From Rhodoferax antarcticus ANT.BR (GTDB lineage Bacteria; Pseudomonadota; Gammaproteobacteria; Burkholderiales; Burkholderiaceae_C), in contig NZ_MSYM01000011.1 in NCBI RefSeq assembly GCF_001938565.1, positions 1 to 64,000 on the forward strand: a DNA stretch of 64,000 nt, given 5' to 3'. The position numbers and the translations under genes are program-made. The number at the start of each line of letters is the position of its first letter. Within the stretch, counting starts at the first letter, position 1. Shown one piece after another: positions 1 through 64,000 of the stretch. The notes below the pieces were generated by a model, which worked only from the letters and a program-made list of their open reading frames with translations, ran no database searches and had not been told where the DNA came from.

Positions 1-232
1 TGGCTCAAAAGTGGCAACTTACTCGTGGATCATTCAATGTCCAGAAAACGGATGGCTGGAGTAGTGAATACAGTGGCCGATCAAATGGAGTCATGTGTTG
101 GGCCACATTTGGTCGAGTCCCTATTTACAGCCCTCCATGTCCATTGACTCCTTTCGCAGCACACCCGCCATCGTCCGTCCTCTTTGACTTGGAGTTTCAT
201 CGTTCGAGCACCCGAAGCGCTCGCCAGCAGGG

Positions 233-298
233 GATGGGTTGGGGTGGCGGCCGATTTTCTGGGCCTTTGACAGTATGAGGCCGCCGCCCCAACCCATC
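233..298. repeat. Long inverted repeat (20-bp stem)
   Basis: Arms at 233-252 and 279-298 are 20 bp long and complementary apart from one G-T/C position; the loop is 26 nt. Both arms are very G+C rich. There is no clear T-run on either side, so it is not a typical intrinsic terminator. It could be a palindromic repeat element or the structured end of a lost mobile element. Confidence 0.7.
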
Positions 299-385
299 TT
301 CTGCTAGCCAAAACCGCTGCCTGCCTGGCGCCTTATGACACTCACACAGATCGCCCGCCAATAGCACAGGTTACACGTCAAATCA

Positions 386-432
386 GCCTCCAGCCCTTAT
401 CAGTAAAGCGCAAGAAGCTACTATAAATATAG
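386..432 (+). repeat. Dispersed repeat, copy 1
   Basis: This copy reads GCCTCCAGCCCTTAT, then AAAGCGCAAGAAGCTA, then an A+T-rich tail. It lies directly downstream of the helicase gene that ends at 438. The same pattern (GCCTCTAGCCCTTAT, a short spacer, AAAGCGCTAGCAGCTAT) recurs at least eight more times in this window. Confidence 0.75.
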
Positions 433-437
433 CGCCA

Positions 438-3400
438 TCAGGTCGACAAAGGCTTCAGCAACTCCGCCAGATCGCTCTCGGTAAACAGCGGCTGTTTGCG
501 CCCGACCGAGCCGCTGTACATGCTCTCAGCCAGCGCGGCTTTGCGCTCTTGCAGCGCCAGAATGCGTTCCTCAATCGTGCCTTGCGCCACCAGTTTCACC
601 ACCCACACGCTTTGCGTCTGGCCGATGCGGTGAGCGCGGTCGGTGGCTTGGGCTTGCACCGCCGGGTTCCACCAGGGGTCGTAGTGAATCACCGTGTCGG
701 CCTGTGGCAAGTTCAGGCCGACGCCACCGGCTTTCAGGCTGATCAGAAACAGCGGCACCTTGCCGCTGGTGAACTGCTCAATCAGGTCGTCGCGCTTCTG
801 GCTCTGACCGGTGAGTTTGACCCAGGTCAGCTTGCGTTTGGCCAGTTCGGCCTCGATCAGCGTCAACATGCTGGTGAACTGCGAAAACAGCAAAATGCGC
901 CGGCCCTCGCTGAGCATCTCGGGCAGCAGCGCCATCAGTTGCTCCAGCTTGGCCGAGGTTTTGACTTTTTTCGCGGCGTCCAATTTAAGCAAATGCGGGT
1001 CGCAGCAGACTTGGCGCAGTTTCAGCAGGGCGTCCAGAATGGTGATCTGTGACTTGGCCAAGCCTTTGGTGCTGAGCGCTTCGCGCACGGTTTTTTCCAT
1101 GCCCAGGCGGATGGTTTCGTACAGATCAGCTTGTTTGCCGGTCAGCTCCACGCGCATCACCGTCTCGATTTTGGGCGGCAGCTCATTGGCCACAAGCGCC
1201 TTGGTGCGGCGCAGCATGAACGGGGTAACACGCGCGCGCAGCTGCTGCAGCGCTTCGGGGTCGCCCTGCTTTTCGATGGGTTTGCGAAACAGTTCGGTAA
1301 AGCGTTTTTGGCTGCCCAGAAAGCCAGGCATCAAAAAGTGGAACAGGCTCCAGATTTCACCCAGGTGGTTTTCCATGGGCGTGCCTGAGAGGCACAGGCG
1401 ATGGCGGGCTTTCAGCTCGCTGGCTACTTCAGCGGCGAAGGTGTTGGCGTTTTTGATGTTTTGCGCTTCGTCCAGCACCACCAGATGCCATTGGCCTTGC
1501 AACCAGCCTTCGCGGTCACGCGGCAGCAGCGAATACGGGGCGATGACGATGTCGTGCGCGTGCGTGCTGCCGCTGACCTCATGCCGGTCCGCGCCGTGGA
1601 TGACCAGGCAGCGCAGGTCCGGGCAAAAGCGCTCGGCCTCTCGGCGCCAGTTGCCCATCAGGCTCACTGGCGCAATGATCAGCGCAGGCGCGGTGAGGCG
1701 GCCGGCGTCTTTTTCGATCTGGATGTGCGCCAGCGTTTGCAGGGTTTTGCCCAGGCCCATGTCGTCAGCCAGGATGCCGGCCAGGCCGTATTCGCGCAGA
1801 AACTGCAGCCAGTTCACGCCCTGCTGCTGGTAGGGGCGCAGCGTGGCGTGCACGCTGGCGGGCAGCGGCACTTCGGGCAGCTCGGTGTTGCACTTTAGCT
1901 TTTGCACCATCTCACGCAGGTGCTGGGCACCTTCCCACACGGCGCCTTCGCCTAAAGCGGCGGTGGTGCGCATGGCGTCCAGGCGCGAGAGATTCAAGCT
2001 CTCGCCAGAAAAGTCGTGGTCGCGGTCGCCCACCAATTCGAGTAACGCGCCCAGCCAGGGTTTCAGGTTGTCGGTGGGCAGGCGGATGAAGCCGCCTTGC
2101 GGATTCGGCAGGTAGACAAATGGCGGCAGGTCAGGCAGGCCGGTGACCGCATCGCGCGGGCTCATGGCGGCGGTGCTGATCAGGCTGGGCAGCAGCGGCA
2201 GGATGTTGTGACGCTGGCCGTTGATTTCCATGCCCAGCGACAGGTCAAACCACGGCGAGGTGGCTTCGTCGTCGCCCTGCGCTTGCAGGTTGACGTTCAA
2301 GGCGCTGGCGTGGCTGATCCAGTTGACCAGCGTGTCGTCCAGCGTCACCTCAAACCCGGCTTCACGCAGCGACGCGTAATCGGTGTCGGCCAGTTGCAGC
2401 CAGATGTGCTGTGACGCATCACCGGGCACGCCAAACACATCGCGCCCGCTGCTGGCAAAGCCCCAGTCGCGCAGGCGCACGATGGCTTCCAGCTCGGTTT
2501 GCGGGTCGCGCTGCAGCATGGCCCGGCCACTGGGGCCTTCCACCAGCACGGTGGTGCCCTGGCCCACCCACCAGCCACGGTGGCCGTTGTAGTCAAAGCT
2601 CAGGCGCATCAGCATCAGGCCGTCGTCTGGCATGCGTTCTGGCGGCACGGCTTGAAGCAGCAGGCAGGCTTTGGGCGTGATGCCTTTGAGGGTGGGCAAT
2701 GGCTCCAGCACCGGCGGTAGCGGTACCGCACCGAGGTGCGCAATCAGGTCGGGCTGGTGATTTTTGAGTGCTTCTGACTTGAGCGGTGGGGTTTTTAGCA
2801 GCACGGCAATCTGGCCAGAGCTCATGCCTTGCACGTCGACCAGGCCGCAGCGCCCGTTGACAGCATCCAAGTACAGAGTCGGGTTGTTCAGGCAAATTTT
2901 GGCTTGGTCATCACCCAGTTTGGCACGCAACGCCCAACCGGATTTGGCGTTGATGCTAGCGCTGACTTCATGCCACTCCCATTGCAGGGCCAGCGGTGGC
3001 CCCCATTCAACGGGTGTGCCAGGCTGGCTGGGTGGGGTCAGCACAAAAAGCCGCCCGGTGCTAGCGGCTTTTTCCAGAATCTGCACGCCGTATTTGCCCT
3101 CGGGCGTGATCTTGCTGCGCGCGCTGTAGCTGTAGTAATACTGGATGGAGCTGCCCGGCATGGCGCGAATGAGCTGCAGCACATCGTGGTCGGCCTCGCT
3201 GGCCAGGTCAAACAGGGGCTGGCCGCGCTCGGGCTGGTGCTTGAGCTGCTTGGCCTTGGCCCAGCCGCCAGTGACCTTGGGGTAGGAGGTAACCACCTCC
3301 AGGCTGAGTTGCGGGTTGGGGCCTTGCGGGTTCAGGATGGACAGCAGGTACAAAAACTGCTCGGGCCGCGCTGCTGCGGTGCCGGGTCGGCTTGGGGCGC

Positions 3401-3917
3401 TTTGCGGCGGCAGCGCATCCGCTGGCCGGGGGGCGGTGCGGGCCAGTTCGTTGAGCCAGCGCACCACCTGGTTGTCGGCTTCCAACTGCTCGGCGGCTTG
3501 CTGGCGCGCCAGTTCGGCCAGGCGGCGGGCTTCGAGTTGCTCCGGGGTGGCGGGCGTGGTCGGTACGCTGGCGGTGCTGTGCCCCAGCAGGACTTGGCCT
3601 TTGTAGGCGGCCTTGATCAGCAGCGCCACCGCGTGTTTGCACTGGTAGCCCGCCGGGCAGGTGCAGTCGCTGTCCCAGTCCAGTACCTGCCCGTTGATGC
3701 CGCGCTTGAGGTCGACCTCGACCTGGTAGGGCTCACGTTGGCTGCCCTGCACCGCGCCTTCCAGCAGCCAGCGGTTCTGGTCGGGCGTGATCGTCAAGGT
3801 CAGGACTTTTTGACTGCGGTACAGCGCCAGGGCACGTCCGTAGACCGCCGTGCTGGTGCGTTGGGCGAGTGACGTCAGGTCCAGCCAGAGTCCGTGTAGC
3901 GTGTCATTGTTAGGCAT
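438..3917 (-). CDS. SWIM zinc-finger SNF2/DEAD-type helicase
   Basis: This is a 1159-residue Swi2/Snf2-family DNA translocase, probably an ATP-driven remodeller of protein-DNA or nucleic-acid complexes; the substrate is unknown. A SWIM zinc site is visible near the N terminus (C85, C87, C93, H95 in CTCPAGYQCKH). A long middle region follows, then the two RecA-like lobes from about residue 690: Walker A DDMGLGKT near 717, Walker B LDEAQN near 814, and motif VI QATDRAHRIGQ near 1090. The length and the SWIM plus SNF2 order fit the bacterial HepA-like SWIM family. It stands alone on the minus strand; a dispersed repeat copy lies just upstream of its start and another just beyond its end. Confidence 0.9.
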   Translation of the reverse strand: MPNNDTLHGLWLDLTSLAQRTSTAVYGRALALYRSQKVLTLTITPDQNRWLLEGAVQGSQREPYQVEVDLKRGINGQVLDWDSDCTCPAGYQCKHAVALLIKAAYKGQVLLGHSTASVPTTPATPEQLEARRLAELARQQAAEQLEADNQVVRWLNELARTAPRPADALPPQSAPSRPGTAAARPEQFLYLLSILNPQGPNPQLSLEVVTSYPKVTGGWAKAKQLKHQPERGQPLFDLASEADHDVLQLIRAMPGSSIQYYYSYSARSKITPEGKYGVQILEKAASTGRLFVLTPPSQPGTPVEWGPPLALQWEWHEVSASINAKSGWALRAKLGDDQAKICLNNPTLYLDAVNGRCGLVDVQGMSSGQIAVLLKTPPLKSEALKNHQPDLIAHLGAVPLPPVLEPLPTLKGITPKACLLLQAVPPERMPDDGLMLMRLSFDYNGHRGWWVGQGTTVLVEGPSGRAMLQRDPQTELEAIVRLRDWGFASSGRDVFGVPGDASQHIWLQLADTDYASLREAGFEVTLDDTLVNWISHASALNVNLQAQGDDEATSPWFDLSLGMEINGQRHNILPLLPSLISTAAMSPRDAVTGLPDLPPFVYLPNPQGGFIRLPTDNLKPWLGALLELVGDRDHDFSGESLNLSRLDAMRTTAALGEGAVWEGAQHLREMVQKLKCNTELPEVPLPASVHATLRPYQQQGVNWLQFLREYGLAGILADDMGLGKTLQTLAHIQIEKDAGRLTAPALIIAPVSLMGNWRREAERFCPDLRCLVIHGADRHEVSGSTHAHDIVIAPYSLLPRDREGWLQGQWHLVVLDEAQNIKNANTFAAEVASELKARHRLCLSGTPMENHLGEIWSLFHFLMPGFLGSQKRFTELFRKPIEKQGDPEALQQLRARVTPFMLRRTKALVANELPPKIETVMRVELTGKQADLYETIRLGMEKTVREALSTKGLAKSQITILDALLKLRQVCCDPHLLKLDAAKKVKTSAKLEQLMALLPEMLSEGRRILLFSQFTSMLTLIEAELAKRKLTWVKLTGQSQKRDDLIEQFTSGKVPLFLISLKAGGVGLNLPQADTVIHYDPWWNPAVQAQATDRAHRIGQTQSVWVVKLVAQGTIEERILALQERKAALAESMYSGSVGRKQPLFTESDLAELLKPLST

Positions 3918-3923
3918 GAAATT

Positions 3924-3968
3924 GGCCTCTAGCCCTTGTATTTATTGCGCTAGTAGCTATTAATATAT
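3924..3968 (+). repeat. Dispersed repeat, copy 2
   Basis: GGCCTCTAGCCCTTGTATTT followed by GCGCTAGTAGCTATTAATA. It fills the gap between the stop of lipA (3975) and the start of the SNF2 helicase (3917), so any read-through or promoter signal for the helicase must lie in or beside the repeat. Confidence 0.8.
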
Positions 3969-3974
3969 AAGTAC

Positions 3975-4976
3975 TCAGGCCGCCGTTTGACCCATGGCGT
4001 GCCCGGCCTGCTGGTCTGCGTGGTAGCTGGAGCGCACCATGGCGCCGACGGCGGCGTGGCTGAAGCCCATCTCGTAAGCCTTGGTCTCAAACATCTTGAA
4101 CACGTCCGGGTGCACATAACGCTTCACCGTCAGGTGGGAGGTAGAGGGCGCCAGGTACTGGCCGATGGTCAGCATGTTGATGCCGTGGTCGCGCATGTCT
4201 TGCATCACCGCCAGAATCTCGTCGTCGGTCTCGCCCAGGCCGACCATCAGGCCGCTCTTGGTCGGAATATTGGGAAACAGCGCCTTGAACTTCTTCAAGA
4301 GGTTCAGGCTGAATTGGTAATCCGAGCCGGGGCGGGCCTCTTTGTACAGGCGTGGCGCCGTTTCCAGGTTGTGGTTCATGACGTCGGGCGGTGCGGTTTT
4401 TAGGATGTCGAGCGCGCGGTCGTCACGGCCACGGAAGTCGGGCACCAGCACCTCAATTTGCGTTTGTGGGGACTTGTCGCGGATGGCCTGGATGCAAGCC
4501 ACAAAATGACCCGCGCCACCGTCGCGCAAATCATCGCGGTCAACGCTGGTGATCACCACGTATTTCAGTTTGAGCTGGGCAATGGTGTTGGCCAGATTCA
4601 CTGGCTCATTCATGTCCAGCGGGTCCGGGCGGCCGTGGCCCACGTCGCAAAACGGGCAGCGCCGGGTGCATTTGTCACCCATGATCATGAAGGTGGCGGT
4701 GCCCTTGCCAAAGCACTCGCCGATGTTCGGGCAACTGGCTTCCTCGCAGACGGTCACGAGCTTGTTGCTGCGCAGCACGTCTTTGATTTCGTAAAAACGG
4801 GTGCTGGGGCTGCCGGCCTTGACGCGAATCCACTCGGGTTTGCGCAAAATCTCGCCCGGCACCACCTTGACCGGGATGCGCGACAGCTTGGCCGCCGCTT
4901 TTTGCTTGGCGCTGGGGTCGTAGTTCTCGGCCGTTTGGACTTCGCGCACGGTGTGGTTGTCTGAGCTTGTCGTCAT
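3975..4976 (-). CDS. lipA: Lipoyl synthase LipA
   Basis: Radical-SAM enzyme that inserts two sulfur atoms into octanoylated lipoyl domains, the second step of lipoate biosynthesis after LipB. At 333 residues it has the usual length. Both [4Fe-4S] cysteine sets are present: the auxiliary-cluster set [12 protein letters not shown] and the radical-SAM set CTRRCPFC. It lies 70 nt downstream of lipB on the same strand and is probably co-transcribed with it. I see no sign of damage. Confidence 0.97.
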
Positions 4977-5046
4977 GTGTTGCTTTGTGGGGCAGAAGGT
5001 CGATCGATAAGGCGCGGCGCTTGCGAGCCAGCGCTGGCTGTGGTGG

Positions 5047-5835
5047 TCAGTGGCCCAGGTAAATCACCAGCTTGTCAGCCAGCACCTCGGCGGCCTCTTG
5101 CCACGCAGCAAAAACGCCAATTGTAGAAAGATCAACGGTTTGCAGCGCCTGGTAGCCGCAGGGGTTGATGCGCGAGTAGGGCTCCAGGTCCATCGCCACA
5201 TTCAGCGCCACGCCGTGGTATGTGCAGTTGCGGCTGACCTTGATGCCCAAAGCGGCGATTTTGCCCAGACCGGTGAAGTCGGGGCTGACCTTCTGATGGC
5301 GAACTGACGGCGTATCGGTGCAGGAATTGGGGTCAGATCCGGCCGCGTAGCGGAACGGCTCTGACCCCAATTGCGCAGCTTTGACGATTTTTTGCGGCCG
5401 CTGCGCCAGCAGCGCGTGTGAGCGCGGGACGTCCAGCCGCACATAAATCCCCGGCGCACCCGCCACCCGGTGCCCGGTGATGTCGAAGTGCAGCAGCGTG
5501 CGAATGACGGCTTCTTCAATCCGGTAAACATATTCCTTGATGAAATAACCCGCGCGTTTCAAATCCATCAGCGGGTAGGCCACCACTTGCCCCGGCCCGT
5601 GGTAAGTCACCTGGCCGCCCCGGTTGGTTTGCACCACCGGGATGTTGCCGGGGTTGAAAATATGTTCAGCCTTGCCCGCCAGACCTTGTGTGTAGACCGG
5701 GTCATGCTCGCAAATCCATAGCTTATCACGCACATCCTGTAAGGGCTGCAGGCCTCTTTGGCTTGTAAATTCCTGCATGGCTGCATAAGTGGACTGGTAG
5801 TCCACGCGGCCAAGAAACAGGGTGTCGATGGTCAT
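5047..5835 (-). CDS. lipB: Octanoyltransferase LipB with an in-frame repeat insertion
   Basis: Transfers octanoyl from acyl carrier protein to lipoyl domains, feeding LipA. I place the start at 5835 (MTIDTLFLG) because AGGAAG lies 9 nt upstream; an upstream ATG at 5865 lacks such a site. The conserved [10 protein letters not shown] stretch and the NPCGY cysteine motif are intact. The protein is 262 residues, against roughly 215-235 for the family. The excess lies between [15 protein letters not shown] and GLGKIAALG, and its core (about residues 155-171) is encoded by a palindromic repeat at 5325-5372. The frame is kept open, so the gene is probably functional with a surface loop extension. 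Confidence 0.93.
5325..5372. repeat. REP-like palindrome inside lipB
   Basis: Arms aattggggtcagatcc (5325-5340) and ggctctgaccccaatt (5357-5372) are inverted with one mismatch. The loop contains a second small hairpin, CCGC-GTA-GCGG (5343-5353). The ggggtcag/ctgacccc arms resemble palindromes associated with REP-type tyrosine transposases. The element is translated as part of LipB. Confidence 0.85.
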
Positions 5836-5896
5836 AGGTTCAGACTTCCTGATGCGTATAGGCACAGTTTGCTTTTTTCAGGAATAGGACGGGCAC

Positions 5897-5945
5897 TTGT
5901 AGGAGCGGCGGCAGCCGCGAATTCGGGCTTGCCAGCCCTCCCACA
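5897..5945. repeat. REP-like palindrome between lipB and res
   Basis: Starts ttgtaggagcggcggcagcc and ends with ctcccacaa; the outer ends are inverted (8 of 9 positions). The tgtaggagcgg...ccgc style is that of REP elements scattered in many proteobacteria. It lies in the gap between the end of res and lipB and could act as a transcript end. Confidence 0.65.
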
Positions 5946-5962
5946 AAGTCACAACCAGGCTT

Positions 5963-8707
5963 TCACCATGCTACATGGATTCCGTGCGGATCATGAAGTC
6001 TGAGGTTAAGCAAGGCGTTGATCTGCCCGGTCATGCCCATGCCGCCCCGGTCTTTGGTGATGTAGCCAAACAAACAGCGGCCCTGGCTGTTGCGCGCCCA
6101 CAGCTCGCCCACCTGGCGTTTTTCAATCTCATACGGGTCGTTGAGCAAATGTGCGCCCTTGTACTCCAGCACCGCAATGCGCCCTGAGTTGACCCCGTCG
6201 CCCGCCAGTTCCGCCACAAAGTCCGGAAAAAAGCGCCCACGTGACGTGGCCAGCGCAAAGCCGCAAGGCGCGGTGTCAAGGTTGCGCACCCAGTGCATGA
6301 CGGCGGGGTGGGCATCAAGCAACTGGGCGCAGGCAAACTCTTCGCCGCCGTCTTTCAAATCGGCCAGCACCGGGTAAAAGTGCTTGTTGAACTGGTAGCG
6401 CCCGCTGTAGCGTGAGAGCGCCGGGGCCGGGTAGCGGTTGGCCACAAACAGCAGCGGCTGCACCCAGTCGGGCTCAATCGTCCAGGTTTCCTGCAGCACC
6501 AGTTGGCGAAACTGCGCCTTGGCCGCGCGGTCTTTCAGGTCGGCTACGCGGGCCTCAATGTCTTGCGCCAGTTTGAAGCGGGCCTTGGCCAGCGCCACCA
6601 GCGAGAGGCCTTTTTCATGCAGCAGGTGGTTGACGACGGCTGCGAAATAGGCGCGGCGCTGGCTCTGGGTGAAGTCAGGCAGCTTTTGAAACAGCGACTG
6701 ATCGAGCCAGCGCACCAGGTCATCGGCGCTGATGCTGCTGGAGCCGTAATCCAGTGCAATCTGGCTGGCATCAGCCGCGCGCAGCTGGACGTGCGCGTCT
6801 TTCAGGTAAATCTCGAAACTGTTGGACTGCTCGACAATATGAAAGTCCGGCAACTGCACCGCATCGGGCGTGAGCAAATCCAGCGTCACGGTTTCCAGCA
6901 CGGCCTCAACCTCCAGCGGCCAGAGCTGACCTTGCGCCGTGCTGCGGTAGCCCAGCGTCGGAACCGGCGCAAAGTGCGCGCCGCGTGAGGCCGGGGCAGC
7001 TTGCGCGGCCACCAGCGCATTGTGCTGCGCCACCTTGTCTTTTACCTGCGCCTGCTTTTTGGCACCGCGCACCTGCGCCATCAGCAGCGCTTCAACCTTG
7101 GTGCCAATGTGCCCGGTGACCACCACGCGTTGCTCGCCCGCCAGCTGCACCACCGCAATGCCCGGCGCATTGTGCAGCGCTGCAGGCACTGAATTTGCTG
7201 CAAAATCAGTAGCTACTGGCGCATATTCAATAAGGGCTGTAGGCTGATTTTTATCAAAAACTGGCAACAAGGACTGCTGCACCAGCATGCTTGCCACGTC
7301 CAGCGCCTCAAAGCCCATGTGGTTGATCAATCGGTCGGCCAGCGCGCTGGCGGCGGTTGAAAACTTGGCCTCGCAAACATGCGCATAAGCCCGGTTCAGC
7401 GCCTCGCGCCCGCGTCGGCTGGCATACGGCATGCGCAGCACGCGCCCCAGCAACTGCTCTACTGCTGTCGCGCTGGAGAGCTTTTGCAGCGAGCACAGCA
7501 CGTAGGCAAACGGGCAGTCCCAGCCCTCGCGCAGCGCCTGCACGGTGATGACAAAGCGCACCGGGCAATCGCGCGCGGCCAGGTTCAGGCCGTCCAGCTC
7601 CTTGGTGTCGCCGGTGGCTATTTTGATCTGCTCTTTGGGGATGTGCAGCTCGTCGTGCAGGTGCTGGCGCAAGGCGGCGGGCGGTACGTCGTCGTTCTCG
7701 TTTTGCGCCTGAAACAGCACGATGGGGCGAACATAGCCGAAGCCCTCAGCTTCGTCTTTGAGTGCCTCGCCCTCTAGCGCACGCTGGGTTTGCACGGCGG
7801 CAAACACCGCCTGCTGCCAGCCCAGCGGGTGCTCGGCCAGCGCAATCGGCAGCTTGATCATGGCTTCAGCGGCCAGCTCTTGCGCGCTGACGTGGTACAG
7901 CACGTTGGTTTGGGTCGCAATCGGTGTGGCGGTCAGCTCCAGAATGGCGCTCGGGTTGAGGCGCTTGAGGGCGGTAAAGCTCTTGTCGGTTTTGGTGTTG
8001 TGCGCCTCATCCACGATCAACAGTGGCTCATGCAGCGCCAGCCAGTTGGCCAGGCTCCAGCGCGGCTGGCCAACAAAACCTTTCAAAATACCGGCACGCA
8101 CGCCAGCGCCATCGGCGGCGGCTTCTTCCGCCGTGACCATGGCATCGGGCAAATCATGCAAAACCCGCAGACGCTGCGCGTCGCAGCCTTTGAAATGCCG
8201 CTCAAAGTGCTCCGAGAAGCTGTACACGTTGCGCTTGTCGGTGTCGTCAATGCGAAAGCTCTGAATCGTGGCCACCACCACAATGGCGCGCTGGCCCCAG
8301 TCGCTGGGGGCAATGTTGGCCAGGTCTTCCAGCACGCACACCCTTACTTCCGCGCCATAGCTGGCCTGTAGCGCGTCGCGGTACGGGTGGCCGGTGGTTT
8401 GTAGCGCGTTGAGCGTCTGGCTGCGAATCGTGTCGCTGGGCACCAGCCATACCGCCACGGGTGCGTCGCTGGCCCGCCACTCGCGCGCCAGCGTGGCTAC
8501 CGCATGCGCTGCCAGCAGCGTCTTGCCCCCACCAGTGGGAATGCGCAGGCACACGCACGGCACGGCACCAAACGGGTCGGGGTTGTAGGGCCGCCCGACC
8601 AGCTCACCAAACGCCAGCGCCGGGCCTTTGACTTGGGCGGCGCGGGCAAAACCGGCCAGCGCGTCAAGGGCAGCTTGTTGGTAGGACTTGAGGGCGAGGG
8701 TGGTCAT
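5963..8707 (-). CDS. res: Type III restriction enzyme, Res subunit
   Basis: DEAD/DEAH-helicase nuclease that cuts DNA after ATP-driven communication between unmodified sites, working with Mod. The protein is 914 residues. The helicase core has Walker A GGGKTLLAAH near residue 57 and Walker B VDEAHNTKT near 228. A C-terminal PD-(D/E)xK pattern is visible (PDF near 828, then LEYKG near 845), the usual type III nuclease site. Part of the dispersed repeat is translated in the middle (about residues 485-502). It is the last gene of the mod-(broken gene)-res unit. The helicase and nuclease motifs are intact, so it may be active. Confidence 0.9.
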   Translation of the reverse strand: MTTLALKSYQQAALDALAGFARAAQVKGPALAFGELVGRPYNPDPFGAVPCVCLRIPTGGGKTLLAAHAVATLAREWRASDAPVAVWLVPSDTIRSQTLNALQTTGHPYRDALQASYGAEVRVCVLEDLANIAPSDWGQRAIVVVATIQSFRIDDTDKRNVYSFSEHFERHFKGCDAQRLRVLHDLPDAMVTAEEAAADGAGVRAGILKGFVGQPRWSLANWLALHEPLLIVDEAHNTKTDKSFTALKRLNPSAILELTATPIATQTNVLYHVSAQELAAEAMIKLPIALAEHPLGWQQAVFAAVQTQRALEGEALKDEAEGFGYVRPIVLFQAQNENDDVPPAALRQHLHDELHIPKEQIKIATGDTKELDGLNLAARDCPVRFVITVQALREGWDCPFAYVLCSLQKLSSATAVEQLLGRVLRMPYASRRGREALNRAYAHVCEAKFSTAASALADRLINHMGFEALDVASMLVQQSLLPVFDKNQPTALIEYAPVATDFAANSVPAALHNAPGIAVVQLAGEQRVVVTGHIGTKVEALLMAQVRGAKKQAQVKDKVAQHNALVAAQAAPASRGAHFAPVPTLGYRSTAQGQLWPLEVEAVLETVTLDLLTPDAVQLPDFHIVEQSNSFEIYLKDAHVQLRAADASQIALDYGSSSISADDLVRWLDQSLFQKLPDFTQSQRRAYFAAVVNHLLHEKGLSLVALAKARFKLAQDIEARVADLKDRAAKAQFRQLVLQETWTIEPDWVQPLLFVANRYPAPALSRYSGRYQFNKHFYPVLADLKDGGEEFACAQLLDAHPAVMHWVRNLDTAPCGFALATSRGRFFPDFVAELAGDGVNSGRIAVLEYKGAHLLNDPYEIEKRQVGELWARNSQGRCLFGYITKDRGGMGMTGQINALLNLRLHDPHGIHVAW
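7202..7252 (-). repeat. Dispersed repeat, copy 3 (inside res)
   Basis: On the minus strand this reads CAGCCTACAGCCCTTATTG, then GCGCCAGTAGCTACTGA. It lies wholly within res and keeps the reading frame, encoding part of a stretch of about 17 residues around KNQPTALIEYAPVATDF. Confidence 0.75.
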
Positions 8708-8791
8708 GGGTTAAATATCCGGATTGGGTTAGATAAGTTTTAACCCAAATATCCAATGTAAGTCGTTGGTGTATATAGGATTGTTAAAAAA

Positions 8792-8844
8792 TTTCGGATA
8801 GTTTTACGGATAGTCTGGATTACTTTTTCGTCAACTATCCGAAA
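8792..8844. repeat. Perfect 12-bp inverted repeat in A+T-rich gap
   Basis: TTTCGGATAGTT at 8792-8803 is exactly inverted at 8833-8844, with a third CGGATAGT copy between. The gap 8708-8846 separates res from the broken gene upstream and also holds an ATTGGGTTA/TAACCCAAAT hairpin (8723-8750). It could be a terminator for the upstream gene or an operator for res. Confidence 0.6.
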
Positions 8845-8846
8845 AA

Positions 8847-10315
8847 TCAAAGCTTGCTGATCTCCCACCGAGCACCTTTGCCGGTGCCGTGCGTCGCTAT
8901 TTTTTGACCATCCAGGCCATGCGTGCGAAGTGCCGAGAGCAAGTTTTTTATCTTCACCTGCTTTTGCGCGACAGAAAGTGAATCTGGCAGTTTGTCCCGC
9001 AGCAACGTTCGAATATCTGAGCCAGAAACCGATTTGAAATTCTGGATGTGCTGCAGGATGAGTTTTTTGTAGTATTGGTCATCCAGGCCTTTGTTGCGGG
9101 TGTACTCGGCGCGTGTGCCGGTCACGTTCGCCACATGGGACGAGACTAAATAGTTGGGCTTGCGCCCTTCGATCAGTCCAGCCTTACGAAGTACGGCGAC
9201 GTGGGTTGCAGCGACCGGCTCCTTCTTCTGCACCCGGTCCAGCCAGATCACCTGTTCCAGCGGCAAATCAGACCGCTCCATCAGCAGCTTGCTGTAGTTC
9301 TCATCAATCGCCTGACCGTAGATGTTGAACATCGTCTCAGTCGGCGTTGAGCCCTCGTAATCGGGCAGCGGCAAATAACGCTTGCGCTGGCCGGCCACCA
9401 TCTCTCGAATGCCGTAACCGCCCTTGTCAATCATGCCGATTTCAGTCATGGCCCGCGCCAGCCACGGGTTGCGGTAAACACTGGGGGTGCGCTGGCCAGT
9501 GAAATAGTCTTCTGGCTCGCCATCCACGAAGCAGCCAGTTTGGCGATGCGCTCTTCACGCACCAGCCAACTGATTTCTGCCGAGTTGGGTGTCAGCAGCG
9601 CCACACTGTCGGGCCGCCCCAGTAGCAGCAAGGCGGTGCGGGTGATCTGCCCATGCAGCGTGATCTTGGCGCGGTCCAGAAACTCTGTGACGCTCCACGT
9701 TTCAATGTCAGCCGCCCAGCGCTCCCTTTGGTGCTTTGTGGCAAATTTTTCGCGGGCTTTGGCAATGGCTTGCGGGTCCAGGTCGGTCAGGGTGGCAGTC
9801 GTCAGCACGCCAGCGCTCCAGTCATGGCCTGCCATCAGTTCGTTCAGAATGGCCTTGCGTCTGTCCTCGCGCAGATCGGTCAGGCTGTCGCCATCGCGCT
9901 GCCAAGCCCTGTCATGCGCCAGCACCGGTTGGCGGGCTGCATGGCGCGGCACATGCACCAGCCAGACGATGGCACCAGTGTCGCTGGCTTGCAGCACTTC
10001 AATGCGCAGCCCCAGCGACGGCAGTCCGGGCGTTTTGCCCAGAATGCGGTGCACCACATTTTCTGGCGTGTAATCGGCAAAGTCCTGAATGCCTGTGGTC
10101 ACCAGCGTCTTGTCTTGCGCACCGATCACCACGCAGCCACCGTCCATATTGGCCAGTGCCGATACGTAAGACACCAGGTCTTCGCCCTTGCGGCCTGAAA
10201 TGTTGGATTTCAGACTGCGCCATTCCTTCCACTCATGGCGCTCGTTCTCCACCGGGAACTGCGTGTGCAGCCACAGTTGCAGTTCTTTGGCGGTCATGGT
10301 GTTAGGCATGCTCAC
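8847..10315 (-). pseudogene. Broken AlbA_2/RecG-like ATP-binding protein gene
   Basis: Two reading frames together match one family of AlbA_2-domain, RecG-like putative transcriptional regulators often found in restriction loci. The first (about 9446-10315) has the N-terminal domain with ENERHEWKEW, RKGEDLVSYVSALANMDGG and GRPDSVALLTPNSAEISW. The second (8847-9527) has the C-terminal part with YRNPWLARAMTEIGMIDKGG and winged-helix-like sequence. About 90 residues of the usual central region (the part carrying ALHNCIAHQDY in relatives) are missing, and the halves are in different frames. I read this as an internal deletion with a frameshift. It starts at a GTG overlapping the mod stop (GTGA) or at ATG 10309. 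Confidence 0.75.
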
Positions 10316-12129
10316 CTTGCCCGCACGTCATAAGGAATGTGCTTGAACGTCACGTTCGCCAGCGCCAACCGGGCGGGGCCCAGGCGGCAGGCTTCGCCGT
10401 ACACCAGCAGAGGCGCGGCAGGCGATGGCGTGCTGGCGTGCAGGTCCAGTAGCGCGTCGAGCACATCGCGCGTCAGCACATTGCCGCTGGCCGGGCGCTT
10501 GTCGCCCAAAATGCCGTTGAACAGCAGGTAGTGCGCCACGTCCGTTGGCTGTGGGGCACCGGTGCTGCCCGGCCCTTCGTGGGCCGGTTGGGGTGAGGGT
10601 TGCGTTGCGCCATCTGAGTCGCTGCCGTTTAATGCCGAAATAGGCCCTGAGCCCTTGTCTGATATGCGCAAGTAGCTATCAACTATGGAGTGAGTGCCAA
10701 GGTAAGGCGTGCCTTGTCTGGCATCACAGGGCGCAGGTGACGCGGGGTAGCCTGTCCAAGTGTGGCCAGTTTCCTGTTGCCAGATGAAGGCGGCCAGCGT
10801 GGCAAAGCGCACATCGGGGTGAATGCGGCCCTGCGCGTCAAACACCGGCGCCCCGAGCTGCATGAAGCGAAAGCCGCCGCCTTGCCAGGGTACGGGTGCC
10901 TCAAACAATTCGCCCGAGCCGTTGGCGGCTTTGACATGGGCGGCGTTTTGGCCCCAGCCAACGGCCTTGCTGATGCCGCCTTGCTCGCCGTCAATGACTT
11001 TTTGCAAGCGGGGCAGGCAGTGCGTGGCGGCGTGTTCGCCCATTTCGATGCCAATCCAGCGCCGCCCCATTTTGTGCGCGACGGCGGCAGTGGTGCCGGA
11101 GCCGAGGAAGCTGTCTAGGACGAGGTCGCGTGGGTTGGTGGCGATGTGGAGGATGCGCTGGATTAGGCGTTCTGGCTTTGGTGTCGCGAAAAGCTCCGAA
11201 TCAAGGCTGCCTCGCAGCGCAAGCATCTCTGCTTTTGCTTCTTGGTTATGCCCAACCTCGGACGAAAGCCAAATGGTCGTGGGAACAACCCCATCGAGCT
11301 GCTCCGATAGAAAGCGCTTGAGTCGTGGTTGATTGTTACCGTCTTTGCCCCACCAGATTTTTTCCTCTGATTCCATGCCTGCCAGAGTTTCTTCTGAATA
11401 TGCCCAAGCTCTACCGGCTGGCGGGTACACCTTAGCGCCACCCGGGCTAAGCATTGGAAACAAGCCAGTTGATGTCCCGCTTCGCGCATATTGCGCACCT
11501 CGTTGCCCCGAGGTCAGGCTGACATGCAATGGGCTGGAAGACCAACTTCCTCGATGATCGTTGTCAGGGTTTGAATAATCATTGGCATTTCTCTCGCTCC
11601 GTGGAATCCTGTTGAATAAAAAGTGATCGCGGTTTTTAGCGTGAACGTGGAGTTGATCGCTTGCGGAAGAGAAAAATTCTGCGTTGTTATGCACGCTGGT
11701 TGTTTTTTGCCACGTAGCAGTCGCCACAAAATTCCCCCGCCCAAACACCTCGTCCATCAGCACCTTGAGGTAGTGCCCCTCGTTGTCATCAATCGTCACC
11801 CAGATTGAGCCGTCTTCGCGCAGCAGCTCGCGCAACAGTTGCAGGCGCGGCAGCATCATGCTCAGCCACTGGGCGTGCTCCAGGTTGTCGTCGTAGTGCT
11901 CGAAGGCGCTTTGGGTGTTGTACGGTGGGTCGATAAAAATGCACTTCACCTGGCCACGGTAAAACGGCAGCAGCGCCTTCAAGGCTTCCAGGTTGTCGCC
12001 CTGAATCAGCAGGTTGTCGGTGGTGCCAGGGCCGTTGCCATAAGTGGCCACGGCGTCCAGCAGCCGGTAGGGCACATTGGCAGCCGTGGTGAAAGCGGCG
12101 CTGCGGTTAAGCCAGTCGAGCGTGGGCAT
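10312..12129 (-). CDS. mod: Type III DNA methyltransferase, Mod subunit
   Basis: Adenine methyltransferase that also provides DNA recognition for Res. I choose ATG 12129 (MPTLDWLNRS); a longer frame to 12204 would run into ybeD and has no family-like sequence. Motif order is that of beta-class enzymes: DPPYNT near residue 65, then the SAM-binding DSFLGSGTTAAV near 339. The intervening target-recognition region (roughly 11200-11750) is visibly more A+T rich than the rest, as expected for an exchanged specificity domain. Near the C terminus about 14 residues are encoded by a dispersed repeat copy. The gene overlaps the next one by the GTGA junction. Confidence 0.9.
   Translation of the reverse strand: MPTLDWLNRSAAFTTAANVPYRLLDAVATYGNGPGTTDNLLIQGDNLEALKALLPFYRGQVKCIFIDPPYNTQSAFEHYDDNLEHAQWLSMMLPRLQLLRELLREDGSIWVTIDDNEGHYLKVLMDEVFGRGNFVATATWQKTTSVHNNAEFFSSASDQLHVHAKNRDHFLFNRIPRSERNANDYSNPDNDHRGSWSSSPLHVSLTSGQRGAQYARSGTSTGLFPMLSPGGAKVYPPAGRAWAYSEETLAGMESEEKIWWGKDGNNQPRLKRFLSEQLDGVVPTTIWLSSEVGHNQEAKAEMLALRGSLDSELFATPKPERLIQRILHIATNPRDLVLDSFLGSGTTAAVAHKMGRRWIGIEMGEHAATHCLPRLQKVIDGEQGGISKAVGWGQNAAHVKAANGSGELFEAPVPWQGGGFRFMQLGAPVFDAQGRIHPDVRFATLAAFIWQQETGHTWTGYPASPAPCDARQGTPYLGTHSIVDSYLRISDKGSGPISALNGSDSDGATQPSPQPAHEGPGSTGAPQPTDVAHYLLFNGILGDKRPASGNVLTRDVLDALLDLHASTPSPAAPLLVYGEACRLGPARLALANVTFKHIPYDVRAR
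10643..10682 (+). repeat. Dispersed repeat, copy 4 (inside mod)
   Basis: GGCCCTGAGCCCTTGTCTG followed by GCGCAAGTAGCTATCAAC. It lies within mod, read on the opposite strand, and keeps the frame (encoding part of IVDSYLRISDKGSGPIS). Confidence 0.75.
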
Positions 12130-12148
12130 GCTAATTCTGTGCGAGTCC

Positions 12149-12457
12149 TTACAGCACCACCTTGACCATCGGATGCGTGCAGAGCGTGCGGTACAGCTCG
12201 TCAAGTTGCTCGCGGCTGGTGGCGGTCACGGTGATCGTCACACCCAGATACTTGCCGCCTTTGCTGGGGCGCAGCTCAATCGTTTCGGCATCGAACCCCG
12301 CGTCAAACTGAAGGGCGATGTGGGTGATGGCAGACACCAGATGGTCCGTCTTCACGCCCATCACCTTGATGGGAAACTGGCACGGATACTCGATCAGCGA
12401 GACAGCAGGGCTGTCCGTTGGCGTGTTCGATGGTGGCTTGGTGGGTGGGGTGTTCAT
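12149..12457 (-). CDS. ybeD: DUF493 / YbeD-family protein
   Basis: Small cytoplasmic protein of 102 residues; the DUF493 core includes EYPCQFPIKVMG and KYLGVTITVTATS. Its exact role is not established. In relatives it stands directly before lipB and lipA. Here it is separated from lipB by the 6.2-kb type III restriction unit on the same strand. Its first codon is 88 nt from the divergent atpI gene. Confidence 0.88.
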   Translation of the reverse strand: MNTPPTKPPSNTPTDSPAVSLIEYPCQFPIKVMGVKTDHLVSAITHIALQFDAGFDAETIELRPSKGGKYLGVTITVTATSREQLDELYRTLCTHPMVKVVL

Positions 12458-12498
12458 GGCGATACCGGTGTGGCTTCAGTCGGGTAATGGCTTATTCA

Positions 12499-12504
12499 TA
12501 TAAT
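12499..12504 (+). promoter_or_regulatory. Candidate -10 box for the atp operon
   Basis: A TATAAT hexamer lies 42 nt before the atpI start in the divergent gap. A weak TTCAGT (12475-12480) could serve as -35 at 18-bp spacing. This is a sequence-only guess. Confidence 0.4.
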
Positions 12505-12545
12505 CTTAGGCTAATCCGTTTGGCTTGGACTGTAAAGTAAGCGTA

Positions 12546-13040
12546 ATGTTAATGGCGACAATACCACCTACCGAATGGCGTGACTCTGACTGTGAAGACG
12601 CACAAGAGCCTCCGGTTCCCCTGACCCCAGAGCAGATCGCGGCGGTGAAGGCGGCCAACCCGGTCAGCACCCCTTGGTGGGTGGTAGCCGGTCAGGCTGG
12701 AGTGGGTTGTGTGGTGGTCGGTTTGGCATGGCTGCTGTTTGGCGGAGTGATTGCGAGATCGGTGTTGTGCGGTGTATTGGCGGTTGTGCTTCCGGCGGCG
12801 TTGTTTGTCCGGAGTCTGACCAGCAAGTTCTCTAAGTCCTCTCCCGGATCGGCTGTGATAAGCTTCTTCGTCTGGGAGTTGGTCAAGATTTTGGTAACTT
12901 TGGGCATGCTTTTTGCGGCCCATCGTTGGGTGACGGATTTAAGTTGGCCGGCCATGTTGGCTGGCTTGGCAATCACCCTCAAGGTGTATTGGCTGGCGCT
13001 GGCGTTCAAACGCAGACGCCAGTTGGTGCGGTTAAGTTGA
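12546..13040 (+). CDS. atpI: ATP synthase subunit I (AtpI-like)
   Basis: Small membrane protein thought to help assemble the c-ring of the Fo sector. About 164 residues: a polar N terminus, then four hydrophobic segments (roughly 50-67, 70-85, 103-121 and 128-150). It is first in the ATP synthase operon, 37 nt before atpB. The start is uncertain: ATG 12546 or ATG 12552 in the same frame; an upstream TTG is less likely. Confidence 0.8.
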   Translation: MLMATIPPTEWRDSDCEDAQEPPVPLTPEQIAAVKAANPVSTPWWVVAGQAGVGCVVVGLAWLLFGGVIARSVLCGVLAVVLPAALFVRSLTSKFSKSSPGSAVISFFVWELVKILVTLGMLFAAHRWVTDLSWPAMLAGLAITLKVYWLALAFKRRRQLVRLS

Positions 13041-13077
13041 CGCCTCGCGGCAAAAGTAATTTATCTAAGAGTGACTG

Positions 13078-13950
13078 ATGGCTACTGAAGAACACGTTGC
13101 GGAACAAGGTAAGACTGCCGGTGAGTACATTGTTCATCACTTGACCCATTTCCAAAATCACCCGCCGGCCAATGTCGTTGACTTCACAGTCTTCAATTAC
13201 GATTCCATGTTTTGGTCCATTGCCTTGGGTGTCCTTGGTTGCTGGGTGCTTTGGTTGGCTGCCCGCAAGGCGACATCGGGTGTGCCGGGCCGTTTTCAGG
13301 CTGCCGTCGAGATTCTGGTTGAGATGGTGGACACGCAAGCTAAAGACATTGTGCACAGCGCTGAAAGCCGCAAATTCGTCGCTCCTTTGGCGCTGACTGT
13401 TTTTGTCTGGATTCTTTTGCTCAACGCCATGGACTTGTTGCCCGTGGACTTGCTGCCGCTGATCTGGGAATGGATTTATGGTGCCGCAGGGCATGATCCT
13501 GAGCATGCTTATATGCGCGTTGTGCCCACTGCCGATCTGTCTATCACCATGGGCTTGTCGCTGGCGGTGCTGCTGATTTCCTTGTACTACAACGTGAAGA
13601 TCAAGGGTTTTGGCGGCTGGATGCATGAGATGTTCACGGCGCCGTTTGGTGCGCATCCTCTGCTGTGGCCGTTCAACTTCATGATGCAATTGATTGAATT
13701 TGTAGCAAAAACAGTTTCGCACGGCATGCGACTGTTTGGCAATATGTATGCAGGTGAGTTGATCTTCCTGCTGATTGCCATGATGGGCGGGGCATTCACG
13801 CTGTCAGTGACCGGTTTTGCCCTGGCGGCTGGTCACATTGTCGCGGGACTTGTCTGGGCCATCTTCCACATTCTGATTATCGTGTTGCAAGCCTTCGTTT
13901 TCATGATGTTGACGTTGGTGTACATCGGTCAGGCGCACGATAGTCACTGA
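13078..13950 (+). CDS. atpB: ATP synthase Fo subunit a
   Basis: Proton channel subunit of the Fo sector in the cytoplasmic membrane, 290 residues. The conserved channel helix LRLFGNMYAGE-type sequence is present as MRLFGNMYAGELIF near residue 218-231, including the essential arginine. Several long hydrophobic segments are visible. It follows atpI and precedes atpE, the standard order. Confidence 0.96.
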   Translation: MATEEHVAEQGKTAGEYIVHHLTHFQNHPPANVVDFTVFNYDSMFWSIALGVLGCWVLWLAARKATSGVPGRFQAAVEILVEMVDTQAKDIVHSAESRKFVAPLALTVFVWILLLNAMDLLPVDLLPLIWEWIYGAAGHDPEHAYMRVVPTADLSITMGLSLAVLLISLYYNVKIKGFGGWMHEMFTAPFGAHPLLWPFNFMMQLIEFVAKTVSHGMRLFGNMYAGELIFLLIAMMGGAFTLSVTGFALAAGHIVAGLVWAIFHILIIVLQAFVFMMLTLVYIGQAHDSH

Positions 13951-13984
13951 GTTTTCTTAAGTTCTTTTCCCTTTTTTTTGTTAA

Positions 13985-14269
<285 letters not shown>

Positions 14270-14335
14270 GCCTCGCCGGATCAACGACATTCATTCCCTG
14301 TTTGGCGCGTTGCGTCTCGGGGGCAAGGACCACAA

Positions 14336-14806
14336 GTGAGCATTACCGGTACTTTAATAATTCAGATGATCGTGTTCCTGATGCTTGTCGGGTTCACGAT
14401 GAAATTTGTGTGGCCGCCGATCGCAAAAGCACTGGATGAGCGCATACAAAAAGTAGCAGACGGTCTGGCCGCTGCCGACAAAGCCAAATCCGAACTCTCT
14501 TCCGCCAATCAGCGGGTGGAGCAAGAATTGGCCAAATCGCGCACCGAGACCGCGGGCCGTCTGGCTGATGCAGAGCGTCGCGCACTGACGATCATCGAAG
14601 AGGCCAAGGGCAAAGCCACCGAAGAGGGCAACAAGATTGTTGCCTCTGCCAGGGCCGAAGCTGAGCAGCAAGTGATCAAGGCGCGCGAAGCGCTGCGTGA
14701 GCAGGTCGCTGCTTTGGCGGTCAAGGGTGCTGAGCAGATTCTGCGCAAAGAGGTCAATGCCAGCGTTCACGCTGACTTGCTGAATCGTTTGAAGACCGAG
14801 CTCTAA
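14336..14806 (+). CDS. atpF: ATP synthase Fo subunit b
   Basis: Peripheral-stalk subunit of 156 residues: one N-terminal membrane helix (about 5-25) and a long charged helical, coiled-coil tail. It begins with GTG (14336), preceded by AAGGA, and ends 9 nt before atpH. Confidence 0.95.
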
Positions 14807-14815
14807 GAGAACACC

Positions 14816-15346
14816 ATGGCTGAACTTGCCACTATCGCGCGTCCCTATGCTGAGGCCTTGTACAAGGCCTGTGGGGCCGACGCCAAGACCGTGCTGGGCT
14901 GGCTCGACGAGTTGGCTTGTGTTGCTGCCGAGCCTCAGTTGCTGCAGTTTGCAGATAGCCCGAAGACCACGTCAGAGCAAACCTATGGCGTGATTTCCGA
15001 TGTCATGAAAACTGCACTGGATGCGCATGCGCAGAATTTCCTGCGTATGGTGATCGACAACAATCGGCTCAGTTTTCTGCCAGAAATCGCCGCGCAATTT
15101 CGCTCGCTAGCCAACGCTCAAAGCGGCTCCAGTGATGCGGTGATCTTCAGTGCGTTCCCGATCGAAGGTACTGCGCTGGCAGATACGGCCAAGGTTTTGG
15201 AGCAGCGGTTCGGTCGCAAGCTCAATGTTTTGGTGGCGTTGCAGCCGGAGCTCATTGGTGGCATCAGGGTGGTCATAGGTGACGAGGTTCTTGACACATC
15301 GGTCAAGGCGCGTTTGGAACAAATGAAAATGGCTTTGTCGGCTTGA
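14816..15346 (+). CDS. atpH: ATP synthase F1 subunit delta
   Basis: Connects the F1 head to the b-subunit stalk. 176 residues with the OSCP/delta pattern: N-terminal [15 protein letters not shown], and near the C terminus [18 protein letters not shown]. Its position between atpF and atpA is the standard one. Confidence 0.95.
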
Positions 15347-15393
15347 GGCTTTGCCCCGACCGCTAGCCTAATTAACGAAAGAAGGAAAGAGCC

Positions 15394-16947
15394 ATGCAAC
15401 TCAATCCCGCAGAGATTTCAGAACTGATCAAGAGCCGTATTGAGGGCCTGTCCGCCAGCGCGGACATCCGCAATCAGGGCACGGTGGTGTCCGTGACGGA
15501 CGGGATTGTCCGCATTCACGGCCTGTCCGACGCCATGCAAGGGGAAATGCTGGAGTTCCCGGCAGACGCTGACGGTCAACCCAGCTACGGTCTGGCGCTG
15601 AACCTGGAGCGCGATTCCGTTGGCTCCGTGATACTGGGTGCGTACGAGCACATTTCCGAAGGCGACACCGTCAAATGCACGGGTCGCATTTTGGAAGTGC
15701 CGGTGGGACCCGAGCTCAAGGGCCGAGTGGTCAATGCGCTGGGTCAGCCTATCGATGGCAAAGGCCCGATCAATGCCAAGATGACCGACGTGATCGAAAA
15801 GGTGGCGCCAGGCGTGATTGCCCGCCAGTCTGTTGACCAGCCGATGCAAACCGGTCTGAAATCCATCGACTCGATGGTGCCCGTGGGCCGGGGACAGCGC
15901 GAATTGATCATTGGTGACCGTCAGACCGGCAAGACCGCGGTGGCCATCGACGCGATCATCAACCAGAAGGGTCAGAACATGACCTGCGTTTATGTCGCGA
16001 TTGGCCAAAAAGCCTCCAGCGTCAAGAACGTGGTGCGTTCGCTGGAACAAGCTGGTGCCATGGAGTACACCATTGTGGTGGCAGCTACCGCCTCAGAGTC
16101 TGCGGCGATGCAGTATGTGGCTGCTTACTCCGGTTGCACCATGGGCGAGTATTTCCGCGACCGCGGTGAAGATGCGCTGATCGTCTATGACGATCTGTCC
16201 AAGCAAGCAGTGGCTTACCGCCAGGTGTCCTTGCTGCTGCGTCGTCCTCCGGGTCGTGAAGCTTATCCTGGCGATGTGTTTTACCTCCACAGCCGTCTGC
16301 TTGAGCGCGCTGCTCGTGTGAATGCCGACTACGTCGAAGCCTTCACCAAGGGTGAGGTCAAGGGCAAGACCGGTTCATTGACCGCCCTGCCGATCATTGA
16401 AACGCAAGCCGGTGACGTGTCTGCTTTCGTGCCAACCAACGTGATCTCGATCACTGACGGCCAGATCTTTTTGGAAACCAGCCTGTTCAACGCGGGTATC
16501 CGCCCCGCTATCAACGCCGGTATTTCGGTGTCTCGCGTGGGCGGTGCAGCGCAAACCAAGCTGATCAAGAATTTGTCCGGCGGTATCCGTACCGACTTGG
16601 CCCAGTACCGCGAATTGGCCGCATTTGCTCAGTTTGCCTCGGACCTGGACGAAGCCACCCGCAAGCAACTCGACCGCGGTGCCCGCGTGACTGAACTGCT
16701 TAAGCAAGCGCAGTACAGCCCGCAACCGATCTCGCTTATGGGCGCCACGCTGTTCTCTGTGAACAAAGGTTTTCTGGATGACGTCCCAGTCAACAAGGTT
16801 TTGGCGTTTGAACACGGGCTGCATGGCTACTTGAAGGACAAGCACGCCGCGTTGCTGGCCAAGCTGGAAGCCGCACGCGCCATGGACAAGGATGCCGAGG
16901 CTGAACTTAGCGCTGCCATTGCCGCCTTCAAAAAGTCTTTTGCTTAA
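15394..16947 (+). CDS. atpA: ATP synthase F1 subunit alpha
   Basis: Non-catalytic nucleotide-binding subunit of the F1 hexamer, 517 residues. The P-loop GDRQTGKTA is near residue 170 and the alpha-type signature [13 protein letters not shown] near 370. Preceded by an AAGAAGGAAAGAG ribosome-binding stretch. Standard length, no anomalies. Confidence 0.98.
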
Positions 16948-16976
16948 AGTCACCTCGCAAATAGAAGGAGACTGAT

Positions 16977-17873
16977 ATGGCAACTGGCAAGGAAATACGC
17001 GGCAAGATCAAAAACTTCGAAAGCACGAAGAAGATCACCAAGGCCATGGAGATGATTTCTGTCTCCAAGATGCGTAAGGCGCAAGAGCGTATGCGTGCCG
17101 CCCGGCCGTATACCGAAAAAGTGCGCAACATTGCTTCCCACCTGGGCCAAGCCAATCCTGAGTACGTTCATCCGTTCATGAAGACTAACGACGCCAAGGT
17201 CGCCGGCATGATTGTGGTGACGACGGACAAAGGCTTGTGTGGCGGCCTCAATACCAACGTGCTGCGTGGCGTGACCGCTAAGCTGCGCGAAGTGCAGGCC
17301 GCTGGCATGACTACCCGAACTGTCGCCATCGGCAACAAGGGCTTTGGCTTTCTGAATCGCGTCGGTGCCAAAGTGGTGGCGCACGTTACCCAGTTGGGTG
17401 ATCGCCCGCACCTGGAGCGCCTAATTGGTCCGGTGAAAGTTCTGCTGGACGCTTATGCAAGAGGCGAGCTGCAAGTGGTTTATTTGACTTACACCCGCTT
17501 CGTCAACACGATGAAGCAGGAAGTGGTTATGGAGCAACTGTTGCCGCGCTCGGCCGATGAAATGAACGAGGAAACCCGCGCTAGCGAGGCCTCCAGCGGT
17601 CAGAAACACGGCTGGGACTACATTTACGAGCCCGACGCGCAGTCCGTGATTGACGATCTGATGGTGCGTTATATCGAAGCGCTGGTGTTCCAAGCAGTGG
17701 CTGAAAACATGGCGTCTGAGCACGCTGCGCGCATGGTCGCCATGAAGGCGGCTACCGACAACGCAGGTAACGTGATTGGCGAACTTAAGCTGATCTACAA
17801 CAAGACCCGTCAAGCTGCCATCACAAAAGAGTTGTCAGAAATCGTTTCCGGCGCTGCCGCGATTTCGGGCTGA
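16977..17873 (+). CDS. atpG: ATP synthase F1 subunit gamma
   Basis: Central rotor shaft of F1, 298 residues. N-terminal [22 protein letters not shown]-type sequence (split here as [17 protein letters not shown]) and C-terminal [15 protein letters not shown] are typical. An AGAAGGAGAC ribosome-binding site precedes the start. Confidence 0.97.
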
Positions 17874-17893
17874 TCAACTTGATGGCGATTTAG

Positions 17894-19351
<1,458 letters not shown>

Positions 19352-19363
19352 GGCAGGTTCACC

Positions 19364-19780
19364 ATGAATACCATCCATGTTGACGTGGTCAGTGCAGAAG
19401 AGTCCATCTTCTCAGGTGAGGCACGCTTTGTGGTCTTGCCGGGAGAGGCGGGCGAACTCGGCATCTACCCGCGCCACACGCCGCTGATCACTCGCATCAA
19501 GGCGGGCGCCGTGCGCATCGAAACGGCTGATGGCGGCGAAGAGTTTATTTTTGTGGCGGGCGGTATTCTGGAAGTGCAGCCCAATTGCGTGACTGTCCTG
19601 TCGGACACCGCCATTCGTGGCAAGGATCTGGACGACGAGAAAGCCAATGCTTCGCGTTTGGCAGCCGAGGAGGCTGTCAAGAACGCCAAGTCGGAACTTG
19701 ATCTGGCATTGGCGTCGTCCGAGCTGGCGGTCATGGCCGCTCAGATCACCGCGCTGCGGCGTTATCGCGGCAAGAAATAG
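19364..19780 (+). CDS. atpC: ATP synthase F1 subunit epsilon
   Basis: Rotor subunit that regulates F1, 138 residues. N-terminal beta-sandwich with [17 protein letters not shown], and a C-terminal helical hairpin ending in [11 protein letters not shown]. Last gene of the operon; an intrinsic terminator follows 44 nt downstream. Confidence 0.96.
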
Positions 19781-19823
19781 AGGATCCGCTGAGCGTGTGT
19801 CGGGCGCTGCGACCAAGCTTCTG

Positions 19824-19849
19824 AAAAAACCCGCCTCGGCGGGTTTTTT
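19824..19849 (+). terminator. Rho-independent terminator of the atp operon
   Basis: A perfect 12-bp inverted repeat (AAAAAACCCGCC / GGCGGGTTTTTT) with a 2-nt centre. The stem and T-run are strong and would also serve the opposite strand. Confidence 0.95.
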
Positions 19850-19895
19850 GTTGTCCGGTCGTCGCGCCCAGCGATTCACGACGGATCAGCGATGT

Positions 19896-20420
19896 TCAGC
19901 GCACCAACGGCGAGTCCGGTAGTTCATTCGGGTTGTGCTCACCCGCTGCCAGCGGGAAATGGGCCATCAGTAAGCGAGTCACCTCGTCAATGGCCATGTG
20001 CAGGCCATTTTCAAATGCACCCCTACGAAAGGCGTCACGCATGGCCTGCAAAATGTGCTGCCAGGTGTCATGACTCACCAGGTTGTTCAGACCACGGTCG
20101 GCCACGATCTCGATCGCCTGCTCGGCCAACAGCACGTAAATGAGCACGCCGTTGTTGTTTTCGGTGTCCCAAACACCAAGCTTGCCGAATTGCGCCAGGG
20201 CGCGGCTGCGGACAATCTGCTCGAGGGCTTCATCACGCCACAGGTAACTGTTGGGCAGGCCACCCTCAATCAGAATGCGAATCTCGCCACTGTGGCGCGA
20301 TTCACTAGACTGCACGCTGTGTGTCAGCTTCTGTAAAACCGGCGCCGCAATACTGGCGCGAACCAGGGCGTCGCCAGACCACCGGTGTCGTAGCAGACGG
20401 GTTAATTTTTTCATCATCAC
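19896..20420 (-). CDS. TPM-domain protein, short
   Basis: A 172-174 residue protein matching the TPM (YgcG/TLP18.3) domain family, with SGEIRILIEG and NNNGVLIYVLLAEQAIEIVADRGL. No signal peptide is evident, so it may sit on the cytoplasmic side or be anchored through its partner. The start is the second or third ATG of the run at 20420. It overlaps the end of the preceding YgcG-like gene by 4 nt and forms a unit with that gene and lemA. Biochemical function is not known. Confidence 0.85.
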   Translation of the reverse strand: MMMKKLTRLLRHRWSGDALVRASIAAPVLQKLTHSVQSSESRHSGEIRILIEGGLPNSYLWRDEALEQIVRSRALAQFGKLGVWDTENNNGVLIYVLLAEQAIEIVADRGLNNLVSHDTWQHILQAMRDAFRRGAFENGLHMAIDEVTRLLMAHFPLAAGEHNPNELPDSPLVR

Positions 20421-21343
20421 CAGCCTCCCGAGGCGCCACCGCCGCCAAAACCGCCGCCGCCACCCGAACTGAACCCGCCACCTCTGCCGCCGAATCCGCC
20501 CCTGGAACTGCCTCCAAACCCACCGCCACCGCCCAGACCACCGCCCAAGCCCCCAGGCCCACCGCCACGCCCGGGAGGCATATTGCCGGTGGCAAAGAGC
20601 AAGGCGACCACTACGGCACCCACGCCCACCAAACCACCAATGAGCAAGCTAGCGGTCATCCCAAAGGCGATCAAACCCGCCACAGCGCCTGTGGCCACAG
20701 ACCCCAGACGCGCGCCAAAAATACTTTTAGCCACTGCGCCGATGACCGGTACGGCCACCAGCAGAAAAATCAGCAGATTGCCCAGATCCAGACCAAAAAG
20801 ATTGCCAAACGGTCCATTAGCAGCTGCGCTTGCGGCAGGCGGCGAGGGCAAAGCCTCACCGCGAACCAGGCCCATCAGCCGGTTTAGCCCGCTGTCAATG
20901 CCGCCAGCGTAATCCCCCTCACGAAAACGTGGAGTGATCGCCTCATCAATCACGCGCTTGGCCGCCAGGTCAGGAATAGCCCCTTCCAAGGTTCTGGCCA
21001 CCTCAATACGCACCCGCCGGTCTTGCACCGCAACCACCATCAGCACGCCGTCACCCACCGCTTTGCGGCCTATTTTCCAGCTGTCAGCCACACGGAAGGT
21101 GTAAGAAGCAATGTCTTCCGGCTGGGTGGTGCTGACCATCAGCACGACGATCTGGCTGCCTGATTCTTTTTCAAAGCCCGCCAGCTTGGTGTCCAACGCG
21201 CCGCGTGCCTTAGGTGCCAGTGTGCCGCTCAGGTCCATCACGCGCGCGGTTAGTGCGGGCACGGGCTGCTGGGCCTGTGCGACACCGGCCAGCAGCCACA
21301 TGCCCAGCAGAACAGCTACTAGGCGGGAAGAAAAACGTGTCAT
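20417..21343 (-). CDS. TPM-domain membrane protein, YgcG-like
   Basis: 308 residues. N-terminal signal peptide (LLGMWLLAGVAQAQ, about residues 12-25), a TPM domain (about 30-175, including GSQIVVLMVSTTQPEDIASY and GVLMVVAVQDRRVRIE), two or more transmembrane segments (about 190-255) and a glycine-rich tail. Such proteins are found beside LemA and are probably displayed on the outer face of the inner membrane; the function is unknown. It overlaps both neighbours by 4 nt. Confidence 0.9.
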   Translation of the reverse strand: MTRFSSRLVAVLLGMWLLAGVAQAQQPVPALTARVMDLSGTLAPKARGALDTKLAGFEKESGSQIVVLMVSTTQPEDIASYTFRVADSWKIGRKAVGDGVLMVVAVQDRRVRIEVARTLEGAIPDLAAKRVIDEAITPRFREGDYAGGIDSGLNRLMGLVRGEALPSPPAASAAANGPFGNLFGLDLGNLLIFLLVAVPVIGAVAKSIFGARLGSVATGAVAGLIAFGMTASLLIGGLVGVGAVVVALLFATGNMPPGRGGGPGGLGGGLGGGGGFGGSSRGGFGGRGGGFSSGGGGGFGGGGASGGW

Positions 21344-21930
21344 TTTGTATTGAAGTCCACCATCGGTGGCGTCGAAATGGCCGCCTCATTCTGTACCGTG
21401 AAGCCCGCCTTGGGCTTGTAACCCAACACCATGGCGGTCAGGTTGCTGGGGAAACTGCGCGACAGCACGTTGTATTGCAGCACCGCTTGGATGTAACGGT
21501 TACGTGCCACAGTCACCCGGTTTTCGGTGCCTTCGAGTTGCACGCGCAGGTCTCGGAAGCCGTCATTGGCTCGGAGGTTGGGATACTGCTCTGCCACCAC
21601 CATCAAGCGGCTCAAGGCAGAGCCAAGTTCGCCTTGCGCAGCCTGAAATTTCTGCAACGCGGCAGGATCGTTCAACGTTTCAGGCGTGACCTGAATCGAG
21701 GTGGCTTTGGCGCGTGCCTCAATCACTTTGGTCAGCGTGTCTTGCTCAAATGCCGCCTCACCTTTGACGGTGGCCACGATGTTTGGCACCAAATCGGCAC
21801 GCCGCTGGTACTGGTTCAGCACCTCGCTCCAGGCGGACTTGGTCTGCTCGTCAAGGTTCTGAAAGTCGTTGTAGCCGCAACCGCTCAGCGCAAGCGCTGC
21901 CGAGATCACCAAAAACCAGCGTTTCATCAT
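21340..21930 (-). CDS. lemA: LemA-family lipoprotein
   Basis: About 196 residues. Signal sequence with lipobox LALSGCGYND, then the LemA helical bundle (NLDEQTKSAWSEVLNQYQRR, RADLVPNIVATVKG). The start is one of two adjacent ATGs at 21930/21927; AGGAG sits better for 21927. First gene of the lemA-TPM-TPM unit, an arrangement seen widely in bacteria. Confidence 0.92.
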   Translation of the reverse strand: MMKRWFLVISAALALSGCGYNDFQNLDEQTKSAWSEVLNQYQRRADLVPNIVATVKGEAAFEQDTLTKVIEARAKATSIQVTPETLNDPAALQKFQAAQGELGSALSRLMVVAEQYPNLRANDGFRDLRVQLEGTENRVTVARNRYIQAVLQYNVLSRSFPSNLTAMVLGYKPKAGFTVQNEAAISTPPMVDFNTK

Positions 21931-22088
21931 CGTCTCCTGACTGCAAAAAAAGTAACGGTAGCACACGCATGCCCCGCCACCCCAAGTTGACTAGGCAGAA
22001 CTCAAGACAAAAAGATGCGTATATGGCGCCATCGGCCCGCCGCTGCAATCAAAGGCAAAATCAAACCCCACCCGAATACGCAGTTACC

Positions 22089-22538
22089 ATGTCCAAAGCA
22101 CCTCAAAAGCCGCCCTCCTTGGGCGGTTGCGTCGATGAAACACACGCCAATTTTTACGAAGCGTTGCAAACCGGCGATATCGAACGCCTGATGGCCTGCT
22201 GGGCGGATGAGGACGAAGTGATTTGCGTCCATCCAGGCAGCCCGCGGCTGGTGGGCCTGGGCGCCATCCGTGCGGCGTTTGACGCGGTCTTCAGCAGGGG
22301 CGGCGTGCGCGTTCAGGCGCAGGCCCTGCGGAAAATTGAGTCCATGACCAGCGCCGTGCACAGCGTGCGCGAACGCATTGACATCCTCACCGACGAAGGT
22401 TCAGTTGATGCGTATGCCATTGCAACCAACGTGTATTTCAAGACGGCGCAGGGCTGGCGCATGGTGGCACACCATGTCAGCGCGGGTGGTGCCAGCGAAG
22501 CTGATGACATTTCAGAGACTCCGCATGTTTTACACTAA
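22089..22538 (+). CDS. NTF2/SnoaL-like protein
   Basis: 149 residues of the nuclear-transport-factor-2 fold: ANFYEALQTGDIERLMACWADEDEVICVHPG at the start of the domain (shown in part) and GWRMVAHHVSAG near the end. Relatives are ketosteroid isomerase-like proteins of unknown substrate. The start at ATG 22089 (MSKAPQK) fits the family N terminus. A dispersed repeat lies between its stop and the next gene. Confidence 0.8.
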   Translation: MSKAPQKPPSLGGCVDETHANFYEALQTGDIERLMACWADEDEVICVHPGSPRLVGLGAIRAAFDAVFSRGGVRVQAQALRKIESMTSAVHSVRERIDILTDEGSVDAYAIATNVYFKTAQGWRMVAHHVSAGGASEADDISETPHVLH

Positions 22539-22541
22539 ATT

Positions 22542-22580
22542 GGCCTCTAGCCCAAATAGATAAAGCGTCAGCAGCTATGA
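22542..22580 (+). repeat. Dispersed repeat, copy 5
   Basis: GGCCTCTAGCCCAAATAG followed by AAAGCGTCAGCAGCTATGAA. The final ATGAA of the repeat supplies the start codon of the next gene (22577). Confidence 0.8.
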
Positions 22581-23563
22581 ACTACGTAGCGCCTTGGTGG
22601 TTGCCGGGCGGGCAATTGCAGACCATCTGGCCAGCCGTTCACGCCCGTCGCCAGCGCGCGGCATTGGGCGCTACGCCGCTGCCTTACCAACGCGAGCGCT
22701 GGCCAACCCCGGATGGCGATTTCATTGACCTAGATTGGCTGTACGCGCCGCAGGCGGGCACGTTACTGGTCATGTTTCACGGGCTGGAAGGGTCATCCCA
22801 AAGCCACTACGCACGGGCCTTTGCCGACCATGCCCGCCAGCAAGGCTTGTCCTTCGTGGTGCCGCACTTCCGGGGCTGTAGCGGCGAGATCAACCTGGCC
22901 CCGCGCGCCTACCATTCAGGCGACTACCTGGAAATTGACTGGATCTTGCAAAGTCTGCGCCAACGGCACAGCGGCGCGATATTGGTTGTGGGCGTCTCTC
23001 TGGGCGGCAACGCCTTGCTGCGCTGGGCTGAAGAGGCGGGCAGCCAGGCCTGCCACACCGTGGACGCGGTGGCGAGTATTTCCGCCCCAGTGGATCTGGC
23101 CGCCAGCGGCCAGGCCATCGGCCGTGGGTTGAATCGGCTGGTGTACACACGCATGTTTCTGGCCAGCATGAAACCCAAGGCGCGGCTCAAGCTGGCACAG
23201 CACCCAGGTTTGTTCAGTGCGCAGGCACTGCACGGCGCACGCGATCTTTATGCCTTTGACAATGTGTTCACCGCACCACTGCACGGATTCAAAAACACCG
23301 ACGACTACTGGGCCAGAGCCTCTGCCAAGCCACATCTGGCGAGCATCCGGGTGCCAACCCTGGTAGTGAATGCGCTAAACGACCCGTTTGTGCCGGCGCA
23401 CAGCCTGCCGCACGCCAGCCATGTGGGTCAAAATGTCACGCTGTGGCAGCCCCGCCACGGCGGGCATGTCGGTTTTGCCCAAGGCAGACCCCCCGGCCAC
23501 CTGCGCACCCTGCCCGAGCGAGTGGTGGGCTGGCTGCAAACCCAAGGACCTTCGCATGGATGA
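22577..23563 (+). CDS. YheT-like alpha/beta hydrolase
   Basis: 328 residues of the UPF0017/YheT hydrolase family: MFHGLEGSSQSHYAR, VPHFRGCSGEIN and the nucleophile elbow VGVSLGGNALLRW (serine near residue 143), with a C-terminal histidine in RHGGHVGF. Substrate unknown; esterase-type activity is expected. The start codon falls in the tail of a dispersed repeat. Its stop overlaps the next gene (ATGGATGA). Confidence 0.9.
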   Translation: MNYVAPWWLPGGQLQTIWPAVHARRQRAALGATPLPYQRERWPTPDGDFIDLDWLYAPQAGTLLVMFHGLEGSSQSHYARAFADHARQQGLSFVVPHFRGCSGEINLAPRAYHSGDYLEIDWILQSLRQRHSGAILVVGVSLGGNALLRWAEEAGSQACHTVDAVASISAPVDLAASGQAIGRGLNRLVYTRMFLASMKPKARLKLAQHPGLFSAQALHGARDLYAFDNVFTAPLHGFKNTDDYWARASAKPHLASIRVPTLVVNALNDPFVPAHSLPHASHVGQNVTLWQPRHGGHVGFAQGRPPGHLRTLPERVVGWLQTQGPSHG

Positions 23564-24095
23564 CATCGTCAAGCAAGCCATGGCCAAATGGCCCAACGTG
23601 CCCGATTGCTATGGCTGGCTGGGGTTGGACAACCGTGGCAACTGGTACATGCGCGACGACCGCGCCCAGACCTTGGGGGCGTTCGACAGCGGCCAGCCCG
23701 GTGCCAAAGGCTCGCTGCTGCAGCACGACAAGCTGATTGACTTCATTGGCCGCAACTACAGCGCAGATGTGCTGGGGCGCTGGTTTTTTCAGAACGGGCC
23801 GCAGCGTGTGTATGTAGAACTGCAAGCCGCACCGTTGGTCTGGCGTGTGCAGGCAGACCACTCGGTCAAAGACCACATCGGTCGCAGCGCGCAGATACAA
23901 AGCTGCTGGCTCGATGAATTGGGTCACCTATTTTTGGCGGCCGACACCGGCTTAGGGTTGGTGCACACTCAGGACATGTCGCTTGCAGCGGATGCGGTTG
24001 TGCAGGGCCTGTGGCTGCCCCAAGACGTGTCTAGCCAGGATTTGCCGGGAGAATTTGGTTTTGTTAAAAGCCCTTATTTACTACAACTAAAATAG
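23556..24095 (+). CDS. DUF2946-like protein
   Basis: 179 residues, start ATG 23556 overlapping the hydrolase stop. Begins MDDIVKQAMAKWPNVPDCYGWL and resembles proteins annotated as DUF2946 in Comamonadaceae; function unknown. No signal peptide or membrane segment. Coupled translation with the hydrolase suggests joint use. The last codons run into a stretch related to the dispersed repeat. Confidence 0.75.
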   Translation: MDDIVKQAMAKWPNVPDCYGWLGLDNRGNWYMRDDRAQTLGAFDSGQPGAKGSLLQHDKLIDFIGRNYSADVLGRWFFQNGPQRVYVELQAAPLVWRVQADHSVKDHIGRSAQIQSCWLDELGHLFLAADTGLGLVHTQDMSLAADAVVQGLWLPQDVSSQDLPGEFGFVKSPYLLQLK

Positions 24096-24129
24096 CTACT
24101 AGCGCTTTAGCCATAAGGGCTAGAGGCAT
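24089..24129 (-). repeat. Dispersed repeat, copy 6
   Basis: On the minus strand: GCCTCTAGCCCTTATGG, then AAAGCGCTAGTAGCTATTT. It overlaps the stop of the DUF2946-like gene and is one of the best matches to the consensus. Confidence 0.85.
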
Positions 24130-24254
24130 AAAAGACCATTAGTCTACAAGCCATTAAAGCGGTCAAACACAACACTGGTATAGCAAGAGCGAGCTCTGGT
24201 TGATCTGGCAGCCAACCGTCACTATTGATCGACGCCTTCGGCTGCGCACAAGGT

Positions 24255-24281
24255 TTGTGATGTTCTGAAACCACCTACAAT
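24255..24281 (+). promoter_or_regulatory. Candidate promoter of tRNA-Arg
   Basis: TTGTGA (24255-24260) and TACAAT (24276-24281) with a 15-bp spacer, 20 nt before the tRNA. Spacing is short of ideal, so this is tentative. Confidence 0.35.
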
Positions 24282-24300
24282 TCGATGTTCGGTTCAAGAT

Positions 24301-24376
24301 GCGGCTGTAGCTCAGTGGATAGAGTATTGGCCTCCGAAGCCAAGGGTCGTGGGTTCGATCCCCGCCAGCCGCACCA
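24301..24376 (+). tRNA. tRNA-Arg (anticodon CCG)
   Basis: A complete 76-nt cloverleaf: acceptor arms GCGGCTG and CAGCCGC, discriminator A and encoded CCA, D-arm with CTCAGTGGATAGAG, anticodon loop CTCCGAA (CCG) and T-arm GTGGGTTCGATCCCCGC. It is directly followed by a terminator and an integrase remnant, so its 3' end is the likely attachment site of the island. Confidence 0.97.
24356..24367 (+). other. Candidate left attachment core (attL)
   Basis: The 12 nt CGATCCCCGCCA in the T-arm and acceptor region of the tRNA recur exactly at 39540-39551. Tyrosine integrases of the P4 type commonly recombine in this part of tRNA genes. Confidence 0.45.
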
Positions 24377-24408
24377 AACCACCATTTCAGATGGTCTAAA
24401 GACCTCTC

Positions 24409-24441
24409 AAAACCCGCTACTCTCATAGGTAAGCGGGTTTT
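24409..24441 (+). terminator. Terminator after tRNA-Arg
   Basis: AAAACCCGCT and AGCGGGTTTT arms with a 13-nt loop and a following T-run, 32 nt after the tRNA. Confidence 0.85.
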
Positions 24442-24490
24442 TTATTGCCTCATGCGGTCTCACGGGCTAAAAAGACATTCCGCCACTAAA

Positions 24491-24540
24491 GCGGTATTTA
24501 TGGCGGTATCTCCAAGTACCGCCAAGTCACATACCGCCAA
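24491..24540. repeat. GCGGTAT repeats before the integrase remnant
   Basis: GCGGTAT occurs at 24491 and 24503, and its inverse TACCGCC at 24517 and 24532, just upstream of the integrase start. Related TGGCGTTAC/TGGCGGTAT words stand at 39464-39484. They look like recombinase or regulator binding repeats of the element. Confidence 0.5.
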
Positions 24541-24551
24541 AAGGGGAAAGC

Positions 24552-24745
24552 GTGGCTCTAACTGACACCTTCGTGAAGAACGTCAAACACACCGGGGCAC
24601 CTGCTGGGGACAAGCACACTGACGGCGCCGGCATGTACTTGCTGGTGAATTCAGGTGGCAAATACTGGCGCATCAATTACCGCTTTGCTGACAAGCGCAA
24701 GACGCTGGCGCTGGGCGTGTACCCAGATGTTGGCCTTGCTGATGA
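24552..24745 (+). pseudogene. P4-type tyrosine integrase, N-terminal fragment
   Basis: About 65 residues match the N-terminal DUF4102 arm-binding domain of P4-type integrases: MALTDTFVKNVKH, GDKHTDGAGMYLLV and RKTLALGVYPDVGLAD. After that the frame runs on to 24980 with unrelated, low-quality sequence; the core-binding and catalytic domains are absent. The element can therefore no longer excise by its own enzyme. Confidence 0.85.
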
Positions 24746-24951
24746 GATTAACGCGAAATTGGTCGCCTACGGATCAAAGAAAATCAAGGATGCATCGAAT
24801 CGCGGCAAAGCTGCTGCAAATGCGTTGCATGACAAGCCGAATCGGGGACGAGTTAAACGCGCAGCCAACTGCCTGCCGATCTGGTGGTGCCGCTCCAGCG
24901 CTGCAACGGATTCACGGCGTACATCTCACCAATACCAAAAAGGAAGTAACG

Positions 24952-25725
24952 ATGAACACGATTGCCACCGCCAAAACTGACGGAACCAACAAAATGACCG
25001 ACCCGCAAACACAACCCTATGAAGTCGTCCGCTTCAACGCCCTCAAGCACGGCATTCTGAGCCGCTATACCGTGCTCAGCCACGAGAGCCATGCGGACTA
25101 TGAAAGCCTGGTCAATTCACTGATGGCCGAACACCTGCCCGCTGGTGCCACCGAGCAGCATTTGATTGAGGAACTGGCCAGCGTGATCTGGCGCAAGCGC
25201 CGGGTACTGCAAGCCGAAGGTGCCACCATCAATAAGGGCTTGAAGGAATCCGCTCGCAGTGCCAAGACCGTCATTCCGGCGGCGGCACCGTTCGAGATGG
25301 GGCTATCTGGCGAGAACACCGACATACGCGATCTGATGGACTTGAAACCGGAAGATGTGACCGAAAGCCATCAAAGCGCAAAACATGACATTGCTGTCAC
25401 CGACAAAGCCAGCGCCATCCTGCGCAAAGGCGGCGACCGTGCTTATGAAAAGGCCCTGCGTGCCCTGCTGCCCGACATCTGCGAGTGGTGGCAAAACTAT
25501 GTGGATGACGAGGAATACACCGCCGATGCCACGGGGTTGGCGGCGTTCATCACCGAACACATCACGCCCTTTGTCTATCAGCAAGAAAAAGAAGCCCGCC
25601 ACCACGACGCCATCGTGAATCAAACCATTGGCGAAGGGCTTCAAGCCTACAAGCTGGAGAAGCTTTCCCGTTACGAAACACACCTGGACCGCAAATTTGA
25701 GCGCACTTTGGCCATGTTGATCTAG
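24952..25725 (+). CDS. Conserved hypothetical protein (NALKHG family)
   Basis: 257 residues. The start ATG 24952 has AAAAAGGAAG 5 nt upstream. The N-terminal part contains RFNALKHGILSRYTVL and then LIEELASVIWRKRRVLQAEGA, a pattern seen in many island- and phage-borne proteins of unknown function. The remainder is charged and helical, with no membrane segment. It stands between the integrase remnant and a zinc-ribbon protein and may belong to the original mobile element. Confidence 0.65.
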   Translation: MNTIATAKTDGTNKMTDPQTQPYEVVRFNALKHGILSRYTVLSHESHADYESLVNSLMAEHLPAGATEQHLIEELASVIWRKRRVLQAEGATINKGLKESARSAKTVIPAAAPFEMGLSGENTDIRDLMDLKPEDVTESHQSAKHDIAVTDKASAILRKGGDRAYEKALRALLPDICEWWQNYVDDEEYTADATGLAAFITEHITPFVYQQEKEARHHDAIVNQTIGEGLQAYKLEKLSRYETHLDRKFERTLAMLI

Positions 25726-25920
25726 CTGAAAGACCTTCGAGCCGCCAAAACTGCTTGAATAGGCGTCAAAAGCCAATTGAAATCGGCAACTTTTCAGGCA
25801 TGGCGAAAAGACCATGAAACCCAGCATCCATGCGGGTTAGCGGGTGATTCAAGCGGTAGACGGTGACAAGACCATGCCGAATTTGCCAAATGATTTCGGT
25901 AAAAAACAAGGAGAGCAAAA

Positions 25921-26526
25921 ATGGGCGGACGTGGAAGCGGCAGGCAGGCCACCAATTGCGGCAAGGACGTGACCGAAGAATCAACCCCGCTGGACATTCG
26001 CAAGCTGGCCCGATCTGGCTTACTGTTGCCCGGTCGCAGTTTCAGTTGGCAGTGGACGGTGGGTGACCGTCAAGTCTCCGGCATCACAATCCGCGTTGCG
26101 GTGCAGTCCGTTCAACTCTGTTACCAGCGGCGCAGCAGTGGTGAGTCCATTGATCAGTTGGTACACCTGCAAAGCACTCCATGCCAGTTTGGCGGGGCAC
26201 GGCAATGGTTTACCTGTCCGACATGTGGCAAGCGAGTGGCAGTGCTGTACGCGAGGGGCAAATACTTCACTTGCCGAACTTGCTGTAGCCTGGGCTATGC
26301 GAGCCAGAAGGAAGGTTTGGGTGACCGCTCCAGCCGTCAAGCAAACAAAATTCAAAAACGATTGGGGCGGGCAGCCGGGATTCTGCACGACGAAGGCGGC
26401 AAGCCCAAGGGGATGCATTGGCCCAGATACTTGCGGTTCAAGGCGGAGCATGACCGGCTGGTGCAGATCGGCTTGCAAGACATGGGGCGCAAGTTGGGGT
26501 TGATTCAAAAATTGCTGGATCAGTAA
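25921..26526 (+). CDS. Zinc-ribbon hypothetical protein
   Basis: 201 residues. Begins MGGRGSGR, with LDIRKLARSGLLLPG, then two CxxC pairs (CPTCGKR and CRTC) that should form a zinc ribbon near residues 99-120, then a basic helical C terminus containing PKGMHWPRYLRF. Such proteins recur in integrated elements; the function is unknown and nucleic-acid binding is plausible. Confidence 0.7.
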   Translation: MGGRGSGRQATNCGKDVTEESTPLDIRKLARSGLLLPGRSFSWQWTVGDRQVSGITIRVAVQSVQLCYQRRSSGESIDQLVHLQSTPCQFGGARQWFTCPTCGKRVAVLYARGKYFTCRTCCSLGYASQKEGLGDRSSRQANKIQKRLGRAAGILHDEGGKPKGMHWPRYLRFKAEHDRLVQIGLQDMGRKLGLIQKLLDQ

Positions 26527-26635
26527 ATCTGTTTCGCAAAATACAGTTTGAACCCGCCAGAGCAAAAGCCAGAACTAACGAGAACCGTCTGTAAACTGTA
26601 GGCATAACAATCAATACGACGGGGAGACGGTGTCG

Positions 26636-27898
26636 ATGAGTGTATTTACTTCAATTCAAGACAGTGATTTGGTGCGCAGCATCGCCAAGGCCACGACGCG
26701 GCTCGTCTATATGGCACCGGGTGTTTCAAAAGCCATCGCAGGCGCAATCAAAATCCAGCTCCAAGGGCAACGACTCATCCAAATAGCGATCGTGATCGAC
26801 GGTGACGAGGAATGTTGCAGGCTGGGCTATTGCGATGCAGAGGCGTTGGCTGACTTGAACACCGCCGCCCAAGAGCACGATATTGCCTTGCGCCGACATG
26901 CCGGTTTGCGGCTTGGTCTTTTGATGGCAGATGACGACGTGCTAATTTGGACCCCCACCCCATTGATGTTTGAGGCCCCGCGCGGCGAGTCGGAGCCCAA
27001 CGGCTTGATATTGACCCCGCAGACATTAAAAGAGTTGCCGCAGGCTCTGGGCGTTGACCCTCAGAGTCCGCCCGCGCAAATTGAAGTCGGTAAGGTACTG
27101 GTGGCGAAGGAAGAACTTGCCAAGGTGGTGGACGCCATCAAGGCCGCACCCCCAGCGCCATTTGACCTGTCCCGCCTGTCGCGCGTTTTTTCTGCCCGGT
27201 TCCAGTTCATTGAAACCGTGCTGCGCGGTGCCGAGTTGACCAAGCGTGAACTGCGCCTCGATAGCCTCATCGTCAACTCCGACGCGCCAGAAGAACTGCG
27301 CCCGCTCTTGCAAACCACAATCCAGCCCTTCAATACGGATGCCGACAAAACGGTCGATGTGCCGGTCTTGATCAACGGTGAGCAGGCGTACCGGCAAAAC
27401 GGCGAGAAGATGACCAAGCCCACCACGCAGGCCGAGATCCATGCGTACTGGAATGAGCTGACTCAGAAGTACGTCATCAACCTGCCCGGCTTTGGCAAAC
27501 TTATCCGCCACACCGACAAGACCAAGTTCGAGGCTGGTAAGGCCGATTTTGAGGTTGTGCTGACAGAGTGGGTCAATGGATTCCGCGAGGTGGTCAAGGG
27601 TGACCACGAAACGCGCGTCAGTCGTGTGGTGGACTTGATTGTTCAACGCATGGCCAACGAGCCAGAAAAGAAGCGCCTCAATCGTGAGGCCATACAAACA
27701 TTGGTACGCAAGGGGCTAGACAACCTGCGTGTGATAGATCCCAGCGTGAAAGTGGTCTACAAAAACATCACCGTCGAGTCAACCCGCGACAAAGAGTTTT
27801 TGGAGGTGCTGCGCAAAGCAGTGCCAGCCAGGGAACTCGCCAACTGGTTCCAGATTTTTGACGCGGCAGCGGTAGTCCCGCTCGGTCAGCGCAAGTAG
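26636..27898 (+). CDS. Unknown protein ahead of the type I R-M genes
   Basis: 420 residues. ATG 26636 is chosen because GGGGAGA lies 8 nt upstream; a GTG at 26630 is too close. The N-terminal 125 residues (SIAKATTRLVYMAPGVSKAI, CCRLGYCDAEAL, RLGLLMADDDVLIWTPTP) have the rhythm of a phospholipase D-like half domain but I see no HKD motif. The rest is charged and helical. No membrane segment. It ends 40 nt before hsdM on the same strand and is probably part of the same operon, so a restriction-linked role is likely but unproven. Confidence 0.6.
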   Translation: MSVFTSIQDSDLVRSIAKATTRLVYMAPGVSKAIAGAIKIQLQGQRLIQIAIVIDGDEECCRLGYCDAEALADLNTAAQEHDIALRRHAGLRLGLLMADDDVLIWTPTPLMFEAPRGESEPNGLILTPQTLKELPQALGVDPQSPPAQIEVGKVLVAKEELAKVVDAIKAAPPAPFDLSRLSRVFSARFQFIETVLRGAELTKRELRLDSLIVNSDAPEELRPLLQTTIQPFNTDADKTVDVPVLINGEQAYRQNGEKMTKPTTQAEIHAYWNELTQKYVINLPGFGKLIRHTDKTKFEAGKADFEVVLTEWVNGFREVVKGDHETRVSRVVDLIVQRMANEPEKKRLNREAIQTLVRKGLDNLRVIDPSVKVVYKNITVESTRDKEFLEVLRKAVPARELANWFQIFDAAAVVPLGQRK

Positions 27899-27938
27899 AC
27901 AACCCCATCAATCAAAAACCCAAAAAGTGAAATAGCCA

Positions 27939-30296
27939 GTGGATCCGTCAACCATTAACAAAATCGTCTCATTCATCTGGGGCATTGCAGACGATGTGCT
28001 GCGCGACCTGTTCAAGCGCGGCAAATACCCCGATGTCATCCTGCCCATGTTCGTCATCCGGCGCATGGACTCGGTGCTCGAATCCACCAAAAAAGCGGTG
28101 CTGGAGACCAAGACCTTGCTGGACGGCGCAGGCATCACCGAGCAACGCGCCGCCCTGTGCGACGCGGCTGGACAGGCCTTCTACAACACATCTCGCTTTA
28201 CCCTGCGCGACCTGCAATCACGCGGCAGCCTGCAGCAGTTGCTCGCCGACTTTGAAGACTACCTCAACGGCTTTTCGCCCAACGTGCTGGACATCATCGA
28301 GAACTTCAAGTTCCGCAACCAGCTCTCTACCTTGTCCAAAGCGAATGCGCTGGGCACGTTGATCAACAAGTTCCTCGACCCCGACATTGACTTGTCGCCA
28401 GCGGGCATCGACAACCATTCCATGGGTACGGTGTTTGAAGAATTGGTGCGCAAGTTCAACGAAGAAAACAACGAAGAAGCCGGTGAACACTGGACCCCGC
28501 GCGACGCCGTGCGGCTGATGGCCAATTTGGTGTTTTTGCCCATCGAAACCCAACTCAAATCGGGCAGCTACCTGCTGTTTGACGACGCCTGCGGCACTGG
28601 CGGCATGTTGACCGTGGCCGAAGAGACGCTGGACGCTATTGCCGCCAAACGTGGCCTGCAAATCAAGAGCCACCTCTACGGGCAAGAGATCAACCCCGAA
28701 ACCTACGCCATTTGCAAGGCCGACATGCTGCTCAAAGGCGAAGGCGAAAACGCTAGCAATATCGTGGGCGGTGCAGAGTGGTCCACCCTGTCCAACGATG
28801 CGTTCCCGGCCAAAGAGTTCGACTTCATGCTGGCCAATCCGCCATATGGAAAGAGCTGGAAGAAAGACCTGGAGGCCATGGGTGGAAAAGAAGGCATGCG
28901 CGACCCCCGCTTCAAAGTCACGCACCAGGGCGAAGAGTTGTCGCTGGTCACCCGCTCCAGCGACGGCCAGATGCTGTTCTTGGTCAACATGGCGTCCAAG
29001 ATGAACCACAAGTCGGCCCTGGGCAGCCGCATTGCCGAGGTTCACAACGGCAGCTCGCTATTCACCGGCGATGCCGGCCAGGGCGAAAGCAATATCCGCC
29101 GCTGGATCATTGAAAACGACTGGCTGGAGGCCATCGTCGCGCTGCCGCTCAATCTGTTCTACAACACCGGCATTGCCACCTACATCTGGGTGCTGTCCAA
29201 CCGCAAGGCCGCGCACCGCAAGGGCCAAGTGCAGTTGATTGACGCGAGCCAGTGGTTCAAGCCCCTGCGTAAGAACCTGGGCAAGAAAAACTGCGAACTC
29301 AGTGCCGACGACATTGCGCGCATTACCCAAACCTTCCTGGGTTTCGAGGAGTCGCCCGCGTCCAAACTGTTCCCCAACGCTGCCTTCGGCTATTGGAAGG
29401 TGGTCGTGGAGCGCCCGCTGCGCTTGCAAAGCCAGTTGGCAACCCATTTGATCGACGGCCTGCGCTTCGCCAGTGGCCATGAAGACCTGCGCCGCGTGTT
29501 GCTCGTTGAGTTGGGTGAGGCCCTGTTCACCGATTTCTATAAAGTCGAAAAGGCTTTGGAGAAGCGCCTAGCCGAATGGGGCAATGACGATGCCGAAGAC
29601 GACAGCGACGATGAAGGCGAGGACGGCGACAGCGAAGGCATCGGTGGTACGGACAAAGCTAAAAAGGGCCTGCCCGAGAAAACCAAGCGCAAGCTGCTGG
29701 ACTCTGCCACCTGGGCGCGTGATGCGCGGCTGTACCAAGTGGCCAACGAATTGCGCCAAGCCTTGGGCGGCAACCTTTTTGAAGACTACAACGACTTCCG
29801 GGAACTGGTGGCTGCCCACCTTAAACAAACCCAGACCAAGTTATCGGCCCCCGACCTCAAAATCATCCTGAAAGCCGTGAGCTGGCGGGTTGAGTCCGCT
29901 CCACCCGTGCGTGCCAAGGTGCACAAGCCCAGCAAGGCCACAAGCAAAACGAATTCCAAGGCAGACCCGATGCACGGCCTGTACGACGCGGTGGTGGACG
30001 GTAAACCGGTGCTGGTGGAATACGAGCCCGACCCCGACCTGCGCGACACCGAGCAAGTGCCGCTGCTGGAAGACGGCGGCATTGCCGCCTTCATCCAGCG
30101 CGAAGTGCTGCCTTACACGCCCGATGCGTGGGTCAAAGCGGATGCCACCAAGATCGGTTATGAGGTCAGCTTCACCCGCTACTTCTATCGCCCGCCAAAG
30201 CTGCGCACTTTGCAAGAAATCAGCGCGGATATTCTTGCACTGGAGCAGGAGACCGAAGGCTTATTAAAAGAAATTATAGGGAGCAAAAAATCATGA
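27939..30296 (+). CDS. hsdM: Type I DNA methyltransferase subunit HsdM
   Basis: N6-adenine methyltransferase subunit of a type I enzyme, 785 residues, GTG start. The N-terminal HsdM helical domain includes WGIADDVLRDLFKRGKYPD; SAM motif DACGTGGML is near residue 217 and catalytic NPPYGKSW near 301. It is longer than the classic enzyme (about 530) because of a C-terminal extension with a very acidic linker (about 548-577). Its stop overlaps the next start (ATGA at 30293), indicating coupled translation. Confidence 0.95.
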   Translation: MDPSTINKIVSFIWGIADDVLRDLFKRGKYPDVILPMFVIRRMDSVLESTKKAVLETKTLLDGAGITEQRAALCDAAGQAFYNTSRFTLRDLQSRGSLQQLLADFEDYLNGFSPNVLDIIENFKFRNQLSTLSKANALGTLINKFLDPDIDLSPAGIDNHSMGTVFEELVRKFNEENNEEAGEHWTPRDAVRLMANLVFLPIETQLKSGSYLLFDDACGTGGMLTVAEETLDAIAAKRGLQIKSHLYGQEINPETYAICKADMLLKGEGENASNIVGGAEWSTLSNDAFPAKEFDFMLANPPYGKSWKKDLEAMGGKEGMRDPRFKVTHQGEELSLVTRSSDGQMLFLVNMASKMNHKSALGSRIAEVHNGSSLFTGDAGQGESNIRRWIIENDWLEAIVALPLNLFYNTGIATYIWVLSNRKAAHRKGQVQLIDASQWFKPLRKNLGKKNCELSADDIARITQTFLGFEESPASKLFPNAAFGYWKVVVERPLRLQSQLATHLIDGLRFASGHEDLRRVLLVELGEALFTDFYKVEKALEKRLAEWGNDDAEDDSDDEGEDGDSEGIGGTDKAKKGLPEKTKRKLLDSATWARDARLYQVANELRQALGGNLFEDYNDFRELVAAHLKQTQTKLSAPDLKIILKAVSWRVESAPPVRAKVHKPSKATSKTNSKADPMHGLYDAVVDGKPVLVEYEPDPDLRDTEQVPLLEDGGIAAFIQREVLPYTPDAWVKADATKIGYEVSFTRYFYRPPKLRTLQEISADILALEQETEGLLKEIIGSKKS

Positions 30297-31339
30297 AATC
30301 TAGAGCAGAACTTCTTCAATCAATAGCAACGACCATCCAAGACTACCGAGCTGGTGAGATTCCTAAATCTACCCCCGGTCATGTTGATAGGTGGATTAAG
30401 CAATTCGACACGGATGTGCAACTCCCGCTATTGGCTGAACTCGACTATGCCTTTGACAAAACTTACTTTTCGAAGAACGAGGTCGCCAATTTCTTTGCAA
30501 GTCAAGTTAAACATAAAGAAATTGCTGGTGACAATCCTTGTGACTTTTGGCGGCGTGCCAATTTTTTGGACATCCAGGAACATGGTCAGAGCCAAGGCGA
30601 AATTCTTGCCTTGTTTAACGATGCACTAATTGCACATTGCGGCATCCTAGTTAGTGACTGTGGTAGCGACGGGGGGCCTTTTTTCTATTTGGACGATGTC
30701 TTGTTTAGCGGCGGGCGTGTTGGTGCAGACTTAAAGGCTTGGATTCAGAATAGCGCTCCTGTAAATGCAACGGTTCATATTCTTGTCATAGGCACCCACC
30801 AGTTGGGTGAATGGCAGAGCATTAAGGGCCTGAAGGCTGCTGCGGAACAAGCGGGAAAGTCCATCAAATTTACTTGTTGGGCCGCTATTCGCTTTGAAAA
30901 CAGAAAAGCCTACAAAAACAAATCCGAGGTTCTTTGGCCTGCTGCGGTGCCCAACAATGCGGCAGTCGGCGCATACATGGCACTAGAGACGAAGTTTCCT
31001 TTTGAGCCGCGCCAAGCTGGCGGCGTTTTGGAAAACCCGGTCTTCTCTGGCGAGGCAGGTAGGCAATTGTTGGAGCGCGAGTTGCTTCTTGCGGGTGTCA
31101 AAATTCGTGCGGGTTGCCAAGACCCCAAGAGGTCCATGCGACCGTTGGGTTTCAGTGCCTTTGGTCTCGGCTTTGGCTCAACCATCGTCACTTACCGCAA
31201 CTGCCCCAACAACTGTCCCTTGGCCCTGTGGTGGGGCGACGCCACTGCAACATCTGGGGCTATGCACTGGTACCCGCTTCTGCCACGAAAAACGTATGCC
31301 CAATCAGATGGGCATGCGGATTTTGATTTTGAACTATGA
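30293..31339 (+). CDS. Phosphoribosyltransferase-like protein in the type I operon
   Basis: 348 residues, not a usual type I component. The central motif GGPFFYLDDVLFSGGRV (about residues 127-143) resembles the PRPP-binding loop of type I phosphoribosyltransferases (hydrophobic strand, two acids, small-residue turn). It follows a region with SKNEVANFFASQ and precedes a strand HILVIGTHQ. The C-terminal half contains CPNNCPLALWWGD. The DNA is visibly more A+T rich than hsdM. It overlaps both hsdM and the NADAR-hsdS gene by ATGA, so all three are translationally coupled. The substrate is unknown; a role with nucleotide or ADP-ribose chemistry is inferred from the adjacent NADAR domain. Confidence 0.65.
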   Translation: MKSRAELLQSIATTIQDYRAGEIPKSTPGHVDRWIKQFDTDVQLPLLAELDYAFDKTYFSKNEVANFFASQVKHKEIAGDNPCDFWRRANFLDIQEHGQSQGEILALFNDALIAHCGILVSDCGSDGGPFFYLDDVLFSGGRVGADLKAWIQNSAPVNATVHILVIGTHQLGEWQSIKGLKAAAEQAGKSIKFTCWAAIRFENRKAYKNKSEVLWPAAVPNNAAVGAYMALETKFPFEPRQAGGVLENPVFSGEAGRQLLERELLLAGVKIRAGCQDPKRSMRPLGFSAFGLGFGSTIVTYRNCPNNCPLALWWGDATATSGAMHWYPLLPRKTYAQSDGHADFDFEL

Positions 31340-33498
31340 GTGGCGACAAAGACCTGCGCACTTACGTGCGCGCCGATTGCGCAGTCTTTCGCAAGACAGC
31401 GGAGGAGTTCGGCGGCTTGTCGAACATGGCGCCGGGCTTTCCTGTGCGCGTCAACGGCGTGCGCATATTGACTGTGGAGGCGCTGTACCAGGCATGCCGT
31501 TTTCCTCACAGACCCGAAGTGCAGCGCAAGATCATTGAACAAACCAGCCCTATGACAGCCAAGATGGTGGGTAAGCCCTACAGAGGTGATTCGCGTGGCG
31601 ACTGGGATCGCACGCGGGTGAAGATCATGCGCTGGGTGTTGCGGCTCAAGCTTGCAATGCACTGGCCCAAGTTCAGCGAACTGTTGCTTTCCACCGGTGG
31701 CCGTCCGATTGTGGAAGACTCGCGTAGGGATAATTTCTGGGGCGCTATTCCAGTCAGCGATTCAAGTCTGGTCGGCATGAATGTACTGGGTCGTTTGCTC
31801 ATGGAGCTAAGAGAGGAAATTAAAAAAGGTGCAGAGTTACGGCGCGTTGTACCGCCCTCAATCTCGGATTTTCTTTTGTTAGGTGAAACTATGGGGATTG
31901 TTGATTTTCAAAAAAATATAGATAAATCCTTTCCCGTGGAGGTCCCAACTGTCGCTTCATCAGTTGAAAGTACTACGCTCCCACTTTTTGAAGAGGGTGC
32001 GTTTGAACCTCCTGCTTTTCAGATATCACCCCCCACGCACGCCGGGCCAGTCGAAAGTCAAGGCTCTGTTTTGCAAGGACTCCAACCATATCCACATTAC
32101 AAAGACGTGGGCCTTCCATGGCCCGGTAAAGCACCTGCCCACTGGGTAGCGCGGCGTACCAAATATATTGTGCAGGAGGTCAACGCCCGTTCGACCACCG
32201 GAGACGAGCAACTGCTGCGCGTGTCCCAATTCACAGGGGTTACGCAGCGCCTCCGCATTGATGGTCAAGATGCACAGGACACCCGAGCCGCTTCATTGGT
32301 TGGGTACAAGCGGGTTCAACCCGATGAGCTGGTCATCAACATTATGCTTGCATGGAACGGCAGTATGGGGGTGTCGCACTTTGCTGGAATTGCAAGTCCT
32401 GCATATTGTGTATACCGATTCAAACCGGATGCACACCCTTGGTATTTTCACCACCTATTTCGCTCACCTGCCTATAAAGCACGAATCAAGGCAATGTCTA
32501 CTGGAGTGGTAGAAAGTCGTCTTCGTCTGTATTCGGACGATCTTTTTCGCATCGAGGCTTTGCTGCCACCGCCCGACGAACAAGCCGCCATCGTCAAGTT
32601 CCTGGACTGGGCCAACGCCCGGCTGGAGCGCACTATTCGCGCCAAGCGCCGGGTAATTGCGCTGCTCACCGAGCAAAAGCAGGCCATCATCCACCGCGCC
32701 GTCACGCGTGGCCTGGACCCCAGCGTGCCGCTCAAGCCGTCCGGCATTGCGTGGCTGGGGGATATTCCGGCGCATTGGGAGGTGCGGCCGCTCAAGGCGG
32801 TTTGCAAAATTCAATCCGGCACCACTCTTGGCAAGGATTACGGAGCGCAGCAGACCTACGAATTCCCCTATTTGCGGGTCGCCAATGTACAAGCTGGGTA
32901 CGTCAAACTTTCTGTGGTCAAGAAGGTCGCTGTATCTATGTCCGAGGCGCAGCGACGCACCCTCGAAAATGGGGATGTTCTGATGACCGAGGGCGGGGAT
33001 TTGGATAAGCTGGGACGGGGTTGTGTTTGGGAGGCACAAATATCACCATGCCTGCATCAAAACCATGTATTTGCAGTCCGACCGGATAAATCAAAGCTTG
33101 ACCCTCAGTTCCTTTCAGCGCTAATGGGAACGCCGTATGCCCGAGCATATTTCCAGATGACGGCGAAGCAAACTACCAATTTGGCTGCTACGAACAAGAC
33201 CAAGATTGGCCAGCTCAGCGTGCTGTTGCCATCGGTCGTGCAGCAGCGGGAAATTCTCGTAGCACTAGGTAGAGAGACAAAGCCGGTGGACACTGCCATC
33301 TCCCGCCTCAACCGCGAAATCGACCTCCTGTGCGAATACCGCACTCGCCTGGTCGCAGACATTGTGACTGGCAAACTCGACGTGCGCGAGGCCGCTGCCC
33401 ATTTGCCGCAGGACGATGTGCAAGCCGCCCTGGAGCCAGACGCATTGGACCCGGACGAAGCCACCGACGCCGACGCCGATGCGGAGCTTGAGGAATGA
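31336..33498 (+). CDS. hsdS: NADAR domain fused to type I specificity subunit HsdS
   Basis: 720 residues with two parts. Residues about 16-165 form a complete NADAR (YbiA-like) domain: FGGLSNMAPGFPV, TVEALYQACRF with the conserved glutamate E48, RRDNFWGA, and NVLGRLLMELREE at the end. NADAR enzymes act on N-glycosidic bonds of ADP-ribose-type compounds. After an A+T-rich linker (about 166-248) comes a normal HsdS: first target domain (about 250-405), central helix with LPPPDEQAAIVKFLDWANARL (shown in part), second target domain (about 478-628) and a C-terminal conserved helix. HsdS would direct HsdM and HsdR to DNA. The fusion is unusual and the frame is continuous. Confidence 0.85.
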   Translation: MSGDKDLRTYVRADCAVFRKTAEEFGGLSNMAPGFPVRVNGVRILTVEALYQACRFPHRPEVQRKIIEQTSPMTAKMVGKPYRGDSRGDWDRTRVKIMRWVLRLKLAMHWPKFSELLLSTGGRPIVEDSRRDNFWGAIPVSDSSLVGMNVLGRLLMELREEIKKGAELRRVVPPSISDFLLLGETMGIVDFQKNIDKSFPVEVPTVASSVESTTLPLFEEGAFEPPAFQISPPTHAGPVESQGSVLQGLQPYPHYKDVGLPWPGKAPAHWVARRTKYIVQEVNARSTTGDEQLLRVSQFTGVTQRLRIDGQDAQDTRAASLVGYKRVQPDELVINIMLAWNGSMGVSHFAGIASPAYCVYRFKPDAHPWYFHHLFRSPAYKARIKAMSTGVVESRLRLYSDDLFRIEALLPPPDEQAAIVKFLDWANARLERTIRAKRRVIALLTEQKQAIIHRAVTRGLDPSVPLKPSGIAWLGDIPAHWEVRPLKAVCKIQSGTTLGKDYGAQQTYEFPYLRVANVQAGYVKLSVVKKVAVSMSEAQRRTLENGDVLMTEGGDLDKLGRGCVWEAQISPCLHQNHVFAVRPDKSKLDPQFLSALMGTPYARAYFQMTAKQTTNLAATNKTKIGQLSVLLPSVVQQREILVALGRETKPVDTAISRLNREIDLLCEYRTRLVADIVTGKLDVREAAAHLPQDDVQAALEPDALDPDEATDADADAELEE

Positions 33499-33541
33499 GA
33501 ACGCCCCCGCTTCTTTTTCGCGAATAAGATGTATCCACCGA

Positions 33542-33570
33542 GCAATTTGACCGCAATTTGACCGCAATTT
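33542..33570. repeat. 11-bp tandem repeats before the toxin-antitoxin pair
   Basis: GCAATTTGACC occurs at 33542-33552 and 33553-33563, with a third partial copy GCAATTT. It lies 27 nt before the antitoxin start and could be an autoregulatory operator. Confidence 0.55.
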
Positions 33571-33596
33571 TCTCCCCATTGACTAAAGGCCCCGCC

Positions 33597-33845
33597 ATGC
33601 AAATCATCGTTGATGTACCCAACAATTATCTGGATGTGCTGCACCGTGCGCCCGAGGATTTTGCACAAGAAGCCAAGTTGGCCATGGCAGCCAAGTTGTT
33701 TGAAATGAAGCGCCTGTCCTCTGGCATGGCTGCCAGCTTGATCGGCATGGACCGCGTTACTTTCCTGGCGCAACTGCACCGCTTTGGCGTGCCGATGATC
33801 GACCTGACCGAAGACGAGCTGGCGCAGGACATTGAGAATGCGTGA
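33597..33845 (+). CDS. UPF0175-family antitoxin
   Basis: 82 residues. The helix-turn-helix-like pattern (FAQEAKLAMAAKLFEMKRLS, GMAASLIGMDRVTFLAQLHRFG in part) matches UPF0175 proteins paired with PIN toxins. It overlaps the toxin gene by 8 nt. Expected to bind and neutralise the toxin and to repress the pair. Confidence 0.85.
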   Translation: MQIIVDVPNNYLDVLHRAPEDFAQEAKLAMAAKLFEMKRLSSGMAASLIGMDRVTFLAQLHRFGVPMIDLTEDELAQDIENA

Positions 33846-34332
33846 ACGCAGCGCGGTGCTGGTGTCCAACACCACGCCACTAATTGCATTGGTTGCAGCA
33901 ACCGGCAGCTTGGATGTGTTGAAGGCGCTGTATGCGCGTGTTGTCGTGCCGCTGGAAGTGGCCACCGAGATACGTGCTGGCGGCAAGCATTCTTTTGGCG
34001 TGGATGTTTTCGAGGCGGCCGATTGGCTGGACATTCAGGCCCAGGCGGTGGTGCTACAGCCTTATTTGCGCAATTCACTCGATCTGGGTGAGGCCTCTGT
34101 CATCCAAACCGCCATGAACTTAGGCGCACCGTTGGTCTGCATTGACGAGACCTTGGGCAGGCGCGTTGCCCGCCTGTGTGGGCTGGAGCTGACGGGCGCC
34201 ATTGGCGTGTTGATCAAGGCCCAGCGCTTGGGTTTTCCGTTCTCCATGCCCGACGCTGTGCAGCGCATGCGTGAGCAGGGTATCTGGTTGAGCGACAAGG
34301 TGGTTCAGTTTGCATTGGCGCAAGGGCATTGA
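33838..34332 (+). CDS. PIN-domain toxin (DUF3368)
   Basis: 164 residues of the DUF3368 PIN family, expected to be an RNase. Visible motifs: SNTTPLIAL at the N terminus, LDLGEASVI near residue 82 and VCIDETLGRRVARL near 100. The first position carries N where many relatives have D, a variant also known in this family. It lies between hsdS and hsdR and ends 2 nt before hsdR. Confidence 0.87.
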   Translation: MRERSAVLVSNTTPLIALVAATGSLDVLKALYARVVVPLEVATEIRAGGKHSFGVDVFEAADWLDIQAQAVVLQPYLRNSLDLGEASVIQTAMNLGAPLVCIDETLGRRVARLCGLELTGAIGVLIKAQRLGFPFSMPDAVQRMREQGIWLSDKVVQFALAQGH

Positions 34333-34334
34333 AG

Positions 34335-37300
34335 ATGGCAACCGACACATCAGAAAAAGGTCTTGAGACCCTGATCGTGCGTCACATGACCGGCACCGAT
34401 GGCTTGCCGCCTGTGGCACCCGTGGGTACCGGCACTGGCCCCACTACCGATGTGGCGGCGCGCCCGAACACTGCACTGGGCGGCACCGGCTACTTGGCGG
34501 GCAGCCCCAAAGACTATGACCGCGCGCAGGCGCTGGATGTGTACCAGCTCTTTGCCTTTTTGAAGGCAACCCAGCCTGATGCCTTCAAAAAGTTAGTCAT
34601 CTTGAATGAGCACGATGCCCGCGACATCAACCAACTTAAGTTCTTGACCCGCTTGTCCAGCGAGATTGGCAAGCGTGGCGTGATTGATGTTTTACGCAAA
34701 GGCATAGAGCACCACCCAGCGGGGCATTTCGACTTGTTTTACGGCACGCCCTCAGAGGGCAATGCCAAGGCGCAAGCGCTGCACGCACTAAACCGCTTTG
34801 TGGTGACGCGCCAGTTTGCCTACAGCTTGGATGTGGCTCGGCGCGCGCTGGACTTGGGCCTCTTTATCAACGGCCTGCCCATTGCCACCTTTGAGTTGAA
34901 AAATAGCCTGACGAAGCAAAACGTGGAAGACGCGGTAGAGCAATACAAGCGCGACCGCGATCCGCGCGAAAAGCTGTTTGAGTTTGGCCGCTGCGTGGTG
35001 CACCTGGCCGTGGACGACAGCGAGGTGCGCATGTGCACCCAGCTCGCGGGCAAGGCGTCGTGGTTCTTACCATTGAACAAAGGCTTTAACGACGGTGCGG
35101 GCAACCCGCCCAACCCCATGGGGCTCAAGACCGATTACCTTTGGAGAGAGCTGCTGACGCCCGCTGGCCTGACCGATATTCTGGAAAACTATGCCCAGAT
35201 TGTTGAAGCCAAAAACCCCAAGACCGGCAAAGTCAAACGCAGCCAGTTGTTCCCGCGTTACCACCAGTTGGCGGTGGTGCGGCAGTCGCTGGCCGATGTA
35301 CGTGCGAACGGCGTTGGCCGCAGGTATTTGATTCAACACTCAGCGGGCAGTGGCAAGTCCAACTCCATCGCCTGGCTGGCGCACCAGCTCATCGGCGTGC
35401 GGCGCGAAGGCAAAGCCGTTTTTGACTCGGTGATTGTGGTGACCGACCGGCGGATTCTGGATGATCAGATTCAGAAGACGATCAAGCAGTTCATGCAGGT
35501 GGGCTCTACCGTGGGTGCCGTGACCGGGGATACAGCTTCCAAGACGGCGCAATTAAGCGCATTCATTGCCGAAGGCAAGAAGATCATCATCACCACGATT
35601 CAGACTTTTCCGTATGCACTGAAAGTGATTGGCGACGAGCACCGGGGGCGGCACTTCGCCATCATCATTGACGAAGCGCACTCCAGCCAGAGCGGCAAGA
35701 CCGCAGCGTCGATGAGCGCCACGCTGAGTGAAGTGGATGAGGTGGACGAGTACAAAGACCCGGAAACCGACCCCGAGGACATCATCAACGAGGCGCTGGA
35801 AAAGCGCATTGCTGCACGCCAGATGATGACCAACGCCAGCTACTTTGCCTTCACCGCCACCCCCAAGAACAAGACCCTGGAGATGTTTGGCGAGCCGCTA
35901 CCGCCCGATGCCGAAGGCCGGGTGAAGCACAAGCCGTTTCACGCCTACACCATGAAGCAGGCGGTGAAGGAGCACTTCATTCTGGATGTGCTGGAGAAAT
36001 ACACGCCGGTGGCCAGCTACTTTGGCCTGGTCAAAAAAGTGGAAGACGACCCACTGTTTGACAAAAAAAAGGCCAGCAAGAAGCTGCGCAAGTACGTGGA
36101 AAGCCACGACCACGCCATCCGGCTCAAGGCCGAAATCATGGTGGACCACTTCCATGCCCAGGTGCTGGCCCCCGGAAAGATTGGTGGCAAGGCCCGGGCC
36201 ATGGTGGTGTGCAGCGGTATTGAACGGGCCATTCAGTATTTCAAGGCGTTCCAAACGTATCTGGTAGAGCGCAAAAGCCCGTACCTGCCAATAGTGGCGT
36301 TTTCAGGTGAGCACGAATACGGCGGAGTGAAGGTCAGCGAGTCGTCGCTGAACGGGTTTGCCAGCAAAGACATTGCCGACAAGATTCAAGATGACCCCTA
36401 CCGCTTCTTGATTTGCGCCGACAAGTTTCAGACCGGCTATGACGAGCCGCTGTTGCACACCATGTACGTGGACAAGGCGCTCTCGGGCATCAAGGCGGTG
36501 CAGACGCTGTCGCGGCTGAACCGGTCGCACCCGCAAAAGAGGGATTGCTTTGTGCTGGACTTTCAAAACGAGATTGAAGGCATCAAGCTCTCGTTCCAAG
36601 ACTACTACCGCACCACCATGTTGGCAGAGGAAACTGACCCCAACAAGCTGAACGACCTTAAAAAGGCTTTGGATGATGCACAGGTGTACTCGCCCGAGCA
36701 GGTAGACGCTTTTGTGAAGCTTTTTCTGGAAGGCGTAGAGCGTGATCAGTTCGACCCGATTCTCGATGTTTGCAAAGAGGTTTACAAAAGCACGCTGGAT
36801 GAAGACCAGCAAGTGCAGTTCAAAGGTGGGGCCAAGGCGTTTTGCCGAACCTACGACTTTCTGGCGTCCATCACCACCAGCCACAACGTGGGCTGGGAAA
36901 AGTTGTCGATCTTCTTGAATCTGTTGGTTGCCAAGTTACCGTCCCCCAAGGAGAATGACCTGGCCAAAGGCATCATCGACGCGATCGACATGAGCAGCTA
37001 CCGCGCCGATAAGCAGGCGATGATGAAGATTGCGCTGGCCGATGCCGATGCAGAAATTGACCCCGCTCAAGAAGGCACAGGACGCCGCCCACAACCGGAG
37101 TTGGACCGGCTGAGCAACATCCTCAAGACGTTCAACGACAACTTTGGCACACTGTTCACCGATGCAGACCGCGTTGCCAAGCGCATCCGCGAAGACATTG
37201 CCCCTAAGGTAGCTGCCGACGCGGCCTACCAGAACGCCAAAGAAAACACCCCCCACACGGCCCGCATGGCCCATGACCAAGCACTGGGCCGGGAAATGCA

Positions 37301-37433
37301 AATCTTGCTGCGCGACGACACGCAGATCTATAAACAGTTTGTCGAGAACGAGTCGTTCAAGCGGTTTGTGGGGGACATGGTGTTTGCGATGACGAGCCAG
37401 CCGCAGCGGCCGGATGCGCGGCCGGGTGTTTAA
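34335..37433 (+). CDS. hsdR: Type I restriction subunit HsdR
   Basis: Motor and nuclease subunit, 1032 residues from ATG 34335. The N-terminal nuclease domain has ATFELKNSLTKQNVEDAVEQY (residues about 185-205; ELK is the PD-(D/E)xK lysine site). The translocase has Walker A SAGSGKSNS near 335, DEAHSSQSG near 446 and TFTAT-type motif FAFTATPKN near 505. Length and motifs are intact. It is two bases downstream of the PIN toxin gene, so its translation is probably linked to it. Confidence 0.95.
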   Translation: MATDTSEKGLETLIVRHMTGTDGLPPVAPVGTGTGPTTDVAARPNTALGGTGYLAGSPKDYDRAQALDVYQLFAFLKATQPDAFKKLVILNEHDARDINQLKFLTRLSSEIGKRGVIDVLRKGIEHHPAGHFDLFYGTPSEGNAKAQALHALNRFVVTRQFAYSLDVARRALDLGLFINGLPIATFELKNSLTKQNVEDAVEQYKRDRDPREKLFEFGRCVVHLAVDDSEVRMCTQLAGKASWFLPLNKGFNDGAGNPPNPMGLKTDYLWRELLTPAGLTDILENYAQIVEAKNPKTGKVKRSQLFPRYHQLAVVRQSLADVRANGVGRRYLIQHSAGSGKSNSIAWLAHQLIGVRREGKAVFDSVIVVTDRRILDDQIQKTIKQFMQVGSTVGAVTGDTASKTAQLSAFIAEGKKIIITTIQTFPYALKVIGDEHRGRHFAIIIDEAHSSQSGKTAASMSATLSEVDEVDEYKDPETDPEDIINEALEKRIAARQMMTNASYFAFTATPKNKTLEMFGEPLPPDAEGRVKHKPFHAYTMKQAVKEHFILDVLEKYTPVASYFGLVKKVEDDPLFDKKKASKKLRKYVESHDHAIRLKAEIMVDHFHAQVLAPGKIGGKARAMVVCSGIERAIQYFKAFQTYLVERKSPYLPIVAFSGEHEYGGVKVSESSLNGFASKDIADKIQDDPYRFLICADKFQTGYDEPLLHTMYVDKALSGIKAVQTLSRLNRSHPQKRDCFVLDFQNEIEGIKLSFQDYYRTTMLAEETDPNKLNDLKKALDDAQVYSPEQVDAFVKLFLEGVERDQFDPILDVCKEVYKSTLDEDQQVQFKGGAKAFCRTYDFLASITTSHNVGWEKLSIFLNLLVAKLPSPKENDLAKGIIDAIDMSSYRADKQAMMKIALADADAEIDPAQEGTGRRPQPELDRLSNILKTFNDNFGTLFTDADRVAKRIREDIAPKVAADAAYQNAKENTPHTARMAHDQALGREMQILLRDDTQIYKQFVENESFKRFVGDMVFAMTSQPQRPDARPGV

Positions 37434-37477
37434 TTGTGCCGAGGCGCGATGCTACGAATAGTCTGGGGTGAATTTCT

Positions 37478-38269
37478 ATGACCCGAGTTTCAGGCACCAA
37501 TATCATCAAGGCTCCCTGCTGCGGGGCTTTGATGAGTACGCCCGCGTATTCATCCATCAATTTTTCAGCGTGGGAGTATTGGACTGATGGGTACGACCAC
37601 GGAAGTTTGGCCCCGTCGGGTGAGGGTTTGCGGCGTTGCGTGTGTGGCAAATGTTTTTTTAGCTACGAAGCTGCGCATGTACGCAAAATTTGGTCACCAA
37701 AGCCCCTAGCCCCGCCTGGGTGGGAGAGTAGAAAAGAAAATTGGTGGACTCGATTCATGGGTAGGGAAACCCGTGAACAGATTCTTGAGCGCTACGACAC
37801 CCGATCGGTCGCAGAAATTGAGGCCGAACAAAGTTCAATTCCACCAAGTCCAGATTACGTCAAGGACTCTGATTTGCTCGCGTTGATCAATGACGGGCTA
37901 CCAGACCTAAAAGTCGAGAAGGTTGTGCGCCGCCTTTACTGGCGCTACCTCAATGATCCCATTCGTGAGACTTACCGCAAGTTCAGGGAGGCACACAAGG
38001 ATGTCGATGCCGTTGGCAATTCGTCCACGTTTGCAGACTTTCAGCCGACACCCGAGCAAGCCGCGAACATGCTTCGATTGATTGAGCTGAACAAAGCGTC
38101 AGAAGCGCCAGATTGGCTGGAGATTGCCGAGTTGAACCGCGAGTTGGGTGACATGGATGCGGCGAGGAATGCCTTGAGTCAGATCACTGGTGAACAACAA
38201 CGGCTGCACCTTGTCGTTGAAAAACTGATCATCCTCAATACGCGTTGCCCCGTTCGATTTAACTTTTGA
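37478..38269 (+). CDS. Hypothetical protein with N-terminal zinc site
   Basis: 263 residues, not recognised. Two cysteine pairs near the N terminus (APCCGALM and CVCGKCF) may form a zinc ribbon; the C-terminal half is helical with a TPR-like segment (WLEIAELNRELGDMDAARNAL). It follows hsdR by 44 nt on the same strand and may be a late member of that operon or a separate defence gene. Confidence 0.65.
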   Translation: MTRVSGTNIIKAPCCGALMSTPAYSSINFSAWEYWTDGYDHGSLAPSGEGLRRCVCGKCFFSYEAAHVRKIWSPKPLAPPGWESRKENWWTRFMGRETREQILERYDTRSVAEIEAEQSSIPPSPDYVKDSDLLALINDGLPDLKVEKVVRRLYWRYLNDPIRETYRKFREAHKDVDAVGNSSTFADFQPTPEQAANMLRLIELNKASEAPDWLEIAELNRELGDMDAARNALSQITGEQQRLHLVVEKLIILNTRCPVRFNF

Positions 38270-38300
38270 TCTACTTGAGTCTTGATCTGGCTGCTCTTAT

Positions 38301-38341
38301 TTTGATAGCTGGTTGCGCACGTTCTACGAGGGCTAGCGGCC
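38301..38341 (-). repeat. Dispersed repeat, copy 7
   Basis: On the minus strand: GCCGCTAGCCCTCGTAG, then GTGCGCAACCAGCTATCAAAA. More diverged than the other copies; it follows the stop of the zinc-site gene. Confidence 0.65.
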
Positions 38342-38446
38342 TATTTGGCATATAGATAGTGCTGCGCAGGTGTTTAATCAGCTACCGCGTAGGCGGCAGG
38401 CATAGACGATCCTTCGGCGTGCCAACTTTGCAACTACCTCCACTAG

Positions 38447-38724
38447 CGCGGTCATGCCGGGCGCGTTGCCCGCTGAATGGCGCTTTGCGCTGGTGGCAAC
38501 GCACCCAACATCACCGCTTTCCATTTTTGCAACTCTGTAGTTTTGGTCAGTGGCCAATGCGGAGTACCGCAATGGCCAGGCAGCACCAAGCTGTCGCGCA
38601 GCTTCGACGAGCAGCGCGGTCATGCAGTGCGGCCTGACTTTTGATGGAGTTGCGCTGCGCGCTGTGGGGCAGTCCACCCAGCATCACCGCTTTCGGTTTG
38701 CCCGCCTTGTAGTGTGGGTCAGTG
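38447..38724 (+). repeat. Degenerate tandem duplication, about 170 bp
   Basis: GCGCGGTCATGC (38447 and 38614), CACCCARCATCACCGCTTTC (38502 and 38675) and GGTCAGTG (38545 and 38717) recur in the same order at offsets of 167-173 bp. The copies have diverged between these blocks. Confidence 0.65.
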
Positions 38725-38928
38725 CGCGCGGCTCGGCTTCTCCCCGCACAGGGGCTGGGGAGTTACATCGCCAGTGCTTCGCAAGTGTCAGCCAGTGCGC
38801 TGGAGCGCAGATATGGATTGTCTCGGCTCGCTTGCGCATCGTCTGGAAGAGCCATCGCTACGCGCGGCATTGCAGCCAGCTCCACCACTGTTGGCACACG
38901 CCCGCTACTGCCACCCGCTTCGCTTTTA

Positions 38929-39033
38929 CATAACGCCGCATTGCCCTCAGTGCCCGCCAGTCGCTGCGCTAAAGCTCCGCTTAGTGCCGGTCACCGCTTC
39001 GCGCCCTTTCGGGTGAAGGCAACAGGCGTTATG
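38929..39033. other. attC-like palindrome
   Basis: Ends CATAACGCC (38929-38937) and GGCGTTATG (39025-39033) are exactly inverted. Inside them TTGCCCTCA (38941-38949) pairs with TGAAGGCAA (39014-39022) at 8 of 9 positions, with unequal spacers of 3 and 2 nt. This two-box layout with an offset spacer is that of integron attC sites. The outer core GTTATGC does not fully fit GTTRRRY, and no integron integrase is visible. Confidence 0.5.
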
Positions 39034-39539
39034 CAAAGTGGCCTTCGCTGGAGGCGGTCGCACAGCCGTCGGCGCTCTCCGTTCGCATTCGCGCCCTACG
39101 CGCCGCCGTCTGCGCGCCCTTGTGGGTTTGCCTGCACCGTGGCATTAGTCAGGCGCTGCGCGCTGTGTGTCCGGTCAGTGGCCTGCGGCCAGGCTTGTCG
39201 TGTATGCCTGCGCCCGCCCGTGGGCCTCGCCGCTGCGCGGCTTGGCTACGCGCTGAACTGCCCGTCCGCCCCCCGTGGGGGCTCCCTCAGTCAGCGCAAG
39301 ACCGGGGGGGGGGTGAGCGGCGCTTACGCGCCGCTACCGAAGGTTCGTTGTCGATTACGATGCGCAGTCGGCTTTAGTGGCGCTTGTGCGAAAAGATGCA
39401 ATCCGAATCTCACCTCCACTCACACCGCGTCAAGACGTAGCATAATTGAGACACTTATATTTTTGGCGTTACTTTTGGCGGTATGTTTCAAGATGGTTGT
39501 CTGTAAACCTAGCGTTCATAAGGGTAACAAGGCGATGTG

Positions 39540-39551
39540 CGATCCCCGCCA
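39540..39551 (+). other. Candidate right attachment core (attR)
   Basis: Exact 12-nt copy (CGATCCCCGCCA) of the tRNA-Arg T-arm sequence at 24356. The following bases no longer match the tRNA acceptor, so the site is degenerate or the match is chance. Confidence 0.4.
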
Positions 39552-39603
39552 CCCCCCGGAGTTGATCGGGCCCGCCTCTTTGACCCACTGAAGTACACGC
39601 CTC

Positions 39604-39885
39604 ATGCAGCATAAGGACCATTACGCCGCTCTGGGCTTGCCCACTTCGGCCATGCTCGCTGACATCAAAAAAGCCTTTCGTCAGCAGGCGTCTTTGCATC
39701 ACCCGGATCGCAACGCCTGCCCACAGGCTCCGGCGCGTTTTCGTGCTGTACAAGAGGCGTACGACGTGCTGTCTGACCCAGACTTGCGCAAAGCCTACGA
39801 TGACAATCGCCAACGCAACTTGCTCGACAGTCCGCTGGAGACTGCTCGCACCATCTGGCTCGACTATTTTGGCCGCCTCGTTTGA
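39604..39885 (+). CDS. Short J-domain protein
   Basis: 93 residues, almost only a J domain: DHYAALGLPTSAMLADIKKAF, the HPD motif in HHPDRN and VQEAYDVLSDPDLRKAYD. It would stimulate an Hsp70. It lacks the zinc-finger and C-terminal domains of DnaJ and does not look like HscB. First gene of a plus-strand group with three unknown genes. Confidence 0.88.
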   Translation: MQHKDHYAALGLPTSAMLADIKKAFRQQASLHHPDRNACPQAPARFRAVQEAYDVLSDPDLRKAYDDNRQRNLLDSPLETARTIWLDYFGRLV

Positions 39886-39910
39886 GGCGGGTTCCACCGA
39901 AGGTATCCCC

Positions 39911-40486
39911 ATGAGAATGTCTGCATTTTTTCGCGCCCTGCGCACCTCTTATCAGGCCGAGATCGACGACCTTGCCTCAGATTCCGAGGGCAAGGATGTG
40001 CTGCACCAACGCCTGCTGGAAAAACGCGGCCAGATTGGTTTCTTGGGCCAGATGATGGAGACGGCGCCTGAAATGGTGGCTGTCGCCTTTCACGGCGGTT
40101 TTCACTTCGAGCTGCCTGCCGTCATGGAGCAGCTCCTGACGCTGGAGTCCGATGAGTTTCCGGATTGGGACAGTCTGGGCGATGCCATTCAGTTGACGCC
40201 CTGGGCCAAAGACATGGCCGCCGTGTTGCTCAAGCAGCCGCAAGGCGACTGGTTCATGACTGTGGCGGCCACGCTGGAATATGTGTACCAGCGTCCATCG
40301 CCGCATCAGCAAGAAAGCGCGCTTGAGCCTGAGCACACCGAGCACGGTGCACGGCGCCAGGCCCGCAATCTGGATCACGGCCACGACTTCGATGCGGATG
40401 ACGACCACGCTCATAAAAATGACCAGGAGCATGACGAGGCGAGTACAGACTGGCTCGAAGGCCAGGGTTTTGACCGCAAGGAATGA
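39911..40486 (+). CDS. Hypothetical protein with acidic, His-rich tail
   Basis: 191 residues, unknown. The first 130 residues are helical (FLGQMMETAPEMVAVAFHGGF); the tail is very rich in Asp, His and Glu (HGHDFDADDDHAHKNDQ), which could bind metal or act as a flexible linker. It lies 25 nt after the J-domain gene and 1 nt before the next. Confidence 0.65.
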   Translation: MRMSAFFRALRTSYQAEIDDLASDSEGKDVLHQRLLEKRGQIGFLGQMMETAPEMVAVAFHGGFHFELPAVMEQLLTLESDEFPDWDSLGDAIQLTPWAKDMAAVLLKQPQGDWFMTVAATLEYVYQRPSPHQQESALEPEHTEHGARRQARNLDHGHDFDADDDHAHKNDQEHDEASTDWLEGQGFDRKE

Positions 40487-40487
40487 C

Positions 40488-41231
40488 ATGAAGCATTTGG
40501 CGCTGATCGAAAAAACACAATCCCTGATTGCTGCCGGCGACATCGTCGGCGCAGAGTCTGCGCTGGTTGAACTGGCTGATGCGCAGGGCGACGGCGCTTT
40601 GATGGAGGTGCTGACGCAGTTGCCGGCTAAGGATGTGCTGGCGATCATCCGCGAGTACGACAACTCCAAAGCGTCGATCATCAACCTGATGCTCACCCCG
40701 GAGCAGTTTGCCCGCGCGGTGGTCATTGAAAAACAATACCGTGACCTGACCCGCTCGCATTTGCGCGGCATGATGAACTCGGTCATTTTTCGCGATGGCG
40801 CTGATTCACTGGCGTTTTTGACCGCGATTGGCGACTTGGAAGGCGGCAGCGAAGCACTGGCGGACTACTTTGAGGAAAAGTGGAGTCGTATCGAGGCCTT
40901 CGCCCGCACCGGCATCTTTGACACGGTTGAAGACGATGGCGAGATGATCTTGGAAGACGACCTGCGTGCCAACGCCTGGGCGCGACCGCGTGTCGAACTC
41001 GATGAGGTGGCCGACCAGGACTGGATGCAAGCCGCTTGGCTGCTGCGCCACGAGTTGCCTGACCTGTTCATTGAGATGCTGGTGGTGCTGCGCGCCAAGG
41101 CGCGTGCGTTTGAGCTGGGGCTGGCTGCTGATGAGTTGGAAGACGACGACGGCAAGGTTGAAACCCGCGACACCGACCTGGGCAAAGCCACCCCGGCGGC
41201 GCGCGAGTCTGATGAAGAATCCGCCATATAG
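40488..41231 (+). CDS. Hypothetical protein, helical
   Basis: 247 residues, unknown. Starts MKHLALIEKTQSLIAAGDIVGAESALVELAD (first part shown in brief) in a repeat-like helical style, with an acidic middle and C terminus. Directly follows the previous gene, suggesting an operon. No signal peptide, membrane segment or known motif. Confidence 0.65.
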   Translation: MKHLALIEKTQSLIAAGDIVGAESALVELADAQGDGALMEVLTQLPAKDVLAIIREYDNSKASIINLMLTPEQFARAVVIEKQYRDLTRSHLRGMMNSVIFRDGADSLAFLTAIGDLEGGSEALADYFEEKWSRIEAFARTGIFDTVEDDGEMILEDDLRANAWARPRVELDEVADQDWMQAAWLLRHELPDLFIEMLVVLRAKARAFELGLAADELEDDDGKVETRDTDLGKATPAARESDEESAI

Positions 41232-41234
41232 CTC

Positions 41235-41280
41235 GAATGAGCCCGAATGAGCCCGAATAACGCAGGCCGCTTGGCCTGCG
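41235..41280. repeat. Short direct repeat and hairpin
   Basis: GAATGAGCCC is repeated at 41235 and 41245, followed by the 8-bp perfect hairpin CGCAGGCC/GGCCTGCG (41261-41280) with a GCTT loop. There is no T-run; it may set relative expression of the flanking genes. Confidence 0.5.
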
Positions 41281-41290
41281 GCTAACCCGC

Positions 41291-42514
41291 ATGACAACCA
41301 CTTCAGCCCCTGCCGCAGGCACTGTCTCGCTATTCGACAGCCGACCATTTTTTGAAAAAGCGCTGCTGTATGGCGTGCAGTACGGTCTGCTGGACCAGGC
41401 CAAACTCACCGAGATTGCTGCAGACGCGCCCAAGGGCATGGTGCAGATCGCCCGCTACTTCGGCAGCGAGTTCCTGCGCCCTGAGTTAGAGCGTGCGCGT
41501 GACCGTATCATCAATTTGGTCAGCCTGCACCTGCAGACGGCAAGCGCCGGTGATCTGCACGCGGCGGCAACTTTGCTGCGCGACCATTCGTTTTTGTCGC
41601 GATCCAAAGCGGGCTCAGACATGCTCAAGGCGTTGATCGTCATGCCGCAGAACACCCACTTTGGGATGAACGAGCGGGGTGGTTTTTCAGACCGGCACAT
41701 TCCTCAACTGGCGCGCTGGTCTTTGGCCAGCTTTGCCGAAGTTCAGGTTGAATTGGCGGCGCGCCTGCGTGTGGCGCGGGTGGTGGATGCGGCGCTGTGG
41801 GCTGCTGACCAGTTGGGGCTGTCTGCCGATGAGTTGCAGGACTTTGAGCCAGACGCCGAAGCGGTGATTCGCACCGCATTGCTGGCGCGGGCTACCCGGC
41901 GCAAGGAAATGCCCGACTGGCCCAGCTTTGAAAAAATGGTGGCGGCACTGCGGCGCAAAGATTCGGCCGCGGTCGCCATGGCTTTGGTATTACCCAAAAA
42001 TTTGCCGCCAGAGTGCACCGAGGTGGTTGAGTCAGCGCGCCAGAGCGTGTTGGCGGATCTGCCCAAGCTGCTGGATGCCCGGCTTGGTGTGCGCAAGCTC
42101 TTTGACCAGACCCCCGCTTTCATGGGGCGCTATTTCTGGATAGAAGACGCGTTGAGCGAAGTCGGCCAGCATGACCGCCAGCGCTCTGGCGCGTGGGACA
42201 AACTGACTCAAGGCTTGGGTGATGACGGCACGCTGCTCACCCTGTTTGTGTGTGTTGCGGCGGGAAGCGCCCCCAAAACGCTGTTGACCGATAAGTCAGC
42301 TGCAGCGTTGATCCGCAAGATGCGAAAAACCGGCTTTCAGCCCGCGCTGGCGACTGAATTTATACGCAATCACGCACCAGAGCAGCACCAAGTCGACTAC
42401 GCCCGCCTTTGGCAAGACTTTGTGGCTGAAGCGCAGGCCACGTTGCTCAGCAGCTATGACAGCAAGTTCAGCGACGCCCTGTCGCTCATGCGGCGTGAGT
42501 GCAACGTCGCCTGA
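41291..42514 (+). CDS. Hypothetical protein, 407 residues
   Basis: Unknown cytoplasmic-looking protein, largely helical. It has no membrane segment or catalytic motif that I recognise. It is the last plus-strand gene of the J-domain group and faces the PilZ gene 23 nt away. Confidence 0.65.
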   Translation: MTTTSAPAAGTVSLFDSRPFFEKALLYGVQYGLLDQAKLTEIAADAPKGMVQIARYFGSEFLRPELERARDRIINLVSLHLQTASAGDLHAAATLLRDHSFLSRSKAGSDMLKALIVMPQNTHFGMNERGGFSDRHIPQLARWSLASFAEVQVELAARLRVARVVDAALWAADQLGLSADELQDFEPDAEAVIRTALLARATRRKEMPDWPSFEKMVAALRRKDSAAVAMALVLPKNLPPECTEVVESARQSVLADLPKLLDARLGVRKLFDQTPAFMGRYFWIEDALSEVGQHDRQRSGAWDKLTQGLGDDGTLLTLFVCVAAGSAPKTLLTDKSAAALIRKMRKTGFQPALATEFIRNHAPEQHQVDYARLWQDFVAEAQATLLSSYDSKFSDALSLMRRECNVA

Positions 42515-42537
42515 TTTGGCGGTTTTTTGCCCGTGCC

Positions 42538-42921
42538 TCAAGCGTGTCGGGTTGAAAAAAGCTGTGCCAATTCGCGGTCCATCAAATCCGCGTCGCCCGT
42601 ATTGAGCTCCAGCAGGCGGCGCAGCAGGGTCAGGCTGGCCAGGTCGATGTGCTCGCAGCGCAGGCCCACATGACAGCCGTTCAAGTGGGCAATGGTGCCG
42701 GCCATTTCGATGACTTCGCCATCACCCGACAGCGGCAGCAACAAACGGCAAGGCGCTTGCAACTGGAGTTCTTCGGGCACCTCGGTCTGCACCAGTGCAC
42801 CTTTGAGGGCAATGTCGAGCAGGGTCACTTGCAGATTTTTGCCAGGCAGGTGCAGCGTGACTGCGGCGCTGAAAGGGATGCGCGAAAACAGGCGGTGACC
42901 TTCGGCAGGGGTGGCTTTCAT
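42538..42921 (-). CDS. PilZ-domain protein
   Basis: 127 residues. Start ATG 42921, with AAGGAA 8 nt upstream. The N-terminal HRLFSRIPF and the later DIALKGALV fit the cyclic-di-GMP-binding PilZ pattern (RxxxR-type and DxSxxG-type sites, here DIALKG). A single-domain PilZ protein is likely a c-di-GMP receptor; its target is unknown. Confidence 0.75.
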   Translation of the reverse strand: MKATPAEGHRLFSRIPFSAAVTLHLPGKNLQVTLLDIALKGALVQTEVPEELQLQAPCRLLLPLSGDGEVIEMAGTIAHLNGCHVGLRCEHIDLASLTLLRRLLELNTGDADLMDRELAQLFSTRHA

Positions 42922-43076
42922 GTGAATTCCTTGGGGGGGTGACGTGAACCGGTGCGGCGTATGCCCAAATGATAAAGCACGCCTATTCGCCGGTACTGGA
43001 TGCAAAAAAACTGGGCCCGCACTTCGGGCGCCGCCAAAAAAAACCCAATTTCAGACGCTGTCGCGCAGCTTGAGAG

Positions 43077-43388
43077 TTATGACCAAGACAGCATCAAACA
43101 TTTGCGCACGCAACGTCCCGCCAGTTTTTCGCCGGTCATAAACAGCAGGCGCACCACATCCATACTGCGCGTTTGCATCTCTTCAGGTAGCAGCACAGAG
43201 TCTGACGCGCGCTGCTGCACGGCCCGCAACTCCCCGCGCTGGGTGATGTCCTCTACCAATGCGGTGAAACCAACCAGCAGCAGCGCGGCAACCGTCACCA
43301 GCATCCAGATCAGCGTGTGGGCCCAAGCGCTGCGCCAGAAGGCGTGGGTGGCACTGCGTCGGGACAGCAAGGGGCTAGGGGTGTTCAT
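43077..43388 (-). CDS. Small single-span membrane protein
   Basis: 103 residues from ATG 43388, with AAAGGAG 6 nt before it. One hydrophobic segment (LIWMLVTVAALLLVGFTAL, about residues 27-45) after a basic N terminus. No family recognised. Confidence 0.6.
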   Translation of the reverse strand: MNTPSPLLSRRSATHAFWRSAWAHTLIWMLVTVAALLLVGFTALVEDITQRGELRAVQQRASDSVLLPEEMQTRSMDVVRLLFMTGEKLAGRCVRKCLMLSWS

Positions 43389-43938
43389 AGGTCGCTCCTT
43401 TAGGAACTCTAGGTGCTCCCATGTTCCCTGTGAACGCCCTAGCCCGCTGTCGGCGCATGGCGCCGCGCGCTGTAGGAGCGCGCCGACAGATGGGCGAGCC
43501 AGCGTGGACATCGCGTGTGAGTCAGCGAAGCAGTGCGGGGTTGGCCTGCCAGAGCAGCGCACCCCGCGCGCTGCCCACCGACCAAGCTGGTGAGTCAGCC
43601 GTATAGCGCTCGACAGTCGATCCCGACGAGGGCGCGCGGTACAGAGAGGTTTCCATGGCGTTCTCCCGACATAAGTGGTGGCAGAGGGTTGTGAAACGAG
43701 CGTCTGATGGCGGGCACTCACATGCCCACACATCCATTCGAAAGATTCCAGCGTAGCGCTGGGTTTGGGGCACGCGTGTCGGACAACGTCGACTGTGCAT
43801 GACCGCCGCAACGCCATGCGGAGCAAACAGGCGCTTGTCCAACAGGGTGCGCGCCGAATGCGACCAGGCTCTGCAGTAAGCTCAGCGCTCTCTACTGCCG
43901 CCCCGGCCGCGGCCACCTGGCCCGACACCCATCACACC
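43389..43938. other. Intergenic region with a hairpin
   Basis: About 550 bp between divergent genes. It contains a possible 44-residue gene (43522-43656, listed) and a hairpin with a perfect 10-bp stem CTGTCGGCGC/GCGCCGACAG (43447-43489) whose inner part resembles the tgtaggagcg repeat style. Promoters for the mscS-like gene should lie in its right half but I cannot assign them. Confidence 0.5.
43522..43656 (-). CDS. Possible small protein
   Basis: A 44-residue frame beginning METSLYRAPSSGSTVERY, with GGGAGA 6 nt before the ATG. The ribosome-binding site is good and the composition is ordinary, but there is no family match I can name. Confidence 0.3.
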   Translation of the reverse strand: METSLYRAPSSGSTVERYTADSPAWSVGSARGALLWQANPALLR

Positions 43939-44997
43939 ATGCCACTGATCGACAACATCATCCGCCACCCCCCGCCGCGATTCGATCTGAACGAGGTACT
44001 CGAGCGCTTGCTGGATAAAGTCTATGGCCTGCTCTCAGCGCTCCCCTCTTTTCTGCTGGCGCTGCTGGTGGTCTGGCTCGGTTGGAAGCTGGGCGCCTGG
44101 TTGTCGCGCCGCGCCGCGATCGAGCGTCTCTCTGTCCGTAACCCTTTTCTTAATGAGCTCGCGCGCACCACTACCCGCTGGGTCAGCACCGCGATCGCCC
44201 TGCTGATCGCGCTGGAAATACTCGACGCCACGGCCGTGGTCGGCGCCATGCTGGGCACCGCCGGTGTGATCGGCATCGTGTTGGGTTTCGCTTTCAAAGA
44301 GACGCTGGAAAATTACCTCGCGGGCGTGCTCATGAGCCTGCGCCAGCCGTTCGCCCCGCGCGATCTAGTGGTCATCGACGGTCAGGAAGGCATCGTGGTG
44401 TCACTCACCTCGCGCGCCACCATCCTCATGACGCCCGACGGCAACCACCTACGTCTGCCCAATGCGCTGGTGTTTCGCAGCGTGATGCTCAACTACACCC
44501 GCAATCCCAGTCGGCGCTTCGAGTTCGATGTGGGTGTGGGTGTGCAGGAAGACCTGATCCAAGCCCAACTGCTCGGCACTGCAGAGTTGCAGCGCCTGGC
44601 AGGCGTGATGAACGAGCCGCCTCCACGCGCCCTGATCCAGACGCTGGGCGACTCCAACGTGCAGCTGCGCTTTTTCGGCTGGGTCGACCAACGCACCCAC
44701 GATTTCTGGATGGTTCGCAGCGAGGCGATTCGCCATGTGAAGCTGGCACTGGAAGCCGCAGGCATGGACATGCCGGAACCGATTTACCGGGTGCAGCTCA
44801 GCCACCCACAGGCTGCTACCCACCCCGCACTGGTCGTGCCTGCGCCTGACGCCCCGCCCCGTGCCCGGCGCACCGAGCGCGCCACCCCGGCAGCGCTCGA
44901 CCTTAGCGTTAACCGCGAACTGCAGCAGCAGATCGACCAAGACCGGCACGCCAGCGATCAGCCAAATTTGCTTGATGCCCAGGCACCACGCGAGTAG
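43939..44997 (+). CDS. MscS-family mechanosensitive channel
   Basis: 352 residues from ATG 43939. Three hydrophobic segments (about 33-52, 76-92 and 97-120), the pore-lining MscS helix with GTAGVIGIVLGFAFKETLENY (in part) near 110-130, and the beta domain PFAPRDLVVIDGQEGIVV. Inner-membrane channel that relieves hypo-osmotic pressure. A longer frame from 43765 lacks family character. Confidence 0.9.
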   Translation: MPLIDNIIRHPPPRFDLNEVLERLLDKVYGLLSALPSFLLALLVVWLGWKLGAWLSRRAAIERLSVRNPFLNELARTTTRWVSTAIALLIALEILDATAVVGAMLGTAGVIGIVLGFAFKETLENYLAGVLMSLRQPFAPRDLVVIDGQEGIVVSLTSRATILMTPDGNHLRLPNALVFRSVMLNYTRNPSRRFEFDVGVGVQEDLIQAQLLGTAELQRLAGVMNEPPPRALIQTLGDSNVQLRFFGWVDQRTHDFWMVRSEAIRHVKLALEAAGMDMPEPIYRVQLSHPQAATHPALVVPAPDAPPRARRTERATPAALDLSVNRELQQQIDQDRHASDQPNLLDAQAPRE

Positions 44998-45237
44998 GCC
45001 GCCCAGTTCACCAGCCAGGCCCTCGACCCGTAGCACGGGCTCACGCTCGCCTGGTTTGAGCCCCATGCGCCCACGCTGCACGGGAACTTGTCCTACACAG
45101 TCGCGCGCTTTTAGCCGACGGTGCCGAGCCGCCTGCGAGCCTAAAGTTACAGCACAGCGAAACAAACGAAGTCAACGCTGCGATCGACACCGGCCCCCTG
45201 CGGGTCAATGCACCTCACCATCAAAGGAGTAATGAAC

Positions 45238-45453
45238 ATGAACTGGGAACGTATTGAAGGCAATTGGAAGCAACTCACAGGCAAGGCCAAGGAGAACTGG
45301 GGCAAGCTCACCGATGACGACATGGACGTGGTTGCTGGCCGACGCGATCAGCTCGCCGGCAAGATCCAAGAGCGTTACGGCATCGCCAAAGACGAAGCTG
45401 AAGAGCAGGTAAATTCCTGGGAGCGCAGCGCCACCGACGACTGGTTCCGTTAA
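45238..45453 (+). CDS. CsbD-family stress protein
   Basis: 71 residues: MNWERIEGNWKQLTGKAKENW (first 20 shown in part) and GRRDQLAGKIQERYG are the CsbD signature. ATG 45238 is 7 nt from AAAGGAG; an ATG at 45232 is too close. Small hydrophilic proteins of this family rise under stress; the mechanism is unknown. Confidence 0.92.
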   Translation: MNWERIEGNWKQLTGKAKENWGKLTDDDMDVVAGRRDQLAGKIQERYGIAKDEAEEQVNSWERSATDDWFR

Positions 45454-45652
45454 TTAAAACGACAACGCCATTGCATGCAGACCCACGCAGTGGCGTTGCA
45501 ATTTGAAATCAGCAACCGCCCACACCCCCACTTTCGCTCATATCGCCACCGCCCGACAGGGCCACGCGACGCAACAAGTTGCGTGAAACACAGCGTCAAC
45601 AAACCGGCCTCTTCACGCACAACGCTAGCATCGCTCCAAGAGACACCCCATC

Positions 45653-46093
45653 ATGAATAAAACCCAACGCACCCTCTCTGTGCTCGCACTCAGCACCGCC
45701 GCTCTGGCGTTGACAGCGTGCGACCAGTCCAAACCACCCACCGTGGGCGAGAAGATCGACAACGGCATCGCGCGCACCCAGGAGGCCGCCACCGAGGCCA
45801 AGCAGGACATGCAGGCAGCGGGCAGCGAGATCAAGCAGGACGCCTCACAGGCAGGCACCAACATCGCCGACGGCGCTGCCGACATGACCATTACCACCAA
45901 GGTGAAGACCGCCTTGGCTGGCGATGACCAGCTCAGCGCGTTGGCCATCAACGTCGATACCAGCAACAAGGTGGTCACCCTCACTGGCCCCGCGCCGAAC
46001 CAGGCTGCTTCCGATCGCGCCAGTTCGTTGGCTCAGGCGGTGGAGGGCGTCACCGAGGTCAAGAACCTGCTCACCGTGGGCGCCAAGAGCTGA
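45653..46093 (+). CDS. BON-domain lipoprotein
   Basis: 146 residues. Signal peptide with lipobox LALTACDQ (Cys near 23), a helical Ala/Glu/Lys-rich stretch (about 40-75), and one BON domain (TITTKVKTALAGDDQL to VEGVTEVKNLLTV). Expected in the periplasm, attached to a membrane; BON domains bind phospholipids. OsmY-like role inferred. Confidence 0.9.
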   Translation: MNKTQRTLSVLALSTAALALTACDQSKPPTVGEKIDNGIARTQEAATEAKQDMQAAGSEIKQDASQAGTNIADGAADMTITTKVKTALAGDDQLSALAINVDTSNKVVTLTGPAPNQAASDRASSLAQAVEGVTEVKNLLTVGAKS

Positions 46094-46137
46094 ACCTCGC
46101 CAGCGCAACTACCGCCCAAGTTACTTAGGAGAACACC

Positions 46138-46449
46138 ATGTTGAAGAAAATTGCTCTCGCCTGCGCCGTTGCCGTCACCGCAATTTACGCCACCGGCTGT
46201 GCCGTCGCGCGTGACCAGCAAAGCGTCGGCTCTTATGTGGACGACGCCACCATCACTACACAGGTAAAAGCCCGCTTCGCCGAGGATCCCAAAGTCAGCG
46301 CCATGGCGATCCAGGTCGAGACCCTCAAAGGCACGGTCCAGCTGTCTGGCTTCGCTAAGTCTTCATCCGAACGCTCAAGCGCCGAATCCATCGCCAAGGG
46401 TGTGTCTGGGGTGAAGCGGGTCGTCAACGACGTTGCCGTGCGCCCCTGA
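46138..46449 (+). CDS. Short BON-domain lipoprotein
   Basis: 103 residues. Signal peptide with a lipobox-like IYATGCAV (Cys at 21) and one BON domain (DATITTQVKARFAEDPKVS to GVSGVKRVVNDV). Preceded by AGGAG. Related in design to the previous gene, 44 nt downstream of it. Confidence 0.9.
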   Translation: MLKKIALACAVAVTAIYATGCAVARDQQSVGSYVDDATITTQVKARFAEDPKVSAMAIQVETLKGTVQLSGFAKSSSERSSAESIAKGVSGVKRVVNDVAVRP

Positions 46450-46462
46450 GGGTCTGCGTGAC

Positions 46463-46480
46463 AGCAGCGCGCGCTGCTTT
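46463..46480 (+). terminator. Palindrome after the BON genes
   Basis: AGCAGCGCGCGCTGCT is a perfect 16-bp palindrome followed by TT, 14 nt after the stop. A plausible weak transcript end. Confidence 0.45.
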
Positions 46481-46715
46481 AACAGCGCCGACATAGGCAA
46501 AGGTTCTTGCGACAGACGCAGGGGCCTTTGCCTTTGGTGAACTGTAAGCAGGCTTGTTTCAGACTTGTCCTACACAGATCCAAGGGCTTCACCGTTAACA
46601 TCTAGATACATATTACAGTAACGTTCCAACTTTCTCCTATCGCCATCCTGCGCCATGTTTTAACAGGCCCCAAGATCCTGAACTCTCACCGGCCGACCTA
46701 GTCGCTCTCGCCACC

Positions 46716-47102
46716 ATGCCTAAGCTTAAAACCTTTATCGTTGAAGACAATCCTGTCATCCTGAAAAATCTGATCGCCACATTGGAGGATCTGTCGGACG
46801 TTCAGGTGGTGGGCTCGGCGGGCAGCGAACGTGAAGCGGTCAGTGAGTTGCAGCAGCGCGATGGTCAGCTCGATCTGGTGATCGTGGACATCTTTCTGAA
46901 TTCGGGGAGTGGGCTAGGGGTGTTGCGCAGCGCCCAAAATCTGGAACTGCCGGTGCGCCGGGTGGTGCTCAGTAACTACGCCACCCCCGAAATGCGCCGG
47001 CGCTGCCTGGAGCTCGGTGCTGACCGGGTGTTCGATAAATCCAGCGAGCTCGAGGAGTTGATCGCCTACTGCGACGAGGCGGCGGAGTCTCAAGGGGGAT
47101 AA
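46716..47102 (+). CDS. Receiver-only response regulator
   Basis: 128 residues, one REC domain: acidic pair E10/D11, phospho-acceptor D58 in VIVDIF, S/T in VVLSNYAT and the conserved lysine in VFDKSSE. No output domain, so it acts by protein contact. No kinase gene lies nearby. Confidence 0.9.
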   Translation: MPKLKTFIVEDNPVILKNLIATLEDLSDVQVVGSAGSEREAVSELQQRDGQLDLVIVDIFLNSGSGLGVLRSAQNLELPVRRVVLSNYATPEMRRRCLELGADRVFDKSSELEELIAYCDEAAESQGG

Positions 47103-47183
47103 GGGCTAAGTCGGCGGTGTCGCCAAATCTGGCTGCAGTGGGTGTCGCCAGTGGAACCGCCATCGGCACGGTAAACGCTATTA

Positions 47184-47230
47184 TTAATGTAGCTATTGGC
47201 GCTTGATATGTATGGGTTGGAGGTCGATTT
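47184..47230 (-). repeat. Dispersed repeat, copy 8
   Basis: On the minus strand: GACCTCCAACCCATACATA, then AAGCGCCAATAGCTACATTAA. A diverged copy in the 290-bp gap after the regulator gene, which otherwise shows nothing I can assign. Confidence 0.65.
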
Positions 47231-47393
47231 GGCATCGAACTTTTGTGTGTACTTGTGTCTGCATGCGAGCTGGCACCACTTCGGATTGGCATGCACTCAC
47301 CGACGCTGCGATATCGCGCAGGAAAAGATCGAGCGCAAGCGTTGCAGCGCCCTTGGCGTCCTCAAACTGACAGCGTCTAAGGACGCCGTAGCG

Positions 47394-47828
47394 TCATTCT
47401 TTGGGTAGTCGCGCGATCTCGGTTTCAATCGCGCCCTGTTGTGACTTCAGCAGCGCGAAGATTGACGGGTGCTCGCTAACCTGCGAATCTTCAAGCGCCT
47501 TGATGTATTTGTCGCGCAGCGCCTGTTCGCCTTGGCGTACTGCTGGCAATGCGTCGCGGTCCAGATCGGACACCCAATTCCGCATCATGATGACGGCCTT
47601 ATTCACCATTCCTTGCCACGACGAGTCGTCGGGTCCAGGTTCGCGCAACCGCCCTAGTTCTGCCTCCTGCGCCGACGCGTGTTGCTGATGCATGTCGATG
47701 AGTCGATGAACCACGGTCTGGATTTCTGGCTCTGAGCGATCCGCCATTTCGCGGTATCCCTTTAGAACGTCGTTGGTGGCGGTGTGAATGTCATGTAGTG
47801 CTTCGGTCGCTCGGGTGGTCGTGGTCAT
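47394..47828 (-). CDS. DUF2383/PA2169-like helical bundle protein
   Basis: 144 residues from ATG 47828, preceded by AAGGAGATAA. All-helical: LKGYREMADR, MHQQHASAQEAELGRL and LPAVRQGEQALRDKYIKALED (in part) resemble the ferritin-like four-helix DUF2383 family. Metal binding is not evident. Function unknown; its neighbours suggest a stress role. Confidence 0.65.
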   Translation of the reverse strand: MTTTTRATEALHDIHTATNDVLKGYREMADRSEPEIQTVVHRLIDMHQQHASAQEAELGRLREPGPDDSSWQGMVNKAVIMMRNWVSDLDRDALPAVRQGEQALRDKYIKALEDSQVSEHPSIFALLKSQQGAIETEIARLPKE

Positions 47829-47979
47829 GGTTATCTCCTTCAGGTAAGTCAGCGGTAATGCGCTGTGGGTGGGCAAACGGTCAATCCAGTTTAGAAGCGC
47901 TGTCACGGCGCGCGGGTCAGACAACTGCCCAAACCTTTGTAGGCCCAAGACGACAACAGGCGGTGGCCGGTTGCGGGTG

Positions 47980-48522
47980 GCGTTGCCAAGTCACGCCAAT
48001 TGCTAACCAATCCAAGAAGATACGCAGCGCCGCATTGAGTGCGCCCCTGTCGCGCTGCAGGTAGTAGCGCAAGCCTTTGGGTACCGATAACACCCATTGG
48101 CGTACTGGCAGGCGCGGGAAAACGTGATCGCAAAGGTGCGCTGGCGCCTCGGCCATTCAGCGGGTGTTGCACAAGGGGTAGAAGCCATGGCCTTTGCAGG
48201 AGAAGGCGACCAAAAAGTCGTCCCCACAGTTGTCGCAACGGACGCGCGCAAAGCCGTGGGCAAAGATGCCTTATTCGAGGTATTGGCGAAACGCCTTCTC
48301 CACATACGCGGGCGGGGTGTGGTGGTCGCCTTGGCCGTCGAACTCGCCGGCGCTGGAGAGCTCAAGCAAGTTGGCGTTAAGGCCGTTGGCCAGGGCCAGG
48401 GCCACTGCCGCCGTGGAGACGCCGGGCCCACGGCAGGCGGCACTGACCTGGCGTTTGAATTCGTTGCTGTAGCGTGCGCGACGGCGGCCTGCGCCTGGAT
48501 TTTGAAATTCTGGCGTGTTCAC
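47980..48522 (-). pseudogene. Composite transposase remnant (IS66 OrfA-like joined to IS91-like)
   Basis: The 5' part (48345-48522) reads RRRARYSNEFKRQVSAACRGPGVS..., like an IS66 accessory protein. The same frame then continues as IS91-type transposase: YVEKAFRQYLE, stop, HGFARVRCDNCGDDFLVAF, CNTR, stop, MAEAPAHLCDHVFPRL, RYYLQRD. Two in-frame stops replace conserved residues, and both transposases are truncated. The surrounding 47829-48652 shows no intact gene. Confidence 0.75.
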
Positions 48523-48652
48523 GTGTCCACCTATGTTGAAGTGGACACGATGCTCCTTATTTTTGTCTTTATCGGCAAGATGGCTTTGCTAGTCGCCCCA
48601 CGCAGTGACTTCGCGTGAAGTGAATTTGAGATCAAAGGGCGTGGGTCTGGGA

Positions 48653-48922
48653 CTATTCGTCGTCGCCAGATTCACCGCGCAAAGCTTGCGGGTCGGCGGT
48701 GATCGGGCGGTAAATCTCTACACGCTGGCCGGGCTCCAATCGCGCATCTGGGGCGACTATTTTGCCAAATACACCTATTTTTTGACTGCTCAGATCCAGA
48801 GTGGGGAAAGTCCGGGCGATGCCGCTGAATTCGATGGCTTCGCGTACTGTGGCCTGCTCAGGCACTTCCACTTCCAGCCAGAGCTGGCGTTCTGGCAGCG
48901 CGTACACCACGCTAACTTTCAC
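48653..48922 (-). CDS. rnfH: RnfH (UPF0125)
   Basis: 89 residues of ubiquitin-like fold: MKVSVVYALPERQLWLEVEV (20 shown) and RVEIYRPITADPQALR. Last gene of the rnf operon, overlapping rnfE by 4 nt. Its role in the Rnf complex is not settled. Confidence 0.9.
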   Translation of the reverse strand: MKVSVVYALPERQLWLEVEVPEQATVREAIEFSGIARTFPTLDLSSQKIGVFGKIVAPDARLEPGQRVEIYRPITADPQALRGESGDDE

Positions 48923-49605
48923 GATGCTACTCCCAGCCGTACAGCAGAGGTTGATGTGGCTTGCATGCGCAGCTTGGCCTGACGCGCATCCATGGCCCGC
49001 TTGGCCGCAATCATCAGCCCCAGTGCGATGAAGCCGCCTGCTGGCAGGATCATCACCAACGCGCCTTGACCCGGATAAATGCGCATTTCCAGTATGCCCA
49101 GCGCCGGCCCCAGTAAGGTCGACGCGCCAGCGAACAAGGTGCCGCTACCCACCACCTCACGGATGGCACCCAGGGCGGTCAGTGCCAGGGTGAACCCCAA
49201 GCCCATGGACAGGCCATCCACTGCCGACATCGCCACGCTGTTCTTTGATGCAAAGGACTCGGCTCGCCCCAGAATCATGCAGTTCACCACAATCAGCGGA
49301 ATGAACAGGCCTAGCACCTTGTGCAGTTCGTGCAGCCAGGCGTTCATGACCAAGTCAACTATGGTGACCAGCGTTGCAATGATCAGCACAAACGCCGGAA
49401 TTCTCACCACTTCAGTGATCAAACCACGCAGTAAGGCGACCAGTATGTTGGAGGCGATCAGCACCACCACGGTGGCTGCACCCATGCCCAACCCCTGAGT
49501 CGCGCCGGAGGTCACCGCAAGGGCAGGGCACAAGGACAGCATCTGCGTCAACACCACGTTGTTGCGCCAGACACCGTCCAGCATGACATTGCGAGTTTGG
49601 CTCAT
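48919..49605 (-). CDS. rnfE: Rnf complex subunit RnfE
   Basis: Integral membrane subunit of the NqrD/RnfE family, 228 residues, about six membrane helices; WRNNVVLTQMLSLCPALAVT and LFIPLIVVNCMILGRAE are typical. Overlaps rnfH and rnfG by 4 nt each. Confidence 0.93.
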   Translation of the reverse strand: MSQTRNVMLDGVWRNNVVLTQMLSLCPALAVTSGATQGLGMGAATVVVLIASNILVALLRGLITEVVRIPAFVLIIATLVTIVDLVMNAWLHELHKVLGLFIPLIVVNCMILGRAESFASKNSVAMSAVDGLSMGLGFTLALTALGAIREVVGSGTLFAGASTLLGPALGILEMRIYPGQGALVMILPAGGFIALGLMIAAKRAMDARQAKLRMQATSTSAVRLGVAS

Positions 49606-50273
49606 GGGGACACCTCCTCAAGCATGGTTTTGCGTTGTGCGGCAAACAGCCGCAGGCCATCACGGATGCTGTTCACCACGGCACGTGGCGTGATGGTGGC
49701 TCCAGCAAACTGGTCAAACTGCCCGCCATCCTTTCTGACGGCCCACTGTGCTTGCGGTGGGTTGCCCAGTGACAAGCCAGTGAAGCGGGTGATCCAGTCA
49801 GAGCGGGACACCTCAATCTTGTCGCCCAGCCCCGGCGTTTCGGTGTGCTGCAGCACGCGCACGCCCAGCAGCTTGCCGTTGCCGTCGATGCCGAGCAGCA
49901 GGCGTATCTCGCCGCCGTAGCCCCGACCATGCGTCTCAAAGGCCACGCCTGTCACTCGCCCGGTCTTGCGGGCGCGGTAGACCAGCAGCGGGGCGCCGTC
50001 CAACGGTAAGCGCACTGCGTCTGCCGCGGGATTGTTGTCGTACATGCTGGCGGGAAGCACCTGCTCCAGTGAACGGCGCAGGTCTTCTGAAGCACGCTTT
50101 TCAATGGGCTCCTTGGTCAACCCGAATGCAGTCGCTAGTAGCAGCGTGGCCGACAAAGAAAAGCCACCCAGCACCAGCGCATGCTTGCCCCCGATAAGCG
50201 TCAGCAGCTTGCTCAGTCGCGCTGTAGTCGGCAGTGTCCCGGATGGGGCTTTGACTTGATCGGTGGCGTTCAT
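49602..50273 (-). CDS. rnfG: Rnf complex subunit RnfG
   Basis: 223 residues with one N-terminal membrane helix and a periplasmic flavodomain. The covalent FMN site is FAGATITPRAVV (GAT-type motif near residue 190), the target of ApbE encoded in the same operon. Overlaps rnfD by 4 nt. Confidence 0.93.
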   Translation of the reverse strand: MNATDQVKAPSGTLPTTARLSKLLTLIGGKHALVLGGFSLSATLLLATAFGLTKEPIEKRASEDLRRSLEQVLPASMYDNNPAADAVRLPLDGAPLLVYRARKTGRVTGVAFETHGRGYGGEIRLLLGIDGNGKLLGVRVLQHTETPGLGDKIEVSRSDWITRFTGLSLGNPPQAQWAVRKDGGQFDQFAGATITPRAVVNSIRDGLRLFAAQRKTMLEEVSP

Positions 50274-51346
50274 AGTTTGATCTTGCCTTCTAGCGCTTGT
50301 CCGCGACGGCTGCGGCCAAAGACGCGTGGGCGCAGCCCCCTGTCAATCAACGGCACCAGCGCATTCATCAGAACCACTGCAAAAGCCAAGCCCTCCGGAT
50401 ACCCCCCAAACGAGCGAATCACCCAGGTTAGCGCGCCAATACCCGCGCCAAACAGCAGCTGCCCGCTTTTCGACACCGGAGAGGTGACGTAGTCGGTGGC
50501 GATGAAAAAGGCGCCGAGCACCGCCGCCCCGCTCAGCAAATGAATGGGCATGGCGGCGAATCGCGCCGGGTCCAGCGCATGGGAGACAGCCGCCAGCACG
50601 CCCAGTGTGCCAAGTACCGCCACTGGAATGTGCCAGGAGATGATGCGCAAAAGCATCAAAAGCACCCCGCCAGCCAGCAGCAACACCGCTGAGGTTTCAC
50701 CGATGGAGCCAGATTCGTGACCCAGCGCCAGTTTCTCGGGTGGCGCCAGCCCCTCGCTGGTTTGGGTGACTGACACGCCGCGTGACAGCTCGGTTTTCAG
50801 AACACCCAGCGTGGTGGCGGCGCTCATGTTTTCGGGCAAAGGCGTGGCACCGCTGGTGTAGGCCAGAGCTTGCCCCAAAGTCGGTGCGCCGTCGCTGCCC
50901 AGGGGGGTCGGTGCAACCCACATCGTCATCTGAACCGGAAATGAAATCAATAGCACGATACGCGCTACCATGGCGGGGTTGAAGGCATTTTGACCCAAAC
51001 CGCCAAACAAATGTTTGGCCAGCACAATGGCCGACACGCTGCCCAATACCCCGATCCACCAGGGTGCCCAGGGCGGCAGGCTGAGCGCCAACAGCCAGCC
51101 TGTCAGCAGGGCCGATCCGTCAAACAGGCGGGCACGCACCGGCCGCCCCAAAAGTGCCAGCATGGCAGCCTCGGCTGCTACGGCGGTGGTCACAGTAACC
51201 ACAAACAGCAGGATCGCTGGCCAGCCAAACAGCCACAAGCTATAGGTTGTAGCGGGAATCAAGGCCGCGATGACCCACAGCATGGTCCGCGTGATGCTGT
51301 TGGCGGTGTGGGTGAAAGGCCCGGCGCGGTTGACTACGGTGTTCAT
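50270..51346 (-). CDS. rnfD: Rnf complex subunit RnfD
   Basis: Integral membrane flavoprotein, 358 residues, about nine hydrophobic segments. The FMN attachment motif SGATPL is near residue 170. QNAFNPAMVARIVLLISFP is typical of the family. Overlaps rnfC by 4 nt. Confidence 0.93.
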   Translation of the reverse strand: MNTVVNRAGPFTHTANSITRTMLWVIAALIPATTYSLWLFGWPAILLFVVTVTTAVAAEAAMLALLGRPVRARLFDGSALLTGWLLALSLPPWAPWWIGVLGSVSAIVLAKHLFGGLGQNAFNPAMVARIVLLISFPVQMTMWVAPTPLGSDGAPTLGQALAYTSGATPLPENMSAATTLGVLKTELSRGVSVTQTSEGLAPPEKLALGHESGSIGETSAVLLLAGGVLLMLLRIISWHIPVAVLGTLGVLAAVSHALDPARFAAMPIHLLSGAAVLGAFFIATDYVTSPVSKSGQLLFGAGIGALTWVIRSFGGYPEGLAFAVVLMNALVPLIDRGLRPRVFGRSRRGQALEGKIKL

Positions 51347-52872
51347 GTTGATTCCTCTGTGGCGCGAGCCGAAGTCTCAGTGCCGCCAGCTAGAGCCAGG
51401 GTCGACGTAGGCGCTGGTGCAGGTGCTTGGGCGGCCGCCTTTGCGGCTTTGCGGGCAGCCGCAGCCACCTTTTTAAGCTCTGCTTCGCGCGCGGTGCGCT
51501 CACTACGCGCCTGCACCAGTGAGCGAATCCGTTCTTGGCGCCGTGCATCGCGGTCCAACGCCCCAAGCTGCCCTTTGGCAAAGTTGAAATAGTGCGCCAG
51601 CGGAATATGCGAGGGGCAGATGAAGGAGCACGAGCCGCAGCTAACGCAATCTTGCAGTCCGATGGCCAGTGCCCCTTGCAGATCGCCACGGCGTACCAAC
51701 TGCGCCATCTCCACCGGCACCAGTCCACAGGGGCAAGCGCTGACACAGCTTGCGCAGCGAATGCAAGGTGACTCGGGGCCATCGTTTTGTTCTTTGATGG
51801 TCAGCGCCAACACCCCGCTGGTGCCTTTGACCACCGGCACCCGCACTGACGGCAGTGGCGCGCCCATCATGGGGCCGCCGCCAATGAGTTTGTAGGGCAC
51901 CGGGTGCAAGCCGCCGCAGAAGGCCAGAAGGTCTTCCACCAGTGTGCCCAGTGGCACCTTGACATTGGAAGGTTCACGCACACCCCGTCCCGAAACGGTC
52001 ACCACGCGGCTAATCAGCGGCTCGCCACTGCGTACCGTGCGTGCCACAGCACGCGCAGTGGCCACGTTGTGCACCACGACGCCGATGTCGGCGGTGAGCT
52101 TGCGCGCCGGTGTTTCGCGCCCGGTGCAGGCCAACACCAGATGCCGCTCAGACCCCATCGGAAATCGGGTTGGCAAGGCCATCACCTGAATCCAGGGTTC
52201 CCGGCGTGCCGCTCCACGAATGGCGGCCAGTGCTTCAGGCTTGTTGCGCTCGATCGCAAAAATGACCGACTGCACCTCCAGTGCGTACGCCATGATGCGC
52301 ACGCCGTCGATGACTGCCCACGCCTCTTCGCGCATCAGCCGGTCGTCGCAGGTCAGATACGGCTCACATTCAGCGCCGTTGATCAGCAAGGTGTCGAGCT
52401 GGTGGCGGCCTTTAAGGTCGAGTTTGACGGCCGACGGAAACGCCGCCCCGCCCATGCCAACGATGCCCGCAGCGGCTACCCGACTGTTGATCTCACGCGG
52501 TGTCACCTGCAGCGGAAAGTCATCGGTGACGGGGGGCGGCAGGTCAATCCAGCGGTCCAGCCCGTCAGTCTCAATCACGATGGTTCTTTGCTGCAAGCCA
52601 GAGGGGTGCGGTGCCACATGGTCTTCAATGGCAACCACCGTGCCAGAGCTGGAGGCGTGTACCGGCGCCGACAGTCCGGGCGCGGCTTTGGCAACCAGCT
52701 GGCCTTTTAGCACTTGGTCGCCAATCGTCACCACCGGTATGGCGGGTGCGCCTATATGCTGCTGCAGCGGCAGGTACAAACGGCGGGGCGTCGGCATGGC
52801 TACCACGGCCTGTCCGCTGGTCAACTCCTTGTTATAGCGGAGCTTGACGCCCCCGCGAACACGAAACACCAT
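51343..52872 (-). CDS. rnfC: Rnf complex subunit RnfC
   Basis: 509 residues; cytoplasmic subunit thought to handle NADH/ferredoxin electron exchange. It has the N-terminal barrel-sandwich region, a NADH-binding-like domain (GMGGAAFPSAVKL), and two [4Fe-4S] motifs, CIRCASCVSACPCG and CVSCGSCSFICPSHIP. An Ala/Lys-rich C-terminal tail follows. Lies 13 nt after rnfB. Confidence 0.95.
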   Translation of the reverse strand: MVFRVRGGVKLRYNKELTSGQAVVAMPTPRRLYLPLQQHIGAPAIPVVTIGDQVLKGQLVAKAAPGLSAPVHASSSGTVVAIEDHVAPHPSGLQQRTIVIETDGLDRWIDLPPPVTDDFPLQVTPREINSRVAAAGIVGMGGAAFPSAVKLDLKGRHQLDTLLINGAECEPYLTCDDRLMREEAWAVIDGVRIMAYALEVQSVIFAIERNKPEALAAIRGAARREPWIQVMALPTRFPMGSERHLVLACTGRETPARKLTADIGVVVHNVATARAVARTVRSGEPLISRVVTVSGRGVREPSNVKVPLGTLVEDLLAFCGGLHPVPYKLIGGGPMMGAPLPSVRVPVVKGTSGVLALTIKEQNDGPESPCIRCASCVSACPCGLVPVEMAQLVRRGDLQGALAIGLQDCVSCGSCSFICPSHIPLAHYFNFAKGQLGALDRDARRQERIRSLVQARSERTAREAELKKVAAAARKAAKAAAQAPAPAPTSTLALAGGTETSARATEEST

Positions 52873-52885
52873 GGTGTGCGTCCTT

Positions 52886-53458
52886 TCAGTCAGCCGGGGC
52901 GCGGGGTGCCGCAGCCGGTTTGGGCCAGTGCCAGGTGGCCAGCGTCGGCATCACCGGTTTCATCACAATCGCTTGCGTGGGGCATTCGGCTTCGCACAGG
53001 CCGCAGGCAAAGCAGGCTTCGGGCAGCACGGTGTGCATCTGCTTGGCCGCCCCCACAATGGCGTCCGAGTTGCACTTGCGAATGCAGCGCATACACCCTA
53101 TGCAGCGCGTCTCATCGACCCACGCCACCTGGGGCAGCGCTGCCTCTGCCCCGTCGATGATCAGCTTCACCCCCAGCAGGTCAGCCACTTTTTGCCCAGT
53201 AGACACCCCGCCTGGTGGGCAGCAATTGGGTGCGGCACGCCCCTCCACCATGGCGGCGGCGGCCTGCTTGCAGCCTGCAAAGCCGCATTGCGCACAGTTC
53301 GAGCCGGGCAGCAGGGCGGCGACAGCTTCTGCGCGGTCGTCCACAGGGGCGCAAAGATAGCGCGCTGCAACCCCCAACACCAAGCCCAGCCCGCTTCCCA
53401 GCAAGCCAATCGCGCCGACGGCTTGTGCGGCGTGCGTCATCATGGCGGTATCCATCAA
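52886..53458 (-). CDS. rnfB: Rnf complex subunit RnfB
   Basis: 190 residues: an N-terminal membrane helix, a four-cysteine cluster motif (CAQCGFAGC ... NCCPPGG) and two ferredoxin motifs ([14 protein letters not shown] and [12 protein letters not shown]). Electron-input subunit. Overlaps rnfA by 4 nt. Confidence 0.95.
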
Positions 53459-54036
53459 TGGCCTCCCAATCCGGCAAAGCCCATGAATGCCAGCGACAAC
53501 ACACCGGCAGTGATAAAGCCAATCGGCGCGCCCTCAAACACTTTGGGGACATCTCCCAGCGCCAGGCGCTCACGCAGACCAGCAAAAATCACCAACACCA
53601 GGCCAAAACCGAGCGCCGTGCCAAACCCACTCAGCATGCTGGCTGCAAAACTGTCTCCGGCTTGCACCATCAGCAAGGCCACGCCCAACACTGCACAGTT
53701 GGTGGTGATCAGCGGTAGATAGACGCCCAGCGCTTCGTACAGCGGCAAGGAGATGCGGCGAATCAACATCTCGGTGAACTGCACCACCGCTGCAATCACC
53801 AGAATAAAGGTCATGGTGCGCAGGAAAGCAAGGTCCAGCGGTGCCAGCACCATGGCTTCCACCACCCACACAAAGCCGGTCGACAGCGTTAAGACAAAGG
53901 TGGTCGCCATGGCCATGCCCAATGCTGTTTCAATGCGCGATGAGGTCCCCATGAACGGGCACAGCCCCAAAAACTTGGCAAGCACCACATTGTTGACAAT
54001 GGCTGTGCCCAGCAACACCAGGAAAACGTCTTGCAT
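53455..54036 (-). CDS. rnfA: Rnf complex subunit RnfA
   Basis: 193 residues from ATG 54036 ([20 protein letters not shown]). Six membrane helices; LGLCPFMG and [20 protein letters not shown] carry the paired cysteines of the intramembrane iron site in this family. Its start overlaps the end of the rseC-like gene by one base (TGATG-type junction). Confidence 0.95.
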
Positions 54037-54569
54037 CACAGGCTCCCGTGAGGAATCACCGGAGTGGCGATATGGCGTTGCGTCACAGTGCTGGCGGGCG
54101 CACAGGTGATGCAAGGAGGGTCTGCAGCGCGACCCAGCACTACCGGGGCCAAGGATTCGCGCCAGCGCCGAACCAGCTTGCGCGCTGCTGCCGCGCCCGC
54201 CGCCAGCCCGACCGCAGCCCCCAGGACGGCAGCACCGTTACCCGCGTCTTGCATGGCAATCACTGCCGTCAGCATCGTGAACAGTGGCAAGCTGTAAGCG
54301 GTCAGCGACGCGCGGGTGACTGCGTTGCGGTCCACACCAATTTCCACCCGCTCGCCCAGGGCCAGCGGCGCTTGGTTTGGCCCCAGCGACCGTGCCACCC
54401 GCCAGCTGGCGCTGGAATGTGGGGTGCCACTGGCGCAGACCCCTTTGGTGGCGCAACTGCTGCAGGCGGCAGGCTGCTCGGCAGCCAGCCAGGCTTGGCT
54501 GCTGTCGACCTCGACCACGCGCGCGACGCCCGTGATCAAGCCGTTGTCGCAAGGGTAGGTGCTTTTCAT
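54036..54569 (-). CDS. rseC: RseC/SoxR-reducing system family protein
   Basis: 177 residues. Cysteine motif [13 protein letters not shown] near residues 36-48, then two membrane segments (about 97-113 and 118-135). Family members accompany Rnf/Rsx complexes, as here. A C-terminal CITC may add a redox site. Overlaps apbE and rnfA. Confidence 0.85.
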
Positions 54570-55618
54570 GACAGCTCGCTCACCTGGCCGGCGCTGTCAA
54601 TGCAGATCGCGCGGCAACCCGGTTGGGTGCGCAACAGCGCCAATCGCGCGGGTGTGTCGGCGCGGGGAATCAGCGCCAGCGCGGTGGACAAGGCATCCGC
54701 CTGGGTGGCGCTGGCGGCCACCACGGTCACGCTTTCTTTGGCGGGCGCGGTGTGCCCGGTGCGCGGGTTGATCAGGTGGGTGTACAAGCCAGCGGCGTCC
54801 AGCCGGGTGCCATAGCCGCCCGAGGTGGCCACGGCTTGATCCACCACTGACAGCGTATGCAGTGCGCGGCTTGGTTCACGCGGGTCGCCCAGGCCAATGA
54901 TCCAGGCGCTGCCGTCAGGCTTGGCCTCCAGCGCGCGGGGCTCACCCATGTCCACCAGCATCTGGCTGAACCCGTGCTGTCGCAAAAGAGCGCTGCAACG
55001 GTCGGTGATGAAGCCCTGGGCGATGCCGTTCAGCGACACACCCATGCCGGCACGCGCCAGTGACACCTCGTCACCCGCCAAACGCACACCACGCCAGCCC
55101 ACGAGCGACAGCGCCTGCTGCACGCGGGTGACCGTTGGTGGCTGGCTATGCCCGCCCACCACAAAGTGCTCAAAGTACAGTGACCACAGCGGCTGGATGC
55201 TCGGGTCAAACACACCCCTTGAGAGTGCAGCCATCTTCAGCGCAGAGCCCAACAGCGACTGGAACTCAGTCGGCGCACCGGTAATGCGACCCTCGCGGTT
55301 CAGGCGTGACAGCCAGGAATCGGCCTGAAACAGGCTGAACATGGCTTCCAGGCGCGCCACCTCGGCAAGGGTGGCAGTAAGCGCTGCTTGCGCCCGCTGC
55401 GTGTCGCCGGCGTGGTACAGCACCAAGGAGGCCGGTGCACCCAGAGCCGTGCCTTCCCAGCGCAGGGGCGCGGCCTCGGCGGTTTGGTTCAGGCGCCAGG
55501 CTGCCAGTGGCAACGCTGCAGCCAGCAAGAGCAATCGGCGCCTGCCCACCTTGCGAGGAACCGGCGTGACCGGCTCCTGCGAGTCTTGTAGCGATCGGGT
55601 AGACAGGTCAATCATCAC
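54566..55618 (-). CDS. apbE: FAD:protein FMN transferase ApbE
   Basis: 350 residues. N-terminal twin-arginine-like signal GRRRLLLLAAALPLAAW; the family core includes FSLFQADSWLSRLNR, GVSLNGIAQGFITDR, and YTHLINPRTG. It would attach FMN to the threonines of RnfG and RnfD, encoded downstream. Overlaps the rseC-like gene by 4 nt. Confidence 0.93.
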   Translation of the reverse strand: MMIDLSTRSLQDSQEPVTPVPRKVGRRRLLLLAAALPLAAWRLNQTAEAAPLRWEGTALGAPASLVLYHAGDTQRAQAALTATLAEVARLEAMFSLFQADSWLSRLNREGRITGAPTEFQSLLGSALKMAALSRGVFDPSIQPLWSLYFEHFVVGGHSQPPTVTRVQQALSLVGWRGVRLAGDEVSLARAGMGVSLNGIAQGFITDRCSALLRQHGFSQMLVDMGEPRALEAKPDGSAWIIGLGDPREPSRALHTLSVVDQAVATSGGYGTRLDAAGLYTHLINPRTGHTAPAKESVTVVAASATQADALSTALALIPRADTPARLALLRTQPGCRAICIDSAGQVSELS

Positions 55619-55653
55619 AGGTCGTCCTTTTGGGGTGGAGTGGCTGAGCCGAA

Positions 55654-55992
55654 TCAGGCCAAGGCGCGCTTTGGCAGCGAGGCCTTCAGGCTGTCCAGCG
55701 ACACATGCTGGCGGCCATTGGTGTCCTGAAACACCTTGAACACTTTTTCCTGCGCCGGGGTAGATTTGACAAAGTCGTTGTAGGCTTTGACCAACTGCTC
55801 GCGGTAAGAGGTGTACAGGCCCACTTCATTGCCTTGGGCCAGCAGGTTTTCCTGGCGGATGTACTGAAAGAAGCGTTTCAGAATGTGCAGGCGGCTGACA
55901 TTGACCACACCCTGATCGAACGGCACGCCAAAATAGTGAAGGAAGTCCTCGGCTGAAGACAGGGCCTTGAGTTGTTGAAGAAATTTTTCCAT
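55654..55992 (-). CDS. nifW: Nitrogenase-protective protein NifW
   Basis: 112 residues matching NifW: LSSAEDFLHYFGVPFDQGVV and SRLHILKRFFQYIRQE. Thought to protect or help mature the MoFe protein. It lies 36 nt after nifV and 35 nt before apbE. Confidence 0.93.
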   Translation of the reverse strand: MEKFLQQLKALSSAEDFLHYFGVPFDQGVVNVSRLHILKRFFQYIRQENLLAQGNEVGLYTSYREQLVKAYNDFVKSTPAQEKVFKVFQDTNGRQHVSLDSLKASLPKRALA

Positions 55993-56028
55993 GGTGTTGG
56001 ACTCCGTAGTGACAGGTGGGAGGGGGAA

Positions 56029-57189
56029 CTAGGTGGGGTTTGGGGTGTTGCTGCAGCCGCTGGGGAGCGCCAGCGATTCCAGCAAAAACCCGTGTAATTC
56101 GTCGGCAGTGGCTTCCTGTTTGACGCGCATGGCATGCGAGCGGATGCGTGTCAGCACACGGGCGGTGAGCGCCTCGTCGTCCAGCACCACGCCCAGCAGG
56201 CTGTAGGCCTGGCGCACGGCTTGTGAGCCGGAATGCTTGCCCAGCACGGTGCGCCGCTGGCGACCCAGCTCGGACGGATCAAAACTCTCATAGGTCGACG
56301 CGTTCTTCAGTAGACCGTCGATGTGAATGCCAGACTCATGGGTAAACACGCCCTCGCCGACGATGCTTTTGTTGACGGCCACCTGGCGGCCAGACGCGCG
56401 GGCCACCAGCTGCGAGATGGGCAGCAGCGCCTGGGTGTCGATGCCGGTATCGGCATGGTGCAGGTGGCGCACCCCCATGACCACTTCTTCCAGTGCCGCG
56501 TTGCCAGCGCGCTCGCCCAGGCCATTGACCGTGGTGTTGACATGGGTGGCACCGGCGCGCAGCGCAGCCAGGGTGTTGGCGGTGGCCAGGCCCAAGTCGT
56601 TGTGGGCGTGGATTTCGATCTTTATGTCCACCGCATCACGCAGCCGTGCGATGGCGTCATAGGTGGTGAACGGGTCGAGCACGCCCAGCGTGTCGGCAAA
56701 GCGGATGCGGCTGGCACCGTTGGCCTGTGCCACGCGCGCCACCTGCGCCAGAAACAGGGGGTCTGCTCGCGAGGCATCTTCGGCACCCAGTGAAATCATG
56801 CGCCCGCTGCTGGCCGCCTTGCCAATCACCCGACTCACCTGCGCCAACACCCAGTCGCGCGACTGGCGCAGCTTGTATTGCAGGTGAATGTCAGACACCG
56901 GGATCGACAGGTGAATGATGTCCGCCTCGCAGCGCAGCGCGCTATCTAGGTCAACCTCGGTCAGGCGGCCCCAGACCATCAGCTTGGCGGGTAACGCCAG
57001 CGCAGCCAGGGTATGGATGCCAGCCATCTCTTCGTCGCCCATGGCAGGAATGCCAATCTCCATCTCTGGCACCCCAGCTGCGGCCAGTGCGCAGGCAATG
57101 GCGCACTTTTCCTCAACCGTGAACGCCACGCCTGCCGTTTGCTCGCCGTCGCGCAAGGTGGTGTCGTTGATGATCGGGTTCAGGGGCAT
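56029..57189 (-). CDS. nifV: Homocitrate synthase NifV
   Basis: 386 residues. Makes homocitrate for the iron-molybdenum cofactor. NDTTLRDGEQTAGVAF, HAHNDLGLATANTLAALRAG and NTTVNGLGERAGNAALEE are the homocitrate/isopropylmalate synthase signatures. I prefer ATG 57189 (MPLNPIIND): AAAGGA lies about 10 nt upstream, whereas ATG 57198 almost touches it and would leave a leader of only about 8 nt from the sigma54 start point. First gene of the nif-rnf operon. Confidence 0.95.
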   Translation of the reverse strand: MPLNPIINDTTLRDGEQTAGVAFTVEEKCAIACALAAAGVPEMEIGIPAMGDEEMAGIHTLAALALPAKLMVWGRLTEVDLDSALRCEADIIHLSIPVSDIHLQYKLRQSRDWVLAQVSRVIGKAASSGRMISLGAEDASRADPLFLAQVARVAQANGASRIRFADTLGVLDPFTTYDAIARLRDAVDIKIEIHAHNDLGLATANTLAALRAGATHVNTTVNGLGERAGNAALEEVVMGVRHLHHADTGIDTQALLPISQLVARASGRQVAVNKSIVGEGVFTHESGIHIDGLLKNASTYESFDPSELGRQRRTVLGKHSGSQAVRQAYSLLGVVLDDEALTARVLTRIRSHAMRVKQEATADELHGFLLESLALPSGCSNTPNPT

Positions 57190-57216
57190 GGTGGGCATCC
57201 TTTGCCGCTGGCTGAT

Positions 57217-57232
57217 TGCAAGCAGCGTGCCA
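57217..57232 (-). promoter_or_regulatory. Sigma54 promoter of the nifV-rnf operon
   Basis: The minus strand reads TGGCACGCTGCTTGCA, a perfect match to TGGCACG-N4-TTGCA with GG and GC ten bases apart. Transcription would start near 57205, just before nifV. Confidence 0.93.
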
Positions 57233-57313
57233 CCTGTTTTTGGGGTATTTGGGCGGGTTTGTCGGACTCCAGGCCGCCAGCGCGGTGCCGTTGTGCGGCT
57301 GGCTTGTCAGGAA

Positions 57314-57329
57314 TGTTTTGTTTCGAACA
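57314..57329. promoter_or_regulatory. NifA upstream activator site
   Basis: TGT-TTTGTTTCGA-ACA fits the NifA consensus TGT-N10-ACA exactly and lies about 90 bp upstream of the nifV sigma54 promoter, a normal distance. Confidence 0.85.
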
Positions 57330-57420
57330 GATCGCCCTTGCTGGGGCATTCAAAGCGGTGTTGGTGCTCTTTTGTCTGGTGTGCCATGCGCCAGAGCCGT
57401 TGTCACAAAGCTATAGAAAA

Positions 57421-57460
57421 TATAGCTGCTAGCGCTTTATTGACAAGGGCTAGAGGCATA
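57421..57460 (-). repeat. Dispersed repeat, copy 9
   Basis: On the minus strand: GCCTCTAGCCCTTGTCAAT, then AAAGCGCTAGCAGCTATA. It stands between the end of fdx and the nifV regulatory region. Next to it is a TTTTGTATACAAAA palindrome (57461-57474). Confidence 0.85.
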
Positions 57461-57474
57461 TTTTGTATACAAAA

Positions 57475-57810
57475 CTAATGTTCCCAGGCGTGGTTGCGGG
57501 TATGGCGCGGCAGCTCGATAGTGATGTTTGTCGTGCCCAGCTTGACGCAGCAAGCCAGCCGTGACTGCGCGTCTAGGCCCCAGGCGTTGTCCAACTGGTC
57601 GTTCTCTTCGTCGTCAGTCTCGGTGAGAGAGGCGCTGCCCTCGCGCACATGTACATGGCAGGTGGCGCAGGCGCACACCATTTCGCAGGCGTGTTCAATC
57701 GCCACACCCGCTTTGAGCAGGCCCTCGCACAGAGATTTGCCGGTTTTGATCTCGATGTCCAGACCCCGCGGGCACAGATCGGGGTGGGGCAACAGGTGGA
57801 CGATGGGCAT
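57475..57810 (-). CDS. fdx: Isc-type [2Fe-2S] ferredoxin
   Basis: 111 residues. Cluster cysteines in HACEMVCACATCHVHV and the later CCVKLG match the Isc adrenodoxin-type ferredoxin. Supplies electrons to cluster assembly. Lies 15 nt after hscA; last gene of the isc-type unit. Confidence 0.95.
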   Translation of the reverse strand: MPIVHLLPHPDLCPRGLDIEIKTGKSLCEGLLKAGVAIEHACEMVCACATCHVHVREGSASLTETDDEENDQLDNAWGLDAQSRLACCVKLGTTNITIELPRHTRNHAWEH

Positions 57811-57825
57811 GAAAAAGCGTCCGTG

Positions 57826-59700
57826 TCAGGCCAAACTGTCCATGGTTTGCCCAGCCAGCGCTTGGCTGATGGACGCGTTCATGCGCCGGGCGGCAAATTC
57901 GTCGGTGGCCGAGCCGAGTGCGGCGGTGGCGCGGCGCAGGTCAGCCAGCGGGGCTTCGGTTTCCAGCATGTCGCCCACCCGGTACATGGCGTGGTGAATG
58001 GCATGGATCTCAGGCGCTGCCAGCAGCGCGGCGTCGGCGTGCAAGGCGGCCTCAGTCGCGTCCAGCATGCGCCGGGCGTCCACCTGAGCTTCGCGCAGCG
58101 AGCGCAGTTGCATGTCTTCCTGCGTGGAGCCAATCGCATCCTGCAGCATGGCCGATATTTCGGTGTCTGCCAGGGCGTAGGTGGGTTTGACCTCAATGTG
58201 CGCTTCAATCCCACTGGCCGGGTCGCGCGCTGTCACTGACAACAAGCCATCCGCGTCAATCTGAAAACTCACCCGAATGTGCACCGACCCCGCCACCGCC
58301 GGTGGAATGCCGCGCAGCTCAAACCGCGCCAGCGAGCGGCAGTGCGCCACCGACTCGCGCTCGCCCTGCACCACATGCAGCGACATGGCGGTCTGGCCGT
58401 CTTTGAAGGTGGTGAACTCTTGCGCACGCGCCACCGGCAAGGTGGAGTTGCGCGGGATGATTTTCTCCACCAGGCCGCCCATGGTCTCAATGCCCAGAGA
58501 CAGCGGGCACACGTCCAGCAGCAACCAGTCGTCGCCATGGCCGTTGCCCACCAGCACATTGGCTTGCAGTGCTGCGCCGATGGCCACCACCTGGTCAGGG
58601 TCGATATCAACCAACGGGTCGCGCTTGAAAAAGTCGCTCACCGCCTCCCGTGCAATGGGCATGCGGGTGGATCCGCCCACCAGCACCACGCCGGTGATGT
58701 CGTTTATGCTGAGCTTGGCATCACGCAGGGCGCGCCGGGTAGCGGCCACGGTGCGGGCAATCAGCGGGGCGCCAAGCTCCGTAAACTGCGCGCGCGACAA
58801 GATGGCTTGCAAAGAAGTGCCCGCCACGTCCGTCAGGGCGAGTGCTGCGGACTCGTGCTGCGACAGCACTTCTTTGGCTTGGCGTGAGGCCACCAGCAGG
58901 CTGCGCTGGGAGGTGGGTGGCAAAGCTGCCAGACCGATCATGCCGTGCTGGGTGCAAAACCACTCGGCAATCGCGTGGTCAAAATCGTCGCCACCCAAAG
59001 CCGAGTCACCGCCGGTGGAGAGCACCTCAAACACGCCTTTGCTGAGGTGCAGGATGGAAATATCAAAGGTGCCGCCGCCCAGGTCGTAGATGGCAAAGGT
59101 GCCCTCGGCGGCTTTGTCCAGCCCGTAGGCGATGGCCGCAGCGGTAGGTTCATTCAGCAGGCGCAAGACCGACAGGCCGGCCAGGCGCGCTGCGTCTTTG
59201 GTGGCCTGGCGTTGGGCGTCGTCAAAATACGCCGGCACGGTGATCACCACGCCAGCCAGCGGGCCGCCCAGTGACAGTTCGGCGCGCTCGCGCAAGGCGG
59301 TCAGAATTTCAGCCGACACTTGGACTGGCGAGCGTTCGCCAGCCACGGTCTGAATGCCAACCATGCCAGGGGCATCGGTAAAGCGGTAGGGCAAGCCCGC
59401 CGCACTGCTCAGGTCGGCCAGGCTGCGGCCCATAAAGCGCTTGACCGAGACGATGGTGTTTTCGGGGTCGTCTGTCTGGCTGTTTTGCGCCTCAGCGCCC
59501 ACCACAATTGCGTTTCGCGGCAGGTAGCGCACCACCGACGGCAGCAGCAACGCGCCGTCTTCGTCTGGCAGCGCCCGCGCCACGGCACTTTGCACCGTGG
59601 CAATCAGCGAGTTGGTGGTGCCCAAGTCAATCCCCGCCGCCAGCCGGTGCTGGTGCGGTGCGCCGCTTTGACCGGGCTCGGCGATTTGCAGCAGTGCCAT
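57826..59700 (-). CDS. hscA: Hsp70-type chaperone HscA
   Basis: 624 residues. [36 protein letters not shown] (20 shown) and [17 protein letters not shown] are Hsp70 ATPase motifs; [19 protein letters not shown] is also present. It releases clusters from IscU by binding its LPPVK motif. The usual partner hscB is absent from this unit. Confidence 0.95.
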
Positions 59701-59707
59701 GCGCGCC

Positions 59708-60031
59708 TTACAGCGTGAAACTTTCGCCGCAGCCGCAGTTGGCGCTGGCGTTGGGGTTGTTGAACTTGAAGCCTTCGTTCAGGCCTTCGCGCACAAAGTC
59801 AAGCTCGGTGCCTGCCAACATGCTCAGGCTGCGCGGGTCAATGATGACTTTCACGCCATGGCTCTCGAAGCACTCGTCATCCGGATTGGTGCTGTCGACA
59901 AACTCCAGCCCGTAGGCAAAGCCGTTGCAGCCGCTGGTTTTGACCGCCAGGCGCAGCCCAAGGCCGCTGCCGCGCTTGGTGATGGATTTGGCGACATGGC
60001 GCGCCGCTGCAGGGGTGAGTGAGATGCCCAT
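59708..60031 (-). CDS. iscA: A-type Fe-S carrier IscA
   Basis: 107 residues: [27 protein letters not shown] and the C-terminal CGCGESF provide the three conserved cysteines. Precedes hscA by 7 nt. One of two A-type carriers in the unit. Confidence 0.93.
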
Positions 60032-60040
60032 GATGTGCCC

Positions 60041-60424
60041 CTACATCGAAAACGAGCTGCCGCAGCCGCAGGTGGTCTGGGCGTTGGGGTTGTGAATGAC
60101 AAAGCGCGAGCCTTCCAGCCCTTCTTCAAAGTCGACCCGGGCGCCCATCACATATTGCAGGCTGATGGTGTCTACCACCAGCGACACGCCTTCGGTCACG
60201 GTTTGCGTGTCGTCCTCGGCGATTTGGTCGTCAAAAGCAAAGCCGTAAGAAAAGCCGGAGCAGCCGCCACCGGTAACGTACAGGCGCAGTTTGAGCGCGG
60301 GGTTGCCCTCTTGCACAATCAATTCAGCCACCTTGGCTGCCGCCTGGGGGGTGAACTCCAGCAGGCTGGGCATGCCGTCTTGCGCCATGGGGAGGGAACT
60401 TGGACTGGTTAAAGCTGCTTCCAT
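60041..60424 (-). CDS. Second A-type Fe-S carrier (ErpA/IscA-like)
   Basis: 127 residues from ATG 60424, with AAGGAAA upstream. [35 protein letters not shown] and [10 protein letters not shown] carry the cysteines; the [11 protein letters not shown] form is ErpA-like. Lies between iscU and iscA. Confidence 0.88.
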
Positions 60425-60465
60425 AGGGTTTCCTTCGTGGGTGGTGTGGATGGGTTGTGGGGGCT

Positions 60466-60903
60466 TTAGCGGGTGCTGGAGGCGCAGGCGACCTGCTCTG
60501 ACACCAGCGTGCCACCGCCCGCTGCCGGGTGGCGCGAGCGGAAGTCGGCCACCGCGGCCTTGATGGCGTCTTCGGCCAGAATCGAGCAATGGATCTTGAC
60601 CGGCGGCAGGGCCAGTTCTTCGGAGATGTCGGCGTTTTTGATGGCCAGGGCTTCGTCCAGCGTGCGCCCGCGTACCCATTCGGTGACCAGCGAGCTTGAC
60701 GCAATGGCCGAGCCGCAGCCGTAGGTTTTGAACTTGGCGTCTTCAATCACGCCTGCAGCGTTGACGCGAATCTGCAAACGCATCACGTCACCGCAGGCGG
60801 GCGCGCCCACCATGCCGGTGCCCACGCTGTCGTCCCCTGTGTCAAACGAGCCGACGTTGCGTGGGTTTTCATAGTGGTCGACGACTTTTTCGCTGTAGGC
60901 CAT
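60466..60903 (-). CDS. iscU: Fe-S scaffold IscU
   Basis: 145 residues. The three cluster cysteines are in [22 protein letters not shown] and [12 protein letters not shown]; the HscA-binding motif LPPVK is intact. Slightly longer than classic IscU through a C-terminal tail with an extra cysteine. Not a NifU with extra domains. Confidence 0.95.
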
Positions 60904-60933
60904 GGTTTTCTCCGAAGCAGATGAGGGGGGTGA

Positions 60934-62178
60934 TCAGTGCGCAGACCATTGGATGCTGGTCAAGTCCACGCCGGCTTGCACCATGTCCCATAGCGGGCTC
61001 ATGGCGCGCAATTTGTTGACCACCAGGGTGACTTGACCGATCGTGAAATCAATGTCTTTCTCGGTGGTGAAGCGGCCAATGGAAAAGCGCACCGAGCTGT
61101 GCGCCAGCTCATCACTGCGGCCCATGGCGCGCAGCACATAGCTGGGCTCCAGGCTGGCCGAGGTGCAGGCCGAGCCGGAAGACACCGCCACGCCTTTGAT
61201 GCCCATCAGCAAGGATTCGCCTTCCACATAGTTGAAGCTCACATTCAGATACTGCGGTGCGCTGGCGGCCTCGTCGCCATTGAGCACCACCGCGTCGAGT
61301 TTCTGAAAACCCGCCCACAGGCGTTCACGCAAGGTTTTGATGCGCGCGTTGTCGGCGGCCATGCTTTCGCGCGCCAGCCAAAAGGCCTCGCCCATGCCAA
61401 CGATCTGGTGGGTGGGCAGCGTGCCAGAGCGCATGCCGCGTTCATGGCCACCACCGTGCATTTGTGCCTCAATGCGCACGCGCGGTTTGCGCCGCACATA
61501 CAGCGCGCCAATGCCCTTGGGACCGTAGATTTTGTGCGCTGACAAAGACATCATGTCGATGGGCAACTGCGCCAGATCAATCGCCACCTTGCCCGCAGCT
61601 TGCGCCGCATCGACATGAAAAAGAACCCCTTTGGCGCGGCAGATGGCACCAAGAGCGGGCATGTCCTGAACCACGCCGGTTTCGTTATTGACATACATCA
61701 CGGAAGCCAGCACCGTATCGGGGCGCAGGGCTGCTTCAAACACCGCCAGGTCCAATAAACCGCTGGGCAGCACCGGCAATACAGTCACCACATAACCCTC
61801 ACGTTCCAGCTCGCGCATGCTGTCGAGCACCGCTTTGTGCTCGGTGGCCACGGTTACCAGATGCCGGCCTTTGTCTTTGTAAAAGTGCGCTGCGCCTTTG
61901 ATGGCGAGGTTGTTGGATTCGGTGGCACCAGAGGTCCAGGCGATTTCGCGCGGGTCAGCGTTGATCAGCGCGCAGACTTGTTCGCGTGCCAGCTCCACCG
62001 CCTCGTCTGCGGCCCAGCCATAGGCGTGCGAGCGGCTGGCCGGGTTGCCAAAAATCTCGGTCAGGTAGGGCACCATCTTCACCGCCACGCGAGGGTCGAC
62101 CGGCGTGGTCGCCGCGTAGTCAAGGTACACAGGCTGTGCAGCGCGGCCAGAAACCTGGGTGGGTGTGAAGTCTGACAT
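60934..62178 (-). CDS. iscS: Cysteine desulfurase IscS
   Basis: 414 residues. PLP lysine in [15 protein letters not shown] and active cysteine in [19 protein letters not shown] mark it as IscS rather than NifS type. Supplies sulfur to IscU. First gene of the isc-type unit; its leader contains two palindromes and a sigma54 promoter divergent from nifA. Confidence 0.96.
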
Positions 62179-62192
62179 GCAAAGCTCCTGAA

Positions 62193-62236
62193 AAGACGTT
62201 GACGCCTGTCAATTAAGACGTTGACGCCTGTCAATT
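62193..62236. repeat. 22-bp exact tandem duplication in the iscS leader
   Basis: Two identical 22-bp units, 62193-62214 and 62215-62236. Each contains the palindrome TTGACGCCTGTCAA (62199-62212 and 62221-62234). Confidence 0.95.
62199..62234. promoter_or_regulatory. Paired TTGAC-N4-GTCAA palindromes (FNR-like)
   Basis: Two palindromes whose centres are 22 bp apart, about two helical turns. The shape resembles FNR/ANR sites (TTGAT-N4-ATCAA) with C/G at the inner positions. They lie downstream of the sigma54 promoter, a position suited to repression, or the transcript could form hairpins. Confidence 0.5.
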
Positions 62237-62252
62237 CGCAATTTCAGTGCCA
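62237..62252 (-). promoter_or_regulatory. Sigma54 promoter of the iscS unit
   Basis: The minus strand reads TGGCACTGAAATTGCG: GG and GC are ten bases apart, with good agreement to TGGCACG-N4-TTGCA. No exact TGT-N10-ACA lies upstream; the nearest is TGT-N10-ACT at 62372-62387. Confidence 0.8.
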
Positions 62253-62391
62253 TGCGTTTAAGCCCTTGTGGCGGCCTTTTCCTGCCCGATTTGTTGCCTT
62301 TGTCGCACCACCCAACTCGGGGGTGCGGTGCTTGTCGCATTTGTCGTGAATTCCGTTGCCCAGCCACCTTTTGTGCGCAACCCCACTTTCT

Positions 62392-62407
62392 TGGTGCGGT
62401 TTTTGCT
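62392..62407 (+). promoter_or_regulatory. Sigma54 promoter of nifA
   Basis: TGGTGCGGTTTTTGCT has GG and GC ten bases apart and fits the -24/-12 class. Transcription would begin near 62418, about 45 nt before nifA. Confidence 0.75.
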
Positions 62408-62461
62408 TTGAAGTGTTTAGGGCGGCTATATCGAATCTGCAGGGGATAACCGGAGTTCTAT

Positions 62462-64000
62462 ATGGTGAACACACAAGTTTTTGAGTCGCAGCGTGAATTG
62501 AACGCCATTTACGAGGTCAGCAAAACGCTGGCCATGTCGCTGGACGTTTCCAAGACCTTTCGCGAAGCGCTGAACTATCTGTCGCATGCCTATGACTGGC
62601 GCCGCGCCTTTGTGGTGCTGGGCGAAACAGAAGGCAGCTTGCAGGGGCTGTGCGCCGTGGGGCTCACAAAGGAGGAGCAGCAGCGCCTGCGTTTCCAGTC
62701 TGGCGAAGGCATCGTCGGGCGCGTCTATGCCAATGGCATCCAGGTGATGGTGCCCAACGTGCACACCGAGCCGCTGTTTCTGAACCGTACCGGTGGTGCC
62801 GACCAGACCCCAGACGTCCCCATTGCGATGCTGGTGACCCCGATCAGCGCTGACCGCCGTACCGTGGGTGTGCTGGCGGTGGACTGCCTGAACCCAGGTG
62901 AGGCGCACAGCTTCTCGAATGATCTGCGGCTGCTCAAAATGGTCGCCACCCTGATGGGGCAGGCGCTGCTGCTGCACCGCAGCGTCAGCGCCGCGCACGA
63001 CTCGCTGCAAGACGCGGTGCGCCGAATGAGCAAGGCGCTCAAGCCCGTTCACCAGATCGACCAGGTGGTAGGTGTTTCAAAACCGATGCAGCAGGTGTTT
63101 GAGCAGGTTCACCAGGTGGCACCGTCACGCACCACGGTGCTGTTGCGTGGTGAAAGCGGCACCGGCAAAGAGGTAATTGCCCGTGCGCTACACAACCTGT
63201 CGCCACGCAAGCGCGAAGCCTTTGTGCGTGTCAATTGCGCCGCGCTGACCGAGTCGCTGCTGGAAAGCGAATTGTTCGGCCACGAGAAAGGTGCGTTCAC
63301 CGGCGCGCAGGGCCAGCGCAAGGGGCGTTTTGAGCTGTCACACGGTGGCACCCTGTTTCTGGACGAAATCGGTGACATTTCGCCATCGTTTCAGGCCAAG
63401 CTGCTGCGTGTGTTGCAAGAGCGCGAGTTTGAGCGCGTGGGTGGCACGGCCAGCGTGAAGGTGGATGTGCGGCTGATTCTGGCCACCAACCGCAACCTGG
63501 AGCGCATGGTGCAGGCCGGTGAATTCCGCGCCGACCTGTATTACCGCATCAACGTGGTGAGCATCCAGCTGCCGCCGTTGCGCCAGCGCCGCGAAGACAT
63601 TCCGGCCATGGCCAATCTGTTTCTGGAGCGCTTTAACAAGGAAAACGGCCGCACCACCCATTTCAGCCCCGCTGCCATGCGGGTGCTGACCAGCTGCTAC
63701 TGGCCTGGCAATGTGCGTGAGCTGGAAAACTGTGTAGAGCGCACTGCCACCATGGCGCATGACGACGTCATCGGCAACCTGGCTTTCCCCTGCCAGGGCA
63801 ACGGCTGCCTGACCCAGGTGCTGCACCATATCGACCGGGTGGATGCGGTCAGCCCTGGGCGCATGATCGAGATCCCGGTGGTGCAAGGCCCGGTGCCGCC
63901 ACGTGCTGTACCTGAACCCGAGGTGGATGACAGCCCAGAAGCCCAAGCGCCAGCACCCGCCAGTGAACCAGCGCCGCCCGCCGACACCGACGGCAAGCCC
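62462..64000 (+). CDS. nifA: Nitrogen-fixation activator NifA (partial, cut by window end)
   Basis: The frame is open from ATG 62462 (GGAG upstream) to the last base, 513 residues so far. N-terminal GAF domain (about 25-175), then the sigma54-activating AAA+ domain (about 205-435) with Walker A GESGTGKE, the sigma54-contact loop GAFTGA, LFLDEIGD and the arginine-finger region. After it come C411, C423, C443 and C448, the spacing C-X11-C-X19-C-X4-C known from oxygen-sensitive NifA proteins. A Pro/Ala/Glu-rich linker follows; the helix-turn-helix should lie beyond the window. It would drive both sigma54 operons listed here. Confidence 0.96.
   Translation, partial: MVNTQVFESQRELNAIYEVSKTLAMSLDVSKTFREALNYLSHAYDWRRAFVVLGETEGSLQGLCAVGLTKEEQQRLRFQSGEGIVGRVYANGIQVMVPNVHTEPLFLNRTGGADQTPDVPIAMLVTPISADRRTVGVLAVDCLNPGEAHSFSNDLRLLKMVATLMGQALLLHRSVSAAHDSLQDAVRRMSKALKPVHQIDQVVGVSKPMQQVFEQVHQVAPSRTTVLLRGESGTGKEVIARALHNLSPRKREAFVRVNCAALTESLLESELFGHEKGAFTGAQGQRKGRFELSHGGTLFLDEIGDISPSFQAKLLRVLQEREFERVGGTASVKVDVRLILATNRNLERMVQAGEFRADLYYRINVVSIQLPPLRQRREDIPAMANLFLERFNKENGRTTHFSPAAMRVLTSCYWPGNVRELENCVERTATMAHDDVIGNLAFPCQGNGCLTQVLHHIDRVDAVSPGRMIEIPVVQGPVPPRAVPEPEVDDSPEAQAPAPASEPAPPADTDGKP

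Follow-up and report, generated by a model that had tools for sequence, protein, structure and literature searches.

A loop of LipB as a probable site of recurrent entry and remodelling of repeats in Rhodoferax

In the genus Rhodoferax, repeated DNA appears to have entered and reshaped one loop of the lipoyl(octanoyl) transferase LipB, an enzyme of an essential pathway, time and again. The case that draws attention to this loop is a 48-bp palindrome of the REP type translated within lipB of Rhodoferax antarcticus ANT.BR, in a stretch of 64,000 nucleotides (contig NZ_MSYM01000011.1, positions 1 to 64,000; the window in what follows). The original prediction saw in it a mobile repeat accepted as a protein loop. 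This reading holds, but it is too small: a REP has indeed been accepted as a loop, yet the two orientations of the element, two other inserts that are repeated in their genomes and the proline-rich inserts speak for more than one event. We consider it probable that a REP-type palindrome entered a disordered loop of LipB, was translated and later remodelled, and that other repeats used the same loop. The 79 related loops compared here form a natural series of repeat entry into an essential-pathway enzyme, with insertion, turning, decay, deletion and replacement. With such a series one can test by what steps a REP turns into protein sequence, whether template switching at hairpins has a part in shaping the proteins of bacteria, and what makes a single loop the target so often.

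The palindrome and its host gene

The gene lipB occupies 5050..5835 of the window on the minus strand and, if translation begins at the ATG at 5835, encodes 262 residues. The protein passes the LipB models TIGR00214, with 174.6 bits (cut-off 83.55), and PRK14342, with 237.6 (cut-off 235), and matches the Pfam family PF21948 with 93.8 (cut-off 27); its scores for PRK14343, PRK14341 and PRK14345 are below the cut-offs. The NCBIfam matches are split in two stretches, the best of which ends at residue 133-138. An expanded loop, residues 133-190 (5266..5439, minus strand), lies between the strand ...GIYV and the strand starting at GKIAALG, and it holds the element plus about 40 further residues. 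Directly after the loop comes K192 (codon 5260..5262, minus strand), which is invariant in 48 LipB sequences together with C226 of INPCGY (5158..5160, minus strand) and with R72-G74 and H79-Q83 of the RGG..HGPGQ motif. We take K192 to be the catalytic lysine and C226 the catalytic cysteine.

The palindrome, AATTGGGGTCAGA-22 nt-TCTGACCCCAATT, is found at 5325..5372 (no strand assigned). It has perfect arms of 13 bp and encodes residues 155-171 from the minus strand, here called orientation A. The palindrome has one exact match in the window, none in 100 dinucleotide shuffles and a chance expectation of 0.00, and it stands in frame in the minus-strand ORF, which bears out the claim that it lies in lipB without breaking the frame. 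It also forms the stem-loop of a REP: the RNA hairpin computed for this region has -36.7 kcal/mol (z -4.09), and 0 of 200 shuffles were as low. Between 4900 and 6000, no promoter-like sites were found, and there is a single terminator-like site (5743-5755), fewer than the 1.5 that shuffled sequence gave on average. A scan of viral contigs with 26 bases of the element had no match.

The protein was also said to be longer than its family just at the palindrome, and it is. Counted from GIY to the K of KIAALG, the loop of the window LipB has 60 residues, compared with 26 in 51 of the 102 resolved LipBs of the family; in structure 1w66, from M. tuberculosis, it has about 5. The family loops come from 108 loci, the better-matching part of 188 genomes outside the genus with a LipB match; six of the 108 were left out. 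Among 169 LipB loci, the loops of L047, L055 and L087 were read by eye, and L090-L094 and the fragments L108-L110 did not enter. An AlphaFold2 model built with the 48 LipBs has a mean pLDDT of 87, and its best fold match is again 1w66. The core is confident, with pLDDT falling below 50 at residues 151-156, 158-168 and 170-174, so the residues encoded by the REP sit in a low-pLDDT loop. The structural modelling proposed along with the original prediction thus returned a disordered loop. LipB with the insert would still be functional, and the loop would be neutral for the protein. A pseudogene was considered and set aside in view of the open frame and the preserved motifs, and an assembly artefact in view of the similar inserts in many genomes.

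The arm repeat, the transposase and the copies elsewhere

In the window's own genome, the 40-bp core unit of the element (5329..5368, plus strand; up to 3 mismatches allowed) has one full copy, in lipB, rather than the many copies of a typical REP. Further copies of the palindrome had been named as a touchstone for its mobility; as a whole it stands alone in this genome, although its arm recurs. The arm TTGGGGTCAGA occurs at 11 exact places, 9 of them outside the palindrome, compared with 2 for the reversed control. The REP-associated transposase that was to be looked for is there as well. Three Y1_Tnp matches were found in this genome. One of them, on contig C1, scores 80.8 bits (cut-off 80) for NF047646, the model of REP-associated tyrosine transposases (RAYT). 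A match to this C1-type RAYT at 1e-20 or better is present in 77 of the 89 genus genomes (the one in G215 only 42% identical), and it does not single out the carriers of the element: 17 of 18 carriers have it (not G251), as do 60 of the 71 others.

What connects the transposase with the palindrome is the sequence next to it. Among 17 Y1_Tnp loci read, 8 are of the C1 type (7 by match, G061 by neighbourhood) and 9 of other types. AATTGGGGTCAGA adjoins 7 of the 8 C1-type loci, on both sides and inverted in 4 of them; the eighth (L244) is cut by the contig end. In the window's genome, the repeat next to the RAYT is AATTGGGGTCAGATTCCAATT, on one side only, with the 13-bp arm in common and a different core. 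In sequence, then, the lipB palindrome shares its arm with the end repeat beside the resident transposase and differs from it in the core. A single end repeat of this kind is also seen in five other LipB loops of the family (L023, L041, L266, L277 and L025), where it is read as QLESDP or NNGGQIP.

With the 40-bp unit as pattern (up to 3 mismatches), 43 places were found in 18 of the 89 Rhodoferax genomes and none with the reversed control; since the pattern was derived from the window core, elements with a different core escape it, and repeats may be missing from drafts. All 18 carriers have one copy inside their own lipB match, as established by comparing coordinates, at the same place and in either orientation (7 A, 11 B). 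No other copy was found in 14 of them, and the carriers with extra copies are G248 (21), G210 (4), G270 (2) and G209 (2). A search of 399 genomes of the family found the element in 5, namely the window's genome (G000), G202 and three genomes of one sister genus, in lipB every time. Taken together, 21 of 21 carriers have a lipB copy, and in 17 this is the only one found. The same stretch in LipB of many unrelated species would have spoken against a mobile repeat; besides the window's genome, 20 have it in LipB, and these belong without exception to the same or a sister genus. On both checks, for other species and for further copies, the palindrome thus comes out in between, neither plainly refuted as a mobile repeat nor plainly safe from refutation. 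It should be pointed out that no donor copy was found in 17 of the 21 carrier genomes, a search limited by drafts and by the core-specific pattern, and this counts against our preferred explanation.

Dispersed copies number 25, and some of those in G248 match the pattern with 0 mismatches. In the dispersed copies, the pairing of the flanks ends sharply 8 bp outside the 40-mer. The motif GTAG adjoins the stem in 15 of the 18 that were read (L184-L198; not L202, L218 and L223), and 17 of the 18, judged from open frames, lie outside conserved genes. The remaining one, in G209, is in frame in icmF, with 1143 bits for NF045497, below the whole-protein cut-off of 1500; the locus (L202, 1-2355) covers part of the model. 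This copy, a second one in frame besides that in lipB, is read as LGSDPAAQRNGSDPN inside the fused isobutyryl-CoA mutase IcmF. At the window copy, the flank CGGTGCAGG adjoining the arm (5316..5324, plus strand) resembles, by reading, the CGGTAGCAG (GTAG) side of the dispersed copies with one base gained and one lost; the tag is thus read in degenerate form alone, as CGGTGCAG (CGGTGCAGGAATT vs CGGTAGCAGAATT). That a mobile repeat was accepted as a protein loop is upheld by the identity of the arm with the RAYT-side repeat, by the GTAG tags of the dispersed G248 copies and by the place of residues 155-171 in the loop of low pLDDT.

Occupants of the loop and their history

A LipB match was found in 77 genomes of the genus, and 75 loops were resolved after leaving out G243 (unresolved) and G240 (a 58-residue fragment). 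They were assigned to classes from their alignment scores, from flanks in common and by reading. The element or a remnant of it is held by 30 of these loops, 12 in orientation A and 18 in orientation B. Ten hold other inserts, of which 7 are of a VIPGLTRDP type, 1 is of a TTCGAC type and 2 are proline-rich (judged by reading only), and 35 are without a recognised repeat. When the four loops of the sister genus are added, 35 of 79 loops score higher for the element than any of 100 shuffles of the loop in question. The scores are weak in G121 and G249; G233, which barely exceeds its shuffles, was placed among the loops with no recognised repeat. Some other inserts can be repeats in their own right. 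The TTCGAC repeat TTCGACARGCTCAGGGCGAACGG was counted in three genomes that have it in lipB, with 99 copies in G254, 152 in G130 and 54 in G164, and in seven other genomes, with 0-3. The CCCGGG repeat CCCGGGCTTGACCCGGGATCC of the VIPGLTRDP inserts, counted in carriers other than G227 and G276, has 21, 31 and 22 copies in G269, G267 and G215, all with one in lipB, and 3 in G271; in G220 the lipB copy stands alone, and 13 copies occur in G202, whose lipB lacks this repeat. A variation on the palindrome itself is seen in the LipB loop of the MAG Rhodoferax sp. GL140_3 (L102, 1501-2253), which has the same ends, another core (AATTGGGGTCAGAACCCAATTATC..GATAATTGGGTTCTGACCCCAATT) and another reading frame.

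The history of the loop was followed on a tree of the two ends of lipB with the loop excluded (576 columns), based on lipB itself and not a species tree. Over six states, the loops require at least 28 changes; the number is 17 when loops are scored only for having or lacking the element, and 10 when carriers are scored for orientation. The tree is weakly resolved, with 27 of 76 inner branches starred and the bootstrap not settled; if only starred branches are trusted, the minimum is 4 label changes for A, 7 for B, 8 for none and 4 for VIPGLTRDP. Relatives with and without the element exist, and their loops are too different for a clean empty site.

Two features of the lipB copies bear on how the orientations arose. 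A G at position 7 is present in 16 of 21 lipB copies (7 A, 9 B) but in only one of the 25 dispersed copies (Fisher p 3e-7, uncorrected for relatedness); because A and B have this base in common, the two orientations in lipB are suggested to share an origin. The outer arms vary between species yet match within each. In 24 lipB copies with up to 6 mismatches, out of 34 classed, pairing of the 8 bp on the outer side of the 40-mer was seen in 150 of 192 cells, where shuffling gave a mean of 108 and a maximum of 130 in 20,000 (relatedness uncorrected). Covariation of the outer arms and a marker base in both orientations are what template switching at a hairpin would give. A further hint comes from G246 (B) and G251 (A), which have a common duplicated left flank before opposite cores. 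An extra arm in G251 makes this turn something other than a pure inversion, and a new unit joined to a remnant may also fit.

Our preferred explanation would run as follows. A non-autonomous REP-type palindrome, with ends matching the RAYT-side repeats, would have entered the disordered loop before the strand of the catalytic lysine, presumably moved there by the transposase. With no stop in frame in either orientation, it could be translated as a tolerated loop, a 14-residue peptide or, when turned, GSDPAAQRNGSDPN. Template switching at the hairpin would then have re-matched the arms to each other and turned the core, which we infer in place of a second insertion; partial deletions would have left the remnants, and other repeat families would have taken the same loop in other species. 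One could go further and see in the loop a long-term refuge of the REP. In-frame residence in an essential gene would protect the element from deletion after the dispersed copies are lost, and hairpin replication would renew and turn it, leaving LipB to alternate between two loop peptides, and from there it could re-seed a genome as in G248. We regard this extension as speculative and unlikely.

A further result counts against our main explanation, in that copies of the element from different species resemble each other more closely than they should after simple descent. At third codon positions, identity inside the element is 0.89 (A) and 0.93 (B), compared with 0.56 in the rest of lipB, and it is not lower inside the element in any of 132 pairs (66/66 for A, 66/66 for B), although only copies with up to 6 mismatches entered the comparison, which inflates identity. 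This excess could stem from young or renewed copies, from exchange between species or from selection at the DNA level. If segments of lipB had been exchanged between species, most copies would come from a few lipB-resident elements instead of new transposition, and the dispersed REPs of G248 may themselves stem from lipB. The identity above that of the rest of the gene, the marker base in 16 of 21 lipB but 1 of 25 dispersed copies and the 17 of 21 genomes with a lipB copy alone are all in keeping with such exchange, but the flanks of the loop vary widely among species, and we find it quite unlikely as the main account.

Selection at the DNA level brings up a different possibility, that the hairpin is kept in lipB for a function of the nucleic acid, such as ribosome pausing or transcript protection in the mRNA or a protein site on the DNA, with the peptide as a by-product. 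The strength of the hairpin, its covarying arms and the high third-position identity would suit this. Covarying arms are expected from template switching too, and the marker G in orientation A gives an A-C mismatch in the mRNA; moreover, 35 of the 75 genus loops are without a recognised repeat and 7 have an unrelated one. We consider a kept function very unlikely. Slightly less probable still is that no mobile element was involved and that slippage and template switching built palindromes from local sequence in a loop of low constraint, the REP likeness being convergence: the arms do extend into sequence that differs per species, and the right arm ends in sequence similar to the native codons CCCAATTT, but G248 has 20 more copies of the same 40 bp and G209 has one in icmF, a repeat identical to the arm adjoins a transposase gene, and other loops hold repeats with tens to more than 100 genomic copies.

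Related systems and other repeats

Several parts of the proposed entry and remodelling of a REP have counterparts in known systems. The accessible text of Di Nocera et al. 2013 (PMC3733652) describes GTAG/CGTC-tagged REPs inside genes and TIRYT elements, and the likeness to our case is threefold: small palindromes are translated in housekeeping genes; the REP-type transposases are flanked by inverted repeats with the motif GGGGWSAS, which GGGGTCAG fits; and the pairing of the flanks ends beside GTAG, as in our dispersed copies. That text also reports different REPs at about the same recB site in X. campestris and X. oryzae. The LipB case is unlike these in that one site of one gene holds several unrelated repeats, in many species and in both orientations, and that the lipB copy is usually the sole one found in its genome. 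The words "Lipoyl", "Rhodoferax" and "Polaromonas" are absent from the main text of PMC3733652. Rickettsia palindromic elements (RPEs), named in the accessible text of PMC3733652 and PMC2635572, are palindromic as well and lengthen proteins by a peptide, but they belong to another lineage and to many genes; they are likened here by description. Template switching at inverted repeats of yeast genes (PMC8604942, in its accessible text) is reported to leave the same two marks, arms made alike and an inverted spacer, but these repeats are not a mobile REP. The coding palindromes of Nematomorpha mitochondria (PMC6649704, likewise) are also kept inside translated genes; both of their arms encode conserved protein regions, unlike the disposable loop of LipB. 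Intragenic REPs, RPEs and coding palindromes are thus known already, and what is new is one loop of an essential-pathway enzyme reused by unrelated repeats, with the gene copy usually the sole one found in the genome. We found no report on LipB palindromes or on repeated insertion at one such site in a search that had most subscription journals outside its reach and is no proof of absence.

The window and its genome hold a number of other repeats. On contig C12 of the same genome, a gene for a 2175-residue double UvrA, named by reading (L330, 1070-7594, minus strand), also has repeats with this type of arm in its translated frame. They include LGSDPDLGHQANGKPKSSSKSGSDPNS, which a long hairpin (6807-6883) encodes, and KFGSDVKF...KKLDSDPNF, around 2190. 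Four single arm repeats are found within 2.5 kb on contig C15 (L331, 1536-4033, minus strand), two of which are followed by sequence resembling the dispersed AGCCCTTG...GCGCTAGTAGCTAT repeat of the window. In the window, a dispersed repeat that is not like the lipB palindrome occurs at 3908-3963, 10627-10682, 22526-22581, 24089-24130 and 57419-57460, in families D1 and D3, related by inversion (I1 and I2). Near 1509 of contig C7 (L004, minus strand), a related palindrome, TTGGGGTCAGAGCACATTTGATTCGCAAAGTGGTCTGACCC, stands between two ORFs that, by reading, resemble pyruvate dehydrogenase subunits. Finally, a second gene of the Y1_Tnp type, on contig C17 (L044), is surrounded by seven copies of a different repeat, which is GGGGTCAGGCTCGA(A/T)TTA-like.
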